From Methanomassiliicoccaceae archaeon (GTDB taxonomy: Archaea; Thermoplasmatota; Thermoplasmata; Methanomassiliicoccales; Methanomethylophilaceae): a DNA stretch of 64,000 bases. A program made the translations under genes and the position numbers. The first letter of the stretch is position 1, and each line of letters starts with the position of its first letter. Below the pieces are notes generated by a model. It worked only from the letters and a program-made list of their open reading frames with translations, was not told where the DNA came from and did not search any database. The DNA lies in contig JAYFOZ010000002.1 in NCBI GenBank assembly GCA_034928305.1, forward strand, positions 310,001-374,000, given 5' to 3'. Below are positions 1 through 64,000 of the stretch, one piece after another.

Positions 1-2
1 TG

Positions 3-356
3 GCCGCGATCCAGGAGAAGATCGACAACCTGGAGATAGACATGCCCCCGATGAACGTGACCCTGGACGACGTGGTCAGGGGCCTAAAGTATGCAGGCGT
101 CGAAGTCCCCTCGGGAATCAGGGGAAGGATGGCGATGTGGGGGCCGATGATCGAGGAGGCGGAAGCGGCCATCATAATGGATAATGCGCCGTACAGTTTC
201 GGATGCGTCGGGTGCGAGCGATCCAACGAAATGTTGAAATATCTGATTAAAAAGAGAAACATCCCGACACTTCACGTGGTATACCCTTCCAACGAGGAGG
301 ACGCCAAGAACTTCGTCATCAGCGCCAAGGAGTTTCTGGAGGGACTAGGTAAATGA
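3..356 (+). CDS. mmp5: Methanogenesis marker protein 5 (5' end cut by window edge)
   Basis: The reading frame is open from base 3 with no stop, so the start lies outside the window and about the first 30-40 residues are missing. The visible part carries the features I associate with methanogenesis marker 5: a [18 protein letters not shown] stretch, then [20 protein letters not shown] with two cysteines (CVGC), and an acidic C-terminus. The family occurs only in methanogens and related alkane-oxidising archaea. Its biochemical role is unproven but is assumed to concern methyl-coenzyme M reductase. The stop overlaps the start of mmp15 (ATGA), indicating one transcript. I recognised the family from memory of its sequence, not by a search. 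Confidence 0.8.
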
Positions 357-1576
357 CAATAAAAATCGCAGAGCTGTCTTGCGGGACAGAATACAGCAGC
401 GTGCAGCATGAGATCGAGAAGGCCGCCCTCTCGGTAGGCGCGAAGATGGTCTATCCGGATGTAAGCGTGGACGATGTGGACGATGCGGTCAAACGCTTCG
501 GGTTCAACCCCCGTTCCAATCAACTTAAGTTAATGATCGCAAGGGCAGCCTCGTTGGCCGACGGAAAATACGATGCGGACGCGGTTTTCATATGCACATG
601 CTTCAGGTGCGCCGAGGCCGCGTTGGTCAGGAACGAGCTTAGGAGGTTCATACAGGACAACACGAACCTGCCCGTCGTCACATACTCTTTCACGGAGAGG
701 CTGAAGGCCTCTCAGATGCTCACAAGGATGGAGGCGCTCGTCACCATCGTTTCGAGGAAAGAGCTGTTGGCGAGGGAGAGGCAGACAGGGCTGACCGCGG
801 GCCTGGACTCCGGTTCGAGCACCACCAAGGCCGTCATCATGCAGGACAATAAGATAATCGGAAAAGCTTGGACCGGGTCGGGGGACGTCGTCAAGTCCGC
901 AGACCAGGTGCTTATGGAAGCGATGAAACAGGCGGGAATAGAGCTCAAGGACCTGGAGGCGATAGGGACAACAGGTTACGGACGCTACACCCTGGGGAAG
1001 TACTACAATGCCAAGCTGGTACAGGAAGAGCTCACCGTCAACTCGAAAGGCGCGGTCTGGCTGGCCAACAAGCAGAGGGGGGAGGCGACCATCCTCGATA
1101 TCGGAGGTATGGACAACAAAGCGATCACAGTCCGCGACGGAGTCCCGGACAATTTCACCATGGGAGGCATATGCGCCGGCGCATCGGGACGTTTCCTGGA
1201 GATGACGGCCAAGAGGATGAAAGTGGATATCGAGGACCTCGGCCCTCTCGCGATGAAGGGAGACTGGAGGAACGCCAAGATGAACTCCTATTGCTCGATC
1301 TTCGGAATCCAGGACCTGGTCACGCAGCTCGGAGAAGGGAAAACCTTCGAGGACGTCGCGGCCGCGGCATGTCATTCCGTCGCAGAGCAGGTATACGAAC
1401 AGCAGCTTCAGGAGATCGATGTAAGGCATCCGATCATCCAGGTAGGCGGCACATCGCTCATTTCCGGCTTGGTAAAGGCGGTCGGAGAAATACTCGGCGA
1501 GATGCCGATAGTCCCGCCGGACTCTCAATATATCGGGGCGGTCGGAGGAGCATTGCTGAGTTCGGGATTCCTGTGA
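353..1576 (+). CDS. mmp15: Methanogenesis marker protein 15, BcrA/BadF/HgdC-type ATPase
   Basis: The 407-residue protein has an N-terminal domain of about 140 residues containing CTCFRC. An ASKHA-fold ATPase follows, starting at the phosphate-binding motif [12 protein letters not shown] near residue 147. The motifs [11 protein letters not shown] (about 270-280) and NSYCSIFG (about 310) supply the cysteines that bridge a [4Fe-4S] cluster in activators of 2-hydroxyacyl-CoA dehydratases. By analogy it would couple ATP hydrolysis to a low-potential electron transfer, plausibly in MCR maturation or activation. It overlaps mmp5 by four bases and mmp17 follows after nine. The family is clear; the substrate is not known to me. 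Confidence 0.9.
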
Positions 1577-1585
1577 GGTAAAGAA

Positions 1586-2152
1586 ATGGACATCACGGTT
1601 CATGGATCGGACCCGTTCGGGAATGAGGGGTACAGGGTACTTTTCGGGAACATTATGAACGATCTGGGCGAGGCTCTGGCGATCGAGAAGGCAGAGCTCG
1701 TGCTCAAGGCGGAGATCCCGCTGTTCATATTCTCCGTCAGACTGCGCGCGCAGCCTGTCAGCAAAACGATAGCGGACGTCAGCAGCCTTCGCGAAGAAGG
1801 ATCCGGGGTCCATATAACCATAACGGACGAGCGATATGCGCCGGAGATACTCAAGGCGATGTGGTCAAAGTATGGCAGGAACAGCGTAGACCAACAGACA
1901 CGTTTCGACATGTCGGTATCTAACGCCGACCTCGAGACCGTCAGCAAGACAGTGGTCGCATCAGGCGAAGAAGTCATCAAGGAGATCATAGGCTCGGTAT
2001 GGAGGTCCATGCCCGAAGGCATCAGAGTGCGCCATGTTTTCATCACCGGGACTGTTATCACGGTGGTCGCGACAGAGGAGATCATGAAGCCCGAGTACAT
2101 GAAGGAAGGGGCAGAGGTCCATATAGCGATGGGAGGTTCGGCAGATGTTTGA
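1586..2152 (+). CDS. mmp17: Methanogenesis marker protein 17
   Basis: This 188-residue soluble protein has no cysteine cluster and matches the length and opening (MDITVHGSDPFGNEGYR) of methanogenesis marker 17. The start follows GAGGTAAAGAA at a good ribosome-binding distance. Its end overlaps the start of mmp7 by eight bases. Marker 17 and marker 7 have been linked to the ATP-dependent MCR activation complex together with McrC and component A2; none of those other subunits lies in this window. The assignment rests on sequence recognition plus the conserved gene order. Confidence 0.85.
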   Translation: MDITVHGSDPFGNEGYRVLFGNIMNDLGEALAIEKAELVLKAEIPLFIFSVRLRAQPVSKTIADVSSLREEGSGVHITITDERYAPEILKAMWSKYGRNSVDQQTRFDMSVSNADLETVSKTVVASGEEVIKEIIGSVWRSMPEGIRVRHVFITGTVITVVATEEIMKPEYMKEGAEVHIAMGGSADV

Positions 2153-3086
2153 AGTTATAATGTACGATGGCGGCGTTTATCGTTCGGACGAACTTTTCGA
2201 GATGATAGAGGATGTGGGCGGAGCAGTCCTGCAGAAGATCAGAAGCTCCCAGATGCTTACAGTGACCATGTCCATTCCCAGTGAGGACAAGGAGACGGTT
2301 TCCGCACTTTGCAGGGAGATCGGAGGAGAGGTCAAAGAGGTACCGCTAGCGGGGACAGAGATAGCGGTAGTGGGTCCCACGCTGGGGCGCCACCACATGC
2401 CCCATCCGATATGCGATATAGCAGAAGCGCTCAGAAGGAAGGGTGCGCTTTCGATCGTGATGGGACTCGCCAGAGGAAGAGGAAAGCACACGTCTCAGAT
2501 ATCCGCGTCAGAGGTCGGCATCATCAACGAGTACGACGCGGCGATTTTCTGTTTCGGCAATTTTAAATCATGCATAGAGGCGAAAGCGGAGCTCATGAAG
2601 GACATCAAGATACCGCTGATCCTCGTGTGCGGTCCCAGGCCGGAGGGGCTGGAGGACTATTGCGAGGGCATAATTCCGGGCGTGGGAAGGAAATCGGAAA
2701 GGATGAGGTCGTCGGAGGAGAGGCAAAAGCTCGAAGAAATCGTCTCCATGACCGAGGAGGTACTGAAGGACAAGAGGAAGAGGATGTCCGAGGACCCTCT
2801 TTTCGTCCATCCGTCGGAAGTGAAGCAGGTACTCGAGAACTATCCGCCGATAGATATGTGCCTCAGACCGTCCCCGATAGTTCTTCACATGGACGGCCTC
2901 AGGGCGAAGATTCCGTACGACGAGAATATAGGGGCGGTCAGCGACATAATGGTCTACGACCGCAGGCTGGGAGATATCGCTAAGATAACCGAGTCTAAAC
3001 TAGACCGCAGCAGCATGCTCGTCAAGATCAAGACGGGCTCGGAGGTAGAGTACGACGATGCCCGGAACGCGGCAAGGAAACCGTAA
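2145..3086 (+). CDS. mmp7: Methanogenesis marker protein 7
   Basis: The 313-residue protein carries the characteristic middle region GPTLGRHHMPHPICDIAE followed by a Rossmann-like part (VGIINEYDAAIFCFGNF) with a conserved Cys. Marker 7 is restricted to organisms with methyl- or alkyl-coenzyme M reductase and is part of the recognised marker cluster with 5, 15 and 17. It probably acts in MCR activation in the cytoplasm. It overlaps mmp17 upstream and the GIY-YIG gene downstream by 29 bases, so the block is a tightly packed operon. The name is firm; the exact molecular role is inferred from the family. Confidence 0.88.
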   Translation: MFEVIMYDGGVYRSDELFEMIEDVGGAVLQKIRSSQMLTVTMSIPSEDKETVSALCREIGGEVKEVPLAGTEIAVVGPTLGRHHMPHPICDIAEALRRKGALSIVMGLARGRGKHTSQISASEVGIINEYDAAIFCFGNFKSCIEAKAELMKDIKIPLILVCGPRPEGLEDYCEGIIPGVGRKSERMRSSEERQKLEEIVSMTEEVLKDKRKRMSEDPLFVHPSEVKQVLENYPPIDMCLRPSPIVLHMDGLRAKIPYDENIGAVSDIMVYDRRLGDIAKITESKLDRSSMLVKIKTGSEVEYDDARNAARKP

Positions 3087-3513
3087 GGGCACCTATGTCG
3101 TTTTCATGACCCTCCCGGACGACAGCGAAATCAACGTCGGATCCCTGGGCAGGATATTCCTAAAGGCGGGCGATTACTGCTATGTCGGAAGTGCCATGAA
3201 CGGCCTCGACCAACGTGTACGCAGGCATCTGTCAAATCAAAAAAACATACGCTGGCACATTGATTATATCACGTCTTTGGCAATAAATATGGAAGCTTAT
3301 GTCTCCGAATGCCCAGGGCCAGTTCCGGAGTGCAAGATCACCGAGGTCGCAACATCACTGGGATTCGGGCCGACGGTCAAGGGTTTCGGTTCCTCGGATT
3401 GTCGCTGTTATTGTCATCTTTTATCAGTGCCAGATGCCGGAAAGATATCGCTGGTCGAAAGTCTCGGAATGAAACCGCTGGAACCCCTGTTCGCGTGCGC
3501 CCGTGAGTGGTAA
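3058..3513 (+). CDS. DUF123 / GIY-YIG nuclease-like protein
   Basis: The 151-residue protein begins its conserved core with GTYVVFMTLP and continues with GDYCYVGSAMNGLDQRVRRH, the degenerate GIY-YIG signature of the DUF123 (COG1833) family. It then has RWHIDYI and a C-terminal GFGSSDCRCYCHLL with clustered Cys and His. Members are small archaeal proteins of unproven function, sometimes fused to endonuclease III. The ATG at 3058 lies inside the end of mmp7 and no later start is available before the core, so a 29-base overlap is real. It appears to ride in the marker operon without an evident functional link. Confidence 0.8.
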   Translation: MPGTRQGNRKGTYVVFMTLPDDSEINVGSLGRIFLKAGDYCYVGSAMNGLDQRVRRHLSNQKNIRWHIDYITSLAINMEAYVSECPGPVPECKITEVATSLGFGPTVKGFGSSDCRCYCHLLSVPDAGKISLVESLGMKPLEPLFACAREW

Positions 3514-3580
3514 TCCTTATAATGTATCAGGGTCTTCAGACTCTATAATCAGTCCGCACACTGCAAAGTGGAGGGAACAA

Positions 3581-5188
3581 ATGAAGGCAAACAGTGAAGC
3601 AATTCTATCTCGTAAAGTGACTCCTGAAATGATAACCAAACTTGAGGGTATCGTAGGCAAGGACAATATCAACACGGGCGACATGGACAAAATCCTATAC
3701 AGCCATGACATGGCCCCCCTTCCTAAGGAGGCAGGCATGGCTTTCAAGAACATGCCCGATGTGATAGTAAGGCCGGAGACGGATGAGCAGGTGGCAAAGA
3801 TCGTCGCCCTCGCTTACAAAGATGGAATTCCCATCATACCCAGGGGCAACGCGACCTGGGGACTCGGCGGATGCATGCCTACCAACGGAGGCATCGTTAT
3901 AGACATGTCCTCGAAGATGAACAAGGTCCTTGAGATCAACACCGAGAGCATGTACGTAAAGGTACAGGCCGGTTGCACATGGAAAGGCGCACTCGACGAA
4001 TGCATGAAGCGCGGTTTCATAGTCGGTTCCTACCCGTCAAGCTTCCCCGCAGGGACGATCGGCGCATGGACCTCGACCAACGGAATGGGCACGGGAAGCT
4101 ACAAGTACGGCTCCGCCAAAGACAATATTCTCAACATGAAGGTCGTCCTTTCCGACGGAACTCTGATCGAGACAGGATATGACCACATCGGATCGTATAT
4201 GGCTGGTTACAACCTCAATCAGTTCTTCGCAGGTGCCGAAGGGACCCTCGGAGTTCTAACAACCGTGACCATGAGGATCTACCCCATGGGAGAGATCAGG
4301 CCCGTCGCCTACGAGTTCGATAACCTCAAGGACATGCACGGACCGATTCAGAAGATCATAGCCCATCCCAGCATCAGGCCCCTCCACATCGCTTGGTCCG
4401 ATTACCAGCACTTCGCCAACCAGAGGAAGGCCGGCATTCACGCACCCAATGTGAAGAACGTGCTTCTCGTAGCCCTTCAGGGAGATGCCAAATTCGTCGA
4501 CCTCGAGGAAAAAGAGATCGATTCGATCATATCTGAGTTCGGCGGCAAGAAGCTCGACAGGAATATCGCCGACCACGAGTGGTCAGAGAGATGCTACGAG
4601 TTCAGGGCCAGGAAGGTCGGGGTCGGAGAAATCCCCGCAGAAGTCATAGTTCCCGCCAAACACTGGGGAGAATTCGTTGACGAGTGCTACAAGGGATTCG
4701 ACGTAATGAAGATGGAGGCCGGAGGGGTCATCGGAGTAATCGTAGACCGCAGCACCGCGCTTTTCATGCCCTATTACTTCAAGGACGACGAGTCGCTGCT
4801 GGGCATGACCGCATTCTCGTTCAACTTCTACCTCGGAGACAGGGCCTCCCTCTATGGAGGAAGGACCACCGGTTTCGGAGTGTTCTTCGCCTGGAACATG
4901 GACGTCATACACGATGGAGAGACCGCCGACTTTATGAGGGACCTCAAGACCGCCCTCGACCCCCGCGACATAATGAATCCGGGGCACCTCGTCTGCGGAA
5001 AGACCAGGTTCGGCATCAACATGGGCAAGCAGCTCATGTCTTTTGGAAGCCAGCTTATCCAGGGAGTAAAGAAGCTCCTCCCGGCCGACACCACGTTCAG
5101 CGACAACCTGAAAAGATTCAGGTACAGTGAAATGGAGCACGAAGTGGAAGAGGGAAGGTTCCGCGTCCTCGGCGACGGCTCCCAGTGA
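3581..5188 (+). CDS. FAD-binding oxidase of the GlcD/D-lactate dehydrogenase type
   Basis: The frame is open from 3503, but the ATG at 3581 is preceded by GGAGGG at ideal spacing and gives a 535-residue protein that fits the family, so I choose it. The FAD-binding PCMH domain lies at about residues 60-240 (PDVIVRPETDEQVAKIVALA, RGNATWGLGG, TNGMGTGSYKYGS, GAEGTLGV). The C-terminal oxidase domain ends with the usual LDPRDIMNPG. It should oxidise a 2-hydroxy acid such as lactate or glycolate with FAD. A GlcD-like protein paired with an HdrD-like Fe-S oxidoreductase has been noted in Methanomassiliicoccales; no such partner is adjacent here. Substrate unknown. Confidence 0.85.
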   Translation: MKANSEAILSRKVTPEMITKLEGIVGKDNINTGDMDKILYSHDMAPLPKEAGMAFKNMPDVIVRPETDEQVAKIVALAYKDGIPIIPRGNATWGLGGCMPTNGGIVIDMSSKMNKVLEINTESMYVKVQAGCTWKGALDECMKRGFIVGSYPSSFPAGTIGAWTSTNGMGTGSYKYGSAKDNILNMKVVLSDGTLIETGYDHIGSYMAGYNLNQFFAGAEGTLGVLTTVTMRIYPMGEIRPVAYEFDNLKDMHGPIQKIIAHPSIRPLHIAWSDYQHFANQRKAGIHAPNVKNVLLVALQGDAKFVDLEEKEIDSIISEFGGKKLDRNIADHEWSERCYEFRARKVGVGEIPAEVIVPAKHWGEFVDECYKGFDVMKMEAGGVIGVIVDRSTALFMPYYFKDDESLLGMTAFSFNFYLGDRASLYGGRTTGFGVFFAWNMDVIHDGETADFMRDLKTALDPRDIMNPGHLVCGKTRFGINMGKQLMSFGSQLIQGVKKLLPADTTFSDNLKRFRYSEMEHEVEEGRFRVLGDGSQ

Positions 5189-5274
5189 GCACGTCCCTTC
5201 AAACTTCTTATAAAAACACCTTCCACTTCTATCCCATTTATTAAAAATCCGTTCTTTGGAATTCTATAGTTATT

Positions 5275-5292
5275 AAGATTCTAGCTAATCTT
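5275..5292. promoter_or_regulatory. Inverted repeat upstream of the metal ABC transporter
   Basis: AAGATT-CTAGCT-AATCTT is a perfect six-base inverted repeat with a six-base spacer, inside a longer, roughly symmetrical AT-rich tract (5273-5295). It ends 27 bases before the ATG of the binding protein, where an archaeal transcription start would be expected if an upstream AT-rich element (about 5237-5248) is the TATA box. A metal-responsive repressor of the DtxR/MntR type is a reasonable candidate ligand, but no such regulator is encoded nearby. Confidence 0.4.
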
Positions 5293-5319
5293 TAATAGTC
5301 GATCATTGTAGGATGCATT

Positions 5320-6234
5320 ATGAATAAAAGCGCTGTCGCAGCAGTGTCGTTGGTCGCAATGCTCGCCCTAGCGGGAACAGTTTCTGTTATTGTATTGACA
5401 AATGACAGCGATGATACGAAATATATCTACACGACGATGAGCTGGCAACAGGAAATGGTCCAGGAGATCGTCGGCGATGAGTATACTGTCGTATCTTTCT
5501 TAAAATCTAACACCAGTCCCCACGCGACCGAGATAACGCCCGGAATAGTCACATCCAGAAATACGGTGGCATATTTTGCCGTGGGCTCAGGGATCGAATG
5601 GGAAGAGGTCAATCTTAAAACTATAAGAGATCAGCAGAACGTCACCACGTTCGAATGCTGCGAAGAGCTTATCGAACTTGGAATAATGGACCCTCTTCTC
5701 GAAGGAGAGGAGCATGAGGGCACCGGAGAAGGACATGAACATGCGACGGACCCTCACGTATGGGCATCCCCGGAGCGCCTGGCACTTATAGCCGAGTACA
5801 TAAAGGATAAGATGATCGAGCTCGAAGCGGACAACGCGGCCGTATTCGAAGCGGGATGTGCCAGCTACCTGGCCAAGGTAGATGTCCTCATTCAGCTCGA
5901 AGAGGAATACCTAACAGACAAGGCTACAGGTGAAATTATCGTATGGCACCCTTCGTGGGCATACCTTCTTCCCGATAATGTAACAGAGTTGGAACTTATG
6001 GAAGTCGCTCAGTCCACCATTAATCCCACCGGAATAGCTATGCTTCAGGGGGGGACCGAAGAAAATCCGATCAATGTGTTCCTCTCCAATTCTGAAGAAA
6101 TCAATGGTCTGTCTCAGAAAAATCTTTGGGACATGCAAATATATGTAAATATCATAGTAATAAACGTGCTCGCATCAAACTGGGTCGAATATCTTGCCCA
6201 AGTGATCGAGATACTGGGAGAAAATATTTCCTAA
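5320..6234 (+). CDS. Metal (Zn/Mn-type) ABC transporter substrate-binding lipoprotein-like protein
   Basis: The 304-residue protein starts with an uncleaved-looking hydrophobic segment (residues 5-27), so it is probably anchored at the outer face of the membrane. The core follows the ZnuA/TroA cluster A-I fold: SPHATEITPG supplies the first metal-binding His, an acidic His-containing loop (GEEHEGTGEGHEHATDPH) precedes the conserved DPHVWASPE, and WHPSWAYLLP supplies another His. It would deliver a divalent metal, most likely zinc, to the transporter encoded by the next two genes. The loop rich in His and Glu is typical of zinc-binding members. Metal identity is inferred. Confidence 0.9.
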   Translation: MNKSAVAAVSLVAMLALAGTVSVIVLTNDSDDTKYIYTTMSWQQEMVQEIVGDEYTVVSFLKSNTSPHATEITPGIVTSRNTVAYFAVGSGIEWEEVNLKTIRDQQNVTTFECCEELIELGIMDPLLEGEEHEGTGEGHEHATDPHVWASPERLALIAEYIKDKMIELEADNAAVFEAGCASYLAKVDVLIQLEEEYLTDKATGEIIVWHPSWAYLLPDNVTELELMEVAQSTINPTGIAMLQGGTEENPINVFLSNSEEINGLSQKNLWDMQIYVNIIVINVLASNWVEYLAQVIEILGENIS

Positions 6235-6254
6235 AGCTACGGAGAACGGAATCA

Positions 6255-7007
6255 ATGATACCCATCGAGATAAAAGACCTGTCCGCAGGATATGACGGCA
6301 GAGCAGTGTTCAGCAACGTTAGTCTGGAGCTTAGGGAACGTGACTTCCTCGCGGTGATCGGACCGAACGGAGGCGGCAAGACGACTCTGTTCAAGGCGAT
6401 CCTGGGCCTGATAGATCCAATGTCCGGAACCGTCAAGGTGTTCGGAGAAGAACCCGTTGGTTCGGCTCGTGGAATAGGTTATGTTCCGCAGAACGAGAAC
6501 CTGGATTCGGAATATCCGATAAGTGCCAGAGAAGTAGTTCTCATGGGCATGAGGTCAAAAAAAGGAATCAGGCCGTTTTATTCCAAAGAAGACAAGGAGG
6601 CTGCCGAGAGGGCGATGGAGTACGCCGAGGTCATCGATTTCGCAGACCGCAGAATAAGCAAATTATCAGGGGGTCAACGTCAGAGGGTGTATCTGGCAAG
6701 GGCCCTTGCACCGGAACCTAAGATATTGATGCTCGACGAACCGACGGCAAGTCTGGATCCCTCGATGAAAGACTGCACCTACGACATATTAAGGAAACTG
6801 AACAAAGACGGCATTGCAATAATGCTGATAACTCATGATATGAGCAGCATATCCCACGATGTCAAACGTGTTGCCTGCATGAACCACAGGCTGATCGTAA
6901 ACGATGCACCGGAGATAACGCAAGAGATGATCGCTCTGGGATTCCACTGTATTCCCGAACTTGTGCATATCGGTAGCTGTGATTGCGGAGGTCATAACCA
7001 TGGTTGA
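6255..7007 (+). CDS. Metal ABC transporter ATP-binding protein
   Basis: The frame extends upstream to 6126, but the ATG at 6255 follows ACGGAGAACGGA and starts the protein just before the ATPase fold (IEIKDLSAGYDG), giving 250 residues. Walker A is GPNGGGKTT, the Q-loop is YVPQNE, the signature is LSGGQRQR, Walker B is ILMLDEPTA and the switch histidine is in LITHDMS. It is the energising subunit of the ZnuABC/TroABC-type importer formed with the flanking genes. The C-terminus carries CDCGGHNHG, a His/Cys tail that might bind the transported metal. It overlaps the permease gene by eight bases. Confidence 0.93.
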   Translation: MIPIEIKDLSAGYDGRAVFSNVSLELRERDFLAVIGPNGGGKTTLFKAILGLIDPMSGTVKVFGEEPVGSARGIGYVPQNENLDSEYPISAREVVLMGMRSKKGIRPFYSKEDKEAAERAMEYAEVIDFADRRISKLSGGQRQRVYLARALAPEPKILMLDEPTASLDPSMKDCTYDILRKLNKDGIAIMLITHDMSSISHDVKRVACMNHRLIVNDAPEITQEMIALGFHCIPELVHIGSCDCGGHNHG

Positions 7008-7866
7008 TTGGATCGCGGCATTCTCTATGCCATTAATTCAGAATATGTTCATAGTCGCAGCAATAGCATGTGTGCTTTGCGGAGTCGTAGGAACGCTTGT
7101 AGTAGTGAAACGAATGGTTTTTGTTACAGGAGGCATAGCCCACACGACCTTCGGAGGCGTGGGCATGGCATATTATCTGATGTCGGTTTTCGCGGTCTCT
7201 TGGTTCACGCCCACAATCGGCGCAGCTGTTTTCGCGGTCGTTTCTGCGGTCATAATGGCGCTTCCTGCTGTTTCCAAAAGGATGAGGGAAGACTCTGTGA
7301 TCGGAGTGCTATGGTCTGTCGGAATGGCACTGGGTGTGATATTCATGAGCCTGATGGATAGGTCGGTGGTCACTCCCAGATCTTTTGAGAGCATCCTTTT
7401 CGGGGATATACTGCTGGTCGGGAACACGGAGCTCAAAATCATAGCCGTCGTTACTGTAATATCATTGATCATTATCGCAGCCCTGTTCAGGGACCTACAG
7501 GTCCTGACATTCGATGAGACCCACGCCAAGCTGAGCGGCATCAATGTTACAGCTATGAACATTATACTCTACATCATTATTGCAATGACGTGCGTCGTGG
7601 CACTCAATGTAGTCGGCATAGTGATGGTAATAGCGCTCATCACGATACCTGCGGCCATGTCGAACATGTTCACGGAGAGCCTGAAAGAGATGATGATAGT
7701 ATCAGTGATTCTTTCATTGATAATGGCATTCTTCGGTCTGATAATAGCCATTGGAGCGGACATACCTCCCGGAGCCACCGTTTCTGTGACGATGGGCGTG
7801 TTGTTTATCATTGCGATAGTGGTGAAAACAGCACTTGGAAAAATTATGCAGGGGAGAGCCGAATGA
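7000..7866 (+). CDS. Metal ABC transporter permease (ABC-3 family)
   Basis: The protein has about eight hydrophobic segments and the ABC-3 family layout of ZnuB/TroC. The opening reads FIVAAIACVLCGVVGTLVVV and MVFVTGGIAHTTFGGVGMAY, followed by alternating membrane segments. The ATG at 7000 sits after GCGGAGGTCATAACC and overlaps the ATPase gene, so I prefer it to the in-frame start at 6961. It forms the membrane channel for the metal delivered by the binding protein at 5320. It converges directly on the HAD gene, with stop codons side by side (7866/7867). Confidence 0.92.
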   Translation: MVDWIAAFSMPLIQNMFIVAAIACVLCGVVGTLVVVKRMVFVTGGIAHTTFGGVGMAYYLMSVFAVSWFTPTIGAAVFAVVSAVIMALPAVSKRMREDSVIGVLWSVGMALGVIFMSLMDRSVVTPRSFESILFGDILLVGNTELKIIAVVTVISLIIIAALFRDLQVLTFDETHAKLSGINVTAMNIILYIIIAMTCVVALNVVGIVMVIALITIPAAMSNMFTESLKEMMIVSVILSLIMAFFGLIIAIGADIPPGATVSVTMGVLFIIAIVVKTALGKIMQGRAE

Positions 7867-8544
7867 TCATATCCGCTCGAGCAATGCTCCGACTCCTCCG
7901 ACCACATCTGTGACCCCTGCGTCTTTCCAGTCTTTCAGAGTGCAGTTGCCCGAGAGGACACCTACGAATGCTGCCCCTGAATCGCGGGCAGTGTACCAGT
8001 CGCTAAGATTGTCTCCTAGATACAGGATTTCTTCTGGCTTCACGCCCAACTCTTTAGCAAGATTTCTCATTGCTATCGGCGAGGGTTTGGCGTCGCAATA
8101 TGGATGGTCGTCCCTGCAGACGACGGCATCGAAACGCTCATATATGCTCCAGATCGCCAGAACCGATTCGGCGTAATCTCTGCCACCCCTGGTCAGGATA
8201 CCCACTTTGTATCCAGCACGCTTAAGCGCATCCATGGTCTCGACGGCTAGAGGAAAGGGCGACGCGTCTAGATAGTACTGTTTTTCAATCTCCGTGCTTC
8301 GGTCATTGATCTTTTTAATGATATCTTCGACGTCGTCCCATCGACCGGCGTCGTATATCCATCCATAAATGGGGACCTTTGTCAGGCGTCCGTCCTGTTT
8401 CCAATTATGTTCTCCCATCGGGATGTTCTCTTCTTTCATCACATCGGCCACTACATTGTGAAGTCTGGGATAATCGACACGTGTGTTCATGAAAGTGCCG
8501 TCCATGTCAAAACCGACAGCCTTGATATGGGGTTCCAACGCCAT
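7867..8544 (-). CDS. HAD-superfamily hydrolase
   Basis: The 225-residue protein has the haloacid dehalogenase motifs in order: motif I GFDMDGTFMNT near residue 13, motif II LTRGG, a lysine in CDAKPSP (motif III), and motif IV YLGDNLSDWYTA. The layout is that of phosphoglycolate phosphatase-like enzymes with an alpha-helical cap. It should dephosphorylate a small metabolite in the cytoplasm. The substrate cannot be read from the sequence. The gene stands alone, convergent with the metal transporter operon. Confidence 0.85.
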   Translation of the reverse strand: MALEPHIKAVGFDMDGTFMNTRVDYPRLHNVVADVMKEENIPMGEHNWKQDGRLTKVPIYGWIYDAGRWDDVEDIIKKINDRSTEIEKQYYLDASPFPLAVETMDALKRAGYKVGILTRGGRDYAESVLAIWSIYERFDAVVCRDDHPYCDAKPSPIAMRNLAKELGVKPEEILYLGDNLSDWYTARDSGAAFVGVLSGNCTLKDWKDAGVTDVVGGVGALLERI

Positions 8545-8590
8545 GGAAGCTAATGTGCCACGTGATTAATAATGTTAATGCGGGACAGGT

Positions 8591-8597
8591 AAAAAAA
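8591..8597 (-). terminator. Oligo-U terminator of rnpB
   Basis: On the minus strand a run of seven T residues follows directly after the closing half of the P1 helix of the RNase P RNA. This is a typical archaeal terminator. Confidence 0.6.
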
Positions 8598-8599
8598 GA

Positions 8600-8900
8600 G
8601 TCATGTGAGAGTAGTAGCCCCCCTTCTGTTTCAGGCGGCATTCGACTAATGCACCCTACCCGCCGGTCCAGGGCAAATCATCCCGGCTGTATGAGCTTGC
8701 TCCGATGAGGTGTCGCCGTTTCACCAAATCTCCGGGAACGTCACTGTCTTCAGATCATTCTTTTTACCGGAGCTGTGTCGTTTCTGGGCCCTTGCCAAGG
8801 CTCTCGCCCCGCAGCATTTCGCTGCTCATCTTGCCCTCGGAGGAGGGAACTTCCTCAGCTGGACCGAAGTCCTACCGTCAGCCGCCCTCTCTCTCATGAC
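8600..8900 (-). ncRNA. rnpB: RNase P RNA
   Basis: Reading the minus strand, the conserved RNase P elements appear in order. GAGGAAGUUCCCUCC comes near the 5' part, GGUGAAACGGCGACA is the CR-IV-like element, and AAACAGAAGGGGGGCUAC near the 3' end is the CR-V element with its ACAGAA. The two ends can form helix P1: GUCAUG plus GAGAG at 8900-8885 pairs with CUCUC plus CAUGAC at 8611-8600. These pairings set the boundaries, giving about 301 nucleotides. The RNA is the catalytic subunit that matures tRNA 5' ends. It fills most of the protein-free gap between the HAD and SPFH genes. Confidence 0.88.
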
Positions 8901-8920
8901 GCCCGCCAATCAATAAACGA

Positions 8921-8927
8921 ATATAAG
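8921..8927 (-). promoter_or_regulatory. TATA box of rnpB
   Basis: CTTATAT on the minus strand is centred about 24 bases before the P1-defined 5' end of the RNase P RNA, the normal archaeal distance from TATA box to transcription start. Confidence 0.6.
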
Positions 8928-8971
8928 ATTTAATCGGGAAAATAGAAAGAAAGAAGTTTTGGAAAAGTGTT

Positions 8972-10063
8972 TCACGACTGGTTCTTTGGATTTTTGTCGA
9001 CCATGCCGGTCGATTCCTTAAGCTCCTTGTCCATCATGGCGTCGATCCTCTCGGCCTCGGCCTGGATATCTTCAGGCCTGGGTATGTTGCCCAAGATGTT
9101 GTCGGTGTTACCAAAGGTCTTCTCTATGTCTTCGATGCCGGCTATGCTCCTCTCGGGCGAATTGGCGGCCGACCCTACGTACTCGGAGATACCTTCCATA
9201 AGCCTTGTGACTTCCATCGGGAAGAAGAACTTCGAAGACTCTCCCTGTCCGATCTTGACCATTGTGTCCATAGAAAGGACCGATAGGGCCTTGGAGTCCA
9301 TCGTTGCTGCTCCCACGGAGAGGATACGCAGTCTCTGAGCCTCTCCCTGGCCCTCGAGTATCGTAGCTACTCTGGTACCCTCAGCTTCGAGGACCATGGC
9401 CTGCCTGCGCCCCTCTGCCTGGAGGATGCGGGATTTCTTTTCTCCCTCTGCCTTGAGGATCGCGGCCCTTTTCAGTCCGTCGGCCTCGAGGATCGCGGCG
9501 CGCCTCATCCTCTCCGCGGAGGTCTGCTCCTCCATGGAGTTCTTGACCTTGGCTGCAGGGTCCACTTCACGTATCTCGACCGCCTCGACCCTCACGCCCC
9601 ACTTATCGGTGCTCTCATCGAGCGTGTCTCTCAGCTGGAGGTTGATGGTCTCCCTGTTAGAGAGGATCTGGTCCAGTTCCATCTCTCCTATAACGGCCCT
9701 CAGGGTGGTCTGTGCCAGGCTGACGGTCGCTAGCTTGTATTGCGTGACTTCGAAGTAAGCTCTCTTGGGGTCGGTGACCTTGATATAGATGATGGCGTCC
9801 ACGTTTACAGGCGAGTTGTCCTTGGTGATGACTTCCTGGCGTGGAATATCCAACACTTCGGTACGCAGGTCCAGCTTGACGACCTGATTGATCAGCGGGA
9901 ACACTACATTCAGACCCTGGTTCAGTATGCGTACATATTTACCCAGCCTCATGTAGATGCCCTGTTCGTAGGGCTGAACGATTTTCACCCCGCTTATGAC
10001 TACTAGAACGATAACGAATATCACCAAAAGGGCGATAGTTATCAATATGGTTTCAGTTTCCAT
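8972..10063 (-). CDS. SPFH/band-7 (stomatin-like) membrane protein
   Basis: The 363-residue protein has one N-terminal membrane segment (residues 6-25). The SPFH domain follows (QPYEQGIYMRLGKYVRILNQ, then LDIPRQEVITKDNSPVNVDA), and then a long Ala/Glu-rich coiled coil with repeated AxxLxAEGxxxA units (about residues 185-250). The C-terminal tail is charged. Stomatin-like proteins oligomerise in membrane microdomains and usually pair with an NfeD protein, as here: the NfeD gene lies 47 bases upstream on the same strand. A role in membrane quality control is plausible but unproven. Confidence 0.9.
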   Translation of the reverse strand: METETILITIALLVIFVIVLVVISGVKIVQPYEQGIYMRLGKYVRILNQGLNVVFPLINQVVKLDLRTEVLDIPRQEVITKDNSPVNVDAIIYIKVTDPKRAYFEVTQYKLATVSLAQTTLRAVIGEMELDQILSNRETINLQLRDTLDESTDKWGVRVEAVEIREVDPAAKVKNSMEEQTSAERMRRAAILEADGLKRAAILKAEGEKKSRILQAEGRRQAMVLEAEGTRVATILEGQGEAQRLRILSVGAATMDSKALSVLSMDTMVKIGQGESSKFFFPMEVTRLMEGISEYVGSAANSPERSIAGIEDIEKTFGNTDNILGNIPRPEDIQAEAERIDAMMDKELKESTGMVDKNPKNQS

Positions 10064-10110
10064 TTTTATTCCTCCGTATGTTTTACTTTATTATCGATAA
10101 GTTCTTTGGT

Positions 10111-10560
10111 TCACTTTTCGGACTCTATGAAGACGTGCACGCCCTCGCTCTTAATGACCTTGACCCTGGTACCAACCCTCAGAGGAACCTCCGAATTTGC
10201 ACTCCATGTATCTGTACCGATCCGGACCTTTCCCTTGAGGGTCCCGGGGATCGTATCCACAGTGACGACCCCTGTCTCTCCGACCAATGTATCGGTGATG
10301 GTCGTCGAGGGAGGTTCGGGCTTCCCCAAAAACCTGTATGCGTATATCGTAAGAAGAGTAACGGGAATCGCCACGACGATGGCCAGTGCGACTGCATACC
10401 AAGTAAAAAGGAGGTCGGGCTCGAAAAGCCCCAGCCCTCCGATGATAATAAAGATCACGGCGGGGATTATCATAAAAACACCCGGCATCGTGGCTTCTAC
10501 TATCAAAAATATTAACCCGATGATTATAAACAGCAACGCGACGGCTGTGGCTAGTTCCAT
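10111..10560 (-). CDS. NfeD-like membrane protein
   Basis: The 149-residue protein has two to three N-terminal membrane segments (about residues 5-30 and 33-75). A C-terminal OB-fold domain starts near LVGETGVVTVDTIPGTLKG and ends with GTRVKVIKSEGVHVFIE, the NfeD C-terminal signature. It is the short form without the serine protease domain. It precedes the stomatin-like gene in one transcript, the standard NfeD-SPFH pair, and probably binds that protein at the membrane. Confidence 0.88.
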   Translation of the reverse strand: MELATAVALLFIIIGLIFLIVEATMPGVFMIIPAVIFIIIGGLGLFEPDLLFTWYAVALAIVVAIPVTLLTIYAYRFLGKPEPPSTTITDTLVGETGVVTVDTIPGTLKGKVRIGTDTWSANSEVPLRVGTRVKVIKSEGVHVFIESEK

Positions 10561-10683
10561 GGCACGCCCATCTTCTTATCGTTATTTAATCATGTGTTAG
10601 TTCGAAAGGATGGGGTATTTTTTCAGGTCCAGGTCTGTTTTGACGGTAAACCTTATTAACTGCATCTGGTTACTCGGAATGGC

Positions 10684-10770
10684 GCAAGGGTAGTCAAGCA
10701 TGGCCAACGACGCTAGGTTGAGGGCCTAGTCCTTAGTGGTCCGCGTGTTCAAATCACGTCCCTTGCACCA
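10684..10770 (+). tRNA. tRNA-Leu (anticodon GAG)
   Basis: The acceptor stem GCAAGGG (10684-10690) pairs with CCCUUGC before A73, and CCA is encoded in the DNA. U8-A9 are present. The anticodon stem CUAGG/CCUAG encloses UUGAGGG, giving anticodon GAG. A long variable arm makes it a class II tRNA, as expected for leucine. The T arm contains GUUCAAAUC. An AT-rich TATA-like element (around 10650) lies upstream and a T-rich stretch follows. Confidence 0.93.
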
Positions 10771-10878
10771 TTTTTCCTTTTGCCTTCTATGAGCATCAGC
10801 CCGGACAGTTGCGCTTGGACGGTATTTTCCACTGGAAATATAGGGGTTAAAAAATAAAATATATAGGAACGGTCGAAC

Positions 10879-11308
10879 TCACGCCGTTTCATATATCGGA
10901 CGTATCTTGCCTCTTTTTATTCTGTCGCGGAGGTCTAAGACATTGTTGCGCACGGCCTCGATCATCTTGCGATATTCAAGGTCGCCCTTGCCTATGGAAT
11001 TATCGAGTCCCCAGTTCTCGGTGTATGAGCAGGGGATATCCGTGCAGGATTCTCCGCATCCCATAGTGATCACAATATCTATTTTAGGCAGTTCCGACAG
11101 AGGTTTGAGATTATTCTCGGTTATGTCGCAGCTGCAATACTCTAAAAGCATCCATGCGACCCTATCGTCGAAGGTGTGCGGCGTCTCAGATCCGGTCGAG
11201 TACGCCTCAAAAGCATCAGATGCATATTCCCTGGCGAGAGCCTCGGCGACCTGGCTTCTGTACGAGTTGTGCAAACACAGAAATGCTACTTTAGGTTTTT
11301 TTTTTCAT
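10879..11308 (-). CDS. arsC: Arsenate reductase/LMW phosphatase-like protein, frame broken in an A10 tract
   Basis: The long open frame (stop at 10879) lacks a proper start. Upstream the same frame continues as [13 protein letters not shown], the C-x5-R phosphate loop with its nucleophilic Cys. It meets an ATG at 11308 only if the run of ten A after that ATG is counted as nine. As written, ATG-A10 leads to a stop after four codons. A start at the downstream TTG would remove the catalytic Cys. The paralogue at 60.1-60.5 kb has an intact MNNKPKVAFVCIHNSCR start, which shows what is expected. Sequencing error, slippage or decay are all possible. It follows the HxlR gene by seven bases. Confidence 0.7.
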
Positions 11309-11315
11309 AATTCCA

Positions 11316-11675
11316 TCAGAGCACGCAGACGATGCAGTCCTTAGATGCGCATGCGGAGTTATTAATCTTCCACTTGAGCGCCCATACCTTGATGTCTTTC
11401 GCAACCTCGGTCAATTCCCTTCCCATTTCGGTAAGGCGGTATTCGCTCTTTATCGGAACTGTCGTAGAGTCCACCCTCCTTTCGATGATGCCTTCCTCCT
11501 CCAGATTTCTCAACCTGTCCGAAAGTATCTTGGGTGTAATTTCCTTCATGGACCGTTTTATCTCGGAGAATCGTTTCCAACCGTCCCCTCCTTTGTAGAG
11601 TTCCAGTATGATAAGCAGCGTCCATTTCTTCGATAGGAAGCCCATTGTTCTGTAAACTGTGCAGTTCTCGTTCAT
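11316..11675 (-). CDS. HxlR-family winged-helix regulator
   Basis: The 119-residue protein fits the HxlR/MarR-like family: an N-terminal Cys (NENCTV) and the core GFLSKKWTLLIILEL. The recognition region is ITPKILSDRLRNLEEEGII, and the wing contains KSEYRLTEMG. The C-terminus has additional cysteines (ACASKDCIVC), suggesting a redox- or metal-sensing variant. It is divergent from hcp and heads an operon with the arsenate reductase-like gene. The repeats at 11676-11716 between the two are likely its binding sites, so it may control both directions. Confidence 0.88.
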   Translation of the reverse strand: MNENCTVYRTMGFLSKKWTLLIILELYKGGDGWKRFSEIKRSMKEITPKILSDRLRNLEEEGIIERRVDSTTVPIKSEYRLTEMGRELTEVAKDIKVWALKWKINNSACASKDCIVCVL

Positions 11676-11716
11676 GATATCTTGTAAGATACCATCCGTA
11701 TTTAACCTGGTATCTT
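11676..11716. promoter_or_regulatory. Repeated half-sites between the HxlR gene and hcp
   Basis: An imperfect palindrome, GATATCTT-GT-AAGATACC (11676-11693), lies directly before the HxlR start. A third copy of the half-site, GGTATCTT, sits at 11709-11716. The same octamer three times in the divergent promoter region is the expected pattern for a dimeric winged-helix regulator acting on both genes. Confidence 0.5.
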
Positions 11717-11753
11717 AATCATACTAGATAGCTAAAGTATAGGAGATAAAAAA

Positions 11754-13331
11754 ATGTCAGAAATGTTTTGTTTTCAGTGCGAGCAGACAGCCAATGGTAC
11801 GGGCTGTACGGGAAAAGCGGGAGTTTGCGGAAAGCCTTCGGATGTCGCAAATCTACAGGATGACCTAATTACTTCCTTGATAGATCTGGCCAAAAGCGCC
11901 CATGGAAAGATTGACACAAAGACTGACGACATTGTGATAGAGGCGCTTTTCCGCACTATCACCAATGTGGACTTCGATCCGAAATCGATCTCGGCCCAGA
12001 TCGATGCTGTCAAAAAGGAGCGCTCGAGGGTCGGGTCCGGATGCAAGACATGCGGCTGCAGCTCTAACAAATTCAAACTGGTCACGGTCTGGAGCGACAA
12101 CGAGGACATCAGGTCCCTAAAATCTCTGATTCTCTTCGGCCTTAAGGGGGTCGCCGCCTACGCGTTCCACGCAAAGGCCCTAGGATACACGGACCAGGAT
12201 GTCAGCACTTACATGTACGCCGCGCTTAGGACCATCGGCTCGAACGCCAGCCAGGACGACCTCTTGGCGATGGTGATGGAGACGGGACAGGCCAACCTGA
12301 AAGCCATGAAGATACTGGATGAGGCGAACACCAAGACCTACGGGGTCCCTGCGCCCAACACGGTTTCGATGAATATCGAAAAGGGCCCGTTCATAGTGAT
12401 CACGGGACATGACCTCCTGGACCTCAAGAAGCTTCTGGAGCAGACCGAGGGAAAAGGCATAGCGATATACACGCACGGCGAGATGCTCCCTGCCCACGGA
12501 TATCCAGAGCTTAGGAAATATAAGCACCTCAAGGGCAACTTCGGAACGGCATGGCAGAACCAGCGCAACGAGTTCGACGGTGTACCCGCTCCAATACTCT
12601 ACACCACGAACTGTCTCATGAAGCCCAAGGAGAGCTACGCCGACCGCGTGTTCACCGCAGGGCCTGTCGCTTATCCGAACACTATCCACATAGGGGAGGA
12701 CAAGGACTTCTCGCCTGTAATCGCCAAGGCCCTGGAGCTCGGCGGGTACAAAGAGAACGTCCAGATGACCGGCGTCAACGGCGGAAAGAACGTGACCACG
12801 GGATACTCCGCCGGCACGATACTGTCTGTTGCTGACAAGGTTGTAGAAGGTGTAAAAGCCGGTGCCATAAAGCATATATTCCTCGTGGGAGGATGCGACG
12901 GCGCCAAGCCCGGAAGGAACTACTTCACGGAGTTCGTAAAGAACACTCCAAAGGACACCCTCGTGCTGACCCTCGCATGCGGCAAGTACAGGTTCAATGA
13001 CCTGGACATCGGAGACATCGGTGGCATACCGAGGATACTGGATGTCGGTCAGTGCAACGATGCATACGGCGCAGTAAAGGTAGCTCTGGCACTTGCGGAT
13101 GTGTTCAAATGCACGGTCAACGACCTGCCTCTGTCGATAGTCCTATCATGGTACGAGCAGAAAGCAGTCGCAGTGCTGCTGACGCTGCTGAGCATGGGTG
13201 TTAAGAACATATACCTCGGACCCACGGTCCCGGCGTTCCTCTCGCCCAACATAATATCGTACCTCGTGGAGAACTTCGGGATCACCCCGATCAGCACTCC
13301 CGAGGCGGATATGAAGAAGATGCTCGGCTGA
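11754..13331 (+). CDS. hcp: Hybrid cluster protein (hydroxylamine/NO reductase)
   Basis: The 525-residue protein opens with MFCFQCEQTANGTGC and a CGK motif, the N-terminal cysteine cluster of class I/II hybrid cluster proteins. It carries the later ligands in conserved stretches such as GHDLLDLKKLLEQT, TNCLMKP, GGCDGAK and LACGKYRFN. The enzyme reduces NO or hydroxylamine and protects against nitrosative stress in anaerobes. AGGAGAT precedes the ATG. The divergent HxlR gene and shared repeats suggest induction by nitrosative or redox stress; that link is inferred. Confidence 0.94.
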   Translation: MSEMFCFQCEQTANGTGCTGKAGVCGKPSDVANLQDDLITSLIDLAKSAHGKIDTKTDDIVIEALFRTITNVDFDPKSISAQIDAVKKERSRVGSGCKTCGCSSNKFKLVTVWSDNEDIRSLKSLILFGLKGVAAYAFHAKALGYTDQDVSTYMYAALRTIGSNASQDDLLAMVMETGQANLKAMKILDEANTKTYGVPAPNTVSMNIEKGPFIVITGHDLLDLKKLLEQTEGKGIAIYTHGEMLPAHGYPELRKYKHLKGNFGTAWQNQRNEFDGVPAPILYTTNCLMKPKESYADRVFTAGPVAYPNTIHIGEDKDFSPVIAKALELGGYKENVQMTGVNGGKNVTTGYSAGTILSVADKVVEGVKAGAIKHIFLVGGCDGAKPGRNYFTEFVKNTPKDTLVLTLACGKYRFNDLDIGDIGGIPRILDVGQCNDAYGAVKVALALADVFKCTVNDLPLSIVLSWYEQKAVAVLLTLLSMGVKNIYLGPTVPAFLSPNIISYLVENFGITPISTPEADMKKMLG

Positions 13332-13359
13332 ACCGAAATCAAAAAACGTTTTTCATCCT

Positions 13360-13394
13360 GGCGGGTTTCGATGCATGCAAGGGGTATTCCCGCC
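13360..13394. terminator. Hairpin between convergent genes
   Basis: GGCGGG at 13360-13365 can pair with CCCGCC at 13389-13394 in the gap between hcp and the convergent recombinase-like gene. A likely bidirectional transcription end; no strong T run follows. Confidence 0.35.
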
Positions 13395-13410
13395 GGGAGT
13401 TATTTCATAT

Positions 13411-13917
13411 TCATTGGGGCCCGAAAGTCTCTCTGAGGAGTTCGATATCGATATTTTCGTTGCATATCTCCGAAACTGTATCGGCTATCCCCTCGATCGC
13501 TTCTGGCGGCATTATCTCGTTGATGGTGATCCGTGAAGGGAAAAGATACGGTGAATCGAACGAATATTCATCGAGGAACGCCCTGCGCGATTCTATGTAT
13601 GCGTCTAGGACATCGGAGCTTGCCTTCTGAAGGTTCACCGATATGCAAGAGCCGTCATTGATGCCCCTCGTACGGCAGGATATTATGCCTATGCTGTCCG
13701 CAGGGTCCATATTTTCGATTTCTAATTTTCTTACCTCGTCCGGACTCAGACCCGTGTCGGCAACGATCAGCAGGAAGGCGAAGGCCCTTATCGTTCGGTA
13801 TTCGGAACCGATATGTGCCAGTGCCTCGTTCCTTAATTTTACGTACGTCCTCAGGATTCCGTTCTCGTTGCGATTGAGACCATTGTTTCTATCGTGTGCA
13901 TCCATGTTATCACGCAT
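13411..13917 (-). CDS. Degenerate tyrosine recombinase-like protein
   Basis: The middle of this 168-residue protein looks like the catalytic-domain start of tyrosine recombinases: FAFLLIVADTGLSPDEVRKL followed by a short beta region and SPYLFPS. The active ones have Arg in the TGLR-x-x-E motif; here it reads TGLSPDE. The C-terminus stops at LLRETFGPQ, where the LRHTFAT box would be, so the second Arg, the His and the nucleophilic Tyr are missing. It is therefore a truncated, probably inactive relative, either a remnant of an integrated element or a protein reused for DNA binding. It stands alone. Confidence 0.5.
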   Translation of the reverse strand: MRDNMDAHDRNNGLNRNENGILRTYVKLRNEALAHIGSEYRTIRAFAFLLIVADTGLSPDEVRKLEIENMDPADSIGIISCRTRGINDGSCISVNLQKASSDVLDAYIESRRAFLDEYSFDSPYLFPSRITINEIMPPEAIEGIADTVSEICNENIDIELLRETFGPQ

Positions 13918-13963
13918 GGACCGCTGTACTTTCCGAATTATATGGTTCGGTTATACAGTTATA

Positions 13964-15016
13964 TTAACTCTCCCAGTAGCTGCGGGCGGACTCCCCCATC
14001 ATCACGGCGTTCTCGTCAGGTGTCATCAGGGGCATCTCGCATCCCGGTGCGAGTATCAGGCCCCCCTCCTTTCCGGCGGCATCTATGATGCGGTAGCTTT
14101 CCCTCTTCACTTTCTCGGGATTTCCCATCATCATGACGGACACCGGGTCAATATTGCCCATTATGGACATTTTGCCCGCGCTCTTCCTTGCTGCGGCAGG
14201 GTCGACGGCATGGTCGAAACTGAAGCAATCCGTTCCGATCTCCCTAAGAAGGGACATGGTGTTCAGAGAGTTACCGCATATGTGAACGAACGCTGGAACA
14301 TCGCGATATTTTTTAGTCTCCTTTATGACATGTTTGATTGCGTTGTAAGAGTACTCGCGGAACATGTCCTTGGATATGAGGTCTTCCGATGAGGTCGGAT
14401 CGGCCATCCACAAAACTGTGGACCCTGCCTCGATCATGCGTTGCTCCATCGCCGTAACCAAGCCTGTAATCTTTTTGATAGCGGTTTTGACGTAGTCCGG
14501 TTCAAGCAACATCTGAAACATCATGTTCTCGGTGCCCATCAAATATCCTGCCATTGTTAACGGCCCCCATGACAGTCCGCATATGTGGAGGTCCTCAGGT
14601 ATTATGCGTGCGGTCTCCTCGATGCTGTCAACGAACACTCTGGTGAACCGGGGACATTCGGATGCTTTAAAAGGGTCGAACAGTGCCAGACCTTCTAGTT
14701 CCTCAGGTCCGTCCACCATAGGCTTCGGTACCATGCCGTAATCGTCCTCCGGAAACCTCACTTCTCCGCCCATGTCTGCGAAAGGTATCTGCGAATCCAA
14801 AATCGGCTTAACGAAATCGGAACGGGTCTTCATGGCATAGTCGACCGATACTCTCGCCGAAAGTTTCGGATCATTGCGTGCCTGGGTCACAGTATATCCG
14901 GCGCTGTGCGCGGCTGTGACCACCGCAAAGTTATTGACAGGTGTTCTTCCGATCGATTCGAAGTTCATCGCTGCTGCGACAGCGTCCCTGTGTCCTGCAT
15001 CTTTCAAGTTATCCAC
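13964..15016 (-). CDS. Uroporphyrinogen decarboxylase-family methylcobamide:CoM methyltransferase-like (MtaA/MtbA type)
   Basis: The 350-residue protein has the fold and length of MtaA/MtbA enzymes. FESIGRTPVNNFAVV is at the start, and the zinc ligands of the family appear as a His and Cys in FVHICGNS near residue 245 and a Cys in LILAPGCEMP near residue 325. Such enzymes transfer the methyl group from a methylated corrinoid protein to coenzyme M, the last step before MCR in methylotrophic methanogenesis. No corrinoid protein or substrate-specific methyltransferase is adjacent. A GTG start at 15016 is the best available; the substrate system cannot be told. Confidence 0.82.
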   Translation of the reverse strand: MDNLKDAGHRDAVAAAMNFESIGRTPVNNFAVVTAAHSAGYTVTQARNDPKLSARVSVDYAMKTRSDFVKPILDSQIPFADMGGEVRFPEDDYGMVPKPMVDGPEELEGLALFDPFKASECPRFTRVFVDSIEETARIIPEDLHICGLSWGPLTMAGYLMGTENMMFQMLLEPDYVKTAIKKITGLVTAMEQRMIEAGSTVLWMADPTSSEDLISKDMFREYSYNAIKHVIKETKKYRDVPAFVHICGNSLNTMSLLREIGTDCFSFDHAVDPAAARKSAGKMSIMGNIDPVSVMMMGNPEKVKRESYRIIDAAGKEGGLILAPGCEMPLMTPDENAVMMGESARSYWES

Positions 15017-15056
15017 TCAGGACGAAAGCTGATTACTGGATATTAACCGTTTCTGG

Positions 15057-16058
15057 TTATCTGCTCCTTTGACAGAGCTTTGTGACGCGGTAAGTGAACT
15101 CGGACGTGGAGAGGTCCCCTCCGACATCTTTGGTCTTCATTCCCTTCCTGTAGGCCGAACGTACGGCGTTGCGTATCTTGTCCGCCTCCAGATTCAGCCC
15201 GATGGTGTCCAGGGCCATAGCGGCGGCCAGCATGCAACCAGTAGGATTAACGGTGTCGGTGCCGGCAAGATATTCCACGGGTCCGTGCAGGGGCATGAAC
15301 ATTCCGCTGGTTTCGCTCAGATATCCCACGCAGGTAAGGTATGCCCCTCCGCACATCCCCGTCAGCACCCCGGAAACGGCGTTGCTGTATGGTACAGGTG
15401 TGACTATAACATCCGCGAACGAAGGGTCGAGGACCAGTTTCGACATCGCTTCGGCCACATCCATGTCGTCGATCACGAACTCGGAGGCTGCGAACTCTTT
15501 GTAGAACAGGTCCACGAACATGGCGTCCGAATATGGGTTGAGTTCCAGGTCCCGAAGGCAAGTGATCTTGCGCCTTTGTTTTGCGGTGGCGATATGCTCC
15601 CCCATCCTGAAGACCTTCCTGCAACCAGCCGCGTCGATGTAAGATTCGACGCTGACGCCGTTGAGGGTTTCCACTTCCTTTGCAGTGCCCACGGTCTGAG
15701 GGTTGCAGTTTATCAGCATGCAATCCAGGCCAGAGATTCCTATGCCGTCGCTGAGAGGCTGAAATTTTCTGAGCACGGAGCCCATGTCCAACTGTTTCCT
15801 GAGGGTCGCCAACGGGTCCCTGTAGTTCTTTTCGATCGCACGGTTGAGAACGGGGGTGGCAATTATCGCATCGGATTTAGCTGCCAGCTCCATCGTCTTC
15901 GGCGGAAGGTAGTATCCTGTTTTCTCGTATGCCGAAGCGCCTATTCTGCCTGGAAGGACCTCTATCTCGCTGGTGACAGCCTCTATCACAGAGACTGCGG
16001 CGTCGATAATCTCCTTACCGACCCCGTCTCCGGGAAGTATGAGGACCTTCTTCGGCAT
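15057..16058 (-). CDS. Isopropylmalate/isocitrate dehydrogenase-fold protein with altered active site
   Basis: The N-terminus (VLILPGDGVGKEIIDAA) and central LRKQLDMGSVLRKFQP place it in the beta-decarboxylating dehydrogenase family at 333 residues. Key positions differ from working members. The TPNLFGDILSD motif with metal-binding Asp residues reads TPVPYSNAVSG. EPVHGSAP reads MPLHGPVEY. The HKANV lysine segment reads LRDLELN, with no Lys. The cofactor-side ANP is retained as VNP. It may bind a ligand without classical oxidative decarboxylation. It lies nine bases after the deoxyhypusine synthase gene. Alignment was by eye. Confidence 0.72.
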   Translation of the reverse strand: MPKKVLILPGDGVGKEIIDAAVSVIEAVTSEIEVLPGRIGASAYEKTGYYLPPKTMELAAKSDAIIATPVLNRAIEKNYRDPLATLRKQLDMGSVLRKFQPLSDGIGISGLDCMLINCNPQTVGTAKEVETLNGVSVESYIDAAGCRKVFRMGEHIATAKQRRKITCLRDLELNPYSDAMFVDLFYKEFAASEFVIDDMDVAEAMSKLVLDPSFADVIVTPVPYSNAVSGVLTGMCGGAYLTCVGYLSETSGMFMPLHGPVEYLAGTDTVNPTGCMLAAAMALDTIGLNLEADKIRNAVRSAYRKGMKTKDVGGDLSTSEFTYRVTKLCQRSR

Positions 16059-16067
16059 ATTGCCACC

Positions 16068-17009
16068 TCAGAGCAGCCTGTCCACCAGGCCGGCATATAT
16101 CAGAGGGAGCGTGATCGTAGCATCGCCCTCGACGGTCATCTTCTTGGCATTGCTCTTGACCTTCCCCCATGAAACTGCTTCTCTGATCGCGGCGCCGGAA
16201 AGGGAACCGTCGAACTCTTGCGCGGTAGTGAGATAAATGCAGAAATCCAGGCCTCCGCGGAACTGGTTCCACCAAATGACGTGGTGCTTGGAGATGCCTC
16301 CGCCGATGATTATCGCACCAGTGTATTTTGCCTCCATTGTAATTTCTGCGAGCATCTGCTCGTCGCCGAAGAGGTCGACCCTGAGGTTGCGGTGCATCTG
16401 ATAGTATGTCCACAGCTGGGAGCCGAAGGAGCCGTCTGTGATCCCGGGCACGACAATCGGTACTTTATTGACGTGGCACTGGTACAGTAGGCTTTCCTCG
16501 CTGGGCATCCTCTTTCCGACCTCGTCAATGATCTCATGGGTGGTCATGTCTTTGCGGTCCTTGAATATTTCATCGAACATAGGCAGGAGGTTGTCTTCCA
16601 GGACTATTCCGTAGCATGAATCGGGGACCAGCACGTTACCGAGCCTGCTGACGCTATGCCTTCTGAGCCTGGCATCGTCCATCATGAAGTCCCCTTTGTA
16701 GTATGCCGCATAAGTCCTCGAGATATCATGGTCGAGGGTTCCGCAGGTCGTTATAATGAGGTCCACCATGTGGTTTTTCACCATATCGATTATGATGCCC
16801 CTTGTTCCGGTCGCCATGATGCAAGCGGGGAACGACAGTATTCTGAGGCACCCCTTTTTCTTGATCATCTTCTCCGCAATGTCGGTGGCATCGGCGAGCT
16901 TCTGAGCAGTAAAGCCTCCGGAGCGCCCCATGGCCTCCAAAATCTGATTTACGGTCATTCCTTTCGTTACCTTGATATCTTCTACAGGGACCAATTCTAA
17001 GTCTGACAT
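16068..17009 (-). CDS. dys: Deoxyhypusine synthase
   Basis: The 313-residue protein matches archaeal deoxyhypusine synthase. It has SFPACIMATGTRGII early, LIITTCGTLDHDISRT, then FGSQLWTYYQMH, IIIGGGISKHHVIWWNQFR with the catalytic Lys, and DGSLSGA. It moves the aminobutyl group of spermidine to a Lys of translation factor aIF5A, using NAD. It is the first gene of a minus-strand operon with the dehydrogenase-fold protein. aIF5A itself is not in the window. Confidence 0.93.
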   Translation of the reverse strand: MSDLELVPVEDIKVTKGMTVNQILEAMGRSGGFTAQKLADATDIAEKMIKKKGCLRILSFPACIMATGTRGIIIDMVKNHMVDLIITTCGTLDHDISRTYAAYYKGDFMMDDARLRRHSVSRLGNVLVPDSCYGIVLEDNLLPMFDEIFKDRKDMTTHEIIDEVGKRMPSEESLLYQCHVNKVPIVVPGITDGSFGSQLWTYYQMHRNLRVDLFGDEQMLAEITMEAKYTGAIIIGGGISKHHVIWWNQFRGGLDFCIYLTTAQEFDGSLSGAAIREAVSWGKVKSNAKKMTVEGDATITLPLIYAGLVDRLL

Positions 17010-17116
17010 TCAAAACACCTTGTATTGATTGGCTACCATCTGCCACCGATAAAAGGGTTTGTGCAGGCGCACATCGGGCGCGTTAAAGATATATCATCAA
17101 CGCCCGATTACCGGGT

Positions 17117-17584
17117 GTGATCATAGCAGGCCGCAACAGAGATTACAAGGAGCTTTCGGAATCGCTCAGTAGGAAGAAGGTGCTGGTGCTCACCTGTAAC
17201 ACCTGTGTCAGGATATGCGGGGGGCTGGGAGGCGCGGATGCGGCGGAGAGGCTTTCCGATAAGCTGTCGAAGGACGGTATCGATGTGACGGGAACGATAG
17301 TCGTATCTGCATCGTGCATAGGGTCCAGGGTCAGAGAGAAGTTCGATCCTGAAATGCTGGCCGGTTCTGATGTGATTCTATCGCTGACATGTCCGTTGGG
17401 CGCCTCATGCGTGGCGGTGGTATCCGGAAAGGACATTTGCAATCCGGTCGAGATAATAGGAATCGGATACCTTGACGAGGACGGTACACCTATAGTCGTG
17501 TCAGGCTCGTGCGACTATCCTCAAGAAGAGCCTGCGACCGAGGCGGCAAAAGAGGCCGGCCTATTGATGTCGCCGTTTGTCTAA
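17117..17584 (+). CDS. MetV-like small cysteine protein
   Basis: The 155-residue protein opens, after about 20 residues, with KVLVLTCNTCVRICGGLGG, followed by a Rossmann-like alternation (TIVVSASCIGSRVR, VILSLTCPLGASCVAVV). The CNTC-x3-C pattern and spacing resemble the N-terminal part of MetV, the small partner of methylene-tetrahydrofolate reductase in acetogens, which binds zinc or Fe-S. It lacks the longer C-terminal part and has no MetF beside it. A GTG at 17117 is the likely start. It may be an electron-transfer adaptor; function unknown. Confidence 0.55.
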   Translation: MIIAGRNRDYKELSESLSRKKVLVLTCNTCVRICGGLGGADAAERLSDKLSKDGIDVTGTIVVSASCIGSRVREKFDPEMLAGSDVILSLTCPLGASCVAVVSGKDICNPVEIIGIGYLDEDGTPIVVSGSCDYPQEEPATEAAKEAGLLMSPFV

Positions 17585-17605
17585 AATTAAGTATAAAAAT
17601 ACTTG

Positions 17606-17625
17606 ACGGGGGATCGCTCCCCCGT
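17606..17625. terminator. Hairpin between convergent genes
   Basis: ACGGGGG at 17606-17612 pairs perfectly with CCCCCGT at 17619-17625 around a six-base loop, between the MetV-like gene and the end of the pyrophosphatase gene. Likely a bidirectional terminator. Confidence 0.5.
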
Positions 17626-17639
17626 AATAGGTTTTAAGC

Positions 17640-19808
17640 TCAGATGTACAGGACCGCGGTCACCAGACAGATGGTGGACAGCAGTTTGATGAGCACGTGT
17701 ATCGAAGGTCCGGCGGTGTCCTTGAAGGGATCTCCGACAGTGTCTCCGACGACTGCAGCGGCGTGTGCGGGCGAACCCTTTCCGCCGTTTGCTCCGGCTT
17801 CGATGTACTTCTTGGCGTTGTCCCATGCTCCTCCTCCGTTGTTGAGGAAGTTGGCAAGCAGGACACCGACGATCGTCGCTACCATGATGAGCGCACCGAC
17901 TGCCGCAGGGGCTTCGACGGCAAGCTCATCGGGAAGGACCCACTTGAACAGGAGTCCGAACAGGATGGGTACGATAATCGGTAGAAGAGCGGGCAGGACC
18001 ATCTGCCTCAGGGCACCGCGGGTTGCGATGTCGACGCAACTGGCGTAGTCCGGGTCGGAAGTTCCTTCCATGATGCCCGGGTCCTCTCTGAACTGCCTGC
18101 GGACCTCTTCGATCATTTCGCCGGCCGCCTTTCCGACGGCGCTCATAGCGAGGGATGCGAAGTAGAACACAAGCACCGCTCCGATAAGTCCGCCGACAAA
18201 TATCAGCGGGTTGCCGAGGTTGACCTGCATTGCGTCGATAAGGCTGGGCAGGCCTTTGATTTCTCCGACGATTTCGAAGTAGGCTGCGAACAGAAGGAAT
18301 GCTGCAAGCGACGCGGAGGCCATTGCATATCCTTTCGTCAGGGCCTTGGTGGTGTTTCCGGAAGCATCCAGCTTATCGGTCCTCTCTCTGACTTCGGCGG
18401 GCTGGTCGCTCATTTCGATGATGCCGCCTGCGTTATCGGTGATCGGTCCGTATGTGTCCTCGGCGAGGATGAACGCGGAAGATGCGAGCATTGCAATCGT
18501 TCCGACGGCTGTTCCGTAAAGTCCGAAGATCATTCCGTTGGAGCCGGTGGGGTCCGCGTAGTATCCGAGCACGAAAGTAGCGCATATGGCTATGCTTATG
18601 CAGATTACGGGGAGGAGAGTAGACTCCATTCCCACAGATATTCCTTTTATCACGTTGGTGGCCGGGCCGGTCTTGGATGCATCTGCGATCGACTTGACGG
18701 GTCCGTGGTCTCCGGTGTAATATTGGGTGATATAGACTATGGCGAGAGCTAGTACGATACCGACCGCTCCGCACCCTGCGAAATAGAACCAGTTGGAGAC
18801 TTCGTCCTTAAGGAGCCAGTATACTGAGAATGTTGTACCCACTATGACGAGCGCCATTGTGACGTAGTAGCCGCGGTTAAGAGCGGAGAACACTTCTTTG
18901 TCAGAATCCCTGAGCTTAACAGCCAGGATACCTATCAAGGAGGCGATCAGTCCGAAGGCCATTATGACCATCGGCAGGTATATCCAGTTATTAGAAAGCC
19001 CTAAGCTGCCCGCGATTTTGAGGACTGCAAGTCCGATGACCATCGATCCGATGATCTCGGCCGCGGTCGATTCGAAAATGTCCGCTCCCCTTCCGGCGCA
19101 GTCTCCGACGTTGTCACCGACGAGGTCGGCAATGACGGCGGGGTTCCTGGGGTCGTCTTCAGGTATTCCTGCTTCGACTTTTCCCACGAGGTCCGCACCT
19201 ACGTCGGCCGCTTTGGTGTAGATACCGCCGCCGAGCTGGGCGAACAGTGCCGCGAATGATGCACCGAAAGCATATCCTATGATGTAGTGGAGAGTCTGGG
19301 TCATCTCTACGTATATGGCGTTGTACGCAAGGAACACGGCGAATAGGCCGAGGATACTGAGGGTCGAAACAATGATTCCCGAAACGGCACCTCCGCGGAA
19401 CGCCGTCTTGAATGCGCTGGCGAGAGACTCGCGTGCTGCGCTGGCCGTTCTTATGTTTGTGCTAACGGATACCTTCATTCCGATAAACCCGGAAAGGATG
19501 GAGAATCCCGCACCTATGAGGAACGCGATTGCCACTGGATATCCGAGATAGTTTCTGGTGGACTCGGGGATTCCCGCGAGTGCGATTATAATGGCAACGA
19601 TTATGCTTATGACAGCTATCGTTTTGTACTGGCGCTTCAGATATGCCATGGCGCCGGTCTCTATCGCATCGGAAATCTTCTGCATTTCAGGCGTTCCCTT
19701 GTCTCTAGACCTTATGTCGGTCAGGAAATACAATGCAAAGACCAGTGCGATCACGACGGCAACAGGTATCATGAAAAGCAAGTTTTCAACTGTTGTTATT
19801 TCGATCAT
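17640..19808 (-). CDS. hppA: Membrane-bound proton-translocating pyrophosphatase
   Basis: The 722-residue protein has about 16 hydrophobic segments and the catalytic loops of the family: GGGIYTKAADVGADLVGKVE, DNVGDCAGRGADIFES, and DAGGIIEMSD-type residues in the late loop, ending with GDTVGDPFKDTAGPS. The determinant of potassium dependence reads GNTTKA. A lysine at that position is the mark of potassium-independent, H+-pumping enzymes, whereas dependent ones have Ala. It uses pyrophosphate to pump protons out of the cell, helpful to a methanogen with limited energy coupling. It is transcribed alone. Confidence 0.95.
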   Translation of the reverse strand: MIEITTVENLLFMIPVAVVIALVFALYFLTDIRSRDKGTPEMQKISDAIETGAMAYLKRQYKTIAVISIIVAIIIALAGIPESTRNYLGYPVAIAFLIGAGFSILSGFIGMKVSVSTNIRTASAARESLASAFKTAFRGGAVSGIIVSTLSILGLFAVFLAYNAIYVEMTQTLHYIIGYAFGASFAALFAQLGGGIYTKAADVGADLVGKVEAGIPEDDPRNPAVIADLVGDNVGDCAGRGADIFESTAAEIIGSMVIGLAVLKIAGSLGLSNNWIYLPMVIMAFGLIASLIGILAVKLRDSDKEVFSALNRGYYVTMALVIVGTTFSVYWLLKDEVSNWFYFAGCGAVGIVLALAIVYITQYYTGDHGPVKSIADASKTGPATNVIKGISVGMESTLLPVICISIAICATFVLGYYADPTGSNGMIFGLYGTAVGTIAMLASSAFILAEDTYGPITDNAGGIIEMSDQPAEVRERTDKLDASGNTTKALTKGYAMASASLAAFLLFAAYFEIVGEIKGLPSLIDAMQVNLGNPLIFVGGLIGAVLVFYFASLAMSAVGKAAGEMIEEVRRQFREDPGIMEGTSDPDYASCVDIATRGALRQMVLPALLPIIVPILFGLLFKWVLPDELAVEAPAAVGALIMVATIVGVLLANFLNNGGGAWDNAKKYIEAGANGGKGSPAHAAAVVGDTVGDPFKDTAGPSIHVLIKLLSTICLVTAVLYI

Positions 19809-20050
19809 GAGTTTACCTCTGAACTTTACTTGCGGTAAACTCTCCTTCTATAAATAATACTCTTGGCGGGATGCATGGATAACAGGTAAAATACATACCG
19901 CAGGACATAAGATATGAATCATATTTTTTTATCGCTGGCACATTTTTATAATACGCCTTTGAAAAATAAGGCGATAGCCTAAACACCAATCAGAAGAATG
20001 CATCATCGGAGCTTCGGCTTTTCGTATAACGTCGCGCGTACGAATCAGTT

Positions 20051-20057
20051 TTATATA
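20051..20057 (+). promoter_or_regulatory. TATA box of the rpo7 operon
   Basis: TTATATA lies 44 bases before the ATG of rpo7, leaving room for a short leader that contains AGGAG at 20081-20085. Confidence 0.5.
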
Positions 20058-20094
20058 AGAGTGGCCTAATCCCCACATTCAGGAGTTTCGCCAT

Positions 20095-20658
20095 ATGTAT
20101 ATGATCACAGAGGCCGAGAGGAAGGTCCGCGTCCCGCCAAAAAATCTGGGCGAAGATATTAGTGAGGCTATAGATAACCTCACATGGGATACTTTCGAGG
20201 GCAGATTCAACGAGGACAAATCACTTACGGTCCTCATAAAAGACGTCGAGCCTGTGGGCCCGGGTCGCATAGTCCACGGTGACGGTGCAGTGTACCAGAC
20301 CGTAAAATATAACCAGCTAGTCTACAGACTGAAGGACAACGAGGTGATCGAGGGTATAGTCGTGGAGATCCTCAAGTTCGGAGCTTTCATAAGATTCGGC
20401 CCTCTAGATGGCCTGTTGCATATCAGTCAGGTAATGGACGACCGTGTCGACATCGATGAGGTCAACCAGAGGCTCGTAGGGAAGGAGTCCGGAAGGACGC
20501 TTTCCTTAGGGGACAGGGTCAGGGCGAGGGTCGTCAGCATAGACCTTAACGACAAGAACCCCCAGGACAGCAAGATCGGACTTACGATGCGCCAGCCCGG
20601 CCTCGGAAAGTTCCAGTGGATCGAAGAAGACAACACGAAGAAGAAGGAGGCGGCCTGA
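20095..20658 (+). CDS. rpo7: DNA-directed RNA polymerase subunit Rpo7 (E')
   Basis: The 187-residue protein has the N-terminal SHS2-like domain (MITEAERKVRVPPKNLGED) and a C-terminal S1/OB domain (VIEGIVVEILKFGAFIRFGPLDGLLHISQV). It forms the stalk of archaeal RNA polymerase with Rpo4, helping promoter opening and RNA binding. AGGAG precedes the ATG at 20095 by nine bases; a second ATG two codons later is also possible. It leads an operon with spt4, a CoA kinase and two ribosomal proteins, a common archaeal arrangement. Confidence 0.95.
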   Translation: MYMITEAERKVRVPPKNLGEDISEAIDNLTWDTFEGRFNEDKSLTVLIKDVEPVGPGRIVHGDGAVYQTVKYNQLVYRLKDNEVIEGIVVEILKFGAFIRFGPLDGLLHISQVMDDRVDIDEVNQRLVGKESGRTLSLGDRVRARVVSIDLNDKNPQDSKIGLTMRQPGLGKFQWIEEDNTKKKEAA

Positions 20659-20849
20659 TGGCAGGACCTGTTCTTAAAGCATGCAAGAACTGCAGTTTCA
20701 TATCCGAAGACGATACGTGCCCCCGTTGCGGAGGACAGACATCCAAAGAATGGCAGGGATATGTGGCGATTATCGATTATACGAAATCGGAGATTGCCAA
20801 GCGCATGAGCATTATGGCTAACGGCAGATATGCCCTGAAGGTCCGCTGA
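20658..20849 (+). CDS. spt4: Transcription elongation factor Spt4 (RpoE'')
   Basis: The 63-residue zinc protein has ACKNCSF and CPRCGG as its two zinc pairs and the WQGYVAIIDYTKSEIAKRM segment typical of archaeal Spt4. It binds Spt5, which clamps RNA polymerase for processivity. The ATG at 20658 overlaps the rpo7 stop (TGATG) and follows AAGGAGG. Confidence 0.93.
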   Translation: MAGPVLKACKNCSFISEDDTCPRCGGQTSKEWQGYVAIIDYTKSEIAKRMSIMANGRYALKVR

Positions 20850-20853
20850 TCTG

Positions 20854-21360
20854 ATGGAGCTCAGGGACAGAAAGCTTCCGGAGGACAGGCGCGAACTGTT
20901 CAGGAAGCCTATCGGGCGGGACCTGGGCGAAAACGAACTTATTATACTCGATAAAGGTTCCAAATTGATTACGGTCGGCGACGTGGTATCGCTGGTCGTC
21001 AGAAAGCACGGCATCGTGCCGTTCCTCTCCATCTATGACGGAAGGACGGAAAGGCACGAGATGACCGAATTCTCATCTCTCGTTAAAGACAGCGGTTGGG
21101 ACGAGATAGAGGTCAGGAACCCTCCAAAGATGATAACTGCGGAGTTAATCGAGGCCGTGAAAAACGCTTTCGAAGGAGACATCCATATCATAAAGGTGGA
21201 TGGGGAAGAGGACCTGGCGACCGTCGCCTGCATGGCCCTTGCGCCCTATGGCACCAATATCGTGTACGGATGGCCCGGAAGAGGGATGAAGCTTGTCACC
21301 ACGGACGAGCATATCCGAAAAGAAGCAGAACTGCTCATTGAGATGATGGAGGAGCTGTAA
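20854..21360 (+). CDS. GTP-dependent dephospho-CoA kinase (DUF359)
   Basis: The 168-residue protein matches the archaeal DUF359 family, shown to be a GTP-dependent dephospho-CoA kinase completing coenzyme A synthesis. Visible signatures are GDVVSLVVRKHGIVPFLSIYDGRTER and the C-terminal IIKVDGEEDLATVACMALAP followed by VYGWPGRGM. The ATG lies four bases after spt4, and the stop overlaps the S24e start. The position between spt4 and S24e is conserved in Euryarchaeota. Confidence 0.9.
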   Translation: MELRDRKLPEDRRELFRKPIGRDLGENELIILDKGSKLITVGDVVSLVVRKHGIVPFLSIYDGRTERHEMTEFSSLVKDSGWDEIEVRNPPKMITAELIEAVKNAFEGDIHIIKVDGEEDLATVACMALAPYGTNIVYGWPGRGMKLVTTDEHIRKEAELLIEMMEEL

Positions 21361-21674
21361 TGAAGATAGAAATAACCCAGCAGAAGAAAAACCCCCTGCA
21401 GAAGAGGAACGAGGTATACTTCTCGGTGGACCACACCGGGGAGAGCACACCAAAGAGGAACGCAGTGGCCGAGGAGCTTGCCAAGACATTGAAGTCCAAG
21501 AGGGACAGCCTGGTCATCGACCACTTTGACTCAGTTTACGGCAAGGGAGTATCCGAAGGATACGCCAAGGTATACGAGAGCAAAGAGGCTGCATTGGAGT
21601 TCGAGAACGAACACCTCCTAAAGAGGAACGGCATCGAGGCACCTAAGCCTGAAGTACCCAAGAAGGTGGAGTGA
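21360..21674 (+). CDS. rps24e: Ribosomal protein S24e
   Basis: The 104-residue protein begins [19 protein letters not shown] and continues to [19 protein letters not shown], the S24e pattern. It belongs to the small ribosomal subunit. It overlaps the CoA kinase stop by one base (TAATG) and is followed by S27ae. Confidence 0.95.
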
Positions 21675-21676
21675 AA

Positions 21677-21868
21677 ATGGCAGCACCAAAGAAGAAGGTC
21701 GCACCTAAGTCAATCAGCAAGAAAGACGCATACAAGGTCGAAGGCAACAAAATCATAAGGACCAAACCGGTATGCCCCAAGTGCGGACCGGGCGTGTTCA
21801 TGGCCGTCCACAAGGACCGGACATCCTGCGGAAAGTGCGGGTACACCGAGTTCAGCAAAAAAGAGTAA
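21677..21868 (+). CDS. rps27ae: Ribosomal protein S27ae
   Basis: The 63-residue basic protein carries the zinc ribbon [27 protein letters not shown]. The ATG at 21677 follows AAGGTGGAGTGAAA. It is the last gene of the rpo7 operon; tandem hairpins follow. Confidence 0.95.
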
Positions 21869-21882
21869 AGGCATCTTCATTC

Positions 21883-21934
21883 GGCTCCCGCCCTCTCAAT
21901 GGGAGCCTCAGGATCGCCGGGGCCCAGCCCCGGC
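21883..21934 (+). terminator. Tandem hairpins after S27ae
   Basis: GGCTCCC (21883-21889) pairs with GGGAGCC (21901-21907), and GCCGGGGC (21916-21923) pairs with GCCCCGGC (21927-21934) around a CCA loop. Together they probably end the rpo7-S27ae transcript. Confidence 0.5.
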
Positions 21935-21973
21935 ATGACCTGCCTGCTTCTCTTTAACGCTTTACATTAAAAG

Positions 21974-22047
21974 GGACCCGTGGTATAGCTTGGATAGCAT
22001 TGGGGCCTCCGGAGCCTCTGACCCGGGTTCGAATCCCGGCGGGTCCG
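21974..22047 (+). tRNA. tRNA-Arg (anticodon CCG)
   Basis: GGACCCG (21974-21980) pairs with CGGGUCC (22040-22046), with discriminator G and no encoded CCA. The anticodon stem GGGGC/GCCUC holds CUCCGGA, anticodon CCG, reading CGG arginine codons. The T arm is CCGGG-UUCGAAU-CCCGG. Unlike tRNA-Leu at 10.7 kb, CCA must be added by enzyme. Confidence 0.93.
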
Positions 22048-22072
22048 CTTCATGTCAACGGTCGCAAGACTG

Positions 22073-23338
22073 TCATTTTCTTGGAGGCCATATTCCGTTA
22101 AGGCGGCATCCTATGCGGTCAGGGTCCATCGTGGAACATTCCATGCCCGGAATATTCATCCTGACAACTGGCACATTGACTTCCGGTCGAGTTAAATCGG
22201 ATACTATGACCATGTCAAAACCTGCGTTCATCAGTTTGTCGAGAACGACCTCTATGTCGTCCAGAACATAATCGGTCGATTCGTCTTTCATATCCCTGAG
22301 TTGCACTTTACGATCAAGTTCGGAATACCATAGGTGATTGATCCTTTTGATCTTCTCATATCCCATGTCGCGGGTGGTTTTCTGAATCTTGGTATTCACT
22401 TTCACGCCTTGTTTATGTGTAGCCCTGCTTTGAGCGACCTCGGTTATCGCACGTACGGCCGCGATCTCCGGGTCCAGGTGCGTACCGACACCGATGGTCA
22501 GCATCTCCGGGTCCTCTGTCCTGACATCATCGGAGGCCGCGCCTATGGTTGTCACGCCGACATCGGTGGTAATATCCTTGAGTTTTATTTCGACACCTTG
22601 TTTATGGAAAGCTTCCAGAAGTCTTCCCGGAACGGAATCCGGCTCTACTACGACATCTGCGTTGGCAACTTCGCGGTCCTCGGCCAGAGACCATGCGTCC
22701 CTCTCGATGACCTCGAAAGTTGCGTGAAGTATCGCCTCTTCTATCGTGTTTCCCGAAGCCAGCCCGTTCGTGTTGTATCTGAAGAGCTGGAGGTCGCCGT
22801 CCGTAACGTAAGGATGGTATACTGCGCACGCAGGGACCCAGATTTTTTCTCCCCTGAACATCTCCCACCCCTCGCACCAGGCGATCTCCGCGTTGCGATA
22901 GTAGTTCAGACGGTCTATCGGAAGTATCAGGTCGGCGGGGTCCACCGTGAGTCCGGTATCCTTGGCTTGTTCGTAAGTTCCGTAGACGATCTCGTCATCG
23001 TCGCGCACCTCCGCGCTGTATCTCTCCATAGCTTCCATGACAGCTGAAGCTTTGGCCTGTTCGTAAGTGGCCCCTTTGCCGTTGTAACTTGATACGGCGC
23101 CCTCGGCGGCGTCTGGTCTGGATATCGAGAACACAGGGATGCCCACGTTGTCCTTCCCCGTGATGTCCTCGGGAGAAAGCAAACCGGCTTTGGCAAGAAG
23201 CGGGAGGGTATTTTCGAGAGTTTCCAGAGGTGACATTATCCTTATCCCGCCTTCGCGGTCGTATTTCGGAGACCTTACCAAAGTCAGCGATTTCATAGGA
23301 GGCGGTGATTGCATCAATGGTTTAAGTAATCCTATCAT
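22073..23338 (-). CDS. ycaO: YcaO-family protein (methanogenesis marker 1)
   Basis: The 421-residue protein is a YcaO of the methanogen type. The ATP-binding region includes SYNGKGATYEQAKASAVMEA and ERYSAE, then NTNGLASGNTIEEAILHATFEVIERDAW and AITEVAQSRATHKQG. In Methanosarcina the orthologue, with TfuA, installs thioglycine in the McrA subunit of methyl-coenzyme M reductase. No tfuA lies next to it. The first ATG at 23338 lacks a clear ribosome site; a start at the internal MKSLTLV, 14 codons on, is equally likely. Confidence 0.9.
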   Translation of the reverse strand: MIGLLKPLMQSPPPMKSLTLVRSPKYDREGGIRIMSPLETLENTLPLLAKAGLLSPEDITGKDNVGIPVFSISRPDAAEGAVSSYNGKGATYEQAKASAVMEAMERYSAEVRDDDEIVYGTYEQAKDTGLTVDPADLILPIDRLNYYRNAEIAWCEGWEMFRGEKIWVPACAVYHPYVTDGDLQLFRYNTNGLASGNTIEEAILHATFEVIERDAWSLAEDREVANADVVVEPDSVPGRLLEAFHKQGVEIKLKDITTDVGVTTIGAASDDVRTEDPEMLTIGVGTHLDPEIAAVRAITEVAQSRATHKQGVKVNTKIQKTTRDMGYEKIKRINHLWYSELDRKVQLRDMKDESTDYVLDDIEVVLDKLMNAGFDMVIVSDLTRPEVNVPVVRMNIPGMECSTMDPDRIGCRLNGIWPPRK

Positions 23339-23434
23339 AAAGGTAGGAGATGCGGCAATTCATCAAATCACATTTACTAACACAACGGCAAGTTTCAGGG
23401 ACAAATCCTTAACATAGACTGCATATTCGGGGCC

Positions 23435-24616
23435 ATGGAACTCAGACCCGACGAAGAACACATACTCAAAGGCGAGGAAGGCGAAAGCCGCCGCAAAGCG
23501 ATGGAACTTCTAGTGGCTCTCGGCAAGGTCTACGGTGCCGAGGACCTTATCGATATCACTTCCGCTCACCTTTCGGGCGCTTCATATAAGACGATCGGCG
23601 ATGGCGGACTGAAATACCTTGGCGACCAGGTCGCCGGAGGTGCCAAGGTGTCTGTACTGACGACCCTGAACCCTGTAGGGATGGACCTCTGCAGATGGAA
23701 AGAGATGCACATCTCCGAAAAATTCGCTGTAAAGCAACAGAAGATCGTAGAACTCTATGGAAAAATGGGGGTGAAGACCACGTGTTCATGCACCCCGTAC
23801 ACCGGAGAAAACGTTCCGAAATTCGGGGACCATGTGGCATGGGCAGAGTCATCGGCTTTATCCTTTGTTAACTCATTTATCGGAGCAAGGACCAACAGAG
23901 AAGGCGGTCCCGGAGCGTTGGCTGCGGCAATTCTCGGTAAAACGGCGAATTATGGACTCCATCTCGATGATAAGAGGGTACCATCTGTGTTGATCGACGC
24001 AGATATAGACGGCTCTGTCTTCAGTTATTCACTTCTCGGACAGGCAGTAGGTTGCGCCATCGGCGGTCGTGTCCCGTACTTCAGAGGACTTCCTAAAGAC
24101 ACAGGTATCGAAGAGGCAAAGACACTCTCCGCGGCAATGGCGGCAGCAGGTTCTGTGGCGATCTGGCACGCGGAGAACGTGACGCCGGAGGCTGGGAAAT
24201 ATGACGTGTCGGACCTCGAGGTTATACATGTGGGCAAGGAAGAGCTCAAAGCGGCCTATGACACACTGAACACGGCGGACGATGTCCAGCTTATAGCTCT
24301 CGGGTGCCCCCACCTGACCCAGAAGGAGATCCATGAGATCGCAACAATGCTTAAAGGTAAAAAGAAGAAACAGGGTTCTCCGGAGATATGGTTCTGCACT
24401 TCAGCTGCAACCAGGGAAAAATGTGGCGAGGATGTGAAGATACTGGAGGAGTTCGGTCCGGTCCTGGCAGACACATGCATGGTGGTCGCACCCATCGAGG
24501 GAACATTCTCGCGCACCGGCACAAACTCAGCCAAAGCGGGGAATTATCTCCCGACGCTTTGCTCGCAGAACATAATGTGCAAAGACATCGCCAAACTGAT
24601 GGAGGCGGTATATTGA
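23435..24616 (+). CDS. Aconitase X catalytic subunit; phosphomevalonate dehydratase large subunit
   Basis: The 393-residue protein is an aconitase-X (DUF521) catalytic domain. It has ISSAHLSG-like ITSAHLSGASYKTIGDGG near residue 42, TCSCTPYTGENVPKFGDHVAWAESSA with Fe-S cysteines near 110, and NSFIGARTNREGGPGAL. In archaea this protein plus a small swivelling subunit dehydrates mevalonate 5-phosphate to trans-anhydromevalonate 5-phosphate, a step of the modified mevalonate pathway that leads to membrane lipids. The next gene supplies the small subunit. The start at 23435 is the first ATG of the frame. Confidence 0.88.
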   Translation: MELRPDEEHILKGEEGESRRKAMELLVALGKVYGAEDLIDITSAHLSGASYKTIGDGGLKYLGDQVAGGAKVSVLTTLNPVGMDLCRWKEMHISEKFAVKQQKIVELYGKMGVKTTCSCTPYTGENVPKFGDHVAWAESSALSFVNSFIGARTNREGGPGALAAAILGKTANYGLHLDDKRVPSVLIDADIDGSVFSYSLLGQAVGCAIGGRVPYFRGLPKDTGIEEAKTLSAAMAAAGSVAIWHAENVTPEAGKYDVSDLEVIHVGKEELKAAYDTLNTADDVQLIALGCPHLTQKEIHEIATMLKGKKKKQGSPEIWFCTSAATREKCGEDVKILEEFGPVLADTCMVVAPIEGTFSRTGTNSAKAGNYLPTLCSQNIMCKDIAKLMEAVY

Positions 24617-25383
24617 TCCTCTCCGGACGCTCGATATCCCCTGGCAAGGCCAAGGGCGAAGTACTGAAGCTGGACGAACCGTTCAGCTTTTTGGGAGGGG
24701 TCGATGGCTCCACAGGGGAGCTGAACTCCGGAAAAGGAAACGTCGCCGGCAAGGTGTTCGTGTTCCCTGCAGGCAAGGGAAGCACAGTGGGATCATATGT
24801 CATGTACGACCTGGCCGTCCACGGCAAGGCTCCGGCGGCAGTGATTAACAACAACGCCGAGACGATAGTCACAACCGGGGCGGTGATATCGTCCATACCG
24901 ATGGTCGACCGTATCGATGTTTCTCTTCTGCGCGATGGAGACAGGGTCACAGTCGATGCAGATGCGGGCACGGTCGAAGTGGAAGGCGTTGAGATAATCG
25001 AGTCCGTATCATCTGCCATACTGGTGGATGGAAGGGTGCTTATGCTGAAGCGTCCCGAAAACGCACGTTCGTTCCCGGGAGTATGGTCACTAGTCGCCGG
25101 AAAGATCGAATTCGGCGAGTCGCCGGTCGAAGCATCCGTACGCGAAATCATGGAGGAAACCGGTATTGACGTACATGCGCCGGACAGGTCCGGCAGGGTT
25201 GTGACGGTCAGGGAAAAGGACACCATATGGAGAGTGTATCCTTTCCTCTACCGTCTCAAGGCAGCGGAGCCCAAGCTGAACCATGAGAACCTGGGTTTTG
25301 AATGGGTGGAGCCCAAGGACCTGCCGTCGAGGAAGACCGTCAAGTATACGTACGAGGCGGTCTCGGCGATGCTGGAACCGTGA
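24613..25383 (+). CDS. Phosphomevalonate dehydratase small subunit fused to a Nudix hydrolase
   Basis: Residues 1-135 are the DUF126/aconitase-X swivel domain: SGRSISPGKAKGEVLKLDEP, FPAGKGSTVGSYVMYDLAV, GKAPAAVINNNAETIVTTGAV and VSLLRDGDRVTVD. Residues about 136-257 are a Nudix domain with an intact box, G-x5-E-x7-REIMEETGI, at about 162-184. The TTG at 24613 overlaps the previous stop and follows GGAGGCGGT at good spacing, so I prefer it to earlier in-frame starts inside the large-subunit gene. The first half completes the dehydratase; the Nudix half should cleave a nucleoside or prenyl diphosphate. The fusion is unusual. Confidence 0.85.
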   Translation: MILSGRSISPGKAKGEVLKLDEPFSFLGGVDGSTGELNSGKGNVAGKVFVFPAGKGSTVGSYVMYDLAVHGKAPAAVINNNAETIVTTGAVISSIPMVDRIDVSLLRDGDRVTVDADAGTVEVEGVEIIESVSSAILVDGRVLMLKRPENARSFPGVWSLVAGKIEFGESPVEASVREIMEETGIDVHAPDRSGRVVTVREKDTIWRVYPFLYRLKAAEPKLNHENLGFEWVEPKDLPSRKTVKYTYEAVSAMLEP

Positions 25384-28338
25384 TCACGGCTCTGCGGCAG
25401 TTATGCCGATCACGATATCCTCGCCGGTGACATCCCACGTCTTAATCTCATCCCCTCCGGGGCTGTCGGTGAACGTAAGGCTGTTGGCCCTGACCTCGCC
25501 AGAGATGTGGTCTCTCCATGAGGAAAGAAGCTCAACCAGGCGCGGCTCCGCCTTTACATCGCAGTTGATGAACTGCTCGACGTTGAGCTTCATGTCCTTG
25601 CGCATCTGCTGGACCCTGCGTATCAGTTCCCTGGCATATCCTTCGGCTTCTATCTCGGGCGTGATCGAGAAGTCGATGAACAGGTCGCCCTCATCGAACG
25701 GCACTTCCGTGGTTTCCCCCTCGGGGACAGTGCCCTCGAGGAGATATCCGATGTTCTTGATGTTGGCCTGTTGGGCCAGCACATTGCCGAAGACCTTGAT
25801 GGAGCTGTTGACGTTCCCGTCCGTTCCGCGTATGTATGCCCCGAGCAGAGGCCATCTTAGCTTGCTGCCCATCTTGGCCCTCTCGGAGGCTATTATCTCG
25901 ACTATGTTCTGTATCAGCGCCATGCTGTGCTCGAGACCCTCGTCGATAAGCGATTCGTTGCAGACAGGCCAGTCCTCCATATGGACCGTGAGCTTGCTGC
26001 CGCCCATGTGCTGGTACACTTCTTCCGAAATATGCGGCGCCATCGGAGCGAGCGCTATGGCCGTGCTCATTATTGCATAGTGCAACGTGAAGTAGGATGC
26101 GTTCTTGTCCTTCTCGGAGTCCTCGTCCTCGGCCCATGTCCTGTCCCTTACAAGACGGACGTACCATCTGGAGAGATCTTCCATAATGTAGTCCTCGAGA
26201 GAGCGTGCGACCTTGTGGAGCTCCCTGGCTTCCAATCCCTCGGTCACATCGCGTTTCATGTGCTCCGTACGGGAAAGCATCCAGAGGTCCTCGTGCCTCA
26301 GGCTGTCGCGTATGGTATCGAGAGAGTATTTCTCCGGCTCGTAACCATCTAGATTCATGTAGGTCGAAGCGAAGTTGACCACATTCCAATACGTGTTGAG
26401 CATCTTCCTGGCGTTCTTCGGCCCGTCCTTCTGGAAAGATGTGTCCTCCCATGGGGCGTTTGATTTGACCAGATATAATCTGAGCGAGTCTGCCCCGACC
26501 TGGTTGATAATTTCCAGAGGCTCGATCACGTTGCCTTTGGACTTGGACATCTTCTGTCCTTTGGGGTCCAAAACCCATCCGTGCATCATCACTTCGTCAT
26601 AGGGTGCATGGTCGAAAGATATCACTCCGGCCCCCAACTGCGAGTAGAACCATCCGCGCGTCTGGTCGTGGGCTTCGACGATGAAGTCGGCAGGCCACCA
26701 TTTGTTGAACTCTTCCTTCTTGGCAGGGTATCCGAACTGAGCCCAAGACGCAACTCCGGAGTCGAACCAGACGTCCAACACGTCGGGGACCCTGTGCATG
26801 GTTTTTCCGCACTTCGGGCATTTGAACGTAACTTTGTCTATCCAGGGCCTGTGCGTGTCCATTCCCTCGGTGTATCCTTCGCCTTCTTTGAGCTCCGAAT
26901 ATTGTCCGACCACGCGCTTCTCGCCGCATCCGCATTCCCAGACGGGCATAGGTATGCCCCAGTAGCGTTGCCTGGATATGCACCAGGACCTAGCTCCCTC
27001 CACCCAGTTGCGTTCCCGCGACTCGCCCGCCCAGCTGGGCACCCATTTCGTCTCGTCGATTTCGCTCAACATCTTGTCTTTTAACTTCGGGATGTCCAAG
27101 AACCACTGGCGGGTATCTCTGTAGATGATGGGAGATTTGCATCTCCAGCAGTGGCCGTAGCGGTGCATCACTCTTCCCGACTGGAACATTCTATTGTTCT
27201 CGGCCAGGTGTTTTATCACATCGTCGTTGACGCCACGGACCTTCCGTCCGGCCATCATCGGGAAATCATCGTTGAACCTTCCGTCCTCGCCTACGGGGCA
27301 GAACGGGACCATATCGTATCTTTTTCCCGTGTCGTAGTCGTCGGGACCGAATCCAGGGGCCGTGTGTACGAGCCCGGTGTTATCTTTTTCGACATACTGC
27401 GCTGTAACGACCTTATAGACCCAGTCACTTTTCTTGAGGCCGTTTCCGATTTCAAAAGGCGGAACGTACGAGAGGCCCTCGAGTGCTTTGCCCTTCATCC
27501 TTTCGATGACCTCGAATTCCGAGTATCCTCCCTGGCTCATCACATATCCGGCCTGGGATTCGAGGACGATAACATCTTCGGTTCCCATGTCGTTCTTCAT
27601 CCTTACCTTGGCATAATCATAATCTGGGTGTACGGCGACAGCCATATTTGACGGCAAAGTCCATGGTGTAGTGGTCCATATGAGGAGCGAGCAATCCTGA
27701 CCTATCACGGGCATCCTCACCATTATGGACGGATCGCTCTCGTCCCAGTATTCGATCTCCGCCTCTGCGAGGGCAGTCTCGCACCTGGGACACCATGTGA
27801 CCACACGGTCGGCGTCCTCCAGGAGCCCACGGTCGTATGCACGGGACAGAGTCCACCATGCGGATTCTATGTATTCCGATTTAAGAGTCTGATAGGGATT
27901 GTCCCAGTCCATCCAAACGCCGAGCTGTTTGAACTCCTCGGTCATGCTGACCCTGAGGTCCAGAGCATACTTCTGGCAAGTGGAGACGAACTTATCGATA
28001 CCGACGTTCTCTTCGATCTCCTTCTTGGAGTGCACGCCCATCTTCTTTTCGACCTGCACTTCGATAGGCAGGCCGTGCATGTCGAATCCAGGCTGGTCGC
28101 GGACGTTGAGCCCGTTCATTCTCCAGTATCTGATAAAGATGTCCTTGACGGTCTTGTTCATGGCCGTACCGAGGTGTATCTTCCCAGTGGTGTACGGGGG
28201 ACCATCACAGAAGTAGAAGTTCTCTCCATCGGATCTGTATTCCTTGGTCTTCTCGTATGCGTTCGTGTCTTTCCAGAACTGTTGGACACCCTTCTCGATA
28301 TCTGGCGCGTTATAATCTGCACGGACCTGCTTTATCAT
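25384..28338 (-). CDS. ileS: Isoleucyl-tRNA synthetase
   Basis: The 984-residue class I synthetase has the HIGH box as GKIHLGTAM near residue 54, PGFDMHGLPIEV, the editing domain with LLIWTTTPWTLPSN, a long zinc-containing insert (WECGCGEKRV, FKCPKCGKTM), and KMSKSKGN. The anticodon-binding domain fills the C-terminal third. AAGGATGAG precedes the ATG, and a TATA-like CTTTATAGG lies at 28397-28404. It abuts the convergent Nudix-fusion gene without a gap. Confidence 0.97.
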   Translation of the reverse strand: MIKQVRADYNAPDIEKGVQQFWKDTNAYEKTKEYRSDGENFYFCDGPPYTTGKIHLGTAMNKTVKDIFIRYWRMNGLNVRDQPGFDMHGLPIEVQVEKKMGVHSKKEIEENVGIDKFVSTCQKYALDLRVSMTEEFKQLGVWMDWDNPYQTLKSEYIESAWWTLSRAYDRGLLEDADRVVTWCPRCETALAEAEIEYWDESDPSIMVRMPVIGQDCSLLIWTTTPWTLPSNMAVAVHPDYDYAKVRMKNDMGTEDVIVLESQAGYVMSQGGYSEFEVIERMKGKALEGLSYVPPFEIGNGLKKSDWVYKVVTAQYVEKDNTGLVHTAPGFGPDDYDTGKRYDMVPFCPVGEDGRFNDDFPMMAGRKVRGVNDDVIKHLAENNRMFQSGRVMHRYGHCWRCKSPIIYRDTRQWFLDIPKLKDKMLSEIDETKWVPSWAGESRERNWVEGARSWCISRQRYWGIPMPVWECGCGEKRVVGQYSELKEGEGYTEGMDTHRPWIDKVTFKCPKCGKTMHRVPDVLDVWFDSGVASWAQFGYPAKKEEFNKWWPADFIVEAHDQTRGWFYSQLGAGVISFDHAPYDEVMMHGWVLDPKGQKMSKSKGNVIEPLEIINQVGADSLRLYLVKSNAPWEDTSFQKDGPKNARKMLNTYWNVVNFASTYMNLDGYEPEKYSLDTIRDSLRHEDLWMLSRTEHMKRDVTEGLEARELHKVARSLEDYIMEDLSRWYVRLVRDRTWAEDEDSEKDKNASYFTLHYAIMSTAIALAPMAPHISEEVYQHMGGSKLTVHMEDWPVCNESLIDEGLEHSMALIQNIVEIIASERAKMGSKLRWPLLGAYIRGTDGNVNSSIKVFGNVLAQQANIKNIGYLLEGTVPEGETTEVPFDEGDLFIDFSITPEIEAEGYARELIRRVQQMRKDMKLNVEQFINCDVKAEPRLVELLSSWRDHISGEVRANSLTFTDSPGGDEIKTWDVTGEDIVIGITAAEP

Positions 28339-28803
28339 CGCTCATCCTTCTATGCCAAGTTTATCTTCCTGGCGGTGCGCGATGATACGCGCGCCCCTAT
28401 AAAGAATCTCCCAGCGATGCGCCGTCGAGGTCGCAACGGTATCGTTGAATCAGATATCCAATACAAAAATGCGGGACCGTAATACAAAGTGTCAGTAATG
28501 TCATATTGCTGTTTTTGCATGATCGGAATCAAATGAACATCCTGTCGGCAAAGGCGATCCGACTGTAAAATCATGGTATCCAGCAGTTCAATCATCATTA
28601 TTTTGGAATGAATATAGGGCCGTTCAACAAAAAAGAGGTGTTTTCTTGCTATGAATCGCAATTGCTCAGAAATTAAATAATTAAGGATTAAATCTATAGA
28701 TATATTCAACAGAACTTAATAATATATATCTATTTTTATTTTGTAACATTAATATTATTCAAATTTTGGGCAATATTTTTATTCATAGTTAAATAAAAAT
28801 GAC
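28339..28803. other. AT-rich intergenic region between ileS and the surface protein
   Basis: This 465-base stretch holds the ileS promoter near 28370-28404 and becomes strongly AT-rich from about 28550 to the surface-protein ATG, with several TATA-like strings near 28720-28790. A minus-strand open frame (28350-28709) is present, but its translation resembles nothing and it has no ribosome site. I see no RNA gene or conserved element here. Confidence 0.5.
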
Positions 28804-31800
28804 ATGAAGACAAAAAAGCCTTCAACATCATATGAACTGAACAGAAAGGGAGGTGTTGCTATCGCCGCATTGTTCGCGATTGTACTTTTTTCATCCCTCT
28901 CCTTGATAATGGACAGCGAAGAGAAGGATCTCTCGACATCCGGTGATTGCAATTATAATATGAATTCAGACGTAACTTTGACTGATACGACAATGGTCTA
29001 TAGCGGCGCCATGGTCACCGCAATGTCGGACGCAGACTGGTACACCCTGACCGGTAACACAGGTATAGATGCCGGCGACTATGTGGCGATAGCAACGCTG
29101 GATGACCCAGTAAATACAACATGGTCGGACGGGACAACAGAACCCAAAACAATAAATTGGACAATTTCCCCCAAGGCTCTGGCTACTAACATGGTAGCTT
29201 CCATAAATTATTTGGTTTACACTGGGGACGTACTCAATCCAAAGGTTTCTATTTCAGATGGCGAAACAGCACTTGTTTTGAATAAAGATTATACAGTATC
29301 TTACAAAAATAATGTCAATGCAGGAGCAGCTAAGGCGTTAATTACAGGAATAGGTAACTATACGGGGACAATAGAAAAAACCTTTAACATTGTAATGAAA
29401 AATATATCAATTCCAATAGAAAACACAGACCTCAAGTACAATGGATTTGAGCAGCACGGAGCTCTAGATGGTGAAGGATACGCACTTGCAGGTGAAACGT
29501 CTGGTATTGGCGCTGGGTTTTATACTGTTAGGGCTACATTAATCGATCCAATAAACACCATCTGGGAAGATGGATACTCCGATGAAAAAACCATTATTTG
29601 GGAGATAGAACCAAAGGTTTTGACTAACGGGATGGCGGCTTCGATTGAATCAATGATTTACACAGGAGGGGCCCTAATGCCAGGAGTCGACGTCATAGAC
29701 GGTGAGACCACATTAGTACTGAATAAAGACTACCTTATTTCATACACAAATAATACTAATGTAGGGGTTGCAAAAGCTGTAATTACAGGTATTGGAAACT
29801 TTACTGGCACAATGGAAAAGTCATTCAGCATTATAATGAAAGATATAACCATTCCTGTCGCTGAAAAAGAACTGAGATATAATGGAAATGAACAGTTTGG
29901 AATTTTTGAGGGCGCAGGATATCTACTTGCAGGTGATAATTTCGGAATAAACGCGGGCAGTTACACTGTAACTCTGACTCTATGTGATGCGACAAACACA
30001 ATATGGTCGGACGGAACCGTGGAGCCTAAGACAATAATTTGGTCAATTTCTCAAATGGTTTTGACAGATAATATGATTTCTCCCATATCTACAATGATTT
30101 ATTCCGGTAACGAATTAATGCCAGTTTCAGAGGTAAAAAACGGAGACTTAACACTATTTCTGGAAACAGATTACAATATTTCATACACAAATAATGTCAA
30201 TGCGGGGGTTGCCACAGCCATAATTACAGGAATTGGTAACTATTCTGGAACGATAGAAAAGACATTTAATATTGTCTTGAAAGGTGTTACGGTCCCCCCA
30301 GTAAATGGAGAACTTATTTACAGTGGATTCGCGCAGGTCGGCGTCGAAAATGGCGATGGATACACTCTAACAGGCGCAACATCCGGTATCGGTGCCGGTA
30401 ATTACGTGGCAACCGCATCACTTATCGATACGGTCAACACGGCATGGTTGGACGGGACCACCGAACCTAAGACGATCAGCTGGACGATCGCCAAAGAAAC
30501 TCTGACGATCGCATATTCCGGGGAGAACGTAGTTTATGGCATATCTCCGTCTCTTACTTTAACGGTCTCCGGGTTCGTTTCCAATGAGAATGTCAATAAT
30601 GCAGCAGGATACGTCGCACCCACGATAACCAATGAAAACATCAATGCCGGAACATACACGCTGCTACCATTTGGCGGGTCGGCGGACAACTATGATTTCG
30701 AGTATATCGGAGGTACCCTGGTCATAAGCAAGAAAGTGATTCAAATACCGGTACCCAACGCCGGGTTGGTGTATAACGGAACCGAACAGATAGGCGTCTC
30801 TGGAGGGGACGGATACATGCTTTCCGGCAACATAGGTTCAGATGCTGGCAGCTACGAGGCTCTGGTAGCCCTCACCGATGCCAGCATAACATCTTGGCCC
30901 AACGGAAGCACCGAACACGAGGCCGTCGAATGGTCGATAGCCGCTAAAACGCTGAACATGGGCATGATGTATGCGCCGGTCCAGATCTATACAGGATATG
31001 CTATCGAACCGGTCGCCGTCATGGACGGAGGCACCCAACTTTTTGAAGGAATAGATTATACGATATCCTATACCAACAATATCGAAGAGGGGTCCGCCGC
31101 TGCCGCAGTGACCGGGATAGGCAACTACGCCGGAACTGTGCCAGTGGCCTTTAAAATAGCAAAGAACTACGTTGTGTCCTTCAGCCTCAATGGGTTCGAA
31201 GGTGTCGCTCCCGGGCCTCGAACGATCCTAGGCGGGTCGCTATTGGAACTGGAGGACGTGAAAGCGCCCGTCCGTGCGGGATATCAGTTCGGCGGATGGT
31301 CCATGACTCCCGGAGGAGATGCGATGTCCGAATATACCGTGTTTTCAAATTCCACGCTGTATGCGGCCTGGAAGCTGAATATTTATGACGACATGCCCTT
31401 TGATGAGCTGAACGAGATAATCTCCCAGAACGACAGACCGGCGGTTCAGATAAGGGCAACTGCCGCAGGCAACCTGCTGGACAATGCATTCTTCGAAGGA
31501 ATTGCGGAAGCAGGCAAGCCCTTCACCGTGAACGTATTGGATGAAAATGAAAAACTGGCATATTCCTGGTCATTTGAAGGTGAGTACAGATCGGAAGCAG
31601 GCACTTTCAGGCCAAAAATCTACGAGGCGGACCCCGGTTACGATCTGGAAAGTCTGATCGATTCTTCAAATTACGAAAACCCGTTGGTTCTCAACTTCGC
31701 TGCAAGCGGAGTACTGCCGATAGATGCGACTGTGACGTACAATGTAGGCGATATATACGCCGATGGCACGAAATTATCCGTGTTCTTCTATGACGAGGAT

Positions 31801-32010
31801 GCCGATCAGCTCAAAGAAAAGCAGACCGTTACGGTAACGAACGGATCGGTAACCTTCGGCCTCACACACTGCTCTAAATATGTGATGGCCGAGGCAGTCT
31901 ATGAAGGTCCGGCCGATGGAAACACTATGCTGTACATCGTAACGGCGCTGATCGTAATCGCAATCGTGGACATTCTGGCAGTATACGGTTTCTTCGTCAG
32001 GAGGAGCTGA
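28804..32010 (+). CDS. Large repeat-containing surface protein, C-terminally anchored
   Basis: The 1068-residue protein has an N-terminal signal/anchor (about residues 16-36). Alternating modules follow: A units of about 70 residues (YNG-x-EQ-x-G ... GIGAG-x-Y ... W-x-DGTTEPKTI-x-W-x-I) and B units of about 70 (YTG-x-x-L-x-P ... LNKDY-x-ISYTNN ... ITGIGNYTGTIEKTF). I count five A and four B units, plus an MBG-like domain at about 565-640 and an InlB-type repeat at about 787-858 (GYQFGGWSMTPGG). A 190-residue region, a C-terminal membrane helix and RRS finish it. It is probably an adhesin-like protein exposed on the cell surface. Its first half is far more AT-rich than its second. Confidence 0.85.
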   Translation: MKTKKPSTSYELNRKGGVAIAALFAIVLFSSLSLIMDSEEKDLSTSGDCNYNMNSDVTLTDTTMVYSGAMVTAMSDADWYTLTGNTGIDAGDYVAIATLDDPVNTTWSDGTTEPKTINWTISPKALATNMVASINYLVYTGDVLNPKVSISDGETALVLNKDYTVSYKNNVNAGAAKALITGIGNYTGTIEKTFNIVMKNISIPIENTDLKYNGFEQHGALDGEGYALAGETSGIGAGFYTVRATLIDPINTIWEDGYSDEKTIIWEIEPKVLTNGMAASIESMIYTGGALMPGVDVIDGETTLVLNKDYLISYTNNTNVGVAKAVITGIGNFTGTMEKSFSIIMKDITIPVAEKELRYNGNEQFGIFEGAGYLLAGDNFGINAGSYTVTLTLCDATNTIWSDGTVEPKTIIWSISQMVLTDNMISPISTMIYSGNELMPVSEVKNGDLTLFLETDYNISYTNNVNAGVATAIITGIGNYSGTIEKTFNIVLKGVTVPPVNGELIYSGFAQVGVENGDGYTLTGATSGIGAGNYVATASLIDTVNTAWLDGTTEPKTISWTIAKETLTIAYSGENVVYGISPSLTLTVSGFVSNENVNNAAGYVAPTITNENINAGTYTLLPFGGSADNYDFEYIGGTLVISKKVIQIPVPNAGLVYNGTEQIGVSGGDGYMLSGNIGSDAGSYEALVALTDASITSWPNGSTEHEAVEWSIAAKTLNMGMMYAPVQIYTGYAIEPVAVMDGGTQLFEGIDYTISYTNNIEEGSAAAAVTGIGNYAGTVPVAFKIAKNYVVSFSLNGFEGVAPGPRTILGGSLLELEDVKAPVRAGYQFGGWSMTPGGDAMSEYTVFSNSTLYAAWKLNIYDDMPFDELNEIISQNDRPAVQIRATAAGNLLDNAFFEGIAEAGKPFTVNVLDENEKLAYSWSFEGEYRSEAGTFRPKIYEADPGYDLESLIDSSNYENPLVLNFAASGVLPIDATVTYNVGDIYADGTKLSVFFYDEDADQLKEKQTVTVTNGSVTFGLTHCSKYVMAEAVYEGPADGNTMLYIVTALIVIAIVDILAVYGFFVRRS

Positions 32011-32040
32011 AACAGACAAAAATATTTTCTAAAACATCAA

Positions 32041-32069
32041 GCCCTGCCAAGATAAAATCAGGCAGGGCA
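32041..32069. terminator. Bidirectional hairpin terminator
   Basis: GCCCTGCC (32041-32048) pairs with GGCAGGGC (32061-32068), followed by AT and a run of seven T. It separates the surface-protein gene from the convergent FEN1 gene. Confidence 0.65.
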
Positions 32070-32081
32070 TATTTTTTTAAT

Positions 32082-33110
32082 TCAGAACCAAGTGTCAAGC
32101 GAACGCTGGGAACGTTTCGATCTGTTTGCCGTCCTGCATTTTTCGATACGGTCCAGAGCGGCCTCGACGCGCGCAGGGGAGAAGTCATACGACGTCAGGA
32201 CATCCAGGACCGATGCGCGGTCTACATGTTTAGGTTCAAGATCATATTCGTCCGTGTTCGGTCCGTCGAGGAATATATCCCTGATGTCCTGATATTCAGG
32301 GATATCTTCGCCGATATGTGCCAGAACATGTTCCAGATCTCCATGGTCCTTTATCAGTTTCAAGCTTTTTTTCGGACCGATCCCCTTGATGCCGGGGTTG
32401 AAGTCCGTACCGATCAGGATGCCCATGTCCACAAGCTGCTCTCTCGTCACTCCGAGGCCATCGAGGAAGCCCTTGAGATCTATCACCTCCGTCTTTACCT
32501 CTTTGAACTGGTCCCTTCCCGGCATTTTACGCCTCCCGGCCATGGTTATGTTTCTCACTAGGATGGGAGCGCCGAAAAGCAAGGAATCAAAATCCTGAGA
32601 TGCAGATGCCCAGACGTCGCCCTTTGCGCACATGTAGGCACCCTGGGCCTCGCCGTCGCTCGGCGCCTGGATAATGGGGAGCCCAAGATATCGGATGAGG
32701 TCCTTGGAGGACTGCGATATCTCGGGGGTCATGCGCGATGTCTGCTGCGCTTTCGAAAACGCCTTTTTGATATCCCCTTCTTCTATGGCCTCCTCCCATT
32801 CCTCCTTGGCCTTCTCGCGCCTTTCCCGGCGTCCGTCCAATGTGCCCTTCTTCAGTTCGTGGGGCTTCCCGTCGAAGACGAAAGAAGGTTCGATCCCCGC
32901 TTCGATCATGTTCGCGGTCCGGTACAATATCCCAGAGAGATGCGAGGAGACGCGCCCCTGCGAATCGTGCAGGGGATGTCCGTCGGGCTGCCTTATCGTC
33001 GAAAGGAACTGGTATATCGTGTTGTAAGCATCTATTGCGACAGATTTTCCGTTGAGGTCCGACAGTTCGACGCACATCGGCTCTGTAAGGCCGGAAAGGT
33101 TCACTCCCAT
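32082..33110 (-). CDS. fen: Flap endonuclease 1
   Basis: The 342-residue protein has the XPG N-terminal region (SVAIDAYNTIYQFLSTIRQPDG, PSFVFDGKPHELKK), the internal nuclease region with the acidic cluster (APSDGEAQGAYM, ASQDFDSLLFG), the helix-hairpin-helix (LIGTDFNPGIKGIGPKKSLKL) and a PCNA-binding QRSLDTWF at the end. It removes 5' flaps in Okazaki fragment maturation and repair. It starts 10 bases after the rpe stop on the same strand. Confidence 0.96.
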   Translation of the reverse strand: MGVNLSGLTEPMCVELSDLNGKSVAIDAYNTIYQFLSTIRQPDGHPLHDSQGRVSSHLSGILYRTANMIEAGIEPSFVFDGKPHELKKGTLDGRRERREKAKEEWEEAIEEGDIKKAFSKAQQTSRMTPEISQSSKDLIRYLGLPIIQAPSDGEAQGAYMCAKGDVWASASQDFDSLLFGAPILVRNITMAGRRKMPGRDQFKEVKTEVIDLKGFLDGLGVTREQLVDMGILIGTDFNPGIKGIGPKKSLKLIKDHGDLEHVLAHIGEDIPEYQDIRDIFLDGPNTDEYDLEPKHVDRASVLDVLTSYDFSPARVEAALDRIEKCRTANRSKRSQRSLDTWF

Positions 33111-33119
33111 GGTGGCGCC

Positions 33120-33782
33120 TCACGGGTCAGGGCCGAAGCCCTGCCACATCTTGATCTCGGAGGACATGTCCTTCAGGCCGAACAGGGCGCTGCCCGCCGC
33201 GAGCACGGTAGCTCCGGCCTTTACGCATTCCAGTCCGGTCGAGCGGTTGATGCCGCCGTCCACCGATATCTCGAGTTTCGGATTGTGTTCGTCCGCCCAT
33301 TGCCTTACGTAACGTATTTTGTCGATGCCGGAGGGTATGAAGCTCTGCCCGCCGAACCCCGGGTGCACGGTCATGATAAGAATAAGGTCGGCTTTTTCGA
33401 GGAATTTATCGAGTATTCTCACATCGGTCTCGGGATTTAGCGAGATTCCAGCCTTTATTCCAGAGTCCGAAATCATCCTGATTGCCCCCATGGTGTCGCC
33501 TTCGGCCTCGGGATGGACGGTCAGGTAGTCTGCGCCCGCTCTTATGAAATCCTTGATGTAACGTTCCGGCCTCTCGATCATAAGATGCACATCGAAGGGG
33601 ATGCTGGCACATCCGCGTATAGCTTTTATTACCGAGGGGCCGATCGTAATGTTAGGCACGAACATGCCGTCCATGACATCTACATGTGCCCAGTTGGAAC
33701 CGGATGCTTCCAATCGTTTCATCTCTTCGCCGAGACGGGAAAAATCCGCAGAAAGAATGGAAGCTGATACCTTTGTCATCAT
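33120..33782 (-). CDS. rpe: Ribulose-phosphate 3-epimerase
   Basis: From the ATG at 33782 the protein has 220 residues and the family pattern: VSASILSADFSRLGEEM, VDVMDGMFVPNITIGP, FDVHLMIERPE, MTVHPGFGGQSF and ISVDGGINRST. The frame is open much further upstream, but that part resembles nothing. The enzyme interconverts ribulose- and xylulose-5-phosphate for pentose supply. Two adjacent ATG codons make the exact start ambiguous by one residue. It is cotranscribed with FEN1. Confidence 0.95.
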   Translation of the reverse strand: MMTKVSASILSADFSRLGEEMKRLEASGSNWAHVDVMDGMFVPNITIGPSVIKAIRGCASIPFDVHLMIERPERYIKDFIRAGADYLTVHPEAEGDTMGAIRMISDSGIKAGISLNPETDVRILDKFLEKADLILIMTVHPGFGGQSFIPSGIDKIRYVRQWADEHNPKLEISVDGGINRSTGLECVKAGATVLAAGSALFGLKDMSSEIKMWQGFGPDP

Positions 33783-33872
33783 TCGGTCATATGATATTAC
33801 ATCATTATAATTTGCTCTTCGGAGAGCCGTCGTAAGTGAACAAATATATCGGACGATATCTTTCGGAAGTTC

Positions 33873-34085
33873 ATGGCAACGGCCAATCACAGCGAAAAGA
33901 TCGAGGTATGCGATGTGGAAGGATGCAATTCCGACTCTGAGCGTTCGTTCAACTACAAACAGGTGTCGGAGACCTCGCTGGTCCTTAAGCCCGGGGAGTA
34001 CCGCCAGGTACACCTTTGCAAGGAACACTACCGCGACTTTAAGAAACAGACCAAGACGACCAGGGGCCTGGACCGCATATACTGA
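33873..34085 (+). CDS. Small zinc-finger-like hypothetical protein
   Basis: This 70-residue basic protein has VCDVEGC near the start and LCKEHYRDFKKQTK near the end, a C-x4-C ... C-x2-H arrangement suggesting a zinc-binding treble-clef or ribbon fold. I do not recognise a named family. Its TGA overlaps the ATG of RNase Z, so the two are translated from one message, and a role in RNA handling is possible by association only. Confidence 0.65.
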   Translation: MATANHSEKIEVCDVEGCNSDSERSFNYKQVSETSLVLKPGEYRQVHLCKEHYRDFKKQTKTTRGLDRIY

Positions 34086-34990
34086 TGACAGAGATCCTTT
34101 TCCTAGGGACAGGGGCCAGCGTCCCCTCGAGGGGCCGGGGGCTGCCAGCGATGGCCGTCCGCAGCGGTCGCGAGATCGTGCTTTTCGATTGCGGGGAAGG
34201 GACCCAGAGGCAGATGATGATGTCACCGATGTCTTTCATGAAGATCAAGGCGATTTTCCTGACGCATCTACATGGAGACCATTTTCTGGGGGTGCCCGGG
34301 TTGCTGTTGACAATGGGCCTGTCCGGAAGGTCGGACCCGGTACGTATAGTGGGGCCCGAAGGGACGGGCGAACTGCTCGGGAACATTCTAAGTTCATGCG
34401 GGGACAGCCTGCCTTTCGATCTGTCGATCACAGAAGCCTATGGCGGCGAGACGTTCCGTATCTCCGATTATTCCGTAACGGCCTTTCCGACAGAGCACGG
34501 CGTCCCGTCCCTCGGGTTTGTTTTCTCTGAAGATGACAAGGTGGGGATCGATGCCCGCAAGGCCGCCGAAATGGGAGTATCCGCGACGGATATCAAGATG
34601 ATAAAAGAGGGGGACGTCGTGAACGGCATATCTTCCGAACACATATCCTCCGGTACGGTGAAAGGCATAAGGATCGTATACACGGGCGATACGCTTCCGT
34701 GCGAAGAGGTGCGTTCGGCTTCGATGGGAGCGGACGTGCTGGTACATGAGGCGACTTTCGGTTCCGACCAGACAGAATCCGCCGAAAAACACAATCATAC
34801 GACGTCGGTGCAGGCCGCAGCGATAGCCAGGGAATGCGGCGTTAGGACCCTGGTACTAAACCACATAAGCAACCGTTACAAGGACCGCGCTCCGCTGCTA
34901 GAAGAGGCGGCAAAAATCTTCCCGGACACCATTTTGGCAGAAGATTTCATGCATCTGATGGTGACACGCAGGGAAATCAGATCAGTTTGA
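34085..34990 (+). CDS. rnz: Ribonuclease Z
   Basis: The 301-residue metallo-beta-lactamase protein has FLGTGASVPSRGRGLPA, FDCGEGTQRQMM and the zinc motif LTHLHGDHFLGVPGLL, then YTGDTLP and LNHISNRY. These are the tRNase Z signatures. It cuts the 3' trailer from tRNA precursors, which matters here because tRNA-Arg lacks an encoded CCA. Its end overlaps the convergent HTH-CBS gene by 14 bases. Confidence 0.95.
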   Translation: MTEILFLGTGASVPSRGRGLPAMAVRSGREIVLFDCGEGTQRQMMMSPMSFMKIKAIFLTHLHGDHFLGVPGLLLTMGLSGRSDPVRIVGPEGTGELLGNILSSCGDSLPFDLSITEAYGGETFRISDYSVTAFPTEHGVPSLGFVFSEDDKVGIDARKAAEMGVSATDIKMIKEGDVVNGISSEHISSGTVKGIRIVYTGDTLPCEEVRSASMGADVLVHEATFGSDQTESAEKHNHTTSVQAAAIARECGVRTLVLNHISNRYKDRAPLLEEAAKIFPDTILAEDFMHLMVTRREIRSV

Positions 34991-35540
34991 GCAGGTCCGC
35001 GCTGGTTATCATGCTGATCACCTTTCCCTGCCTGGACACCAGGACGGCGTCGCTGTCTCCCATGAGCTGAGCGACCGCCGAAAGGGACATGCCTTCAGAA
35101 ACCACCGGGAACGATTCGCCCATGACCTTTTTTATGGAGGTCTTTCGGAGCTCGTCCATGCTCATGCCCTGTTCAATAAGGCCCAGTATCATTCTTTCAG
35201 AGATGCTTCCTACAGGACTGTCGCCGCTCATCACCGGCATCTGAGAGAATCCTGTCCGGCGCATGAGGTCCGAAGCCACGCGAAGGCTGTCGTCCGCATC
35301 TACCGTAATGGGCGACGTGGAGGCCACGTCCGCCGCGGTGCGGTCTATCCCGGTTTTCCGGTTCATCTTGTCCAGGGTCTCGAAGAGCCTCACTATGGTC
35401 CGATAGCTGGCGTCGGTCTTTCTGCTCTCAACCTTGGCGATGGTGCTCTGGCTGACGCCGGATCCGTTGGCAAGCTCCGACTGAGTGATTCCGAGCGCAT
35501 TCCTCATTTTCTTGATGTCCGATTCCGGCGGGAATTTCAC
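34977..35540 (-). CDS. HTH (XRE-type) plus two CBS domains regulator
   Basis: Residues 8-60 form an XRE-like helix-turn-helix (MRNALGITQSELANGSGVSQSTIAKVESRK). Two CBS domains follow (about 70-125, with SPITVDADDSLRVASDLMRRTGFSQMPV; about 130-187, with SFPVVSEGMSLSAVAQLMGDSDAVLV). CBS pairs bind adenosyl ligands such as AMP, ATP or S-adenosylmethionine. The GTG at 35540 lies about 27 bases from a TATA-like ATATAAG, pointing to a leaderless message. It is divergent from the S-adenosylmethionine synthetase gene. Confidence 0.88.
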   Translation of the reverse strand: MKFPPESDIKKMRNALGITQSELANGSGVSQSTIAKVESRKTDASYRTIVRLFETLDKMNRKTGIDRTAADVASTSPITVDADDSLRVASDLMRRTGFSQMPVMSGDSPVGSISERMILGLIEQGMSMDELRKTSIKKVMGESFPVVSEGMSLSAVAQLMGDSDAVLVSRQGKVISMITSADLLKLI

Positions 35541-35590
35541 TTTACTTAATACGTTATTATTCTTATATGAATATTTCTTACAGTTTACTT
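35538..35590. promoter_or_regulatory. Direct repeats in the divergent HTH-CBS/SAM synthetase promoter
   Basis: CACTTTACTT (35538-35547) and CAGTTTACTT (35581-35590) match in nine of ten positions and lie 43 bases apart, about four helical turns. One covers the HTH-CBS start and the other abuts the TATA box (35589-35597, TTATAAAT region) of the synthetase gene. A possible operator pair. Confidence 0.35.
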
Positions 35591-35644
35591 TATAAATAAT
35601 GAATATGTACGATTTCCTACAGCATAAGCTGAGGGGCTATAGAA

Positions 35645-36868
35645 ATGGCTAAGAATATTTACGTTGAGGGTATCGATGAAATACCGGTACCGAACAGAAG
35701 GGTAGAAATCGTCGAGAGGAAAGGTATCGGGCACCCCGACAGCGTTTCAGACGGTATCGCAGAGTCGGTAAGCAGGGCACTGTGTAAAATGTACATCAAG
35801 GAGTTCGGCCACGTACTCCACCACAACACCGACGAGACTCAGATTGCGGCCGGAAGGGCACACCCCAAGTTCGGAGGCGGAACGATCATAGATCCGTCCT
35901 ACATACTTTTGGTCGGACGTGCAACCACAGAGGTCGAGGTCGGAAAGGAGCTCAAATTCCTGCCGTGCAAGCCAGTCGCGCTGAGAGCGGCTAAAGAGTA
36001 TCTAGAGAAGAACTTCCCCAATCTGGATGTTAAATCTGAAATCATAATGGATGCTAGGATCGGTCTTGGGTCAGACGATCTTACCGGAGTTTACAAAGCA
36101 TCGGGATACCACTCCAACGACACGTCTTTCGGTGTAGGATATGCACCGTTCTCGATCACGGACAGGCTTACCCTGGAGACCGAGGAGTTCATCAATGGCG
36201 CCCTCAAGAAGAAGATGCCGGAGACAGGGCAGGACGTCAAAGTAATGGCATCCAGGATCGGAAAGGACATAACTTTGACAGTGGCATGTGCGATGGTGGA
36301 CAGATACCTCACCGACGCCGACGCTTACAAGTCTGCAATGGTGCAGCTTAAGAACGAGGTCACAGACAACGCGCTCAAGATCATCGGAAACGAGGACATA
36401 AACGTCAACGTGGACGTAAACACCGGCGACGACTACTCCCGCAACGTTTACTATCTGACGGTCACGGGAATGTCCCAGGAGATGGGAGACGACGGTTCGG
36501 TCGGAAGAGGCAACAGGTGTAACGGGATAATTACGCCATACAGGCCGATGTCCATGGAGGCCACTTCCGGAAAGAACCCGATAACCCACGTCGGAAAGAT
36601 CTACAATGTGATGTCAAAACTCGTCGCCGAGGAAATATCCAAAGAGATAGGCCCAGAGGTCGAAATACGCGTTAGACTGCTGTCGCAGATCGGAAAACCG
36701 ATTTCGCAACCGCTCAACGCTTCTGTTCAGGTGCTTGCGCCAGGAGCAGACCAGCCAAAGGAACTGTCCAAGTGGAAGTCCGACGCCGAAGGCATAATGG
36801 AGCATTGGCTCGATAACATTGATAAGGTCACAGAACTTATCACGACCGGTAAAGTAAGGACCTTCTGA
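35645..36868 (+). CDS. mat: S-adenosylmethionine synthetase, archaeal type
   Basis: The 407-residue protein is the archaeal form, little related to bacterial MetK. It opens [18 protein letters not shown] and has [17 protein letters not shown] with the catalytic His and Asp, [14 protein letters not shown], and [12 protein letters not shown] near residue 285. It makes S-adenosylmethionine from methionine and ATP, supplying among others the methyltransferases in this window. GAGGGG lies before the ATG. The gene stands divergent from the HTH-CBS regulator. Confidence 0.96.
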
Positions 36869-36890
36869 GTCCCCTTCCGGTGAGCTGGAT

Positions 36891-37475
36891 ATGAAAATAA
36901 TAGATGAGCCGCAGTATGGGCCGATGTTCAGGTTCAGCGATGCCAATGTATATTGGACGTTGCACACAATTTCGGACGGAAGGAGGATTGGACGCAAGCG
37001 ACTCTCCGAGGCCGTCGGAGTGGGCGAGGGAAGCATGCGCCGCATAGTCGACACTCTTAGGGAATGGGGACTTATCTTCGTAAAGCAGACGGGGATAATG
37101 ATCACCAAGGCCGGCCGAAGCTACCTGGAGCAGATGCCAATCCGCGTAATAAATCTGGACGTCGGCAACTCTGTGGTCGGCCAATACACGCAGAGCCTGC
37201 TGGTCATGGGGGTCTCCGATAAAGTGTTCAACGGGATGCAGCAACGAGACGCGGGCATCAAGGCCGGAGCCACCGGATGCACCACGTTGGTCATACGGGA
37301 CGGCGTTCTGCTGATCCCCCCTGACTGGAACGTCGACGAGGAGAATCCCAGGCTCGCAAAAGAGGTACGAGAGGTCATAGGCATGACCGGGAGCGATGTC
37401 ATCATCGTAGGCGGCGGGGAGACCAAGTTGCTGGCGATAGAGGCGGCGGTCACGGCAGCCCTCGAGCTGTTCTGA
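36891..37475 (+). CDS. Winged-helix protein with DUF4443-like C-terminal domain
   Basis: Residues 20-85 form a winged helix (GRRIGRKRLSEAVGVGEGSMRRIVDTLREWGLI, then ITKAGRSYLEQ). The C-terminal half, with NSVVGQYTQSLLVMGVSDKV, QQRDAGIKAGATGCTTLVIRDG and IIVGGGETKLLAIEAAV, looks like the small-molecule-binding domain of archaeal DUF4443 proteins. It is probably a transcriptional regulator responding to an unknown ligand. It starts 22 bases after the SAM synthetase stop and may be cotranscribed with it. Confidence 0.65.
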   Translation: MKIIDEPQYGPMFRFSDANVYWTLHTISDGRRIGRKRLSEAVGVGEGSMRRIVDTLREWGLIFVKQTGIMITKAGRSYLEQMPIRVINLDVGNSVVGQYTQSLLVMGVSDKVFNGMQQRDAGIKAGATGCTTLVIRDGVLLIPPDWNVDEENPRLAKEVREVIGMTGSDVIIVGGGETKLLAIEAAVTAALELF

Positions 37476-37508
37476 TAAAACTATTTACAACCAAACCCTT
37501 TACGAGCC

Positions 37509-38480
37509 GTGAAGCATCTTTTCAGCTTTTCAGTATATCAGAAGCTGGCCGAAATTTCGTCGACCGCCGTCGAATCAACTCTGAATGGCATGGGCTGCGA
37601 CGGATTGGAACTTCTGACAGGATACTACCCTGTCCCGGACGAATACCGCAGCTATGCCACGGGCGTCCATCTTCCCTACGCTGCGGATTGGCTCCGCGCA
37701 TGGACGGGCAAAGAAGTCCCTGATTGTGATATGGAAACGGCGAGGTTCATCATGTTCGGAAAATGCGCCGCCGACGTAACCGAGAGCCTGGCACTTGCAA
37801 TTTCCCAGGCTTCGGAGCTCAATCCTCCTTACGGGGTGCTCCATGCCGGCAACATCAATCTGGACGATATATTCATGCACGAGGGCATGGACAGCGACAA
37901 AAAGGTCCTGGGGTCTTTCTGCGAGATGGTTAATTCTGCAGTATCGCTGCTTCCCCACGGCAAGGTCCCCTTCAAATTGGCGTTCGAGAATCTCTGGTGG
38001 CCGGGCCTCAAAATGAAGGACGGATGGGAGGTCAAGTTCTTTGAGAATAAGATCGAGTTCGAGGAATGGGGAATATGCCTGGATACAGGGCATCTGTTGA
38101 ACTGCCTTCCCGACATACGCAACGAAAATGACGCCATATGCTCTCTCAGAAAGGTTTTCGAAGGGTACAGCGCCGATACATTGGACAGAATAGGCACCGT
38201 GCATCTACATGTGAGCACATCTTCGGATTACAGGGACAGTTTCGAAGGTCGGACCAGGGACCCTGACGATTCAATGGGCGTTTTCATGGAGAAGGCCAAT
38301 GAACATATAGGCAAGATTGACCAGCACCGTCCTTTTAAGTCGGACAGATGTGCGGAACTTGTCGAAATGCTGTCCCCCGATTACGTCACGCACGAGATGG
38401 CAGGTTTCGTTTCGGGCGACCCGCTGGGCGACTTCAGGGCCCAGCGTTCGCATTTTCCGTTCGACTTACGAATGCTATAA
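37509..38480 (+). CDS. Xylose isomerase-like TIM-barrel protein
   Basis: The 323-residue protein shows the AP endonuclease 2/xylose isomerase-like pattern: GCDGLELLTGY near the start, GVHLPY, LHAGNI, KLAFENLWWPG, GICLDTGHLLNC, TVHLHVSTSSDY and VTHEMAG. The conserved Glu, Asp and His residues that hold metal in this fold are present. It should be a sugar isomerase/epimerase or a related hydrolase. The substrate cannot be read out. A GTG at 37509 is the start; L40e follows. Confidence 0.7.
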   Translation: MKHLFSFSVYQKLAEISSTAVESTLNGMGCDGLELLTGYYPVPDEYRSYATGVHLPYAADWLRAWTGKEVPDCDMETARFIMFGKCAADVTESLALAISQASELNPPYGVLHAGNINLDDIFMHEGMDSDKKVLGSFCEMVNSAVSLLPHGKVPFKLAFENLWWPGLKMKDGWEVKFFENKIEFEEWGICLDTGHLLNCLPDIRNENDAICSLRKVFEGYSADTLDRIGTVHLHVSTSSDYRDSFEGRTRDPDDSMGVFMEKANEHIGKIDQHRPFKSDRCAELVEMLSPDYVTHEMAGFVSGDPLGDFRAQRSHFPFDLRML

Positions 38481-38517
38481 ATAATACTTCTATCTTGCAC
38501 AATCCAGAGGAAAGAAG

Positions 38518-38667
38518 ATGGCACGTTTTAAAGAGGCCGAGAGCAGGCTCCTTGATAAGTCCGTATGCATGAACTGTTATGCAACGAACCCCCCTAAGGC
38601 GTCTAAATGCCGCAAATGCGGATACAGCAACCTTAGGCCCAAGGCTAAAGAGAGCAGGAAGCAGTGA
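38518..38667 (+). CDS. rpl40e: Ribosomal protein L40e
   Basis: A 49-residue basic protein reads from ATG at 38518, after AGAGGAAAGAAG. It contains the zinc pairs [21 protein letters not shown] and the [11 protein letters not shown] tail of archaeal L40e. A TATA-like CTATAAATAAT lies at 38475-38485. It is a large-subunit ribosomal protein, easily missed because of its size. A GC-rich hairpin region follows the stop. Confidence 0.93.
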
Positions 38668-38780
38668 TCCGGCCAGACCGGCCGGGTCTGTGCCAGCTTT
38701 GCGACCGTCTAACTGGTCGTTCCCTTAATTTAAATAGTCTGTGGGCCGTAAGGAGTTCCAGTCTCACCTGAGGGTATCTC

Positions 38781-39680
38781 ATGAAGGTCTTGGTCGCTGA
38801 CGATAATGTAGCCATACAGGAAATATTGAGAGAAATCGTCACCAATACTGGTAACCAGGTTTTTCTCGCTTCTAATGTGGTCGAGGCCGCGGAATCAATA
38901 CTTCAGAATCGCCCCGAACTGATATTTTTAGATATGTTCTTGGGAGGCGAGCCCGGGATGAAGGCGATAGACATCGTCCACGAAGAGGACGTTTCCATGA
39001 ACATGAAGGTCTATATTCTGAAAAACAGCAAGGAGTATATACCCAGAGACGAGGCCTTCGTGGTCGGGGAGATCGAGAAGCCGTTCAGGAGCGCCGACAT
39101 AGTTGCGATATTATCGGGATCGAAGAACGTTCCTGAAGTTGCACCGGTTCCGGCGTCCAGGCCCTCGAGGCTCGAAAAAAGGCGCAAGAACAAGGAGCAG
39201 CTGGCGGCTGCCGAGCAGACGGGGCTGCCGTCCGGCAGAGCCCATCTCATACTGGAGGGCAACCCTGTAGGCGTCTACAAATACGCTTCGGATTTTGCCG
39301 ATGCAGGATATGACATGCTCATCATCACCAGCAACAAGATCAAGGCCGTAAGGGAGAAGATGAAATACGGCAAGATGAACGTTATAGCTCTTTCTGCAAA
39401 GCCCAGGCTGGACTACAAAGACATAAGGAAGCTAGGATCCCTTACCGATTCGGTCAATCGTTTCATATCCGATAACGCGCGTCCCGTGATCGTGATCGAC
39501 GGGCTGTCCGCCTTGATGGAGAAGAACGGCCCTAACCGCACACTCACCATGATGCGCCAGCTCACGGCGGATAACGCCGGCTCCGCAACATTTTTAATAT
39601 CTCTGAACGAGAATTCCATCGACAAAAAAGGTCTGGACATACTCGTTCATAATATGGATATCCATAAGACCGTCGACTGA
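38781..39680 (+). CDS. Response regulator receiver domain with DUF835 output domain
   Basis: Residues 1-115 are a receiver domain: VLVADDN with the acidic pair, LIFLDMF with the phosphorylatable Asp, and a Lys in VGEIEKPF. A linker rich in Pro, Arg and Lys (about 120-150) leads to a DUF835 domain (about 155-299, LILEGNPVGVYKYASDFADAGYD, VIVIDGLSALMEKNG). DUF835 is common in Thermoplasmata signalling proteins and of unknown function. No histidine kinase is adjacent. It starts 113 bases after L40e and precedes enolase by nine. Confidence 0.85.
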   Translation: MKVLVADDNVAIQEILREIVTNTGNQVFLASNVVEAAESILQNRPELIFLDMFLGGEPGMKAIDIVHEEDVSMNMKVYILKNSKEYIPRDEAFVVGEIEKPFRSADIVAILSGSKNVPEVAPVPASRPSRLEKRRKNKEQLAAAEQTGLPSGRAHLILEGNPVGVYKYASDFADAGYDMLIITSNKIKAVREKMKYGKMNVIALSAKPRLDYKDIRKLGSLTDSVNRFISDNARPVIVIDGLSALMEKNGPNRTLTMMRQLTADNAGSATFLISLNENSIDKKGLDILVHNMDIHKTVD

Positions 39681-39689
39681 GGCTTTTTG

Positions 39690-40955
39690 ATGAAGATTGA
39701 GAAAGTATGGGCAAGAGAGGTTCTCGATTCGAGGGGTAACCCCACGGTAGAGGCTGAGATCACTGTGGCAGGGCACAAGGTAAGGGCCATCGCGCCATCG
39801 GGAGCGTCCACGGGCACCTGGGAGGCCCATGAGCTCAGGGACGGCGGCGAAAGATACGGAGGCAAAGGGGTCCTCAAGGCCGTCGGCAACATAAGGGAAG
39901 ATATCGCCGCGTGCATCACGGGAATGGACCCGTCCGACCAGGAGGCGATAGATATGGCAATGATCGACCTCGACGGAACGCCTAATAAGAAAAGGCTCGG
40001 CGCGAACGCCACCGTGGCAACGTCGCTGGCTGTCGCCAAGGCGGGCGCTATGTCCAGGAACATGCAGATCTACGAGCATATTGGCGGCGATCACATAACG
40101 CTGCCCGTTCCGATGTTCAATATAATCAATGGCGGGAAGCATGCGGGAGGCAATCTGAAGATACAGGAATGCATGCTCGTCCCGGCCGGGGCCCCTAACT
40201 TCTCCGAATGCCTGAGGATGGCTTCGGAGGCGTACATGTCTCTGAAGAAGCTTCTCTCGAAGAAGTACGGCGTATCGGCTGTGAACATAGGCGACGAGGG
40301 CGGTTTCGCTCCCCCGGTGGACACGGTCGCAGAGGCGCTTGAAACAATATCCCAAGCTACGTCCGATGCCGGATACAGGCCCGGCAAGGACTTTTTCCTT
40401 GCTTTGGATGCCGCTTCCTCAGAATTCTTCATCAACGGCAGGTATGAGGTGGACGGCTTCAGCTTCACCGCAGGCGAGCTCGAGGACCATTATGCGGGAC
40501 TGGCCAAAGATTTCCCCATCATAAGCATCGAGGACCCATTTTTTGAGGACGATTTCGATTCGACGGCAGATCTCACCAGGAGAATAGGCAAAGGAGTGCA
40601 GATAGTAGGTGACGACATATTCGTCACAAACACGGAGAGGCTCAAGCGCGGAATAAAGGCCGGGGCGGCGAACGCCCTCCTGCTCAAGGTGAATCAGATA
40701 GGTACGGTCACAGAATCGGGCCAGGCCGCGGAGACGAGCTTCAAAAACAACTATAATGTAGTGGTGTCGCACCGCTCCGGCGAGACCGAGGACACCACCA
40801 TTGCCGATCTCTCGGTAGGGTGGGGTTCGGGACAGATCAAGACGGGAGCACCGGCGCGCGGCGAACGCACCGCGAAATACAACAGGCTTCTGAGAATAGA
40901 AGAAGAACTGGGATCGAAGGCCGTGTTCCCCGGCATCAAGGCGTTCAGGTTCTGA
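39690..40955 (+). CDS. eno: Enolase
   Basis: The protein of about 421 residues has the enolase signatures: AREVLDSRGNPTVEAE, APSGASTGTWEAHELRDG, NIINGGKHAGG, GDEGGFAPP, ALDAASSEFF, SIEDPFFEDDF, LLKVNQIGTVTE and VSHRSGETEDTTIADLSV. It interconverts 2-phosphoglycerate and phosphoenolpyruvate. I take the ATG at 39690 over the TTG one codon earlier. Nicotinate phosphoribosyltransferase follows after four bases, so the two are probably in one message. Confidence 0.97.
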   Translation: MKIEKVWAREVLDSRGNPTVEAEITVAGHKVRAIAPSGASTGTWEAHELRDGGERYGGKGVLKAVGNIREDIAACITGMDPSDQEAIDMAMIDLDGTPNKKRLGANATVATSLAVAKAGAMSRNMQIYEHIGGDHITLPVPMFNIINGGKHAGGNLKIQECMLVPAGAPNFSECLRMASEAYMSLKKLLSKKYGVSAVNIGDEGGFAPPVDTVAEALETISQATSDAGYRPGKDFFLALDAASSEFFINGRYEVDGFSFTAGELEDHYAGLAKDFPIISIEDPFFEDDFDSTADLTRRIGKGVQIVGDDIFVTNTERLKRGIKAGAANALLLKVNQIGTVTESGQAAETSFKNNYNVVVSHRSGETEDTTIADLSVGWGSGQIKTGAPARGERTAKYNRLLRIEEELGSKAVFPGIKAFRF

Positions 40956-40959
40956 TAAT

Positions 40960-42156
40960 ATGGACAAGCTCTTCATCGCAGACGAGAAGGACGTCAGGGA
41001 CGGTTACACGATGGACGTGTACTTCGAGCGCACAAAACAGATTTTGGAAGCCAAGGGGCTGGACAAATCCAGGGTATGCGCCGAGCTTACAAGCAGCTCG
41101 CTGCCCCGCGGCTGGGAATGGGCCGTTTTCTGCGGTCTCGAAGAGGTCATACGCCTTTCGGAAGGAACCAACGTTTCGGTCTATGCGATACCCGAAGGGA
41201 CGATAATACGTGCCCGCACCCCGGCCAGCGTCAGGGTGCCGGTAATGAACTTCATAGGAAACTACGTCGACTTCGGAGTCATGGAGACCGCGATCCTGGG
41301 GATGATATGCCAGCCCACAGGCGTGGCCACTAAGGCTTCGAGGGTGAAGATCGCCGCACAGGGAAAACCCGTCATAGCCTTCGGCAACAGGAGGATGCAC
41401 CCTGCAATTGCGGGCGTCCTCGACCGTTCGGCCTATATAGGCGGATGCGACGACGTGTCCTCGGGTATCGGCGGAGATATAATCGGCAAGGAACCGTTGG
41501 GAACGGTGCCCCATGCACTCACTTTGATGATGGGCAGCAACGACGCAGCGTTCAGGGCATTCGACGAGACCATAGATCCGAAAGTCCCTCGTATAATGCT
41601 CATCGACACATTCTCTGACGAACGCAGCGCCGCAATAGAGGCCTGCAGGTCCGTGAAGAACCTGGTGGGAGTCAGACTGGACACTCCGGGCTCCAGAAGG
41701 GGGAACTTCAAGGAGTTGATCGACGAGGTTCGCTGGGAGATGGATATGAACGGCTACAAGAACGTCAAGATAATCGTCTCCGGCGGTCTCGATGAGGAAT
41801 CGGTCGCCAAGCTGGCAGACACATGTGTTTCAAGCTTCGGTGTCGGAACTTCTATCGCCAACGCCCCGACCTTGGACTTCTCGATGGATCTTGTGGAGAA
41901 GGACAGCGAGCCGATCGCCAAGAGGGGCAAGTTCGCCGGGCGCAAGTTCCCGTACCGCTGCCCGCATTGCTACACCATGGGCGTATCGCTCGTTCCCGAC
42001 GACGAGATCAGATGCGATTGCGGATGCGTCATGGAAATGATCGAAAGGCCCGTGCTCAAAAACGGAAAGAGAGTTATCCCTGAGGTTAAACCCAAAGAAG
42101 TCCGCGAATACGTGCTGAAGCAGTTGGAGCACATGAAACAGAACGGACTCCTGTGA
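40960..42156 (+). CDS. Nicotinate phosphoribosyltransferase
   Basis: The 398-residue protein fits the archaeal nicotinate phosphoribosyltransferase family, with VYAIPEGTII, MNFIGNYVDFGVMETAILGM, FGNRRMHPAIAGVLDRSAYIGG, VPHALTLMMG and VSGGLDEESVAKLAD. A C-terminal zinc ribbon (YRCPHCYTMG, RCDCGC) is appended, as in several archaeal members. It makes nicotinate mononucleotide for NAD salvage. It is cotranscribed with enolase. Confidence 0.9.
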   Translation: MDKLFIADEKDVRDGYTMDVYFERTKQILEAKGLDKSRVCAELTSSSLPRGWEWAVFCGLEEVIRLSEGTNVSVYAIPEGTIIRARTPASVRVPVMNFIGNYVDFGVMETAILGMICQPTGVATKASRVKIAAQGKPVIAFGNRRMHPAIAGVLDRSAYIGGCDDVSSGIGGDIIGKEPLGTVPHALTLMMGSNDAAFRAFDETIDPKVPRIMLIDTFSDERSAAIEACRSVKNLVGVRLDTPGSRRGNFKELIDEVRWEMDMNGYKNVKIIVSGGLDEESVAKLADTCVSSFGVGTSIANAPTLDFSMDLVEKDSEPIAKRGKFAGRKFPYRCPHCYTMGVSLVPDDEIRCDCGCVMEMIERPVLKNGKRVIPEVKPKEVREYVLKQLEHMKQNGLL

Positions 42157-42271
42157 ACTGCGCGGAAATGGTCTCACAGGGGCCGTAATATTATTATCGT
42201 GTTACAAAATAATATTCAATATATACACTTTGGGGGTATCGTATGTGCCCTTCCAGAGATGGTAACAGAAA

Positions 42272-42279
42272 GCTTATAT
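42272..42279 (+). promoter_or_regulatory. TATA-like element before the small zinc-ribbon gene
   Basis: GCTTATAT, preceded by a purine-rich GAAA, predicts transcription from about 42300. GAGG at 42313-42316 then stands nine bases before an ATG at 42326, whose frame meets TAG at the third codon and continues into the open frame ending at 42631. Confidence 0.45.
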
Positions 42280-42343
42280 CCGCTCTAAATATAGGAAGCT
42301 AGGGCACTTCCCGAGGCATCTGTGGATGGTGTAGAAGCCTTGT

Positions 42344-42631
42344 TTGGAGCCTATAATCGGGGGAAGTAAAATCGGGAATGCAACATGTTCAGCAGAGCGC
42401 TGCATCGACAGTCTGTTGGATAAAACGTTGGACAGGATACGCATCGACGGCATGATGAACGTCTACTGCGAGTGTGGCAGAATCGTCTGGCTTGACCGGT
42501 CGGAGATGGGCCTGAAGCTCAGCATAGGCAAAAAGCTGGAATGCACCCATTGCCGCAACAGGCGAATCTCCGAGGAGATAGATTCCCTTAACAGACACTT
42601 CAGCGGCGAAGAGCCCATCGCAGAATTCTGA
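42344..42631 (+). CDS. Small zinc-ribbon-like hypothetical protein; start uncertain
   Basis: The frame encodes up to 95 residues from a TTG at 42344, with YCECGRIVWLD and LECTHCRNRRI forming a C-x-C ... C-x2-C zinc-ribbon-like pair and two further Cys near the start. I recognise no family. The TTG has no ribosome site. An in-frame ATG at 42326 has a TATA box and GAGG at proper distances, but a TAG at 42332 lies between. In an organism that decodes TAG as pyrrolysine the protein could start there. Another ATG, at 42452, would keep only the ribbon. Confidence 0.5.
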   Translation: MEPIIGGSKIGNATCSAERCIDSLLDKTLDRIRIDGMMNVYCECGRIVWLDRSEMGLKLSIGKKLECTHCRNRRISEEIDSLNRHFSGEEPIAEF

Positions 42632-42636
42632 TCTTA

Positions 42637-45081
42637 TTATTTATCGGCCTTAGCGGCCTTCTTGACACCCGCTTTCTTCACGCCTACCTTCTTTGCGGGT
42701 ACGGTGTTCTCAGCATCGACGGCTTTCTTTGCGGCCGCTTTCTTCACGCCTACCTTCTTTGCAGGTGCAACGTTCTCAGTTTCCACAGCATCCTTTACGG
42801 CCGTTTTCTTTGCACTAGCCTTCTTCTCAGATGTGGCCTTCTGTTTTGCGGGACAGTCGGGATTGATACAGTCTTCGGAACTTCCGAAGAGGATGATCGG
42901 CGAGTTGCAGAGTTCGCACTTCTTGTCTGTGGGGACGATGCTCCCCCTAGGCCTGAGAGGATACGTCTGCGTACAGGCAGGCCATTCGGTGCAGCCTGCA
43001 AACCTCTTCCCGGCCTTGGAGTACATCATCCTGATCTTTCCCTTGCCGCACGTCGGGCAGTCCCCGAGGAACGTACGCTCGGTGTTCGAAAGGCATTTAG
43101 GATCGATACACTGCAGGAGCGGCGGGTTACCCTTCCTGATCACTTTGAGATGGGGGAGTCCGCAGACCGTGCATACGGATTCTGTGGTCTGTACCATGGC
43201 CCCGCGCGGGAGCGGGTAAGAACATGTGCACTCCGGATATCCATCGCATCCGATGAAATTTCCGTTCTTCGATTTCTTGATTGTAAGGTTGTTGCCGCAC
43301 GCCGTGCATAGGCCGATGTGTTGCTGAGTTCTCAGAGCGGCCCTGATCTCTTTTCCTATGGCCTCCTCCTCGGCGGAGATCTTCTCGGAAACCGTGTAAA
43401 GCATATCCTGGGATTCTTTGACCACGCCGTCGAGCGTGCGCTCTCCGTTGCCGATCTTGACCATGTCCGATTCAAGTTTGGCGGTCATGTCCGGTTCCGT
43501 TATTCCGCCACCATGCCTTTCCAGGGCTTTGGTCAGCGAAACGCCGCCTGCGGTGGGGATCAGATGGTTCCCCTGTACATAGTTCCTAGAGAACAGTTTG
43601 GCGATAATGTCATGCCTGGTACTCTTGGTCCCGAGTTGCAATCTGTCCATCTCCTGGATCAGGGAACCCTGGTTGTATCTGAAAGGAGGTTTGGTCTCGG
43701 AAGCCTCCATAGAAACGGAACGGACGTCGACGATGTCTCCGACCTTCACTTTCGGAATCGAGGATTCCTTGGATTTTATGTATTTCCCGTAGTACTTTTT
43801 CCATCCCTTGGATTTCTGTTTGTACCCTTCGCATTTGAACTCTTCATCGTTAACTTTGACGATGCATTCGGTTACCTCGGCTATCGCCGAAGGTGCGACC
43901 GTAGCCATGAACCTCCTTACGATAAGTTCGTAAAGCTTCCATTTGTCGCCCTTCATCTTTGCCGAGCTGGCCGCCGCCGTCGGATAGATAGGAGGATGGT
44001 CGGTCGTACGCCTCTTTCCTCTCGATGGATATATCTTCTCCTGTGCCAGTATCTCTTCTATCTCTTCTTTGAAGTCAGATTCCCTGAGCTTCTCCAAAAC
44101 GCCTCGGATGCTTATGCTCTTGGGATATTCGGTGTTCTCTGTACGGGGGTACGAAATGTATCCCCCGGTGTATAGGTCCTCTGCCAATTTCATGGCGACC
44201 GTCGGGGGAATCCCGATCTTGTTCGCCTCGACCTGCATCTGCGTGGTGTCGAACGGCGGAGGCCTGTATTCCTCTTTTTCCGTGACCTCGAACGTGGTTA
44301 CGGTTCCTGTTTTGGCGGAAGATGTGCGGGCAAGTATATCTTTGGCGGCGTCCTCCTCCCAGAACGGATTACCGGCATGCTGTCCCTGGAACGCAAGGAT
44401 GCCGAAGCGCCCGACGATGTTCCAGAACGGCTTTGATATGAAGTTTTCGATTTCCTCGTTCTTGTCCACGAGCAGTTTGAGCGTGGGGCTCTGAACGCGT
44501 CCCACCGACATGAAGTTCTTTCCGACCTGGCCCGATGCCAGGGATATCTGTCTTGTGAGCACGGCGCCCCATGTCAGATCTATTATCTGTCTTGCCTCGG
44601 CGGCGTCCGCCAGACGTTTGTCGGGAAGTGCAAGGTCGGAGAAGGCAGCCTCTATCTCTGATTTGGTAAGTGCGCTGAATTTCGATCTTTTGACCTTGGA
44701 CATATCCACGCCTGCGGCCTCGACGGTCTCGACCCCTATGAGCTCTCCCTCGCGGTCATAGTCGGTGGCGATTATGATTTCGTCCGCCTCTGCGGCGGAT
44801 TCTTTGATGTTTTCCAGAATGGATTTGACACGCACGGTCTTTACCTGCGGCGCATACACAAGGTCGGTGGGCGAGCCGTCGGACCAATTGTTGTATTCTT
44901 CGGGATAGTCGAGCTCGAGGATGTGTCCCCTGAGGCTTATGACGTCGTATTCATCGTTTCCTGCAGAGAAAGTAATCACCGAGGCCCCTCCGACCTTCTT
45001 TGTGGTATATTTGCCGTCGGAAAGGATCGTGGATATCCTCCTGGCAGCATTGGCCTTCTCGGTGATTATCAGTTTTTTCAT
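42637..45081 (-). CDS. topA: DNA topoisomerase I (type IA)
   Basis: The 814-residue protein starts with a Toprim domain (LIITEKANAARRIS, ATDYDREGELIG) and has the catalytic-tyrosine region GGYISYPRTENTEYP near residue 310. After the core come three zinc-finger-type segments (CTACGNN ... CDGYPECTC; CTVCGLP; CPTCGKG; CELCNSP). The tail from about residue 750 is Lys/Ala-rich with repeated PAKKVGVKKA units. It relaxes negative supercoils by single-strand passage. The basic tail presumably adds DNA affinity. The small upstream-convergent ribbon gene ends six bases away. Confidence 0.95.
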   Translation of the reverse strand: MKKLIITEKANAARRISTILSDGKYTTKKVGGASVITFSAGNDEYDVISLRGHILELDYPEEYNNWSDGSPTDLVYAPQVKTVRVKSILENIKESAAEADEIIIATDYDREGELIGVETVEAAGVDMSKVKRSKFSALTKSEIEAAFSDLALPDKRLADAAEARQIIDLTWGAVLTRQISLASGQVGKNFMSVGRVQSPTLKLLVDKNEEIENFISKPFWNIVGRFGILAFQGQHAGNPFWEEDAAKDILARTSSAKTGTVTTFEVTEKEEYRPPPFDTTQMQVEANKIGIPPTVAMKLAEDLYTGGYISYPRTENTEYPKSISIRGVLEKLRESDFKEEIEEILAQEKIYPSRGKRRTTDHPPIYPTAAASSAKMKGDKWKLYELIVRRFMATVAPSAIAEVTECIVKVNDEEFKCEGYKQKSKGWKKYYGKYIKSKESSIPKVKVGDIVDVRSVSMEASETKPPFRYNQGSLIQEMDRLQLGTKSTRHDIIAKLFSRNYVQGNHLIPTAGGVSLTKALERHGGGITEPDMTAKLESDMVKIGNGERTLDGVVKESQDMLYTVSEKISAEEEAIGKEIRAALRTQQHIGLCTACGNNLTIKKSKNGNFIGCDGYPECTCSYPLPRGAMVQTTESVCTVCGLPHLKVIRKGNPPLLQCIDPKCLSNTERTFLGDCPTCGKGKIRMMYSKAGKRFAGCTEWPACTQTYPLRPRGSIVPTDKKCELCNSPIILFGSSEDCINPDCPAKQKATSEKKASAKKTAVKDAVETENVAPAKKVGVKKAAAKKAVDAENTVPAKKVGVKKAGVKKAAKADK
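42671..42802. repeat. 66-base direct repeat in the 3' end of topA
   Basis: GCTTTCTTCACGCCTACC begins at 42671 and again at 42737, and the similarity continues for most of the 66-base unit. It encodes the repeated PAKKVGVKKA-type basic tail of topoisomerase I. Copy number may vary between strains. Confidence 0.7.
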
Positions 45082-45181
45082 CGTGCAACCGAGTCATTAG
45101 CCATTATTTAACCATTGGCGACTGGCAATCCGTTGGCCGCAGTACTCCTGATTAAGTATTTTGTACTCACTATCGACGCAC

Positions 45182-45721
45182 ATGTCCGTCGATAAAATAA
45201 TCGAGTCGCTTATGAGGCACAGGGGAGTTAGGAAAGTAACGCTCCTAGAAGACGACTTGGTCGACATAATAAAGGAAGAAGAGAGCCAGATAGTCAGCGC
45301 TTTCGGCATCCCGATCGTGAACGAGGCCATGGAGGAGTGTTTATCGAAGGACATCAAACTATGCATCTATTGCGACTATTCTTTCGAGCATCCCGATGAC
45401 AGCATCATGTTCATGAAGGACGGGGAGGGCAGAATAGTCGGTCAGGACATCGCCGACTCGAAGCGGTCCCAATTTGAGGGAAAAGACAACATAATATGGC
45501 TTTCTGAAGACTTCATACTGTATCCCGACGCCGACATGGGCCCGGATATACAGATTGTCATGGTGTCCCAAATATACCATGGATTCTCAGAGGAGGACGG
45601 GGTTTCCGAAGCGGTGGTATTCTCACCGGCAACCACCACGGACTGCATCATAAAATCCAGATGCGGGGACCCGCGGGACTCGCAAATAGCCTCTGCGATT
45701 ATGGGACTGACGCTGAACTGA
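45182..45721 (+). CDS. Hypothetical protein
   Basis: From the ATG at 45182 the product has 179 residues, is acidic and soluble, and shows no membrane segment. The central part (KLCIYCDYSFEHPDD, MFMKDGEGRIVGQDI, IWLSEDFILYPDADMGPDIQIVMVSQIYHG) suggests a mixed alpha/beta domain. I do not recognise it. A TATA-like TTAAGTATTTTG lies just upstream. It ends three bases from the convergent nikR gene. Confidence 0.6.
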   Translation: MSVDKIIESLMRHRGVRKVTLLEDDLVDIIKEEESQIVSAFGIPIVNEAMEECLSKDIKLCIYCDYSFEHPDDSIMFMKDGEGRIVGQDIADSKRSQFEGKDNIIWLSEDFILYPDADMGPDIQIVMVSQIYHGFSEEDGVSEAVVFSPATTTDCIIKSRCGDPRDSQIASAIMGLTLN

Positions 45722-45723
45722 CG

Positions 45724-46164
45724 TCACTTGCGGGCGCCCAGGTGGTGCATGTTGCCTGATTTCGGCGACACCATCGTAAGCCTTCCCCTGAGGACGCCCT
45801 TGATGGACGTGATCTCCGATGCGAGCTTCTTCAGCGAGCCCAGCTTGCCTTCCACTATGAGTATCTCCATGCAACGGTCGTGGTCCAGGTGCACATGTAT
45901 GGACGTGTTCACGTTACCGGAGTGGTCGTGCTGAATGTCGGTCAGCTTGTCTCCCACATTGGTTACGTTGTGGTCGTACACCATCACTATGACTCCGACC
46001 ATGTACTCTTCATCGTTTTTCCACTCGCTCTCTGCCAGCGAATCGCGCACCAGGTCCCTGATGGCCTCGGACCTGCTTACGTAGCCTTTGTTAGATATCG
46101 ATTCGTCGAACTCCCTGAGGAGTTCTGGTTCAAGTGAAACGCCTATGCGGGTGACGCCGTCCAT
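45724..46164 (-). CDS. nikR: Nickel-responsive regulator NikR
   Basis: The protein has an N-terminal ribbon-helix-helix (TRIGVSLEPELLREFDESI, SRSEAIRDLVRDSL) and a C-terminal ACT domain with the nickel ligands: His in VYDHNV and in SIHVHLDHDRCMEI, where the two His and the Cys match the square-planar site. It represses nickel uptake when nickel is plentiful, relevant for MCR and hydrogenases. I take the ATG at 46164 rather than the TTG three codons earlier. No nickel transporter is next to it. Confidence 0.92.
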   Translation of the reverse strand: MDGVTRIGVSLEPELLREFDESISNKGYVSRSEAIRDLVRDSLAESEWKNDEEYMVGVIVMVYDHNVTNVGDKLTDIQHDHSGNVNTSIHVHLDHDRCMEILIVEGKLGSLKKLASEITSIKGVLRGRLTMVSPKSGNMHHLGARK

Positions 46165-46273
46165 GAACCCCAATCACATTTGGGCCGTAATAATACTGTC
46201 GGAAGTCTTGTATCCTTAACGCATAAGTTCTGGAAGCAGGGAGATTTATCATTTAGCGCCGCGATACCAATCC

Positions 46274-47068
46274 GTGGAGACATATTCGGAACGCATAGGT
46301 GAAGCGCTGGATTCCGCGGTCAGGGACGCGGTCTCCGGAAAAAAGGTCGCGGTTGCATTCTCGGGAGGTCTGGATTCCGGACTGGTAGCGGCACTGGCCG
46401 CAAAATATGCGGAAAGCGTGGTCCTGTACACGGCAGGGTCCGATGTCTCCTATGATGTTATCAATTCCAGGGACGCCTCGTCAAAGATGGGGCTGCCGTG
46501 GATACACATACCTCTGCACGAAGGAAACATCGAAACAATCCTCAGAGAGATGGTCCGTTTTACTGGAACTACATCTCCGCTCACCCTCTCGTTCGAGGTC
46601 CCGACGTTCTGTGTGACAAAAGGATCGGAAGAGAAATTTATCCTAGGCGGCATGGGTTCGGACGAGCTTTTCGCAGGATACCATAAGTATATGGGGATGC
46701 CGGAGGAGGAGTTCCGCAGGAACAGCGCAGAGGACATGGAAAAGCTTATGACGGAAGTTGTGGAACATGAGGACAAGGTCGCAGTCGCGTCGGGTAAAAC
46801 AATGATAAGGCCCTTCACGTCCCCGGAGGTCCAGAATGTTGCGCGTTCCATTCCGTTCGGTATTCTGGAGCCCAAGGACGAGAGCTCAAGGAAAGCGGTC
46901 CTAAAAGTGCTGGCGCTGAGCTGGGGCCTCGATTTCATAGCAGATAAAAGCAAGAAGGCGGCCCAGTACGGCTCGGGAGCCACGGACCTCATCAAGGCAA
47001 CAGCCAAGAGGAAGGGGATGACCCAGCACCAGTATATCTCGATGATATGCAAAGAAGAGCTCGATTGA
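46274..47068 (+). CDS. Asparagine synthase-like ATP pyrophosphatase without glutaminase domain
   Basis: The 264-residue protein has the PP-loop VAFSGGLDSGLVAALAA near residue 27 and ILGGMGSDELFAGYHKY near 125, the two signatures of the asparagine synthetase C-terminal domain. The N-terminal glutamine amidotransferase half is absent, and so is any partner in the neighbourhood. It would activate a carboxylate with ATP and accept ammonia or another nucleophile; asparagine is not guaranteed as product. A GTG at 46274 starts it; folC follows after ten bases. Confidence 0.78.
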   Translation: METYSERIGEALDSAVRDAVSGKKVAVAFSGGLDSGLVAALAAKYAESVVLYTAGSDVSYDVINSRDASSKMGLPWIHIPLHEGNIETILREMVRFTGTTSPLTLSFEVPTFCVTKGSEEKFILGGMGSDELFAGYHKYMGMPEEEFRRNSAEDMEKLMTEVVEHEDKVAVASGKTMIRPFTSPEVQNVARSIPFGILEPKDESSRKAVLKVLALSWGLDFIADKSKKAAQYGSGATDLIKATAKRKGMTQHQYISMICKEELD

Positions 47069-47078
47069 TAGTGTTTAT

Positions 47079-48446
47079 ATGAGACCCCAGTCATCCGCTC
47101 CCGTGAGCATCGACAATGCCGACAAGGAACAGTTCCTCAGTTGGCTTTACGGCCTAAGCGTGCACGGAATAAAGCTGGGATTGAGAAACATCACCGAACT
47201 GCTGGAACGCCTGGGCAATCCTCAGGAAGCTTTCAGCAGCGTGCATGTGGCGGGTACGGACGGAAAGGGGTCCGTCTGCGCGATAATATCCGCGGTCCTT
47301 ATCGACGGAAAAGTCAGGACCGGAACGTTCACTTCACCGCATATCCTGAACTTCAACGAGCGCATAACCGTCGACGGAGTTCCGATCACCGACGAGGAGC
47401 TGGCGTGCATGGCATCGGTCACGGTCCCTCATGTCAAGGCGATGGCCGGAAAGGGGATGCTATGCACCTTCTTCGAGGTTACGACGGCCATTGCATTTCT
47501 CTATTTCAAAGAGAAAGGAGTTGAATACGCCGTCGTGGAGGTAGGCATGGGCGGCAGGTTCGATGCAACAAATGTGATAGTACCAGAGGTAAGTATCATT
47601 AACAATATCAGTTTGGAGCACACCGAATATCTCGGGAATACGATAGAAGAGATAGCGTTTGAAAAGGCCGGTATAATAAAAGAGGGCGTACCGTGCGTTA
47701 CGATAAATCCCGAGCCGGCCCTCTCGGTCATAAGGAAGGTCGCCGAAGAAAGGAGATCCCCGCTCACGCGCATAAATCCTGATGACATTTCCGTGATATC
47801 GGTTTCAGCGGAAGGCACCGAGTTCACATACAAGGAAGAGAAATATTTTGTATCGATCCCGGGGAGGCATCAGGCCCGGAACGCTTCGATTGCAATAGAG
47901 GCCCTGTCAAAGCTGAAGATCTACGGACACAGGTGCAGATGCAGGATCAAGCCCGGACTCAGCAAGATAAACTGGCCCTGCAGGATGCAGAGGGTGGAGG
48001 GGACGCCGTTCATCGTGGACGTTTCCCATACATTTGCCGGATCTTCATGCCTGAGCTCGGATATAAGAGACATCTACGGAAAGGTGCTCGTTGTTTTCGG
48101 TATTTTGGGCGATAAGGACATAGAACACGTCTCAAAGAACATATCCGATATAGCCAGCAGAATAATTTTAACAAAACCGGATTCAGTAAGGGCGGCGCCT
48201 TTGGAAAGGATTTCTGAGATAATGGCCAAATATTCCGATGTTGTGGCCATAAGGGAAAGCGTAGGCGATGCGATGGACCTTGCGCTAAGCATAAGGGAGC
48301 CCGATGAGTTGATATTGGTGACAGGCTCTTTCTACATGGCCGGAGATGCACTGAAGTGGTTGGAAAAGACATATCCTGGATCCTCGACACGCTGTCTGAG
48401 GAGTATGAAAGCGGAGCATACCCCGGAAGGTCCTCGGAAGGACTGA
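47079..48446 (+). CDS. folC: Folylpolyglutamate synthase-type Mur ligase
   Basis: The 455-residue protein follows the FolC pattern: LSVHGIKLGLRNITELLERLG, the P-loop VAGTDGKGSVCAII, GTFTSPHILNFNERI, FEVTTAIAFLYF, VEVGMGGRFDATNV, HTEYLGNTIEEIAFEKAGI and DVSHTFAG. It adds glutamate to a pterin-type cofactor (tetrahydrofolate or a related archaeal pterin). Its last 30 residues (after WLEKTYPG) read through the start of nth in another frame and look unconserved. It overlaps nth by 91 bases. Confidence 0.9.
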   Translation: MRPQSSAPVSIDNADKEQFLSWLYGLSVHGIKLGLRNITELLERLGNPQEAFSSVHVAGTDGKGSVCAIISAVLIDGKVRTGTFTSPHILNFNERITVDGVPITDEELACMASVTVPHVKAMAGKGMLCTFFEVTTAIAFLYFKEKGVEYAVVEVGMGGRFDATNVIVPEVSIINNISLEHTEYLGNTIEEIAFEKAGIIKEGVPCVTINPEPALSVIRKVAEERRSPLTRINPDDISVISVSAEGTEFTYKEEKYFVSIPGRHQARNASIAIEALSKLKIYGHRCRCRIKPGLSKINWPCRMQRVEGTPFIVDVSHTFAGSSCLSSDIRDIYGKVLVVFGILGDKDIEHVSKNISDIASRIILTKPDSVRAAPLERISEIMAKYSDVVAIRESVGDAMDLALSIREPDELILVTGSFYMAGDALKWLEKTYPGSSTRCLRSMKAEHTPEGPRKD

Positions 48447-49009
48447 ACCCGGAATGGCCCTGCGATCCGTTCCATGTTCTGGTGGCCACAATACTTTCTC
48501 AGAGGACGAAGGACGACAACACCCGCAAAGCATCAGATCGTCTTTTCACCGCATTTCCGACCATGGACCTGATGGCCGGAGCGGACGTTGAATTAGTTTC
48601 CGAGCTAGTTCGTCCTGCGGGATTTCCGAATCAGAAAGCCAAGGCGATCGTCGACTGCTGCAACATACTATTGTCGGAATACGGCGGCGAGGTGCCTGAA
48701 GAAACCGAAGAGCTTCTCAGGTTGCCGATGGTAGGAAGGAAGACCGCGGCCTGCGTTCGGTCGTACGCCATGTGCATTCCCGCAATATGCGTCGATACGC
48801 ATGTTCACCGCATAGCGAATCTGATGGGATTGGTAAGCACAAAGTCCCCGGAAGACACGGAATATGCTCTTATGGAAATCACCCCGGAGGACAGGTGGAC
48901 GGATATCAACCGATATCTTGTACGTCACGGGCAGTTGGTGTGCAAACCGAACCGTCCCCAGTGCCAAATATGTTCGGTCGCATCGATGTGCGATTCGCGT
49001 CGCAGCTGA
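48356..49009 (+). CDS. nth: Endonuclease III
   Basis: The 217-residue protein has the helix-hairpin-helix LLRLPMVGRKTAACV with catalytic Lys, the catalytic Asp in VDTHVHRIANLMG, and the [4Fe-4S] loop C-x6-C-x2-C-x5-C at the C-terminus (VCKPNRPQCQICSVASMC). It removes oxidised pyrimidines and nicks abasic sites. The GTG at 48356 lies inside folC, giving an overlap of 91 bases that seems real because the early residues (WILDTLSEEYE) fit the family. Confidence 0.94.
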   Translation: MVGKDISWILDTLSEEYESGAYPGRSSEGLNPEWPCDPFHVLVATILSQRTKDDNTRKASDRLFTAFPTMDLMAGADVELVSELVRPAGFPNQKAKAIVDCCNILLSEYGGEVPEETEELLRLPMVGRKTAACVRSYAMCIPAICVDTHVHRIANLMGLVSTKSPEDTEYALMEITPEDRWTDINRYLVRHGQLVCKPNRPQCQICSVASMCDSRRS

Positions 49010-49016
49010 AACGCTC

Positions 49017-49025
49017 TTTATTTAA
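49017..49025 (+). promoter_or_regulatory. TATA box of hypA
   Basis: TTTATTTAA is centred about 27 bases before the GTG of hypA, so transcription would start at or next to the first codon, giving a leaderless message. Confidence 0.5.
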
Positions 49026-49047
49026 TGAGTTAAAGTATTACAGTCGC

Positions 49048-49428
49048 GTGCACGAGGTATCTGTCATATCAGGCATGGTCAATGCCGTTCTCGAGGAACT
49101 GAAAAAATATGACGCCGTTTCAGTAGCCAGCGTCGACATCGTTATCGGCGATATGACACAGTTGGGCGATGAGCAGCTGCTGTTCGCCTACGAGATAGTA
49201 ACCAGAGATACAATGCTCGAGGGGTCGGTGCTCAACATAGAGCACGAACCGATCAATGTAGCGTGCAAAGAGTGCGGATATGACGGTCCGGTAGTGATGC
49301 TGGATGCAGGGGATTTCAGCTCCCATGCCATACCTGTGCTTTCCTGTCCGGAATGCGGCGGCCGGGTAAAGGTCACTTCGGGACAGTCATGCTGTGTCAG
49401 ATCTTTAGAGTTAGAGGAGAAGGAATAA
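49048..49428 (+). CDS. hypA: Hydrogenase nickel insertion protein HypA
   Basis: The protein of 126 residues must start at the GTG at 49048, because HypA needs Met-His at its N-terminus (MHEVSVISGMVNAVLEEL) for nickel binding. Although the frame is open further upstream into nth, that part is unrelated. The zinc site is CKECG and CPECGG in the second half. It hands nickel to [NiFe]-hydrogenases with HypB. Its TAA overlaps the hypD ATG. No ribosome site is visible, in keeping with a leaderless transcript. Confidence 0.92.
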   Translation: MHEVSVISGMVNAVLEELKKYDAVSVASVDIVIGDMTQLGDEQLLFAYEIVTRDTMLEGSVLNIEHEPINVACKECGYDGPVVMLDAGDFSSHAIPVLSCPECGGRVKVTSGQSCCVRSLELEEKE

Positions 49429-50507
49429 TGTTCAAATACAGGGACGAAGCGACTGCGAAACGTATCGTAGAGGGGATCAAAGAACAGGATGTGGACTGCA
49501 AGATAATGCACATATGCGGCACACATCAGGATACGATCGTTCGTTTCGGCCTTGACCAGATGCTTTCAGGCTCGGGAATACAGATATGCCAGGGCCCCGG
49601 CTGCCCCGTCTGCGTGACAACGAGCAGAGAGTTAGCAGAAGTAATTACATTGGCCAAGAACGGTGTCACCGTGACCGCGTTCGGCGATATGATGAGGGTA
49701 CCGACCCCTATAGGTTCGCTTTTCGACGCAAAAGCCGGAGGAGCGGACGTACGTATCGTTTATTCCATAGAGGACGCTGTGAAAATGGCGAGGGACAAAA
49801 AGGGCGACACGGTGTTCGTCGGCGTAGGCTTCGAGACCACGGCGCCCTCTACATGCGTTCCCCTGAACAGGGACGACGTTCCCGAGAACTTCTCTGTTTA
49901 CAGTTGCCACAGGATATGCCCCCCTGTCATCCAGGCGCTTCTGGACATGGGAGAGAACAAGATCGACGGTTTCATAATGCCCGGCCATGTCGCCGTGATC
50001 ACAGGAATGGACATGTTCAGGCCGTTCTCGGAGAATTATCACGTTCCGCAGGTCGTGGCGGGATTCGAGCCGCTTGACATACTCATGTCGTGCTATATGC
50101 TGGCCAAGCAGATCTCCGAAGGAAGGTCGGAAGTGGAGAACGAGTACACGCGTCTTGTCAAAGAGCACGGCAACGAGAAGGCGAGGGAACTTATGGATCG
50201 CACCTATGATCCCGTAGACCGTAACTGGAGGGGCTTCCCCGTCATAAAAAAGAGCGCGCTGGCACTTAAGCCCGCCTATGCGGATCACGATGCGACAAAG
50301 ATCCATGAAGATATTATTGCCGAGACCCCCCAGGTCGAGGAAGAGGCGAAGGGATGCAGGTGCGGAGAGGTTCTGCGCGGATTGATAACATCTGAGGAAT
50401 GTCCTATGTTCGGGAGGGTATGCAAGCCCAGCAATCCCAGCGGACCTTGTATGGTCTCCGCGGAGGGCAGCTGCAACATAGCTTACAGATTCTCAGCAAA
50501 GAGGTGA
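49428..50507 (+). CDS. hypD: Hydrogenase maturation protein HypD
   Basis: The 359-residue protein contains MHICGTHQDTIVRFGL, CQGPGCPVCVT, GVGFETTAPSTC and IMPGHVAVITG, and Cys residues of its [4Fe-4S] cluster late in the chain (GCRCGEVLRG, CPMFGRVC). HypD with HypC assembles the Fe(CN)2CO unit of [NiFe]-hydrogenases. AGGAGAAGGA precedes the ATG. HypA lies directly upstream and a hypothetical gene follows five bases later. Confidence 0.95.
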   Translation: MFKYRDEATAKRIVEGIKEQDVDCKIMHICGTHQDTIVRFGLDQMLSGSGIQICQGPGCPVCVTTSRELAEVITLAKNGVTVTAFGDMMRVPTPIGSLFDAKAGGADVRIVYSIEDAVKMARDKKGDTVFVGVGFETTAPSTCVPLNRDDVPENFSVYSCHRICPPVIQALLDMGENKIDGFIMPGHVAVITGMDMFRPFSENYHVPQVVAGFEPLDILMSCYMLAKQISEGRSEVENEYTRLVKEHGNEKARELMDRTYDPVDRNWRGFPVIKKSALALKPAYADHDATKIHEDIIAETPQVEEEAKGCRCGEVLRGLITSEECPMFGRVCKPSNPSGPCMVSAEGSCNIAYRFSAKR

Positions 50508-50512
50508 AAAAA

Positions 50513-51070
50513 ATGCAACCAATAGCTGCGCCCGCGACGGGCAAGAAAAACGTCCTGATAGTAACCAACGATTCCCAGGTTTTTCTCTCAAAGAGGCTTG
50601 AGGCCGCCGGAGACATATTCGGAGGTCGCGTGACCGAGGTCAGGGACTTCTTCAAGAGACTCGATGCAGAGTTCGGTAAGGAAGGCAACGGTAAATGTAA
50701 CGTCTCATTTGGAATAATCTCAACATTGTTCGGTTTCGTTCCCAGCACCTATGCGATATCATCCTATACCTATGCAATGTGCAACAAGGAGCAGTACGAG
50801 GCGGCGCAGGTCAGAAAAGATTACGCCGGAGTCCTGGAATACGTCTCCAGAGGTTATGATATGGTCATCGTATGCGTTCCCAAAGAGATGTTCAGGATAC
50901 TGATCGACAACAACGCTCTCCACGATGGCAAGGTCGTAGCGGTCACATCGAAAGAGTTCGAGCCCTTATGCAAAGAGAGGAACTGGACCTTCCTAGAGAG
51001 GAAAGGCGCAAGGATCGGAAATGAGAATGCGGAGAAAATAAGGGAGAAGGTTTCAGAGCTCACAGTCTGA
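50513..51070 (+). CDS. Hypothetical protein cotranscribed with hypD
   Basis: From the ATG at 50513 (after GAGGTGAAAAAA) the 185-residue soluble protein starts with a Pro/Ala-rich leader and a Rossmann-like strand (KKNVLIVTNDSQVFLSKRL). It then has NVSFGIISTLFGFVPSTYAI, a conserved-looking stretch, and MVIVCVPKEMFRIL. I do not recognise a family with certainty. Its place five bases after hypD suggests a part in hydrogenase maturation or regulation, but that is association only. It ends inside the convergent AlkD-like gene. Confidence 0.65.
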   Translation: MQPIAAPATGKKNVLIVTNDSQVFLSKRLEAAGDIFGGRVTEVRDFFKRLDAEFGKEGNGKCNVSFGIISTLFGFVPSTYAISSYTYAMCNKEQYEAAQVRKDYAGVLEYVSRGYDMVIVCVPKEMFRILIDNNALHDGKVVAVTSKEFEPLCKERNWTFLERKGARIGNENAEKIREKVSELTV

Positions 51071-51734
51071 AACTTTTCACTCTTTCGCGCATGGCATCGT
51101 CTGCACGACGGGATTCGCGAACCTTACTTATAGCAAGGTTCTGGACATCTCTGCCGAGCTTGCCGGTTCTGAGCAGGGCTTCGGTCCTGTCTTGATATTT
51201 GAGGTAGCAGTACGATAGTGTCCACGCCGCGCCCATCTTGTAATAGTACCCGTCGTTTTTATACAAGGTAAAACGTGCCAGCACACCATCTATGTGCTCT
51301 TCGTCCAAGAATTTGGAGAGCATCATCACAGCACCTACGCGCATTTTGAACTCTTCGCCGGAGGCTAAAAGCTCACCGCAATATTCCCAAAGTTCATCCT
51401 TTATTTCCGCGGATGCTTTCCAATCCCCGCAGAATATATCGCATACGGCCCAGTTATCAATGGAGGGAACGAATCTTTTTGTAAGTTCCAGCCTCTCCCC
51501 GGGAGGCATTTTGGCATTTGCGATGACCAATGCCGCTATCATGTCCTCCTCTAAGACGATCATTTCTTCGGAAATAAAAGAGCGCCAATCATCTTCTATT
51601 ATTTTTGAAGCCATTTTTCTGAGCTTCGGCATTCTTACTCCGATGAGGTCTTTTTTGCTTTTAATCAGACCACTGTTGAAATTTTTGTATTTGGTGTCGC
51701 TTTCGCTTCGAAGTTCTCCAATTAGCCTGGTCAA
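51060..51734 (-). CDS. AlkD-like DNA alkylation repair protein
   Basis: The 224-residue, helix-rich protein matches the AlkD/HEAT-like glycosylase family: IGVRMPKLRKMASKI near residue 31, NWAVCDIFCGDWK with the conserved Trp-x-x-Cys-Asp region near 93, and DGYYYKMGAAWTLSYCY near 160. It excises alkylated bases or binds distorted DNA. It is translated with ogt (overlap of four bases), forming an alkylation-repair pair. Confidence 0.88.
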   Translation of the reverse strand: MTRLIGELRSESDTKYKNFNSGLIKSKKDLIGVRMPKLRKMASKIIEDDWRSFISEEMIVLEEDMIAALVIANAKMPPGERLELTKRFVPSIDNWAVCDIFCGDWKASAEIKDELWEYCGELLASGEEFKMRVGAVMMLSKFLDEEHIDGVLARFTLYKNDGYYYKMGAAWTLSYCYLKYQDRTEALLRTGKLGRDVQNLAISKVRESRRADDAMRERVKSFRL

Positions 51735-52207
51735 AGGAATTCGACCTCCAGTTTAAGGAGCTTGTTTTTCATGGTTTTTCCGCCGGCATAGAATCCGGTC
51801 CCGCCTGAAGATGGAATCACGCGATGACAGGGAATAAAAATCGGAATGAGATTCTTGCCGCAGGCTGTTCCGACAGCCCTCGAAGCTCCGGGGCTTCCGA
51901 CGTCCTCGGCTATCTGACCGTAAGTCACCGTCTTTCCATACGGTATTTCAAGAATCCTTGACCAAACGGAATTCTGGAAGTCGGAGCCTTCATAGACCAA
52001 CGGAAGGTCGAACTTCTTCCGGCCCCCCGAAAGATATTCCTTAAGTTGGCCCGCAGCCTCGGCGATGACCTCTGTTTCACGGTCGACGGCACACGGAAGG
52101 TTGCAGCAAGGGAGGTAAAGTCCGCTTATTCTGCCTTCTCCGTCTTCGCTTATGCTCATCTTGCCGAAAAGCGTGACGTAAGTGAAAGTGTACCTGTCTA
52201 CGGTCAA
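51731..52207 (-). CDS. ogt: Methylated-DNA-protein cysteine methyltransferase
   Basis: The 158-residue protein has FQNSVWSRILEIPYGKTVTYGQIAEDVG and the active-site PCHRVIPSSGG, with the acceptor Cys. It removes methyl groups from O6-methylguanine in a suicide reaction. The TTG at 52207 is supported by AGGAGG seven bases before it on the minus strand. The downstream AlkD-like gene shares the message. Confidence 0.94.
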   Translation of the reverse strand: MTVDRYTFTYVTLFGKMSISEDGEGRISGLYLPCCNLPCAVDRETEVIAEAAGQLKEYLSGGRKKFDLPLVYEGSDFQNSVWSRILEIPYGKTVTYGQIAEDVGSPGASRAVGTACGKNLIPIFIPCHRVIPSSGGTGFYAGGKTMKNKLLKLEVEFL

Positions 52208-52253
52208 TAAGTATCCTCCTAACGTTTATCTCACAGGTGACATATAGGATTTT

Positions 52254-53174
52254 GTGATAATCTGCGCCAGCAGACGTACAGATATTCCTGCATTTCATTC
52301 GGAATGGCTGATGAACCGGCTCAGGGCAGGCTATGCCATGGTGCGTAACCCAATATGCGACAATGTCGTCTACAAGGTCGACCTCGACCCCAGGAGCGTA
52401 GGGTGTCTTTACTTTATTTCTAAAAATCCCAAACCCCTTCTGCCCTATCTTGAAGAGATCGAAGGAATGGGATACAGCATCATCTTTCAGATCACTATGA
52501 CGCCATACGGTAAAGAGATCGAACCAGGCGTTCCCGACAAAGCATCAGTGGCAGACGCTTTCAGGGAAATATCCGAAAGATTCGGGAGCGACCGCACGAC
52601 GTGGCGCTATGACCCGGTCATAATCGACGAAAGATACAATATGAGATATCATGAAAGAAAGTTCAGGCTCCTTTGTTCCGAGCTTTCAGGGTACACCGAC
52701 AGATGTATCTTCAGTTTTCTCGATATGTATCCAAAGTTCGAGGAACTCAAAAGTACCAGATCACTCGCTTCCTCATCTCCTTTGCAGAGGGAGGACTTTA
52801 TGAGGATGATGGGCCCGATATCGAAAGAGTTCGGCATTCAGGCGAGCCTCTGCTGTTCATCCCGCGGATATCCGGAGTACGGGATCGATGGACGGGGATG
52901 CATAGACCGCGAAACAATGATATCATTGGGCATTCCGTTCGAGGACGTCTCCGGCAACATAAGGGACGGTTGCAGATGTGTCAAGAACATCGATATCGGT
53001 GCATATGATACATGCATGCACAACTGCGTTTATTGTTATGCGAACCGCATCACCCCGGATAAACGCGCGTCTAAGGAATACGACCCGGAGTCCGAGATGC
53101 TCTACGGGAAGGTGAGGGAGACGGATACCGTTACCGATATCACAGACAGACGTTCACGCATCACTGATTTCTGA
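52254..53174 (+). CDS. DUF1848 protein (radical-SAM-like)
   Basis: The 306-residue protein opens with CASRRTDIPAFHSEWLMNRL, the DUF1848 signature, and has FQITMTPYGKEIEPGVP, TWRYDPVIIDERY, and a C-terminal cysteine cluster GCRCVKNIDIGAYDTCMHNCVYCYAN. The closing C-x3-C-x2-C resembles the [4Fe-4S]/SAM motif, though at an unusual position at the C-terminus. Function unknown; it lies beside alkylation-repair genes, divergent from ogt. A GTG at 52254 starts it. Confidence 0.8.
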   Translation: MIICASRRTDIPAFHSEWLMNRLRAGYAMVRNPICDNVVYKVDLDPRSVGCLYFISKNPKPLLPYLEEIEGMGYSIIFQITMTPYGKEIEPGVPDKASVADAFREISERFGSDRTTWRYDPVIIDERYNMRYHERKFRLLCSELSGYTDRCIFSFLDMYPKFEELKSTRSLASSSPLQREDFMRMMGPISKEFGIQASLCCSSRGYPEYGIDGRGCIDRETMISLGIPFEDVSGNIRDGCRCVKNIDIGAYDTCMHNCVYCYANRITPDKRASKEYDPESEMLYGKVRETDTVTDITDRRSRITDF

Positions 53175-54122
53175 ACCGATCTCCTTATGCATACGCTTCT
53201 TCGAGAACATTACCGAGTCCATGAAGATGACCCAGCTTATCTCGACTACAATAGAGGTTGCAATCGCGACCATGGCTATGCCTGCGGCAGGCCCCATCGT
53301 CGCCGCGCACATTGCGATAGCGATCCCTTTGTTGCGGTAGGATACCATCAATACATCGGTAACGCGCTGATGCCAGTTGATCCCGGCCCTCTTCTCAGCG
53401 TACTCTACTCCCGTCCCCAGGGCGAAGGTCCTCAGGCCCGCTATGATCACGAATAAGAAGAGGGGAGTGAACTCGCGCGGGAAGTTGGTCGAGCTTACCG
53501 ACAGTATAACAAGGAACGAGATGAAGAGATTCATCATGATGGACATGGTATCTCTGCTGATCTTCACCTTGGTAAGCAGTCTTGACAGTACCAACGGGAC
53601 ACCGATAATCTCCAGGACGGTTATTATCACATCTGTCATGTCTACTGTCTTTCCCAATGTGATGTAAATTATGAAGGGGATCCAGAGAAGGGATGCTACG
53701 TATACGAGTATGGTGCCCCTCGCGGCGTGCTCCATGTCCCCCCTCAATATGTAAGAGAGCGGGGCGACCGAAGCTGCAAACGGAGCCGCGGCCACAAATA
53801 CCAGACCTACGGAGTACGGGCCCCAGGACGTGTCCTTCATAAGCAGATAGCCTGCGATCGGGGTCGCGGCCGCCACTACAAGTCCAAGAAGCAAAGCTCT
53901 GGTGACCGAGCGGCCGTTCTTGACAGGGTCCAGATTTTTATAGGGGATACGGGAGAGCGAGATGGTCAGCATGACCGCAAGCACAAAAACCGTGAGGTCG
54001 CTTCTGATTTCTGGAACCAATATGTCCCCGGGAAAATAACCGGACAAATTCAGCAACAGTGAAAAAACCAGTGCAACAGACATCACGATGGCGCTGCTTG
54101 CGAGAACCTCCTTTGCCCTCAT
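53154..54122 (-). CDS. Bile acid:sodium symporter-family transporter
   Basis: The 322-residue protein has about nine to ten membrane segments and the pattern of the BASS/ACR3-like superfamily: SYRNKGIAIAMCAATMGPAAGIAM late in the chain and VGLVFVAAAPFAASVAPLSYIL in the middle. It probably exports or imports an organic anion with sodium. It lacks the Cys of arsenite carriers in the APC position (here AAPFAAS), which argues against arsenite. It converges on the DUF1848 gene with a 21-base overlap. Confidence 0.75.
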   Translation of the reverse strand: MRAKEVLASSAIVMSVALVFSLLLNLSGYFPGDILVPEIRSDLTVFVLAVMLTISLSRIPYKNLDPVKNGRSVTRALLLGLVVAAATPIAGYLLMKDTSWGPYSVGLVFVAAAPFAASVAPLSYILRGDMEHAARGTILVYVASLLWIPFIIYITLGKTVDMTDVIITVLEIIGVPLVLSRLLTKVKISRDTMSIMMNLFISFLVILSVSSTNFPREFTPLFLFVIIAGLRTFALGTGVEYAEKRAGINWHQRVTDVLMVSYRNKGIAIAMCAATMGPAAGIAMVAIATSIVVEISWVIFMDSVMFSKKRMHKEIGSEISDA

Positions 54123-54174
54123 AGAGGACTGTCAAAGTTAACGTTATGTAAAAGGATTGCGTACGAGTTGAACT

Positions 54175-55092
54175 ATGGCGAAGGCTGCGCCCGTGAAAGC
54201 GGGATGGTACAATGCATTCAGACCCTGGACGTTGCACGGGGCAGTGGTCCCGGTGGTCCTGGGAGGCATCGTAGCGTTCAAGGACGGCTTCTTCAACTGG
54301 TGGATATTTTTGCTGGTGCTCGCCGGAGGGATACTGCTCCAGTCAGCCGCGAACCTTCTGAACACGTACGGCGACTTTGTCAAAGGAACGGACACAGAGG
54401 AGAACCATTCGCGTTCTCCCGAGCTGGTTTCGGGAAAAATGAGGCCCAAGCAGATATTCGGTGCCGGATTGGCATGCCTGGTCATCACGGCGCTGATAGG
54501 CATCGTGTTCATATGGTATATCGGATGGGGGATCCTGGCATTCGGAATCCTTGGAATACTCGGAGCAGGTTCTTACACCCTCGGCGTTGCTTACAAGTAC
54601 AAAGCGCTGGGTCAGATAAGCACTTTCTTCCTGATGGGCATACTTATGCCGGCAGGAACATACTATGTCATGACAGGAACCGTCACGTTGGAAGTAGTCC
54701 TACTGGGTCTTCCCAATGCTTTCACCATAACGGGAGTTCTCAGCGGAAACGAGACGAGGGACTATCATAGCGACAAGGAGGCCGGAGCAGGGACGCTGTC
54801 CGGGCACATGACCTACGAAGGTTCCCTGAAATTCTATAGGACGATAAATGCGTTGTGCTACCCGGTTCTGGCCATGGTTATAATCATCGGCGCTGTCCCG
54901 TGGACCTGTGCTTTGGGCTTTGTTGCGCTGATAGACTATCGCAGTCTGTACATTAATTCCAGGAGGGCCCCCGAGGACAAGAGGTCCAGCTTCATGCTGG
55001 TACCAGAGGCGTTCATCCACAATTGGCACCTCGGTGCGTTGCTCGCGATAGGTTATTTAATGGGAGTATCGGTTGTTCCGGGGCTGATTTGA
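54175..55092 (+). CDS. UbiA-family prenyltransferase (MenA-like)
   Basis: The 305-residue membrane protein has about eight to nine helices and the two Asp-rich prenyl-diphosphate motifs of the UbiA family: NLLNTYGDFVKGTD near residue 62 and NETRDYHSDKEAG near 192. The N-terminal WYNAFRPWTLHGAVVPV is typical of MenA. It attaches a polyprenyl chain to an aromatic ring. The gene overlaps a UbiE-type methyltransferase, which suggests synthesis of a membrane-soluble redox carrier or a related lipid. Product unknown. Confidence 0.85.
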   Translation: MAKAAPVKAGWYNAFRPWTLHGAVVPVVLGGIVAFKDGFFNWWIFLLVLAGGILLQSAANLLNTYGDFVKGTDTEENHSRSPELVSGKMRPKQIFGAGLACLVITALIGIVFIWYIGWGILAFGILGILGAGSYTLGVAYKYKALGQISTFFLMGILMPAGTYYVMTGTVTLEVVLLGLPNAFTITGVLSGNETRDYHSDKEAGAGTLSGHMTYEGSLKFYRTINALCYPVLAMVIIIGAVPWTCALGFVALIDYRSLYINSRRAPEDKRSSFMLVPEAFIHNWHLGALLAIGYLMGVSVVPGLI

Positions 55093-55838
55093 TGGACAAA
55101 GAAAAACTGGGTAATCAATTCGACGGCAAGGAAGTTTACGTCAAGGACGTTTTCACCGAGATCGCGTCGTACTACGACGAGATGAATGGCATCATGTCCA
55201 TGGGAATGATCAAGCGCTGGCACAATTTCATGATGAAGAAGCTCGGGAACCTCGAGGGGAAAAGATGTCTCGACGTAGGTACGGGAACGGGAGAGATCGC
55301 GTTCCTGGTTGCCGAGAAAGCCGTAGGCGGAGAGGCGGTCGGATTGGACATCACCCCGGCCATGCTCGAGCTAGCAAGGAAGAAAATGACAGATATGGGG
55401 ATCACAAACATCGAGTTCGTGGTCGGGGACGCGCTGGACATACAGATGCCCGACGGGACGTTCGATGCTGTCACATCAGGATACATGCTCAGGAACGTCA
55501 CCGATATTCCGAAAGCGGTAAGCGAGATGTACAGGATGCTCAGGGTAGGCGGTAAGTGTGTCGTCGCAGAGCTTGCAAGGCCGAGGAGCAGGCTCGTCCG
55601 CCCGTTCTACAATTTCTATATGAACCGTATAATTCCCCATTACGGTCGTAAGTACGACAAAGGCCAGAATATCGACGGGAGACAGCCTGCCTATGATTGG
55701 CTGACATCTTCCATAGAAGGTTTCCCGTACGGCGATGCGATGGTCGAGATATTCCGCAATGCAGGGTTCAAAGACGCCAAATGTTACGTAAAGACGTTCG
55801 GTGCGGTCAACATCTACGTTGCGTCCAAAGAAAAATAA
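55092..55838 (+). CDS. UbiE/COQ5-type methyltransferase
   Basis: From the ATG at 55092, overlapping the previous stop (TGATG), the product has 248 residues. FTEIASYYDEMNGIMSMGM is the UbiE opening, CLDVGTGTGEIAFLVAEKA the SAM-binding motif I, and SGYMLRNVTDIPKAVSEMYRMLRVGG the diagnostic middle. It would C-methylate a prenylated ring, most simply the product of the adjacent prenyltransferase. A GC-rich hairpin ends the transcript. Confidence 0.88.
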   Translation: MDKEKLGNQFDGKEVYVKDVFTEIASYYDEMNGIMSMGMIKRWHNFMMKKLGNLEGKRCLDVGTGTGEIAFLVAEKAVGGEAVGLDITPAMLELARKKMTDMGITNIEFVVGDALDIQMPDGTFDAVTSGYMLRNVTDIPKAVSEMYRMLRVGGKCVVAELARPRSRLVRPFYNFYMNRIIPHYGRKYDKGQNIDGRQPAYDWLTSSIEGFPYGDAMVEIFRNAGFKDAKCYVKTFGAVNIYVASKEK

Positions 55839-55850
55839 AATTAAATCATC

Positions 55851-55867
55851 CCGGCCGGGAAGGCCGG
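55851..55867. terminator. Hairpin between convergent genes
   Basis: CCGGCC (55851-55856) pairs with GGCCGG (55862-55867) between the ends of the UbiE-type and M18 aminopeptidase genes. Confidence 0.5.
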
Positions 55868-55874
55868 AAATTGT

Positions 55875-57287
55875 TTATGGTTTGCTCTTGGGGCTCTCAT
55901 AGAATGCTTTGATGGCCCTGTAGAGCATGAGCACGTCTGCTTTGGATACGACCTCGAGGGGAGCATGCATCGAAAGGACCGGGACACCCATGTCCACGGT
56001 GTCGAGATTATGAAGCGAGATCTCCGAGGCGATAGTTCCTCCGCCTCCCGCCTCTATCTTTCCAAGTTCTCCGACCTGCCAAGGTATTTTGGCCCCGTCG
56101 AGGATGCTGCGCAGGAAGCTCATGGTCTCGGCGGAAGCATCGTTGGTCGAGTACTTTCCGCCCGATCCCGTGTATTTCGAGACGACGGGTCCGCGCCCGA
56201 GGTACGAACAGTTAGCCGGTTCGTATACGTCCATGAATGCGGGGTCTATCGCGGCGTTGACGTCGCAGGACAGGCACATCGATTTTTGCAGTATGTGGCG
56301 GACCTTCAGGCCGTAGGTATCGGCGATGTCCTCCAGGAAGTCCCTGAAGAAGAAAGAGCGCATGCCCGTGTTGCCGTCTGAACCGGTCTCTTCTTTATCG
56401 GCGAATACGGTGACAGTGGTGAATTCCGGCTCTTTCGCATCGAGTTCGGCCATAAGGCTTGCGTAGGCGCAGACGCTGTCGTCCTGGCCGTAGGCTCCGA
56501 CCATGGACCGGTCAAGACCCAGGTCTATCGGCTTCGCGGCGGGAACTGCGCAAAGTTCGGCAGAGAGGAAGTCCTTCTCCGATATCCCGTACTTCTCCGA
56601 CAGGATGTTCATAACATTCAGTTTGACCCTCTCGGCGACCTTTTCATCGTTGTATGGCCAAGAGCCGATCAGTATGTTCAGGTTCTCGGGGTTGAACGCC
56701 TCTGCGACAGGCTGTTTCATCTGGTTCTTTGCCAGGTGAGGCAGCAGGTCCGTAACGCAGAACTGGGGTTCGCCTTCCTCCTCGCCAATGCAGATCTTTA
56801 CAGTCTTGCCGTCGTTAGTGCAGACTACGCCGTGCAGGGACAGAGGGATCGCGAACCATTGATATTTCTTAATCCCGCCATAGTAGTGAGTCTTGAAGTA
56901 AGCCATCCCGGTGCTCTCGAACATCGGGTTGGGCTTGAAATCGAGCCTCGGGCTGTCTGTGTGGCTCACGCCGATGCGCATCCCCTCCGAGACAGGTTTA
57001 GATCCTATGGTGACCATCAGGAGGCTCTTTCCGCGGTTGTTCATATAGAATTTGTCGCCGGACTTGTATTTCTTTCCCCTGACGTATTCGGTATATCCTC
57101 TTGATTCGAGGATAGGTACGGTGTAGTCAACGATTTCGCGCTCGGTCTTGTTGTAGAGGAACCTTTTGTATCCTTCGCAGAATTCGCTTGACTCCCGGAG
57201 CATCGAGTTGTCGATCTCCCCAAGGCTCTTGGGTTTCATCAAAAGTTCTTCTGCGAGCTGTTGGCCCTTGGTCTTCTCTTCATCCAT
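55875..57287 (-). CDS. M18-family (aspartyl) aminopeptidase
   Basis: The 470-residue protein matches M18 peptidases: GVSHTDSPRLDFKPNP with the first zinc His and Asp, TVFADKEETGSDGNTGMRS with the catalytic Glu, SCDVNAAIDP, and MHAPLEVVSKADVLMLYRA with the last His. It removes N-terminal acidic residues from peptides. This type is more usual in clostridia and other gut bacteria than in archaea, so acquisition by transfer is possible. It is transcribed alone. Confidence 0.9.
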   Translation of the reverse strand: MDEEKTKGQQLAEELLMKPKSLGEIDNSMLRESSEFCEGYKRFLYNKTEREIVDYTVPILESRGYTEYVRGKKYKSGDKFYMNNRGKSLLMVTIGSKPVSEGMRIGVSHTDSPRLDFKPNPMFESTGMAYFKTHYYGGIKKYQWFAIPLSLHGVVCTNDGKTVKICIGEEEGEPQFCVTDLLPHLAKNQMKQPVAEAFNPENLNILIGSWPYNDEKVAERVKLNVMNILSEKYGISEKDFLSAELCAVPAAKPIDLGLDRSMVGAYGQDDSVCAYASLMAELDAKEPEFTTVTVFADKEETGSDGNTGMRSFFFRDFLEDIADTYGLKVRHILQKSMCLSCDVNAAIDPAFMDVYEPANCSYLGRGPVVSKYTGSGGKYSTNDASAETMSFLRSILDGAKIPWQVGELGKIEAGGGGTIASEISLHNLDTVDMGVPVLSMHAPLEVVSKADVLMLYRAIKAFYESPKSKP

Positions 57288-57518
57288 GACACCACAATAA
57301 CGGCGTTCTACTTGATTCTTTTCAAATAACCTTCCATTGGAGTAATCATATCCTAATGATATGGCGGTTTAATATGACACAATAGATAGAAAAAACATTG
57401 TTTAATTAATGATATATCTAAATAATGTCACTAATAATTAAGATAAATGTCATAATAAAGGCACTATAAACGATATGTTTATATTCTATAATTGAGATTG
57501 TTATTTTGGGATGCGTTA

Positions 57519-58808
57519 ATGCGCTACGCGGAAGGTAAGGCCAGCCGGCCGGAGGGGATTAGAATAGAGAGTATGCCCCTGCAGAACTGTCATCCTCTGA
57601 AATTCTGGGAGAATTATTCGGCGTTCGCAAATTCCGGTGGCGGATCTATAAGAGTGTACAATGCCGGCGGATTCGATTCTGATATAGAAGAATTTACGGC
57701 AAAGGTGAGGGAAGGACTCTTCGACCGGTTTGTAGTAAGTTCCAATATTCTTATGGAATCGGACATCAAGAAAACCACGGATGGCATTTCGGTAAACGTT
57801 CCTTCTGCAGACAGACGCCTGCGCCCGGTGTTTGTAGGAGATTCCAAAGAGACTGGAACATTTGTAAGATCAGAAGGGAGAACAGTGAAGTGCAACATCG
57901 ATAACATAAGGTCGATGATACGTGACAGCAAGGACTCCTCATGCGATTCTGCCCCCGTTATATCGGACATATCTATTCTCAATATGGAGTCGGTCAGGAC
58001 TTTCAGAGCATCGGTCAAAAGCAAAGGGCATATCTGGGACTCCCGGACAGACGATGAATTCCTTTCATTGACATCCGCAGCAGCAGATGTAGAGGGCTGG
58101 CTCAGGCCAACCCATGCTGGCATTTTACTGTTTTCCGATTACTATACCGCATCGACGATTTTTCCCGGTTACCGTCTGAAATACAAGGACGAAAAAATAC
58201 TGATAGATTCTGAAGACGGAAGTTGGACGGGGAACATAATAGACTTCATATCAAAGGTCTCAGAGATTATCGATTATCGTTTTCCCGACATCCGCTGTCC
58301 CGCTAATGAGCTGATAATTAACGCACTGGCACATTCCGATTACAATTTCGGCGAAGGTATATCTGTGGAATGTTCGGAAGAAAATATCGTCATTTCCAAT
58401 GCTGGGCTTTTCCGTGCAGGACAAGAATTGTCTATAAATGGCACCAAAGACCGCAGGAACCCTGCAATCGCAAAAATGCTGGGAATGATATCTCCGTGCC
58501 GCGGTCTAGGCTCTGCGATAACATCAATAAATATGGCGGGATATGAGGTATCTATCGATGAAAATCATTTATCTGGCACAGTAACAATCTCAGTGAAGCG
58601 TGCGGGCTTTTTGAGAACGGAGAGGAGCCCCGTTGCTGAAAGGATATTGAAAGAGATATTTTCCGACGTCAGCGTAACCGTGGGCGATCTGTCTGAAAAG
58701 ATGGGACTTAGCAGGCGGCAAATCGAACGTCATATCTCCGACCTCAAATCCGATGGTTCCCTAATGAGGGTTGGAAGCCGCCGGGCCGGGTCCTGGAAGG
58801 TCCGCTGA
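57519..58808 (+). CDS. AlbA_2/Schlafen-type putative regulator (RecG-like family)
   Basis: From the ATG at 57519 the product has 429 residues. The N-terminal AlbA_2 part includes NCHPLKFWENYSAFANSGGGSI. The middle has CPANELIINALAHSDYNFGEGISVE, the ATPase-like HATPase_c_4 motif, followed by DRRNPAIAKMLGMISPCRGLGSAI. The C-terminus is a winged helix (TVGDLSEKMGLSRRQIERHISDLKSDGSL). Such proteins are ATP-binding transcription regulators. A TATA-like TTTATATT at 57478-57485 precedes it. Target genes unknown. Confidence 0.8.
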   Translation: MRYAEGKASRPEGIRIESMPLQNCHPLKFWENYSAFANSGGGSIRVYNAGGFDSDIEEFTAKVREGLFDRFVVSSNILMESDIKKTTDGISVNVPSADRRLRPVFVGDSKETGTFVRSEGRTVKCNIDNIRSMIRDSKDSSCDSAPVISDISILNMESVRTFRASVKSKGHIWDSRTDDEFLSLTSAAADVEGWLRPTHAGILLFSDYYTASTIFPGYRLKYKDEKILIDSEDGSWTGNIIDFISKVSEIIDYRFPDIRCPANELIINALAHSDYNFGEGISVECSEENIVISNAGLFRAGQELSINGTKDRRNPAIAKMLGMISPCRGLGSAITSINMAGYEVSIDENHLSGTVTISVKRAGFLRTERSPVAERILKEIFSDVSVTVGDLSEKMGLSRRQIERHISDLKSDGSLMRVGSRRAGSWKVR

Positions 58809-59189
58809 TCACTTCGGAACTTTGCCACCGGAGCCGCATGAGCACGATGGCCCAAGCTCGTTGAGCGCCGGAGGCTTGGTGCCGTTCACGCTCAGGATTC
58901 CGTCAGGAACATTCAGGAAATCGGCCAGGTCCTGATCTGAAACGTATTCGCCCGCAGCGATGGCAACGCCGTTGTACTCGGCGATTGGCAGGGATGCGAA
59001 TCCTTCGGACTCCACGATCTCCCTTGCCTCCCCATCTCCGATAATGTCCTCCGAAGACCTGCAGTCAATATACTTCATATCGATCCCTTTCTTTGCCAGG
59101 ATATCCATGGAGTGTTTGAATCTCTCATAGTCCGACCGGCGTTTCCTGCGGGCATCTTCCGAATCAAATATTGTCAGCACATTGTCCAT
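58809..59189 (-). CDS. ArsD-like protein lacking the metalloid cysteines
   Basis: From the ATG at 59189 the 126-residue protein follows the thioredoxin-like ArsD layout: VLTIFDSEDARRKRRSDYERF, LAKKGIDMKYID, FASLPIAEYNGVAIAAGEYVSDQDLADFLNV. The CC-x4-C site of ArsD near residue 12 is replaced by charged residues. The C-terminus has GPSCSCGSGGK instead. It may be a former arsenic chaperone or a distinct redox protein. A TATA-like AAAATA 24 bases upstream suggests a leaderless message. The ars operon begins 0.9 kb away. Confidence 0.55.
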   Translation of the reverse strand: MDNVLTIFDSEDARRKRRSDYERFKHSMDILAKKGIDMKYIDCRSSEDIIGDGEAREIVESEGFASLPIAEYNGVAIAAGEYVSDQDLADFLNVPDGILSVNGTKPPALNELGPSCSCGSGGKVPK

Positions 59190-59428
59190 AGGTTCGCATC
59201 GTCTTGCGCATATTTTACCTTTGTACACATGTTCCAGGCTGAAGGTTTGTTAATAAATCGGGTTATGTCGAATTTTTGTGATAATATCGATCAATACAAC
59301 CAAATGTAAAAATGAGCCGGCCGGAAATCCGTTTTTCCTAAGGGCTCATTGTTAATTTTTCCATACGTTTCGAAGTGTAACTAATCGGACGGTCGCGTCC
59401 GAAACTTATTGATTCCTAAAGCGATAAC

Positions 59429-60094
59429 ATGTACATGTCGGTATTCCGGAAGCTCGAAGATTCCAAGAAGTTCAGGCTGGACGAATCGGTCTCGGAAGGG
59501 AGAGGCCAGACCATAAGTTACGGCGTGCTTTATTCGCCTGCAGCCGAGATATATGTTTATTTCTTGGACGAGGGCGAAGAGATCAGCGAGATGAAAGCTC
59601 CATACGATAACATAATTTTGATTCTCAAGGGCTCGTTGCTTATCGGGACCGAACCACCCGCGGAAATCTCTGCCGGCGAGATTTACATCGTCCCGGAAGA
59701 GACAGACGTGATTATAACCGCAACAAAACCAGTTAAGTACGCAAGCATATTACTTCCTATGGAAGGAGAGCTCATCAAAAATATCGATGTGTCAACCAAG
59801 ATGGCCGCGAAGGAAATGGTCGAGTACCGCCCCGGGCAGGTCGTCAATCTGACTCTTGTCAGGAGAGACAATCTAAACCTTTCGGTGATAGCGATCGACA
59901 AGGGCGAGGGCCTGAATGCTCACACTGCCCCAGGAGATGCCTTTGTAATCGCTTTGGACGGAGAAGCCGAGATAGCGATCGGAGGAAAGCCGTTCCTTCT
60001 GAAGGAAGGGGAGTCCATCATAATGCCGAAGGGGATTCCGCACTCGGTCAAGGGAGTGACCCAGTTCAAGATGTTGCTGATACTGGTGAAGTGA
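59429..60094 (+). CDS. Two-domain cupin protein
   Basis: The 221-residue protein holds two cupin barrels, about residues 30-110 (YFLDEGEEISEMKAPYDNIILILKGSLLI, IPEET-like IVPEETDVII) and about 140-215 (NLNLSVIAIDKGEGLNAHTAPGDAFVIALDGEAEIAIGG, IIMPKGIPHSVKG). Only the second keeps His residues suited to metal binding. It could be a small isomerase, dioxygenase-like enzyme or ligand sensor; nothing visible decides. It converges on the arsC gene, five bases from its stop. Confidence 0.82.
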   Translation: MYMSVFRKLEDSKKFRLDESVSEGRGQTISYGVLYSPAAEIYVYFLDEGEEISEMKAPYDNIILILKGSLLIGTEPPAEISAGEIYIVPEETDVIITATKPVKYASILLPMEGELIKNIDVSTKMAAKEMVEYRPGQVVNLTLVRRDNLNLSVIAIDKGEGLNAHTAPGDAFVIALDGEAEIAIGGKPFLLKEGESIIMPKGIPHSVKGVTQFKMLLILVK

Positions 60095-60098
60095 AATC

Positions 60099-60542
60099 TC
60101 AACAAAATAATTTCTTTTTATCGAACTCGGAGGGGTCGAGGGCCTGTTTCAAGCTCTCCTCAAGGGCCCTTATTCTTCGATCTATTTCACCGATCACGAC
60201 TCTAAAGAATTCATCCCCTCTGCCTGTCGGATCCTCTAATTTCCAATCCTGGATTATCTCGGCCTGCACATAGGGGCATGATACATCGCATCCCATCGAT
60301 ATTTTCACATCCACTTCAGGGAGCTCATCCACAGATTTTGGATGCTGGGTCTTTTCCATGTCTATGCCGTATATTTCCTTTATCAGTCTTACGGCGTCCT
60401 TGTTTATACCATGGCCGATCTCCGTTCCTGCAGAATAACTTTCGAAGACATCCTTCGCATAATATTTCCCGAGAGCTTCGGCAATCTGCGAACGGCACGA
60501 GTTGTGTATGCATACGAACGCAACTTTCGGCTTATTGTTCAT
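60099..60542 (-). CDS. arsC: Arsenate reductase (LMW phosphatase type)
   Basis: The 147-residue protein has the phosphate loop VAFVCIHNSCRSQIAEA with the nucleophilic Cys and Arg, further cysteines in SMGCDVSCPYV, and the family end region. It reduces arsenate to arsenite for export by the Acr3 protein of the same operon. It lies 13 bases after arsM. The similar protein at 10.9-11.3 kb is a paralogue with a broken start. Confidence 0.92.
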   Translation of the reverse strand: MNNKPKVAFVCIHNSCRSQIAEALGKYYAKDVFESYSAGTEIGHGINKDAVRLIKEIYGIDMEKTQHPKSVDELPEVDVKISMGCDVSCPYVQAEIIQDWKLEDPTGRGDEFFRVVIGEIDRRIRALEESLKQALDPSEFDKKKLFC

Positions 60543-60555
60543 TTATGGATCTCCT

Positions 60556-61389
60556 TTATTCTTGTTTTTTCGCTTCGATAATATATGATGCGACGAAATC
60601 CTCAGAATTCCTTCCTGACTCCCAGCTTTTGATTATTTCTCTGCTGTTGTCCTTCGGCACTAAACGTATGTTGACGAAACCCGCTTTCTTTAAAATAATC
60701 TCGAGGTCGCCTACATACTCCGCACCCGCGATACAGTTGGAGATGCTGGCCAGATCGCCCTTCACGCTTTCAGGTATCTCTGCCGTTGCCACTACATCAG
60801 ATATCGAAAGCCGCCCGCCTTTCCTCAGCACTCTGTACGCCTCGTTGAACACAAGCTGTTTATCTAACGACAGGTTGATTACGCAGTTTGATATGATCAC
60901 ATCCACCGAGCTGTCTGCGACGGGAAGATGTTCAATCTCTCCCAAGCGGAATTCTACGTTGTCGAATCCACTTTTCTTTGCGTTATTTCTTGCCAGTTTA
61001 ATCATTTCCGGCGTCATGTCGACCCCGATCACTAAACCTTTATCTCCAACCTTTCTCCTTGCCAGGAATGAATCGAAGCCTCCTCCGCTTCCAAGATCCA
61101 GAACGGTCTCGCCCCTTTTCAGCGAAGCTATCGCGATAGGATTCCCGCACCCGAGCCCCATGTTCGCCTCCACAGGTATGCCCTCGAGATCTTCTTCCGA
61201 ATAACCCATAATCAGGGACGCGCCTTTAATATCCACCAGGGGGCTGCAGCTGAAACCTCCGCCGCAACATCCCTTGGATCCGCTACGGGCGACATCCGAA
61301 TAGTCCTTTCTTATCGATTCCCTGATTTCTTCCTTGTCGTTCATATCATTTTCATCCTTTGTTCCAATCGTGTCAGTAAAATATCTCAT
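60556..61389 (-). CDS. arsM: Arsenite S-adenosylmethionine methyltransferase
   Basis: The 277-residue protein has KGCCGGGFSC near the N-terminus, the SAM motif VLDLGSGGGFDSFLA, and Cys residues in GLGCGNP, ISNCVINLS and ISNCIAGAEY, matching the As(III)-binding cysteines of ArsM. It methylates arsenite to methylated and volatile forms. The ATG at 61389 overlaps the acr3 stop (ATGA); an ATG 15 codons later is an alternative. It is the third gene of arsR-acr3-arsM-arsC. Confidence 0.93.
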   Translation of the reverse strand: MRYFTDTIGTKDENDMNDKEEIRESIRKDYSDVARSGSKGCCGGGFSCSPLVDIKGASLIMGYSEEDLEGIPVEANMGLGCGNPIAIASLKRGETVLDLGSGGGFDSFLARRKVGDKGLVIGVDMTPEMIKLARNNAKKSGFDNVEFRLGEIEHLPVADSSVDVIISNCVINLSLDKQLVFNEAYRVLRKGGRLSISDVVATAEIPESVKGDLASISNCIAGAEYVGDLEIILKKAGFVNIRLVPKDNSREIIKSWESGRNSEDFVASYIIEAKKQE

Positions 61390-62462
61390 GAACCGGTTTT
61401 AATATCGTCCCCGCAATCTTGCGGGAATTTGTTCTTGGTCTTGTTTACGATCTTCACGAGCAATAACATCACCGGCACTTCGGTCAGGACTCCCACGGTG
61501 CAGACGAGCACGACCGGAGAGGCCGGGCCGAACAGAGCTATTGCGACCGCAACCGAAAGTTCGAAGAAATCAGATGCTGCGATAAGGGAGACCGGAGCAG
61601 CGATTTTGTGGGGCTGTTTGGTCCACATGGACAGTCCGTATGTCAGGCCCCAAGAAATGATGTTCTGAAGTATCAGCGGAACCGCGATCAACAATACATA
61701 CAGAGGCTGGTCCAATATGACATCGCCCTGGAATGAGAATATCAATACGAGAGTCAGCAGAAGGCCAACGCTGGTTATTCCGCCGAATTTTGGAACAAAT
61801 TTACTGTTAAAGAATTCAATTCCCTTCTTTCTTATCATTCCGAAACGGGTTATCGCGCCTGCGACCAACGGTACAACTACGAACAGTACGACCGAGAAGG
61901 CCAGTGTTCCCCAGGGCACCGTGACATTGTTTATTCCCAGCAGCAGCTGCACCAACGGGATGAACAGTACCAGGATGATGAGGTCGTTTATGGAGACCTG
62001 CACAAGAGTGTATGCCGGGTCCCCTTTGGTCAGGGCACTCCAAACGAAGACCATTGCGGTGCAAGGTGCCACCCCCAGTAGGACGGCTCCGGTGACGAAG
62101 TCCTGTGCCAGTTCCGTCGGTATCAGCGGTCTGAATATTATCATAAAAAACAGCGTGGCGAGCCCGAACATCAGGAACGGTTTTATTCCCCAGGTGCTCC
62201 CGGTGGATATGATGATGGCTTTAGGATGCTTCTTTACTTTCTTGACGGATTGAAAGTCGATCTTCATCATCATCGGGTAGATCATGAACCATATCAGAAT
62301 TGCGATCGGGATGTTTATGCCTGCGATTTCCATTCCTTCCAAAAAGTCGGGAACCGCAGATACATATTTTCCTACAAGTATCCCGGCGGCCATACAAAGC
62401 AGGACCCACAAGGTCAGATACTTTTCAAAAACACCGATATCAGATTTTTTTTCATCGCTCAT
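61386..62462 (-). CDS. acr3: Arsenite efflux protein Acr3
   Basis: The 358-residue protein has ten predicted helices and the ACR3 signature LLGVAPCTAMVFVWSALTKGDPAYTL with the essential Cys, plus VPLVAGAITR and ASDFFELSVAVAIALFG. It expels arsenite using the membrane gradient. It follows arsR by 33 bases and overlaps arsM by four. Confidence 0.95.
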   Translation of the reverse strand: MSDEKKSDIGVFEKYLTLWVLLCMAAGILVGKYVSAVPDFLEGMEIAGINIPIAILIWFMIYPMMMKIDFQSVKKVKKHPKAIIISTGSTWGIKPFLMFGLATLFFMIIFRPLIPTELAQDFVTGAVLLGVAPCTAMVFVWSALTKGDPAYTLVQVSINDLIILVLFIPLVQLLLGINNVTVPWGTLAFSVVLFVVVPLVAGAITRFGMIRKKGIEFFNSKFVPKFGGITSVGLLLTLVLIFSFQGDVILDQPLYVLLIAVPLILQNIISWGLTYGLSMWTKQPHKIAAPVSLIAASDFFELSVAVAIALFGPASPVVLVCTVGVLTEVPVMLLLVKIVNKTKNKFPQDCGDDIKTGS

Positions 62463-62495
62463 CGTAAGCCCTCATCGATATGTTCCAACGTTCTT

Positions 62496-62828
62496 TCAGC
62501 ATTCCTTTCCGCATCTGTTCTTGCGTTCCTCGAGCTTGATCAGATCGGACATGTAAGGTTCGGTGATGCGTGCCCTGGCGATAAGTTCGTCGATAAGGCG
62601 CTCGTCTATACCGTGTGCTATGGAATAATAAACCCACTGGGCCTGTTGCCGGTCTTCAACGAGCCCGACGGACTTCAGATGCTTAAGGTGCCTTGAGGCC
62701 TTGGTCTGTGTGATGCCAAGCGTATCCATTATGTCGCAGACACAGATCTCCCTAGCTTTCAATAGGTTGATCATTCTCAGCCTGGTCTCGTTGGACAGGG
62801 CTTTCAGAACTTCAATTATGTTTTCCAT
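62496..62828 (-). CDS. arsR: ArsR-family repressor
   Basis: Starting at the ATG at 62828 (after GGGGTGGATC), the 110-residue protein shows the ArsR fold: LKALSNETRLRMINLLKA, the metalloid site EICVCDIMDTLG in helix 3, and the recognition helix TQTKASRHLKHLKSVGLV. It represses its own operon until arsenite binds to CVC. The palindrome at 62857-62872 is its probable operator. Confidence 0.93.
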   Translation of the reverse strand: MENIIEVLKALSNETRLRMINLLKAREICVCDIMDTLGITQTKASRHLKHLKSVGLVEDRQQAQWVYYSIAHGIDERLIDELIARARITEPYMSDLIKLEERKNRCGKEC

Positions 62829-62856
62829 GATCCACCCCATGTGAATTTGTATATTC

Positions 62857-62872
62857 GCATATTCGAATATGC
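62857..62872. promoter_or_regulatory. Perfect palindrome, probable ArsR operator
   Basis: GCATATTCGAATATGC is a perfect 16-base palindrome. A TATA box on the minus strand (AATATAAATA, 62900-62891) predicts transcription from about 62870, so the palindrome would cover the start site and block the polymerase when bound. Confidence 0.65.
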
Positions 62873-63081
62873 AAATTAGGACATATTTCATATTTATATT
62901 TTTTCAGGAACCGCGTCTGAGAAAATAATCAATAAATAGAAGGTCAATGGGAAGATTTAAAATTTTATTAAAAAAGCCCAGAATATGAAAGATAATGTGC
63001 CCGTCACAGAATGTTTATTAGGGTTAATTCGCCGATAAATGATTTGCTAAGGGGGTTAATGAGATCATAGCGTATATCGAT

Positions 63082-63174
63082 ATGAAAAAATGTCCATCTC
63101 TGGAGGAATACTGCAAAACCAATGAGGAAATGTCCTCTCGGTTCAATATGTCGGGTAGAAGACGAGAATGCTGA
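63082..63174 (+). CDS. Small cysteine-containing peptide, perhaps 5' part of a split gene
   Basis: A 30-codon frame from ATG at 63082 encodes a peptide with Cys at 4, 11 and 30 (MKKCPSLEEYCKTNEEMSS ... RRREC). It stops two bases before the mini-ferredoxin ATG. Removing one base near 63172 would join the two into one protein of about 65 residues, so this could be one gene with a frameshift. I see no clear ribosome site and no known family. Confidence 0.4.
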   Translation: MKKCPSLEEYCKTNEEMSSRFNMSGRRREC

Positions 63175-63175
63175 A

Positions 63176-63280
63176 ATGGGGTGGCGTACTTATGTGGATC
63201 CGGAGAAATGCGATGGGTGCGGGATATGTCTGGATTTATGTTGCGGAGAGGCAATAGAGCTAAAGGAAAACATATTCTGA
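63176..63280 (+). CDS. Mini-ferredoxin, single 4Fe-4S motif
   Basis: The 34-residue peptide includes YVDPEKCDGCGICLDLCCGEAI, broken here to its core: C-x2-C-x2-C followed by x3-C, one complete 4Fe-4S ligand set in the context of bacterial-type ferredoxins. Ordinary ferredoxins have two such units, so this is half size. It lies downstream of the 30-codon peptide and before a hairpin at 63427. It could carry electrons or be the remnant of a larger protein. Confidence 0.5.
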   Translation: MGWRTYVDPEKCDGCGICLDLCCGEAIELKENIF

Positions 63281-63426
63281 TAATTTTTCTATTGATGGCA
63301 CAATTAAACAGATAATACGGATTTTAAAATTATGTTCATATCGGTTCATGCCCGGCCAGAAAAATTCGTTTTTAATATCACTATATTTCAATGAAACTTA
63401 TTCACAGGTAAAAAGAAAAATTAAAC

Positions 63427-63443
63427 CCTGCCTTTCAGGCAGG
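63427..63443. terminator. Hairpin with T run
   Basis: CCTGCC (63427-63432) pairs with GGCAGG (63438-63443), followed by five T on the plus strand and T-rich sequence on the minus side. It resembles the hairpin behind the other surface-protein gene (32041-32069) and serves the convergent ends here. Confidence 0.6.
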
Positions 63444-63465
63444 TTTTTAATCAAAATTATTTGAC

Positions 63466-63999
63466 TCAATATCTCCTTATCAATATGATAGCTATGGCAG
63501 CTATTATGGCTATAGCGGCGGCGGAGGCCCCGATATACAGGAAGGTGTTGTCTTCAACTTCCTCGGTATCATCATTCTGATTGTCGGATGCTTCTATGGT
63601 CAAAGTTCCTGACACATATGTGAACTCATAGTTGTCCGCTGCACCCCCTGCAGGTGTGAGAGAATACGTCCCCGCTGCTGTGTTGGAGTTGTTGATGGTC
63701 GGAGCGACATATCCGTCTGCGGTGGAGGCAGTCTCGTTTCCAACGAATCCTGTTACGTTAACATTAAGCGCCGGAGATGTTCCGAAATCAACTGTCTCTC
63801 CCGAGTACGTTGCGGTTAGCGTGGCCTTTGCGATGGACCAAGTTACGGTCTTGTTGCTTGTGGTTCCATCAGACCAGATATCATCCGTATCCAGCAACAT
63901 GGCGGTTGAAGTATATGTTCCAACATCCTTTCCGATATTCGTTCCAAAGGCGTACTTGGAAGTAGTTACAGCACCCACCTGATCATTTCCATTGTAGAT
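63466..63999 (-). CDS. Surface repeat protein, C-terminal part (cut by window edge)
   Basis: The minus-strand frame runs off the window, so only about 178 C-terminal residues are seen. It begins in an A-type repeat (IYNGNDQVGAVTTSKY ... WSDGTTSNKTVTWSI) and continues with an MBG-like domain (TYSGETVDFGTSPALNVNV ... DGYVAPTINN). It ends with an acidic linker, a membrane helix and an RRY tail. The module order and wording match the protein at 28.8-32.0 kb, so they are paralogues. Probably a membrane-anchored surface protein. Confidence 0.82.
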   Translation of the reverse strand: MYNGNDQVGAVTTSKYAFGTNIGKDVGTYTSTAMLLDTDDIWSDGTTSNKTVTWSIAKATLTATYSGETVDFGTSPALNVNVTGFVGNETASTADGYVAPTINNSNTAAGTYSLTPAGGAADNYEFTYVSGTLTIEASDNQNDDTEEVEDNTFLYIGASAAAIAIIAAIAIILIRRY

Positions 64000-64000
64000 G

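Follow-up and report, generated by a model that had tools for sequence, protein, structure and literature searches.

The menA-ubiE locus

The window analysed here is a stretch of 64,000 nucleotides from a Methanomassiliicoccaceae archaeon (bases 310001-374000 of contig 2; genome of 1.34 Mb). Two adjoining genes on its + strand encode a UbiA prenyltransferase of the MenA type (54175..55092, 305 aa from an ATG start, with the Asp-rich motifs NLLNTYGDFVKGTD and NETRDYHSDKEAG) and a C-methyltransferase of the UbiE/MenG type (55092..55838, 248 aa counted from its ATG at 55092, with the SAM motif LDVGTGTG). The preliminary description had placed a MenA-like prenyltransferase and a UbiE partner at 54175-55838, and both open reading frames were indeed found there, with the stop of menA and the start of ubiE overlapping by one base (TGATG). 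The mechanical ORF of ubiE begins at a TTG upstream of the ATG at 55092. When a 10 kb part of the window was put through simple shuffling 200 times, no ORF was longer than 274 aa (median 151), a length that MenA exceeds and that UbiE on its own does not reach.

Divergent from menA, on the - strand, lies a gene for a membrane transporter of the SBF/BASS family with an ASBT fold (53154..54122, 322 aa), which is co-inherited with the pair across the family. The 52 bases between the two divergent starts (54123..54174) presumably serve as a shared regulatory region. An arsenic cluster is present about 4-5 kb from the pair (60099-62462, - strand); its arsenite methyltransferase (339.9 bits, cut-off 263) and ACR3 efflux transporter (343.3 bits, cut-off 282.8) passed their models, and its arsenate-reductase-like protein scored under its cut-offs. 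Because some genes came out fused or divided in the mechanical ORF calls, neighbourhood clusters derived from these calls were taken as leads only. A neighbour that lies on the same strand in two genomes and resembles HtpG in sequence was dropped.

Conservation of the gene pair

A MenA match at 1e-10 was detected in 99 of the 147 genomes of the order. Clear orthologues were confined to the family of the window (f1), where 80 of 102 genomes carried one at 50-92% identity, counting truncated copies at the ends of contigs; the 19 remaining matches in the order were distant (22-30% identity). Orthologues of UbiE were found in 79 of the 102 family genomes. The nearest named records were metagenome-assembled genomes of Methanomethylophilaceae and Methanomassiliicoccaceae, with MenA identities of 86-92%, in agreement with the order named in the preliminary description. 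Both genes lay on one contig in 75 family genomes, and in all 75 they were on the same strand and 2-97 bases apart, indicating that the pairing is beyond chance. Exceptions to pairing on one contig were genomes in which a contig end intervenes (G124, G089) or the genes are on different contigs (G115, and G027, where a second MenA piece adjoins UbiE); in G028, UbiE is found on a separate contig, at base 66424. In-frame TGA codons had been flagged in the menA of nine relatives. At the five loci checked (L012, L018, L027, L029 and L031) the flag was the normal terminal stop before ubiE, and G043, G034, G110 and G094 were left out of this check.

Viral contigs yielded no close relative in one pattern scan. 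MenA relatives were present in 27 plasmid records, all below 60% identity and at 25-31% in the 12 listed. In G030 (genus g5) genes for a 2-oxoacid:ferredoxin oxidoreductase precede the MenA-UbiE pair on the same strand (L050:6576-11588), in a stretch that holds no SBF gene.

Families f5 and f6 contain a second, divergent UbiA type, which formed a group of its own in a UbiA protein tree (11 rows, support 100/99). Branches of this tree were very long, those of L168, L051 and the lipid-type UbiA among them, and only the separation of the 11-row type was used. This type adjoins UbiE in at least four genomes (G014, G018, G020 and G146), and it also occurs in three f1 genomes that lack the type of the window (G026, G105 and G109). 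No SBF match was found at 1e-3 in the 18 stretches around divergent UbiA genes (0/18). A second UbiA match was present in genus g8, G056 and G060. The f5 genome G016 has a third, divergent MenA-MenG pair beside a DtxR-type regulator and a heavy-metal-domain protein (L051:7630-9245), the MenG of which passed the demethylmenaquinone-methyltransferase equivalog (271.2 vs 235 bits).

Identity of the two enzymes and the likely ring

MenA matched PF01040 (2.2e-34) and narrowly passed the NCBIfam menA equivalog TIGR00751 (104.9 vs 102.15 bits), scoring under the cut-offs of the PRK06080 DHNA-polyprenyltransferase models. UbiE matched PF01209 (3.3e-58) and passed the UbiE/MenG subfamily model TIGR01934 (207.7 vs 158.35 bits), narrowly missing the equivalog NF001244 (206.5 vs 216 bits). 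The Asp-rich motifs of MenA are conserved, and its structural model (pLDDT 80.1, from 14 sequences) adopts the UbiA fold with both motifs. A phmmer search returned UBIAD1 as the only PDB chain that matched MenA at E <= 0.1 (1.1e-20), and Foldseek placed UBIAD1 at the top for the model (E 4.2e-8, TM 0.69/0.75), followed by DGGGP synthase (4.6e-6) and then by other UbiA structures. Since UBIAD1 is the sole relative of MenA by sequence among solved structures, a naphthoquinone appears likelier than a phenazine. The vitamin-K branch of the UbiA proteins is indicated alike by profile scores, sequence match and model, and a naphthoquinone-type acceptor for MenA is favoured. The preliminary description had named methanophenazine or a quinone as the product; on this evidence the quinone side would stand, and a phenazine is less likely.

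A second UbiA protein is encoded elsewhere in the genome of the window (C2:165247-165996, a matched stretch of 250 residues). PRK12884 'prenyltransferase' led its matches at 175 bits, followed by a model for geranylgeranylglycerol-phosphate geranylgeranyltransferase at 164 bits; both scores are under cut-off, and DHNA-polyprenyltransferase models gave at most 28 bits. For MenA of the window, the heme O synthase model reached 23.8 bits (cut-off 210.3), and no DGGGP model was among its 11 NCBIfam matches at E <= 0.001.

Markers of ring synthesis

The search for a ring-forming route covered two markers, MqnA/D (PF02621) for the futalosine route and MenD (PF16582) for the classical route. MqnA/D was over its cut-off in none of the 147 genomes of the order, in which three sub-threshold matches were seen, but 132 of the 340 genomes drawn as a sample of the phylum exceeded it. 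MenD was over its cut-off in none of the 102 family genomes, with two sub-threshold matches, and in 6 of 14 controls. A complete menaquinone pathway by either route is thus without its marker in the family genomes. Ten Thermoplasmata stretches around MqnA (L143-L152) in turn held no match to MenA or UbiE at 1e-4. The ring could come from some other pathway inside the cell; in view of the missing markers of the known routes, we consider it most likely that a ring precursor would be imported by the linked transporter of the ASBT fold.

A transporter gene inherited with menA

The transporter matched PF01758 (34.6 bits, cut-off 24.3) and did not reach the narrower bass subfamily TIGR00841 (23.4 vs 326.3 bits). 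Its model (pLDDT 79.0) has the ASBT fold, and all 25 fold matches at E <= 0.001 were bacterial homologues of bile acid symporters or NTCP, with 12-18% identity to solved bile acid transporters. Among the 102 family genomes MenA was present in 80, UbiE in 79 and SBF in 77; MenA and SBF occurred together in 77, MenA alone in 3, SBF alone in none and neither in 22 (Fisher p 1.9e-19, a value that ignores relatedness). The three genomes with MenA and without SBF (G029, G030 and G102) are 79, 79 and 66% complete. When the count is restricted to family genomes with completeness of 90% or more and contamination of 5% or less, SBF and UbiE are each found in 40 of 45.

In 63 genomes the SBF gene is found upstream of menA at a distance of 22-974 bases, divergently in 58 and on the same strand in 5. 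The latter 5 belong to genus g13, where SBF precedes menA with gaps of 22-32 bases in 5 of 6 genomes and is divergent in the sixth (G115). The two genes are 3.3-99 kb apart on one contig in 4 genomes and on different contigs in 10, some of which may be assembly breaks. SBF also lies beside MenA in Methanoplasma records (L059, L065), one of them named reticulitermitis, which we take to be from termites.

In a tree of 60 genomes built from FpoD, H, L, M and N, MenA changed state 5 times and SBF 6 times, with about 4-5 joint changes. Across four well-supported independent pairs, SBF followed MenA in 3.9 on average (sign test p 0.125); without G106 three pairs remain (p 0.25), and the pairs are too few for p to reach 0.05. 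G106 is the only MenA-bearing genome of genus g11 and is nested among relatives that lack MenA; its module sits at the start of contig C88, so that either a regain or a binning error is possible. G042 was counted among the 22 genomes with neither gene and left out of the tree counts. As its UbiE lies at a contig start, MenA and SBF of G042 are probably in an assembly gap. Judged from co-inheritance and linkage, the SBF transporter belongs with the menA-ubiE pair. We found no statement among the open-access papers searched that links an SBF transporter to MenA-UbiE in methanogens.

Chain-making genes in the fpo operon

In the genome of the window the Fpo operon (L123) runs from fpoA to fpoN and continues with a polyprenyl diphosphate synthase gene and a gene for a geranylgeranyl-reductase-like protein (L123:16535-18593, on C2 of the same genome). 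FpoH was identified by PF00146, the synthase by PF00348 and the reductase by TIGR02032 (193.9 vs 158.8 bits); names of the other Fpo subunits were assigned from sequence and gene order. A higher-scoring geranylgeranyl reductase (225.4 bits) is encoded elsewhere in this genome. Of 60 Fpo stretches, 45 contained fpoN, synthase and reductase together, on one strand in every case, and ten of these 45 came from genomes without MenA. Four of the other 15 had no fpoN match, and several had a weak one or ended soon after it. No synthase followed fpoN in the remaining 3.6 kb of G037, 3.8 kb of G057 and about 1.7 kb each of G060 and G025; in G038 a synthase begins about 3.6 kb past fpoN and runs off the edge of the stretch.

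In all 43 readable sequences of the fpo-linked synthase, Ala stands five residues ahead of the first Asp motif; the pattern is missing in 2 of 45. Those two (L103 and L122, from G073 and G082) are 31-36% identical to the synthase of the window's genome. A small residue at this position of polyprenyl synthases permits longer chains. The other polyprenyl synthase of the window's genome has Phe there, matches GGPP synthases best (227.6 bits) and sits in what we take to be a mevalonate cluster. Against PDB sequences the fpo-linked synthase scored 171.3 bits with polyprenyl, 162.9 with hexaprenyl and 158.7 with GGPP synthase. Among NCBIfam models the short-chain IdsA gave the highest score (232 bits, below the cut-off of 468), so a long chain is no more than a possibility.

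The His and Tyr of FpoD that we take to be the quinone-binding residues of complex I were kept in 58 of 59 sequences (one gap) and 59 of 59, respectively. Since they are kept in MenA-bearing and MenA-lacking genomes alike, these residues do not show the product of MenA to be the ligand. Two candidates for genes that track MenA were rejected: FpoH does not follow it, and at least two PF00348 matches were found in 18 of the 22 genomes without MenA, which removes the second polyprenyl synthase. Because the synthase and reductase of the fpo operon are kept where MenA is absent, they may also serve another prenyl product.

In two relatives of 99% completeness, G038 and G056 (the latter with 4% contamination), MenA, UbiE and SBF are all missing and Fpo is kept, with the same FpoD residues as in their MenA-bearing relatives. 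G038 has one UbiA match, like the lipid type in score and length, and G056 has two. The module is therefore dispensable, and not essential to this way of life. Relatives of this kind offer natural controls.

Proposed pathway and its alternatives

The pair, we propose, forms part of a menaquinone-type pathway in which a ring precursor taken up from outside is given its prenyl chain and its methyl group; we assign this reading a probability of roughly 45%. MenA would join a polyprenyl chain to a ring like 1,4-dihydroxy-2-naphthoate, and UbiE/MenG would methylate the ring to give a lipid like vitamin K2. The second polyprenyl diphosphate synthase, encoded in the fpo operon, would probably supply the chain, which might be partly saturated by the adjacent geranylgeranyl-reductase-like protein. 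The ring precursor may be supplied by neighbouring microbes. As the chain genes lie in the fpo operon, the product would most likely be a redox partner of the Fpo-like complex. Such a carrier might connect Fpo with heterodisulfide reduction, a putative link in view of G038 and G056, which keep Fpo and lack the module.

That the two genes make a prenylated redox carrier, as the preliminary description suggested, is the best reading of the pair, and its outline had already been published: under the heading 'Liposoluble electron transporter synthesis', Borrel 2014 (PMC4153887, Table 6) enters ispA, ubiA and ubiE for 'Ca. M. alvus', with electrons from the Fpo-like complex. New here are the linkage to SBF, the missing markers of ring routes, the choice of ring based on UBIAD1, and the fpo operon's own polyprenyl synthase and geranylgeranyl reductase; apart from the choice of ring, none of these features had been noticed in the preliminary description. 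A broader claim, on which we would not bet, is that gut methanogens of the Methanomethylophilaceae are quinone auxotrophs that import, by a dedicated ASBT-fold transporter, a naphthoate-type precursor given off by other gut microbes; MenA and UbiE would finish it to a menaquinone-like lipid for use by the Fpo-like complex. If it were true, a supposed bile-resistance gene would be an importer of vitamin K precursors, and methane formation in the gut would depend in part on quinone cross-feeding, which would join the factors that limit methanogens living on methanol and methylamines in ruminants, humans and termites. For energy conservation in the Methanomassiliicoccales two models compete, a membrane carrier (Borrel 2014) and direct contact of Fpo and HdrD (Lang 2015, as cited in PMC7374477). 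A module of three genes that includes a transporter, in genomes where no ring pathway is recognised, makes the choice between them accessible to feeding experiments.

The ring of the carrier may instead be made in the cell by an unrecognised route, for example as a phenazine (methanophenazine-like) or another aromatic, with SBF doing another job. We regard this as unlikely, although it is a serious competitor. According to PMC6315138, the methanophenazine route of Methanosarcina is unidentified and UbiA and UbiE homologues are expressed there. A ring made in the cell would also fit the chain genes in the fpo operons of MenA-bearing and MenA-lacking genomes, and the divergent UbiA-UbiE pairs of f5 and f6 together with the lack of SBF around divergent UbiA genes. 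However, the nearest profile, sequence and fold matches of MenA are naphthoquinone enzymes, and the co-inheritance of SBF with MenA is left unexplained.

Another possibility, which we likewise consider unlikely without finding it far-fetched, is that a prenylated quinone-like lipid is made for a purpose other than energy conservation, such as redox protection or another oxidoreductase, and that electrons pass directly from Fpo to HdrD. Fpo is kept in genomes that lack MenA, and direct transfer has been put forward in parts of the literature that bear on this order: a review (PMC7374477, which cites Lang 2015) models it as an assumption for M. luminyensis, and PMC10804542 notes that HdrE is missing in the order and suggests it. 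PMC10804542 and PMC4153887 report that HdrE/cytochrome b, the acceptor of reduced methanophenazine, is absent, and in PMC5011839 methanophenazine is suggested to be absent from ISO4-H5. Against a use apart from Fpo stand the location of the polyprenyl synthase and reductase genes within the fpo operon, and the conserved His and Tyr of FpoD, though these residues are found with and without MenA.

The transporter might also serve bile tolerance or carry an unrelated anion, merely lying beside menA and being kept by the same gut-adapted lineages; this seems to us decidedly unlikely. A 2021 paper (PMC7883539) found 14 clusters to be enriched in the clade of host-associated Methanomassiliicoccales; one of them, annotated as a bile acid:sodium symporter (IPR002657, COG0385), is interpreted there as bile resistance and is probably the same gene as the menA-linked SBF. 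The SBF model does have the fold of a bile acid transporter, and the tree shows too few joint changes of MenA and SBF to reach significance. However, the two genes are kept together even where they are separated in the genome and are absent together, SBF is mostly the first gene of a same-strand cluster in genus g13, and identity to solved bile acid transporters is low, as given above. SBF lies beside MenA in the Methanoplasma records, including the one named reticulitermitis, and to our knowledge insects make no bile acids.

The preliminary description had also raised a role of the prenyltransferase in tetraether lipid or heme-like pathways, and such a role, in DGGGP or heme synthesis, is very improbable and was set aside: the protein shares the UbiA superfamily with those enzymes and DGGGP synthase ranks second in Foldseek, but the genome has a separate UbiA that matches lipid-type models, the heme O synthase score is far under its cut-off, and we know of no place for a UbiE/MenG partner in either pathway.

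Comparison with known systems

The closest precedent is the pair in 'Ca. M. alvus' and 'Ca. M. intestinalis', for which PMC4153887 gives consecutive accessions for ubiA and ubiE, with ispA of M. alvus two after fpoN. Section 11 of that paper does not bring in the SBF transporter, the missing ring pathways, the reductase of the fpo operon or strains that lack the pair.

For the enzyme itself, the best comparison is UBIAD1, the MK-4 synthase (PDB 8djk, 8djm), which has the motif N-x-x-x-T-Y-x-D-F in common with MenA of the window. UBIAD1 differs in being eukaryotic, in having about 22% identity to MenA, and in that it is not known to work with a MenG partner. For the transporter, the best fold matches of the model were ASBT_NM and related BASS transporters (PDB 8oyf, 3zux and 8oyg, the last with pantoate), and these bacterial structures are 14-18% identical to the menA-linked SBF.

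The methanophenazine system of Methanosarcina resembles the present proposal in combining an Fpo-type complex with a prenylated carrier. Unlike Methanosarcina, Methanomassiliicoccales are reported to lack FpoF, FpoO and HdrE in PMC5011839, PMC10804542 and PMC4153887, and the enzymes of the window would fall in the naphthoquinone branch.

A partial pathway that consists of MenA and MenG only is known in quinone-auxotrophic bacteria. As described in PMC10746273, L. plantarum and group B Streptococcus use exogenous DHNA or the quinones of their neighbours, so that organisms without a ring pathway draw on outside precursors or quinones for electron transfer. The system proposed here differs from these bacteria in that it belongs to an archaeal methanogen and has a candidate SBF transporter for the putative uptake.
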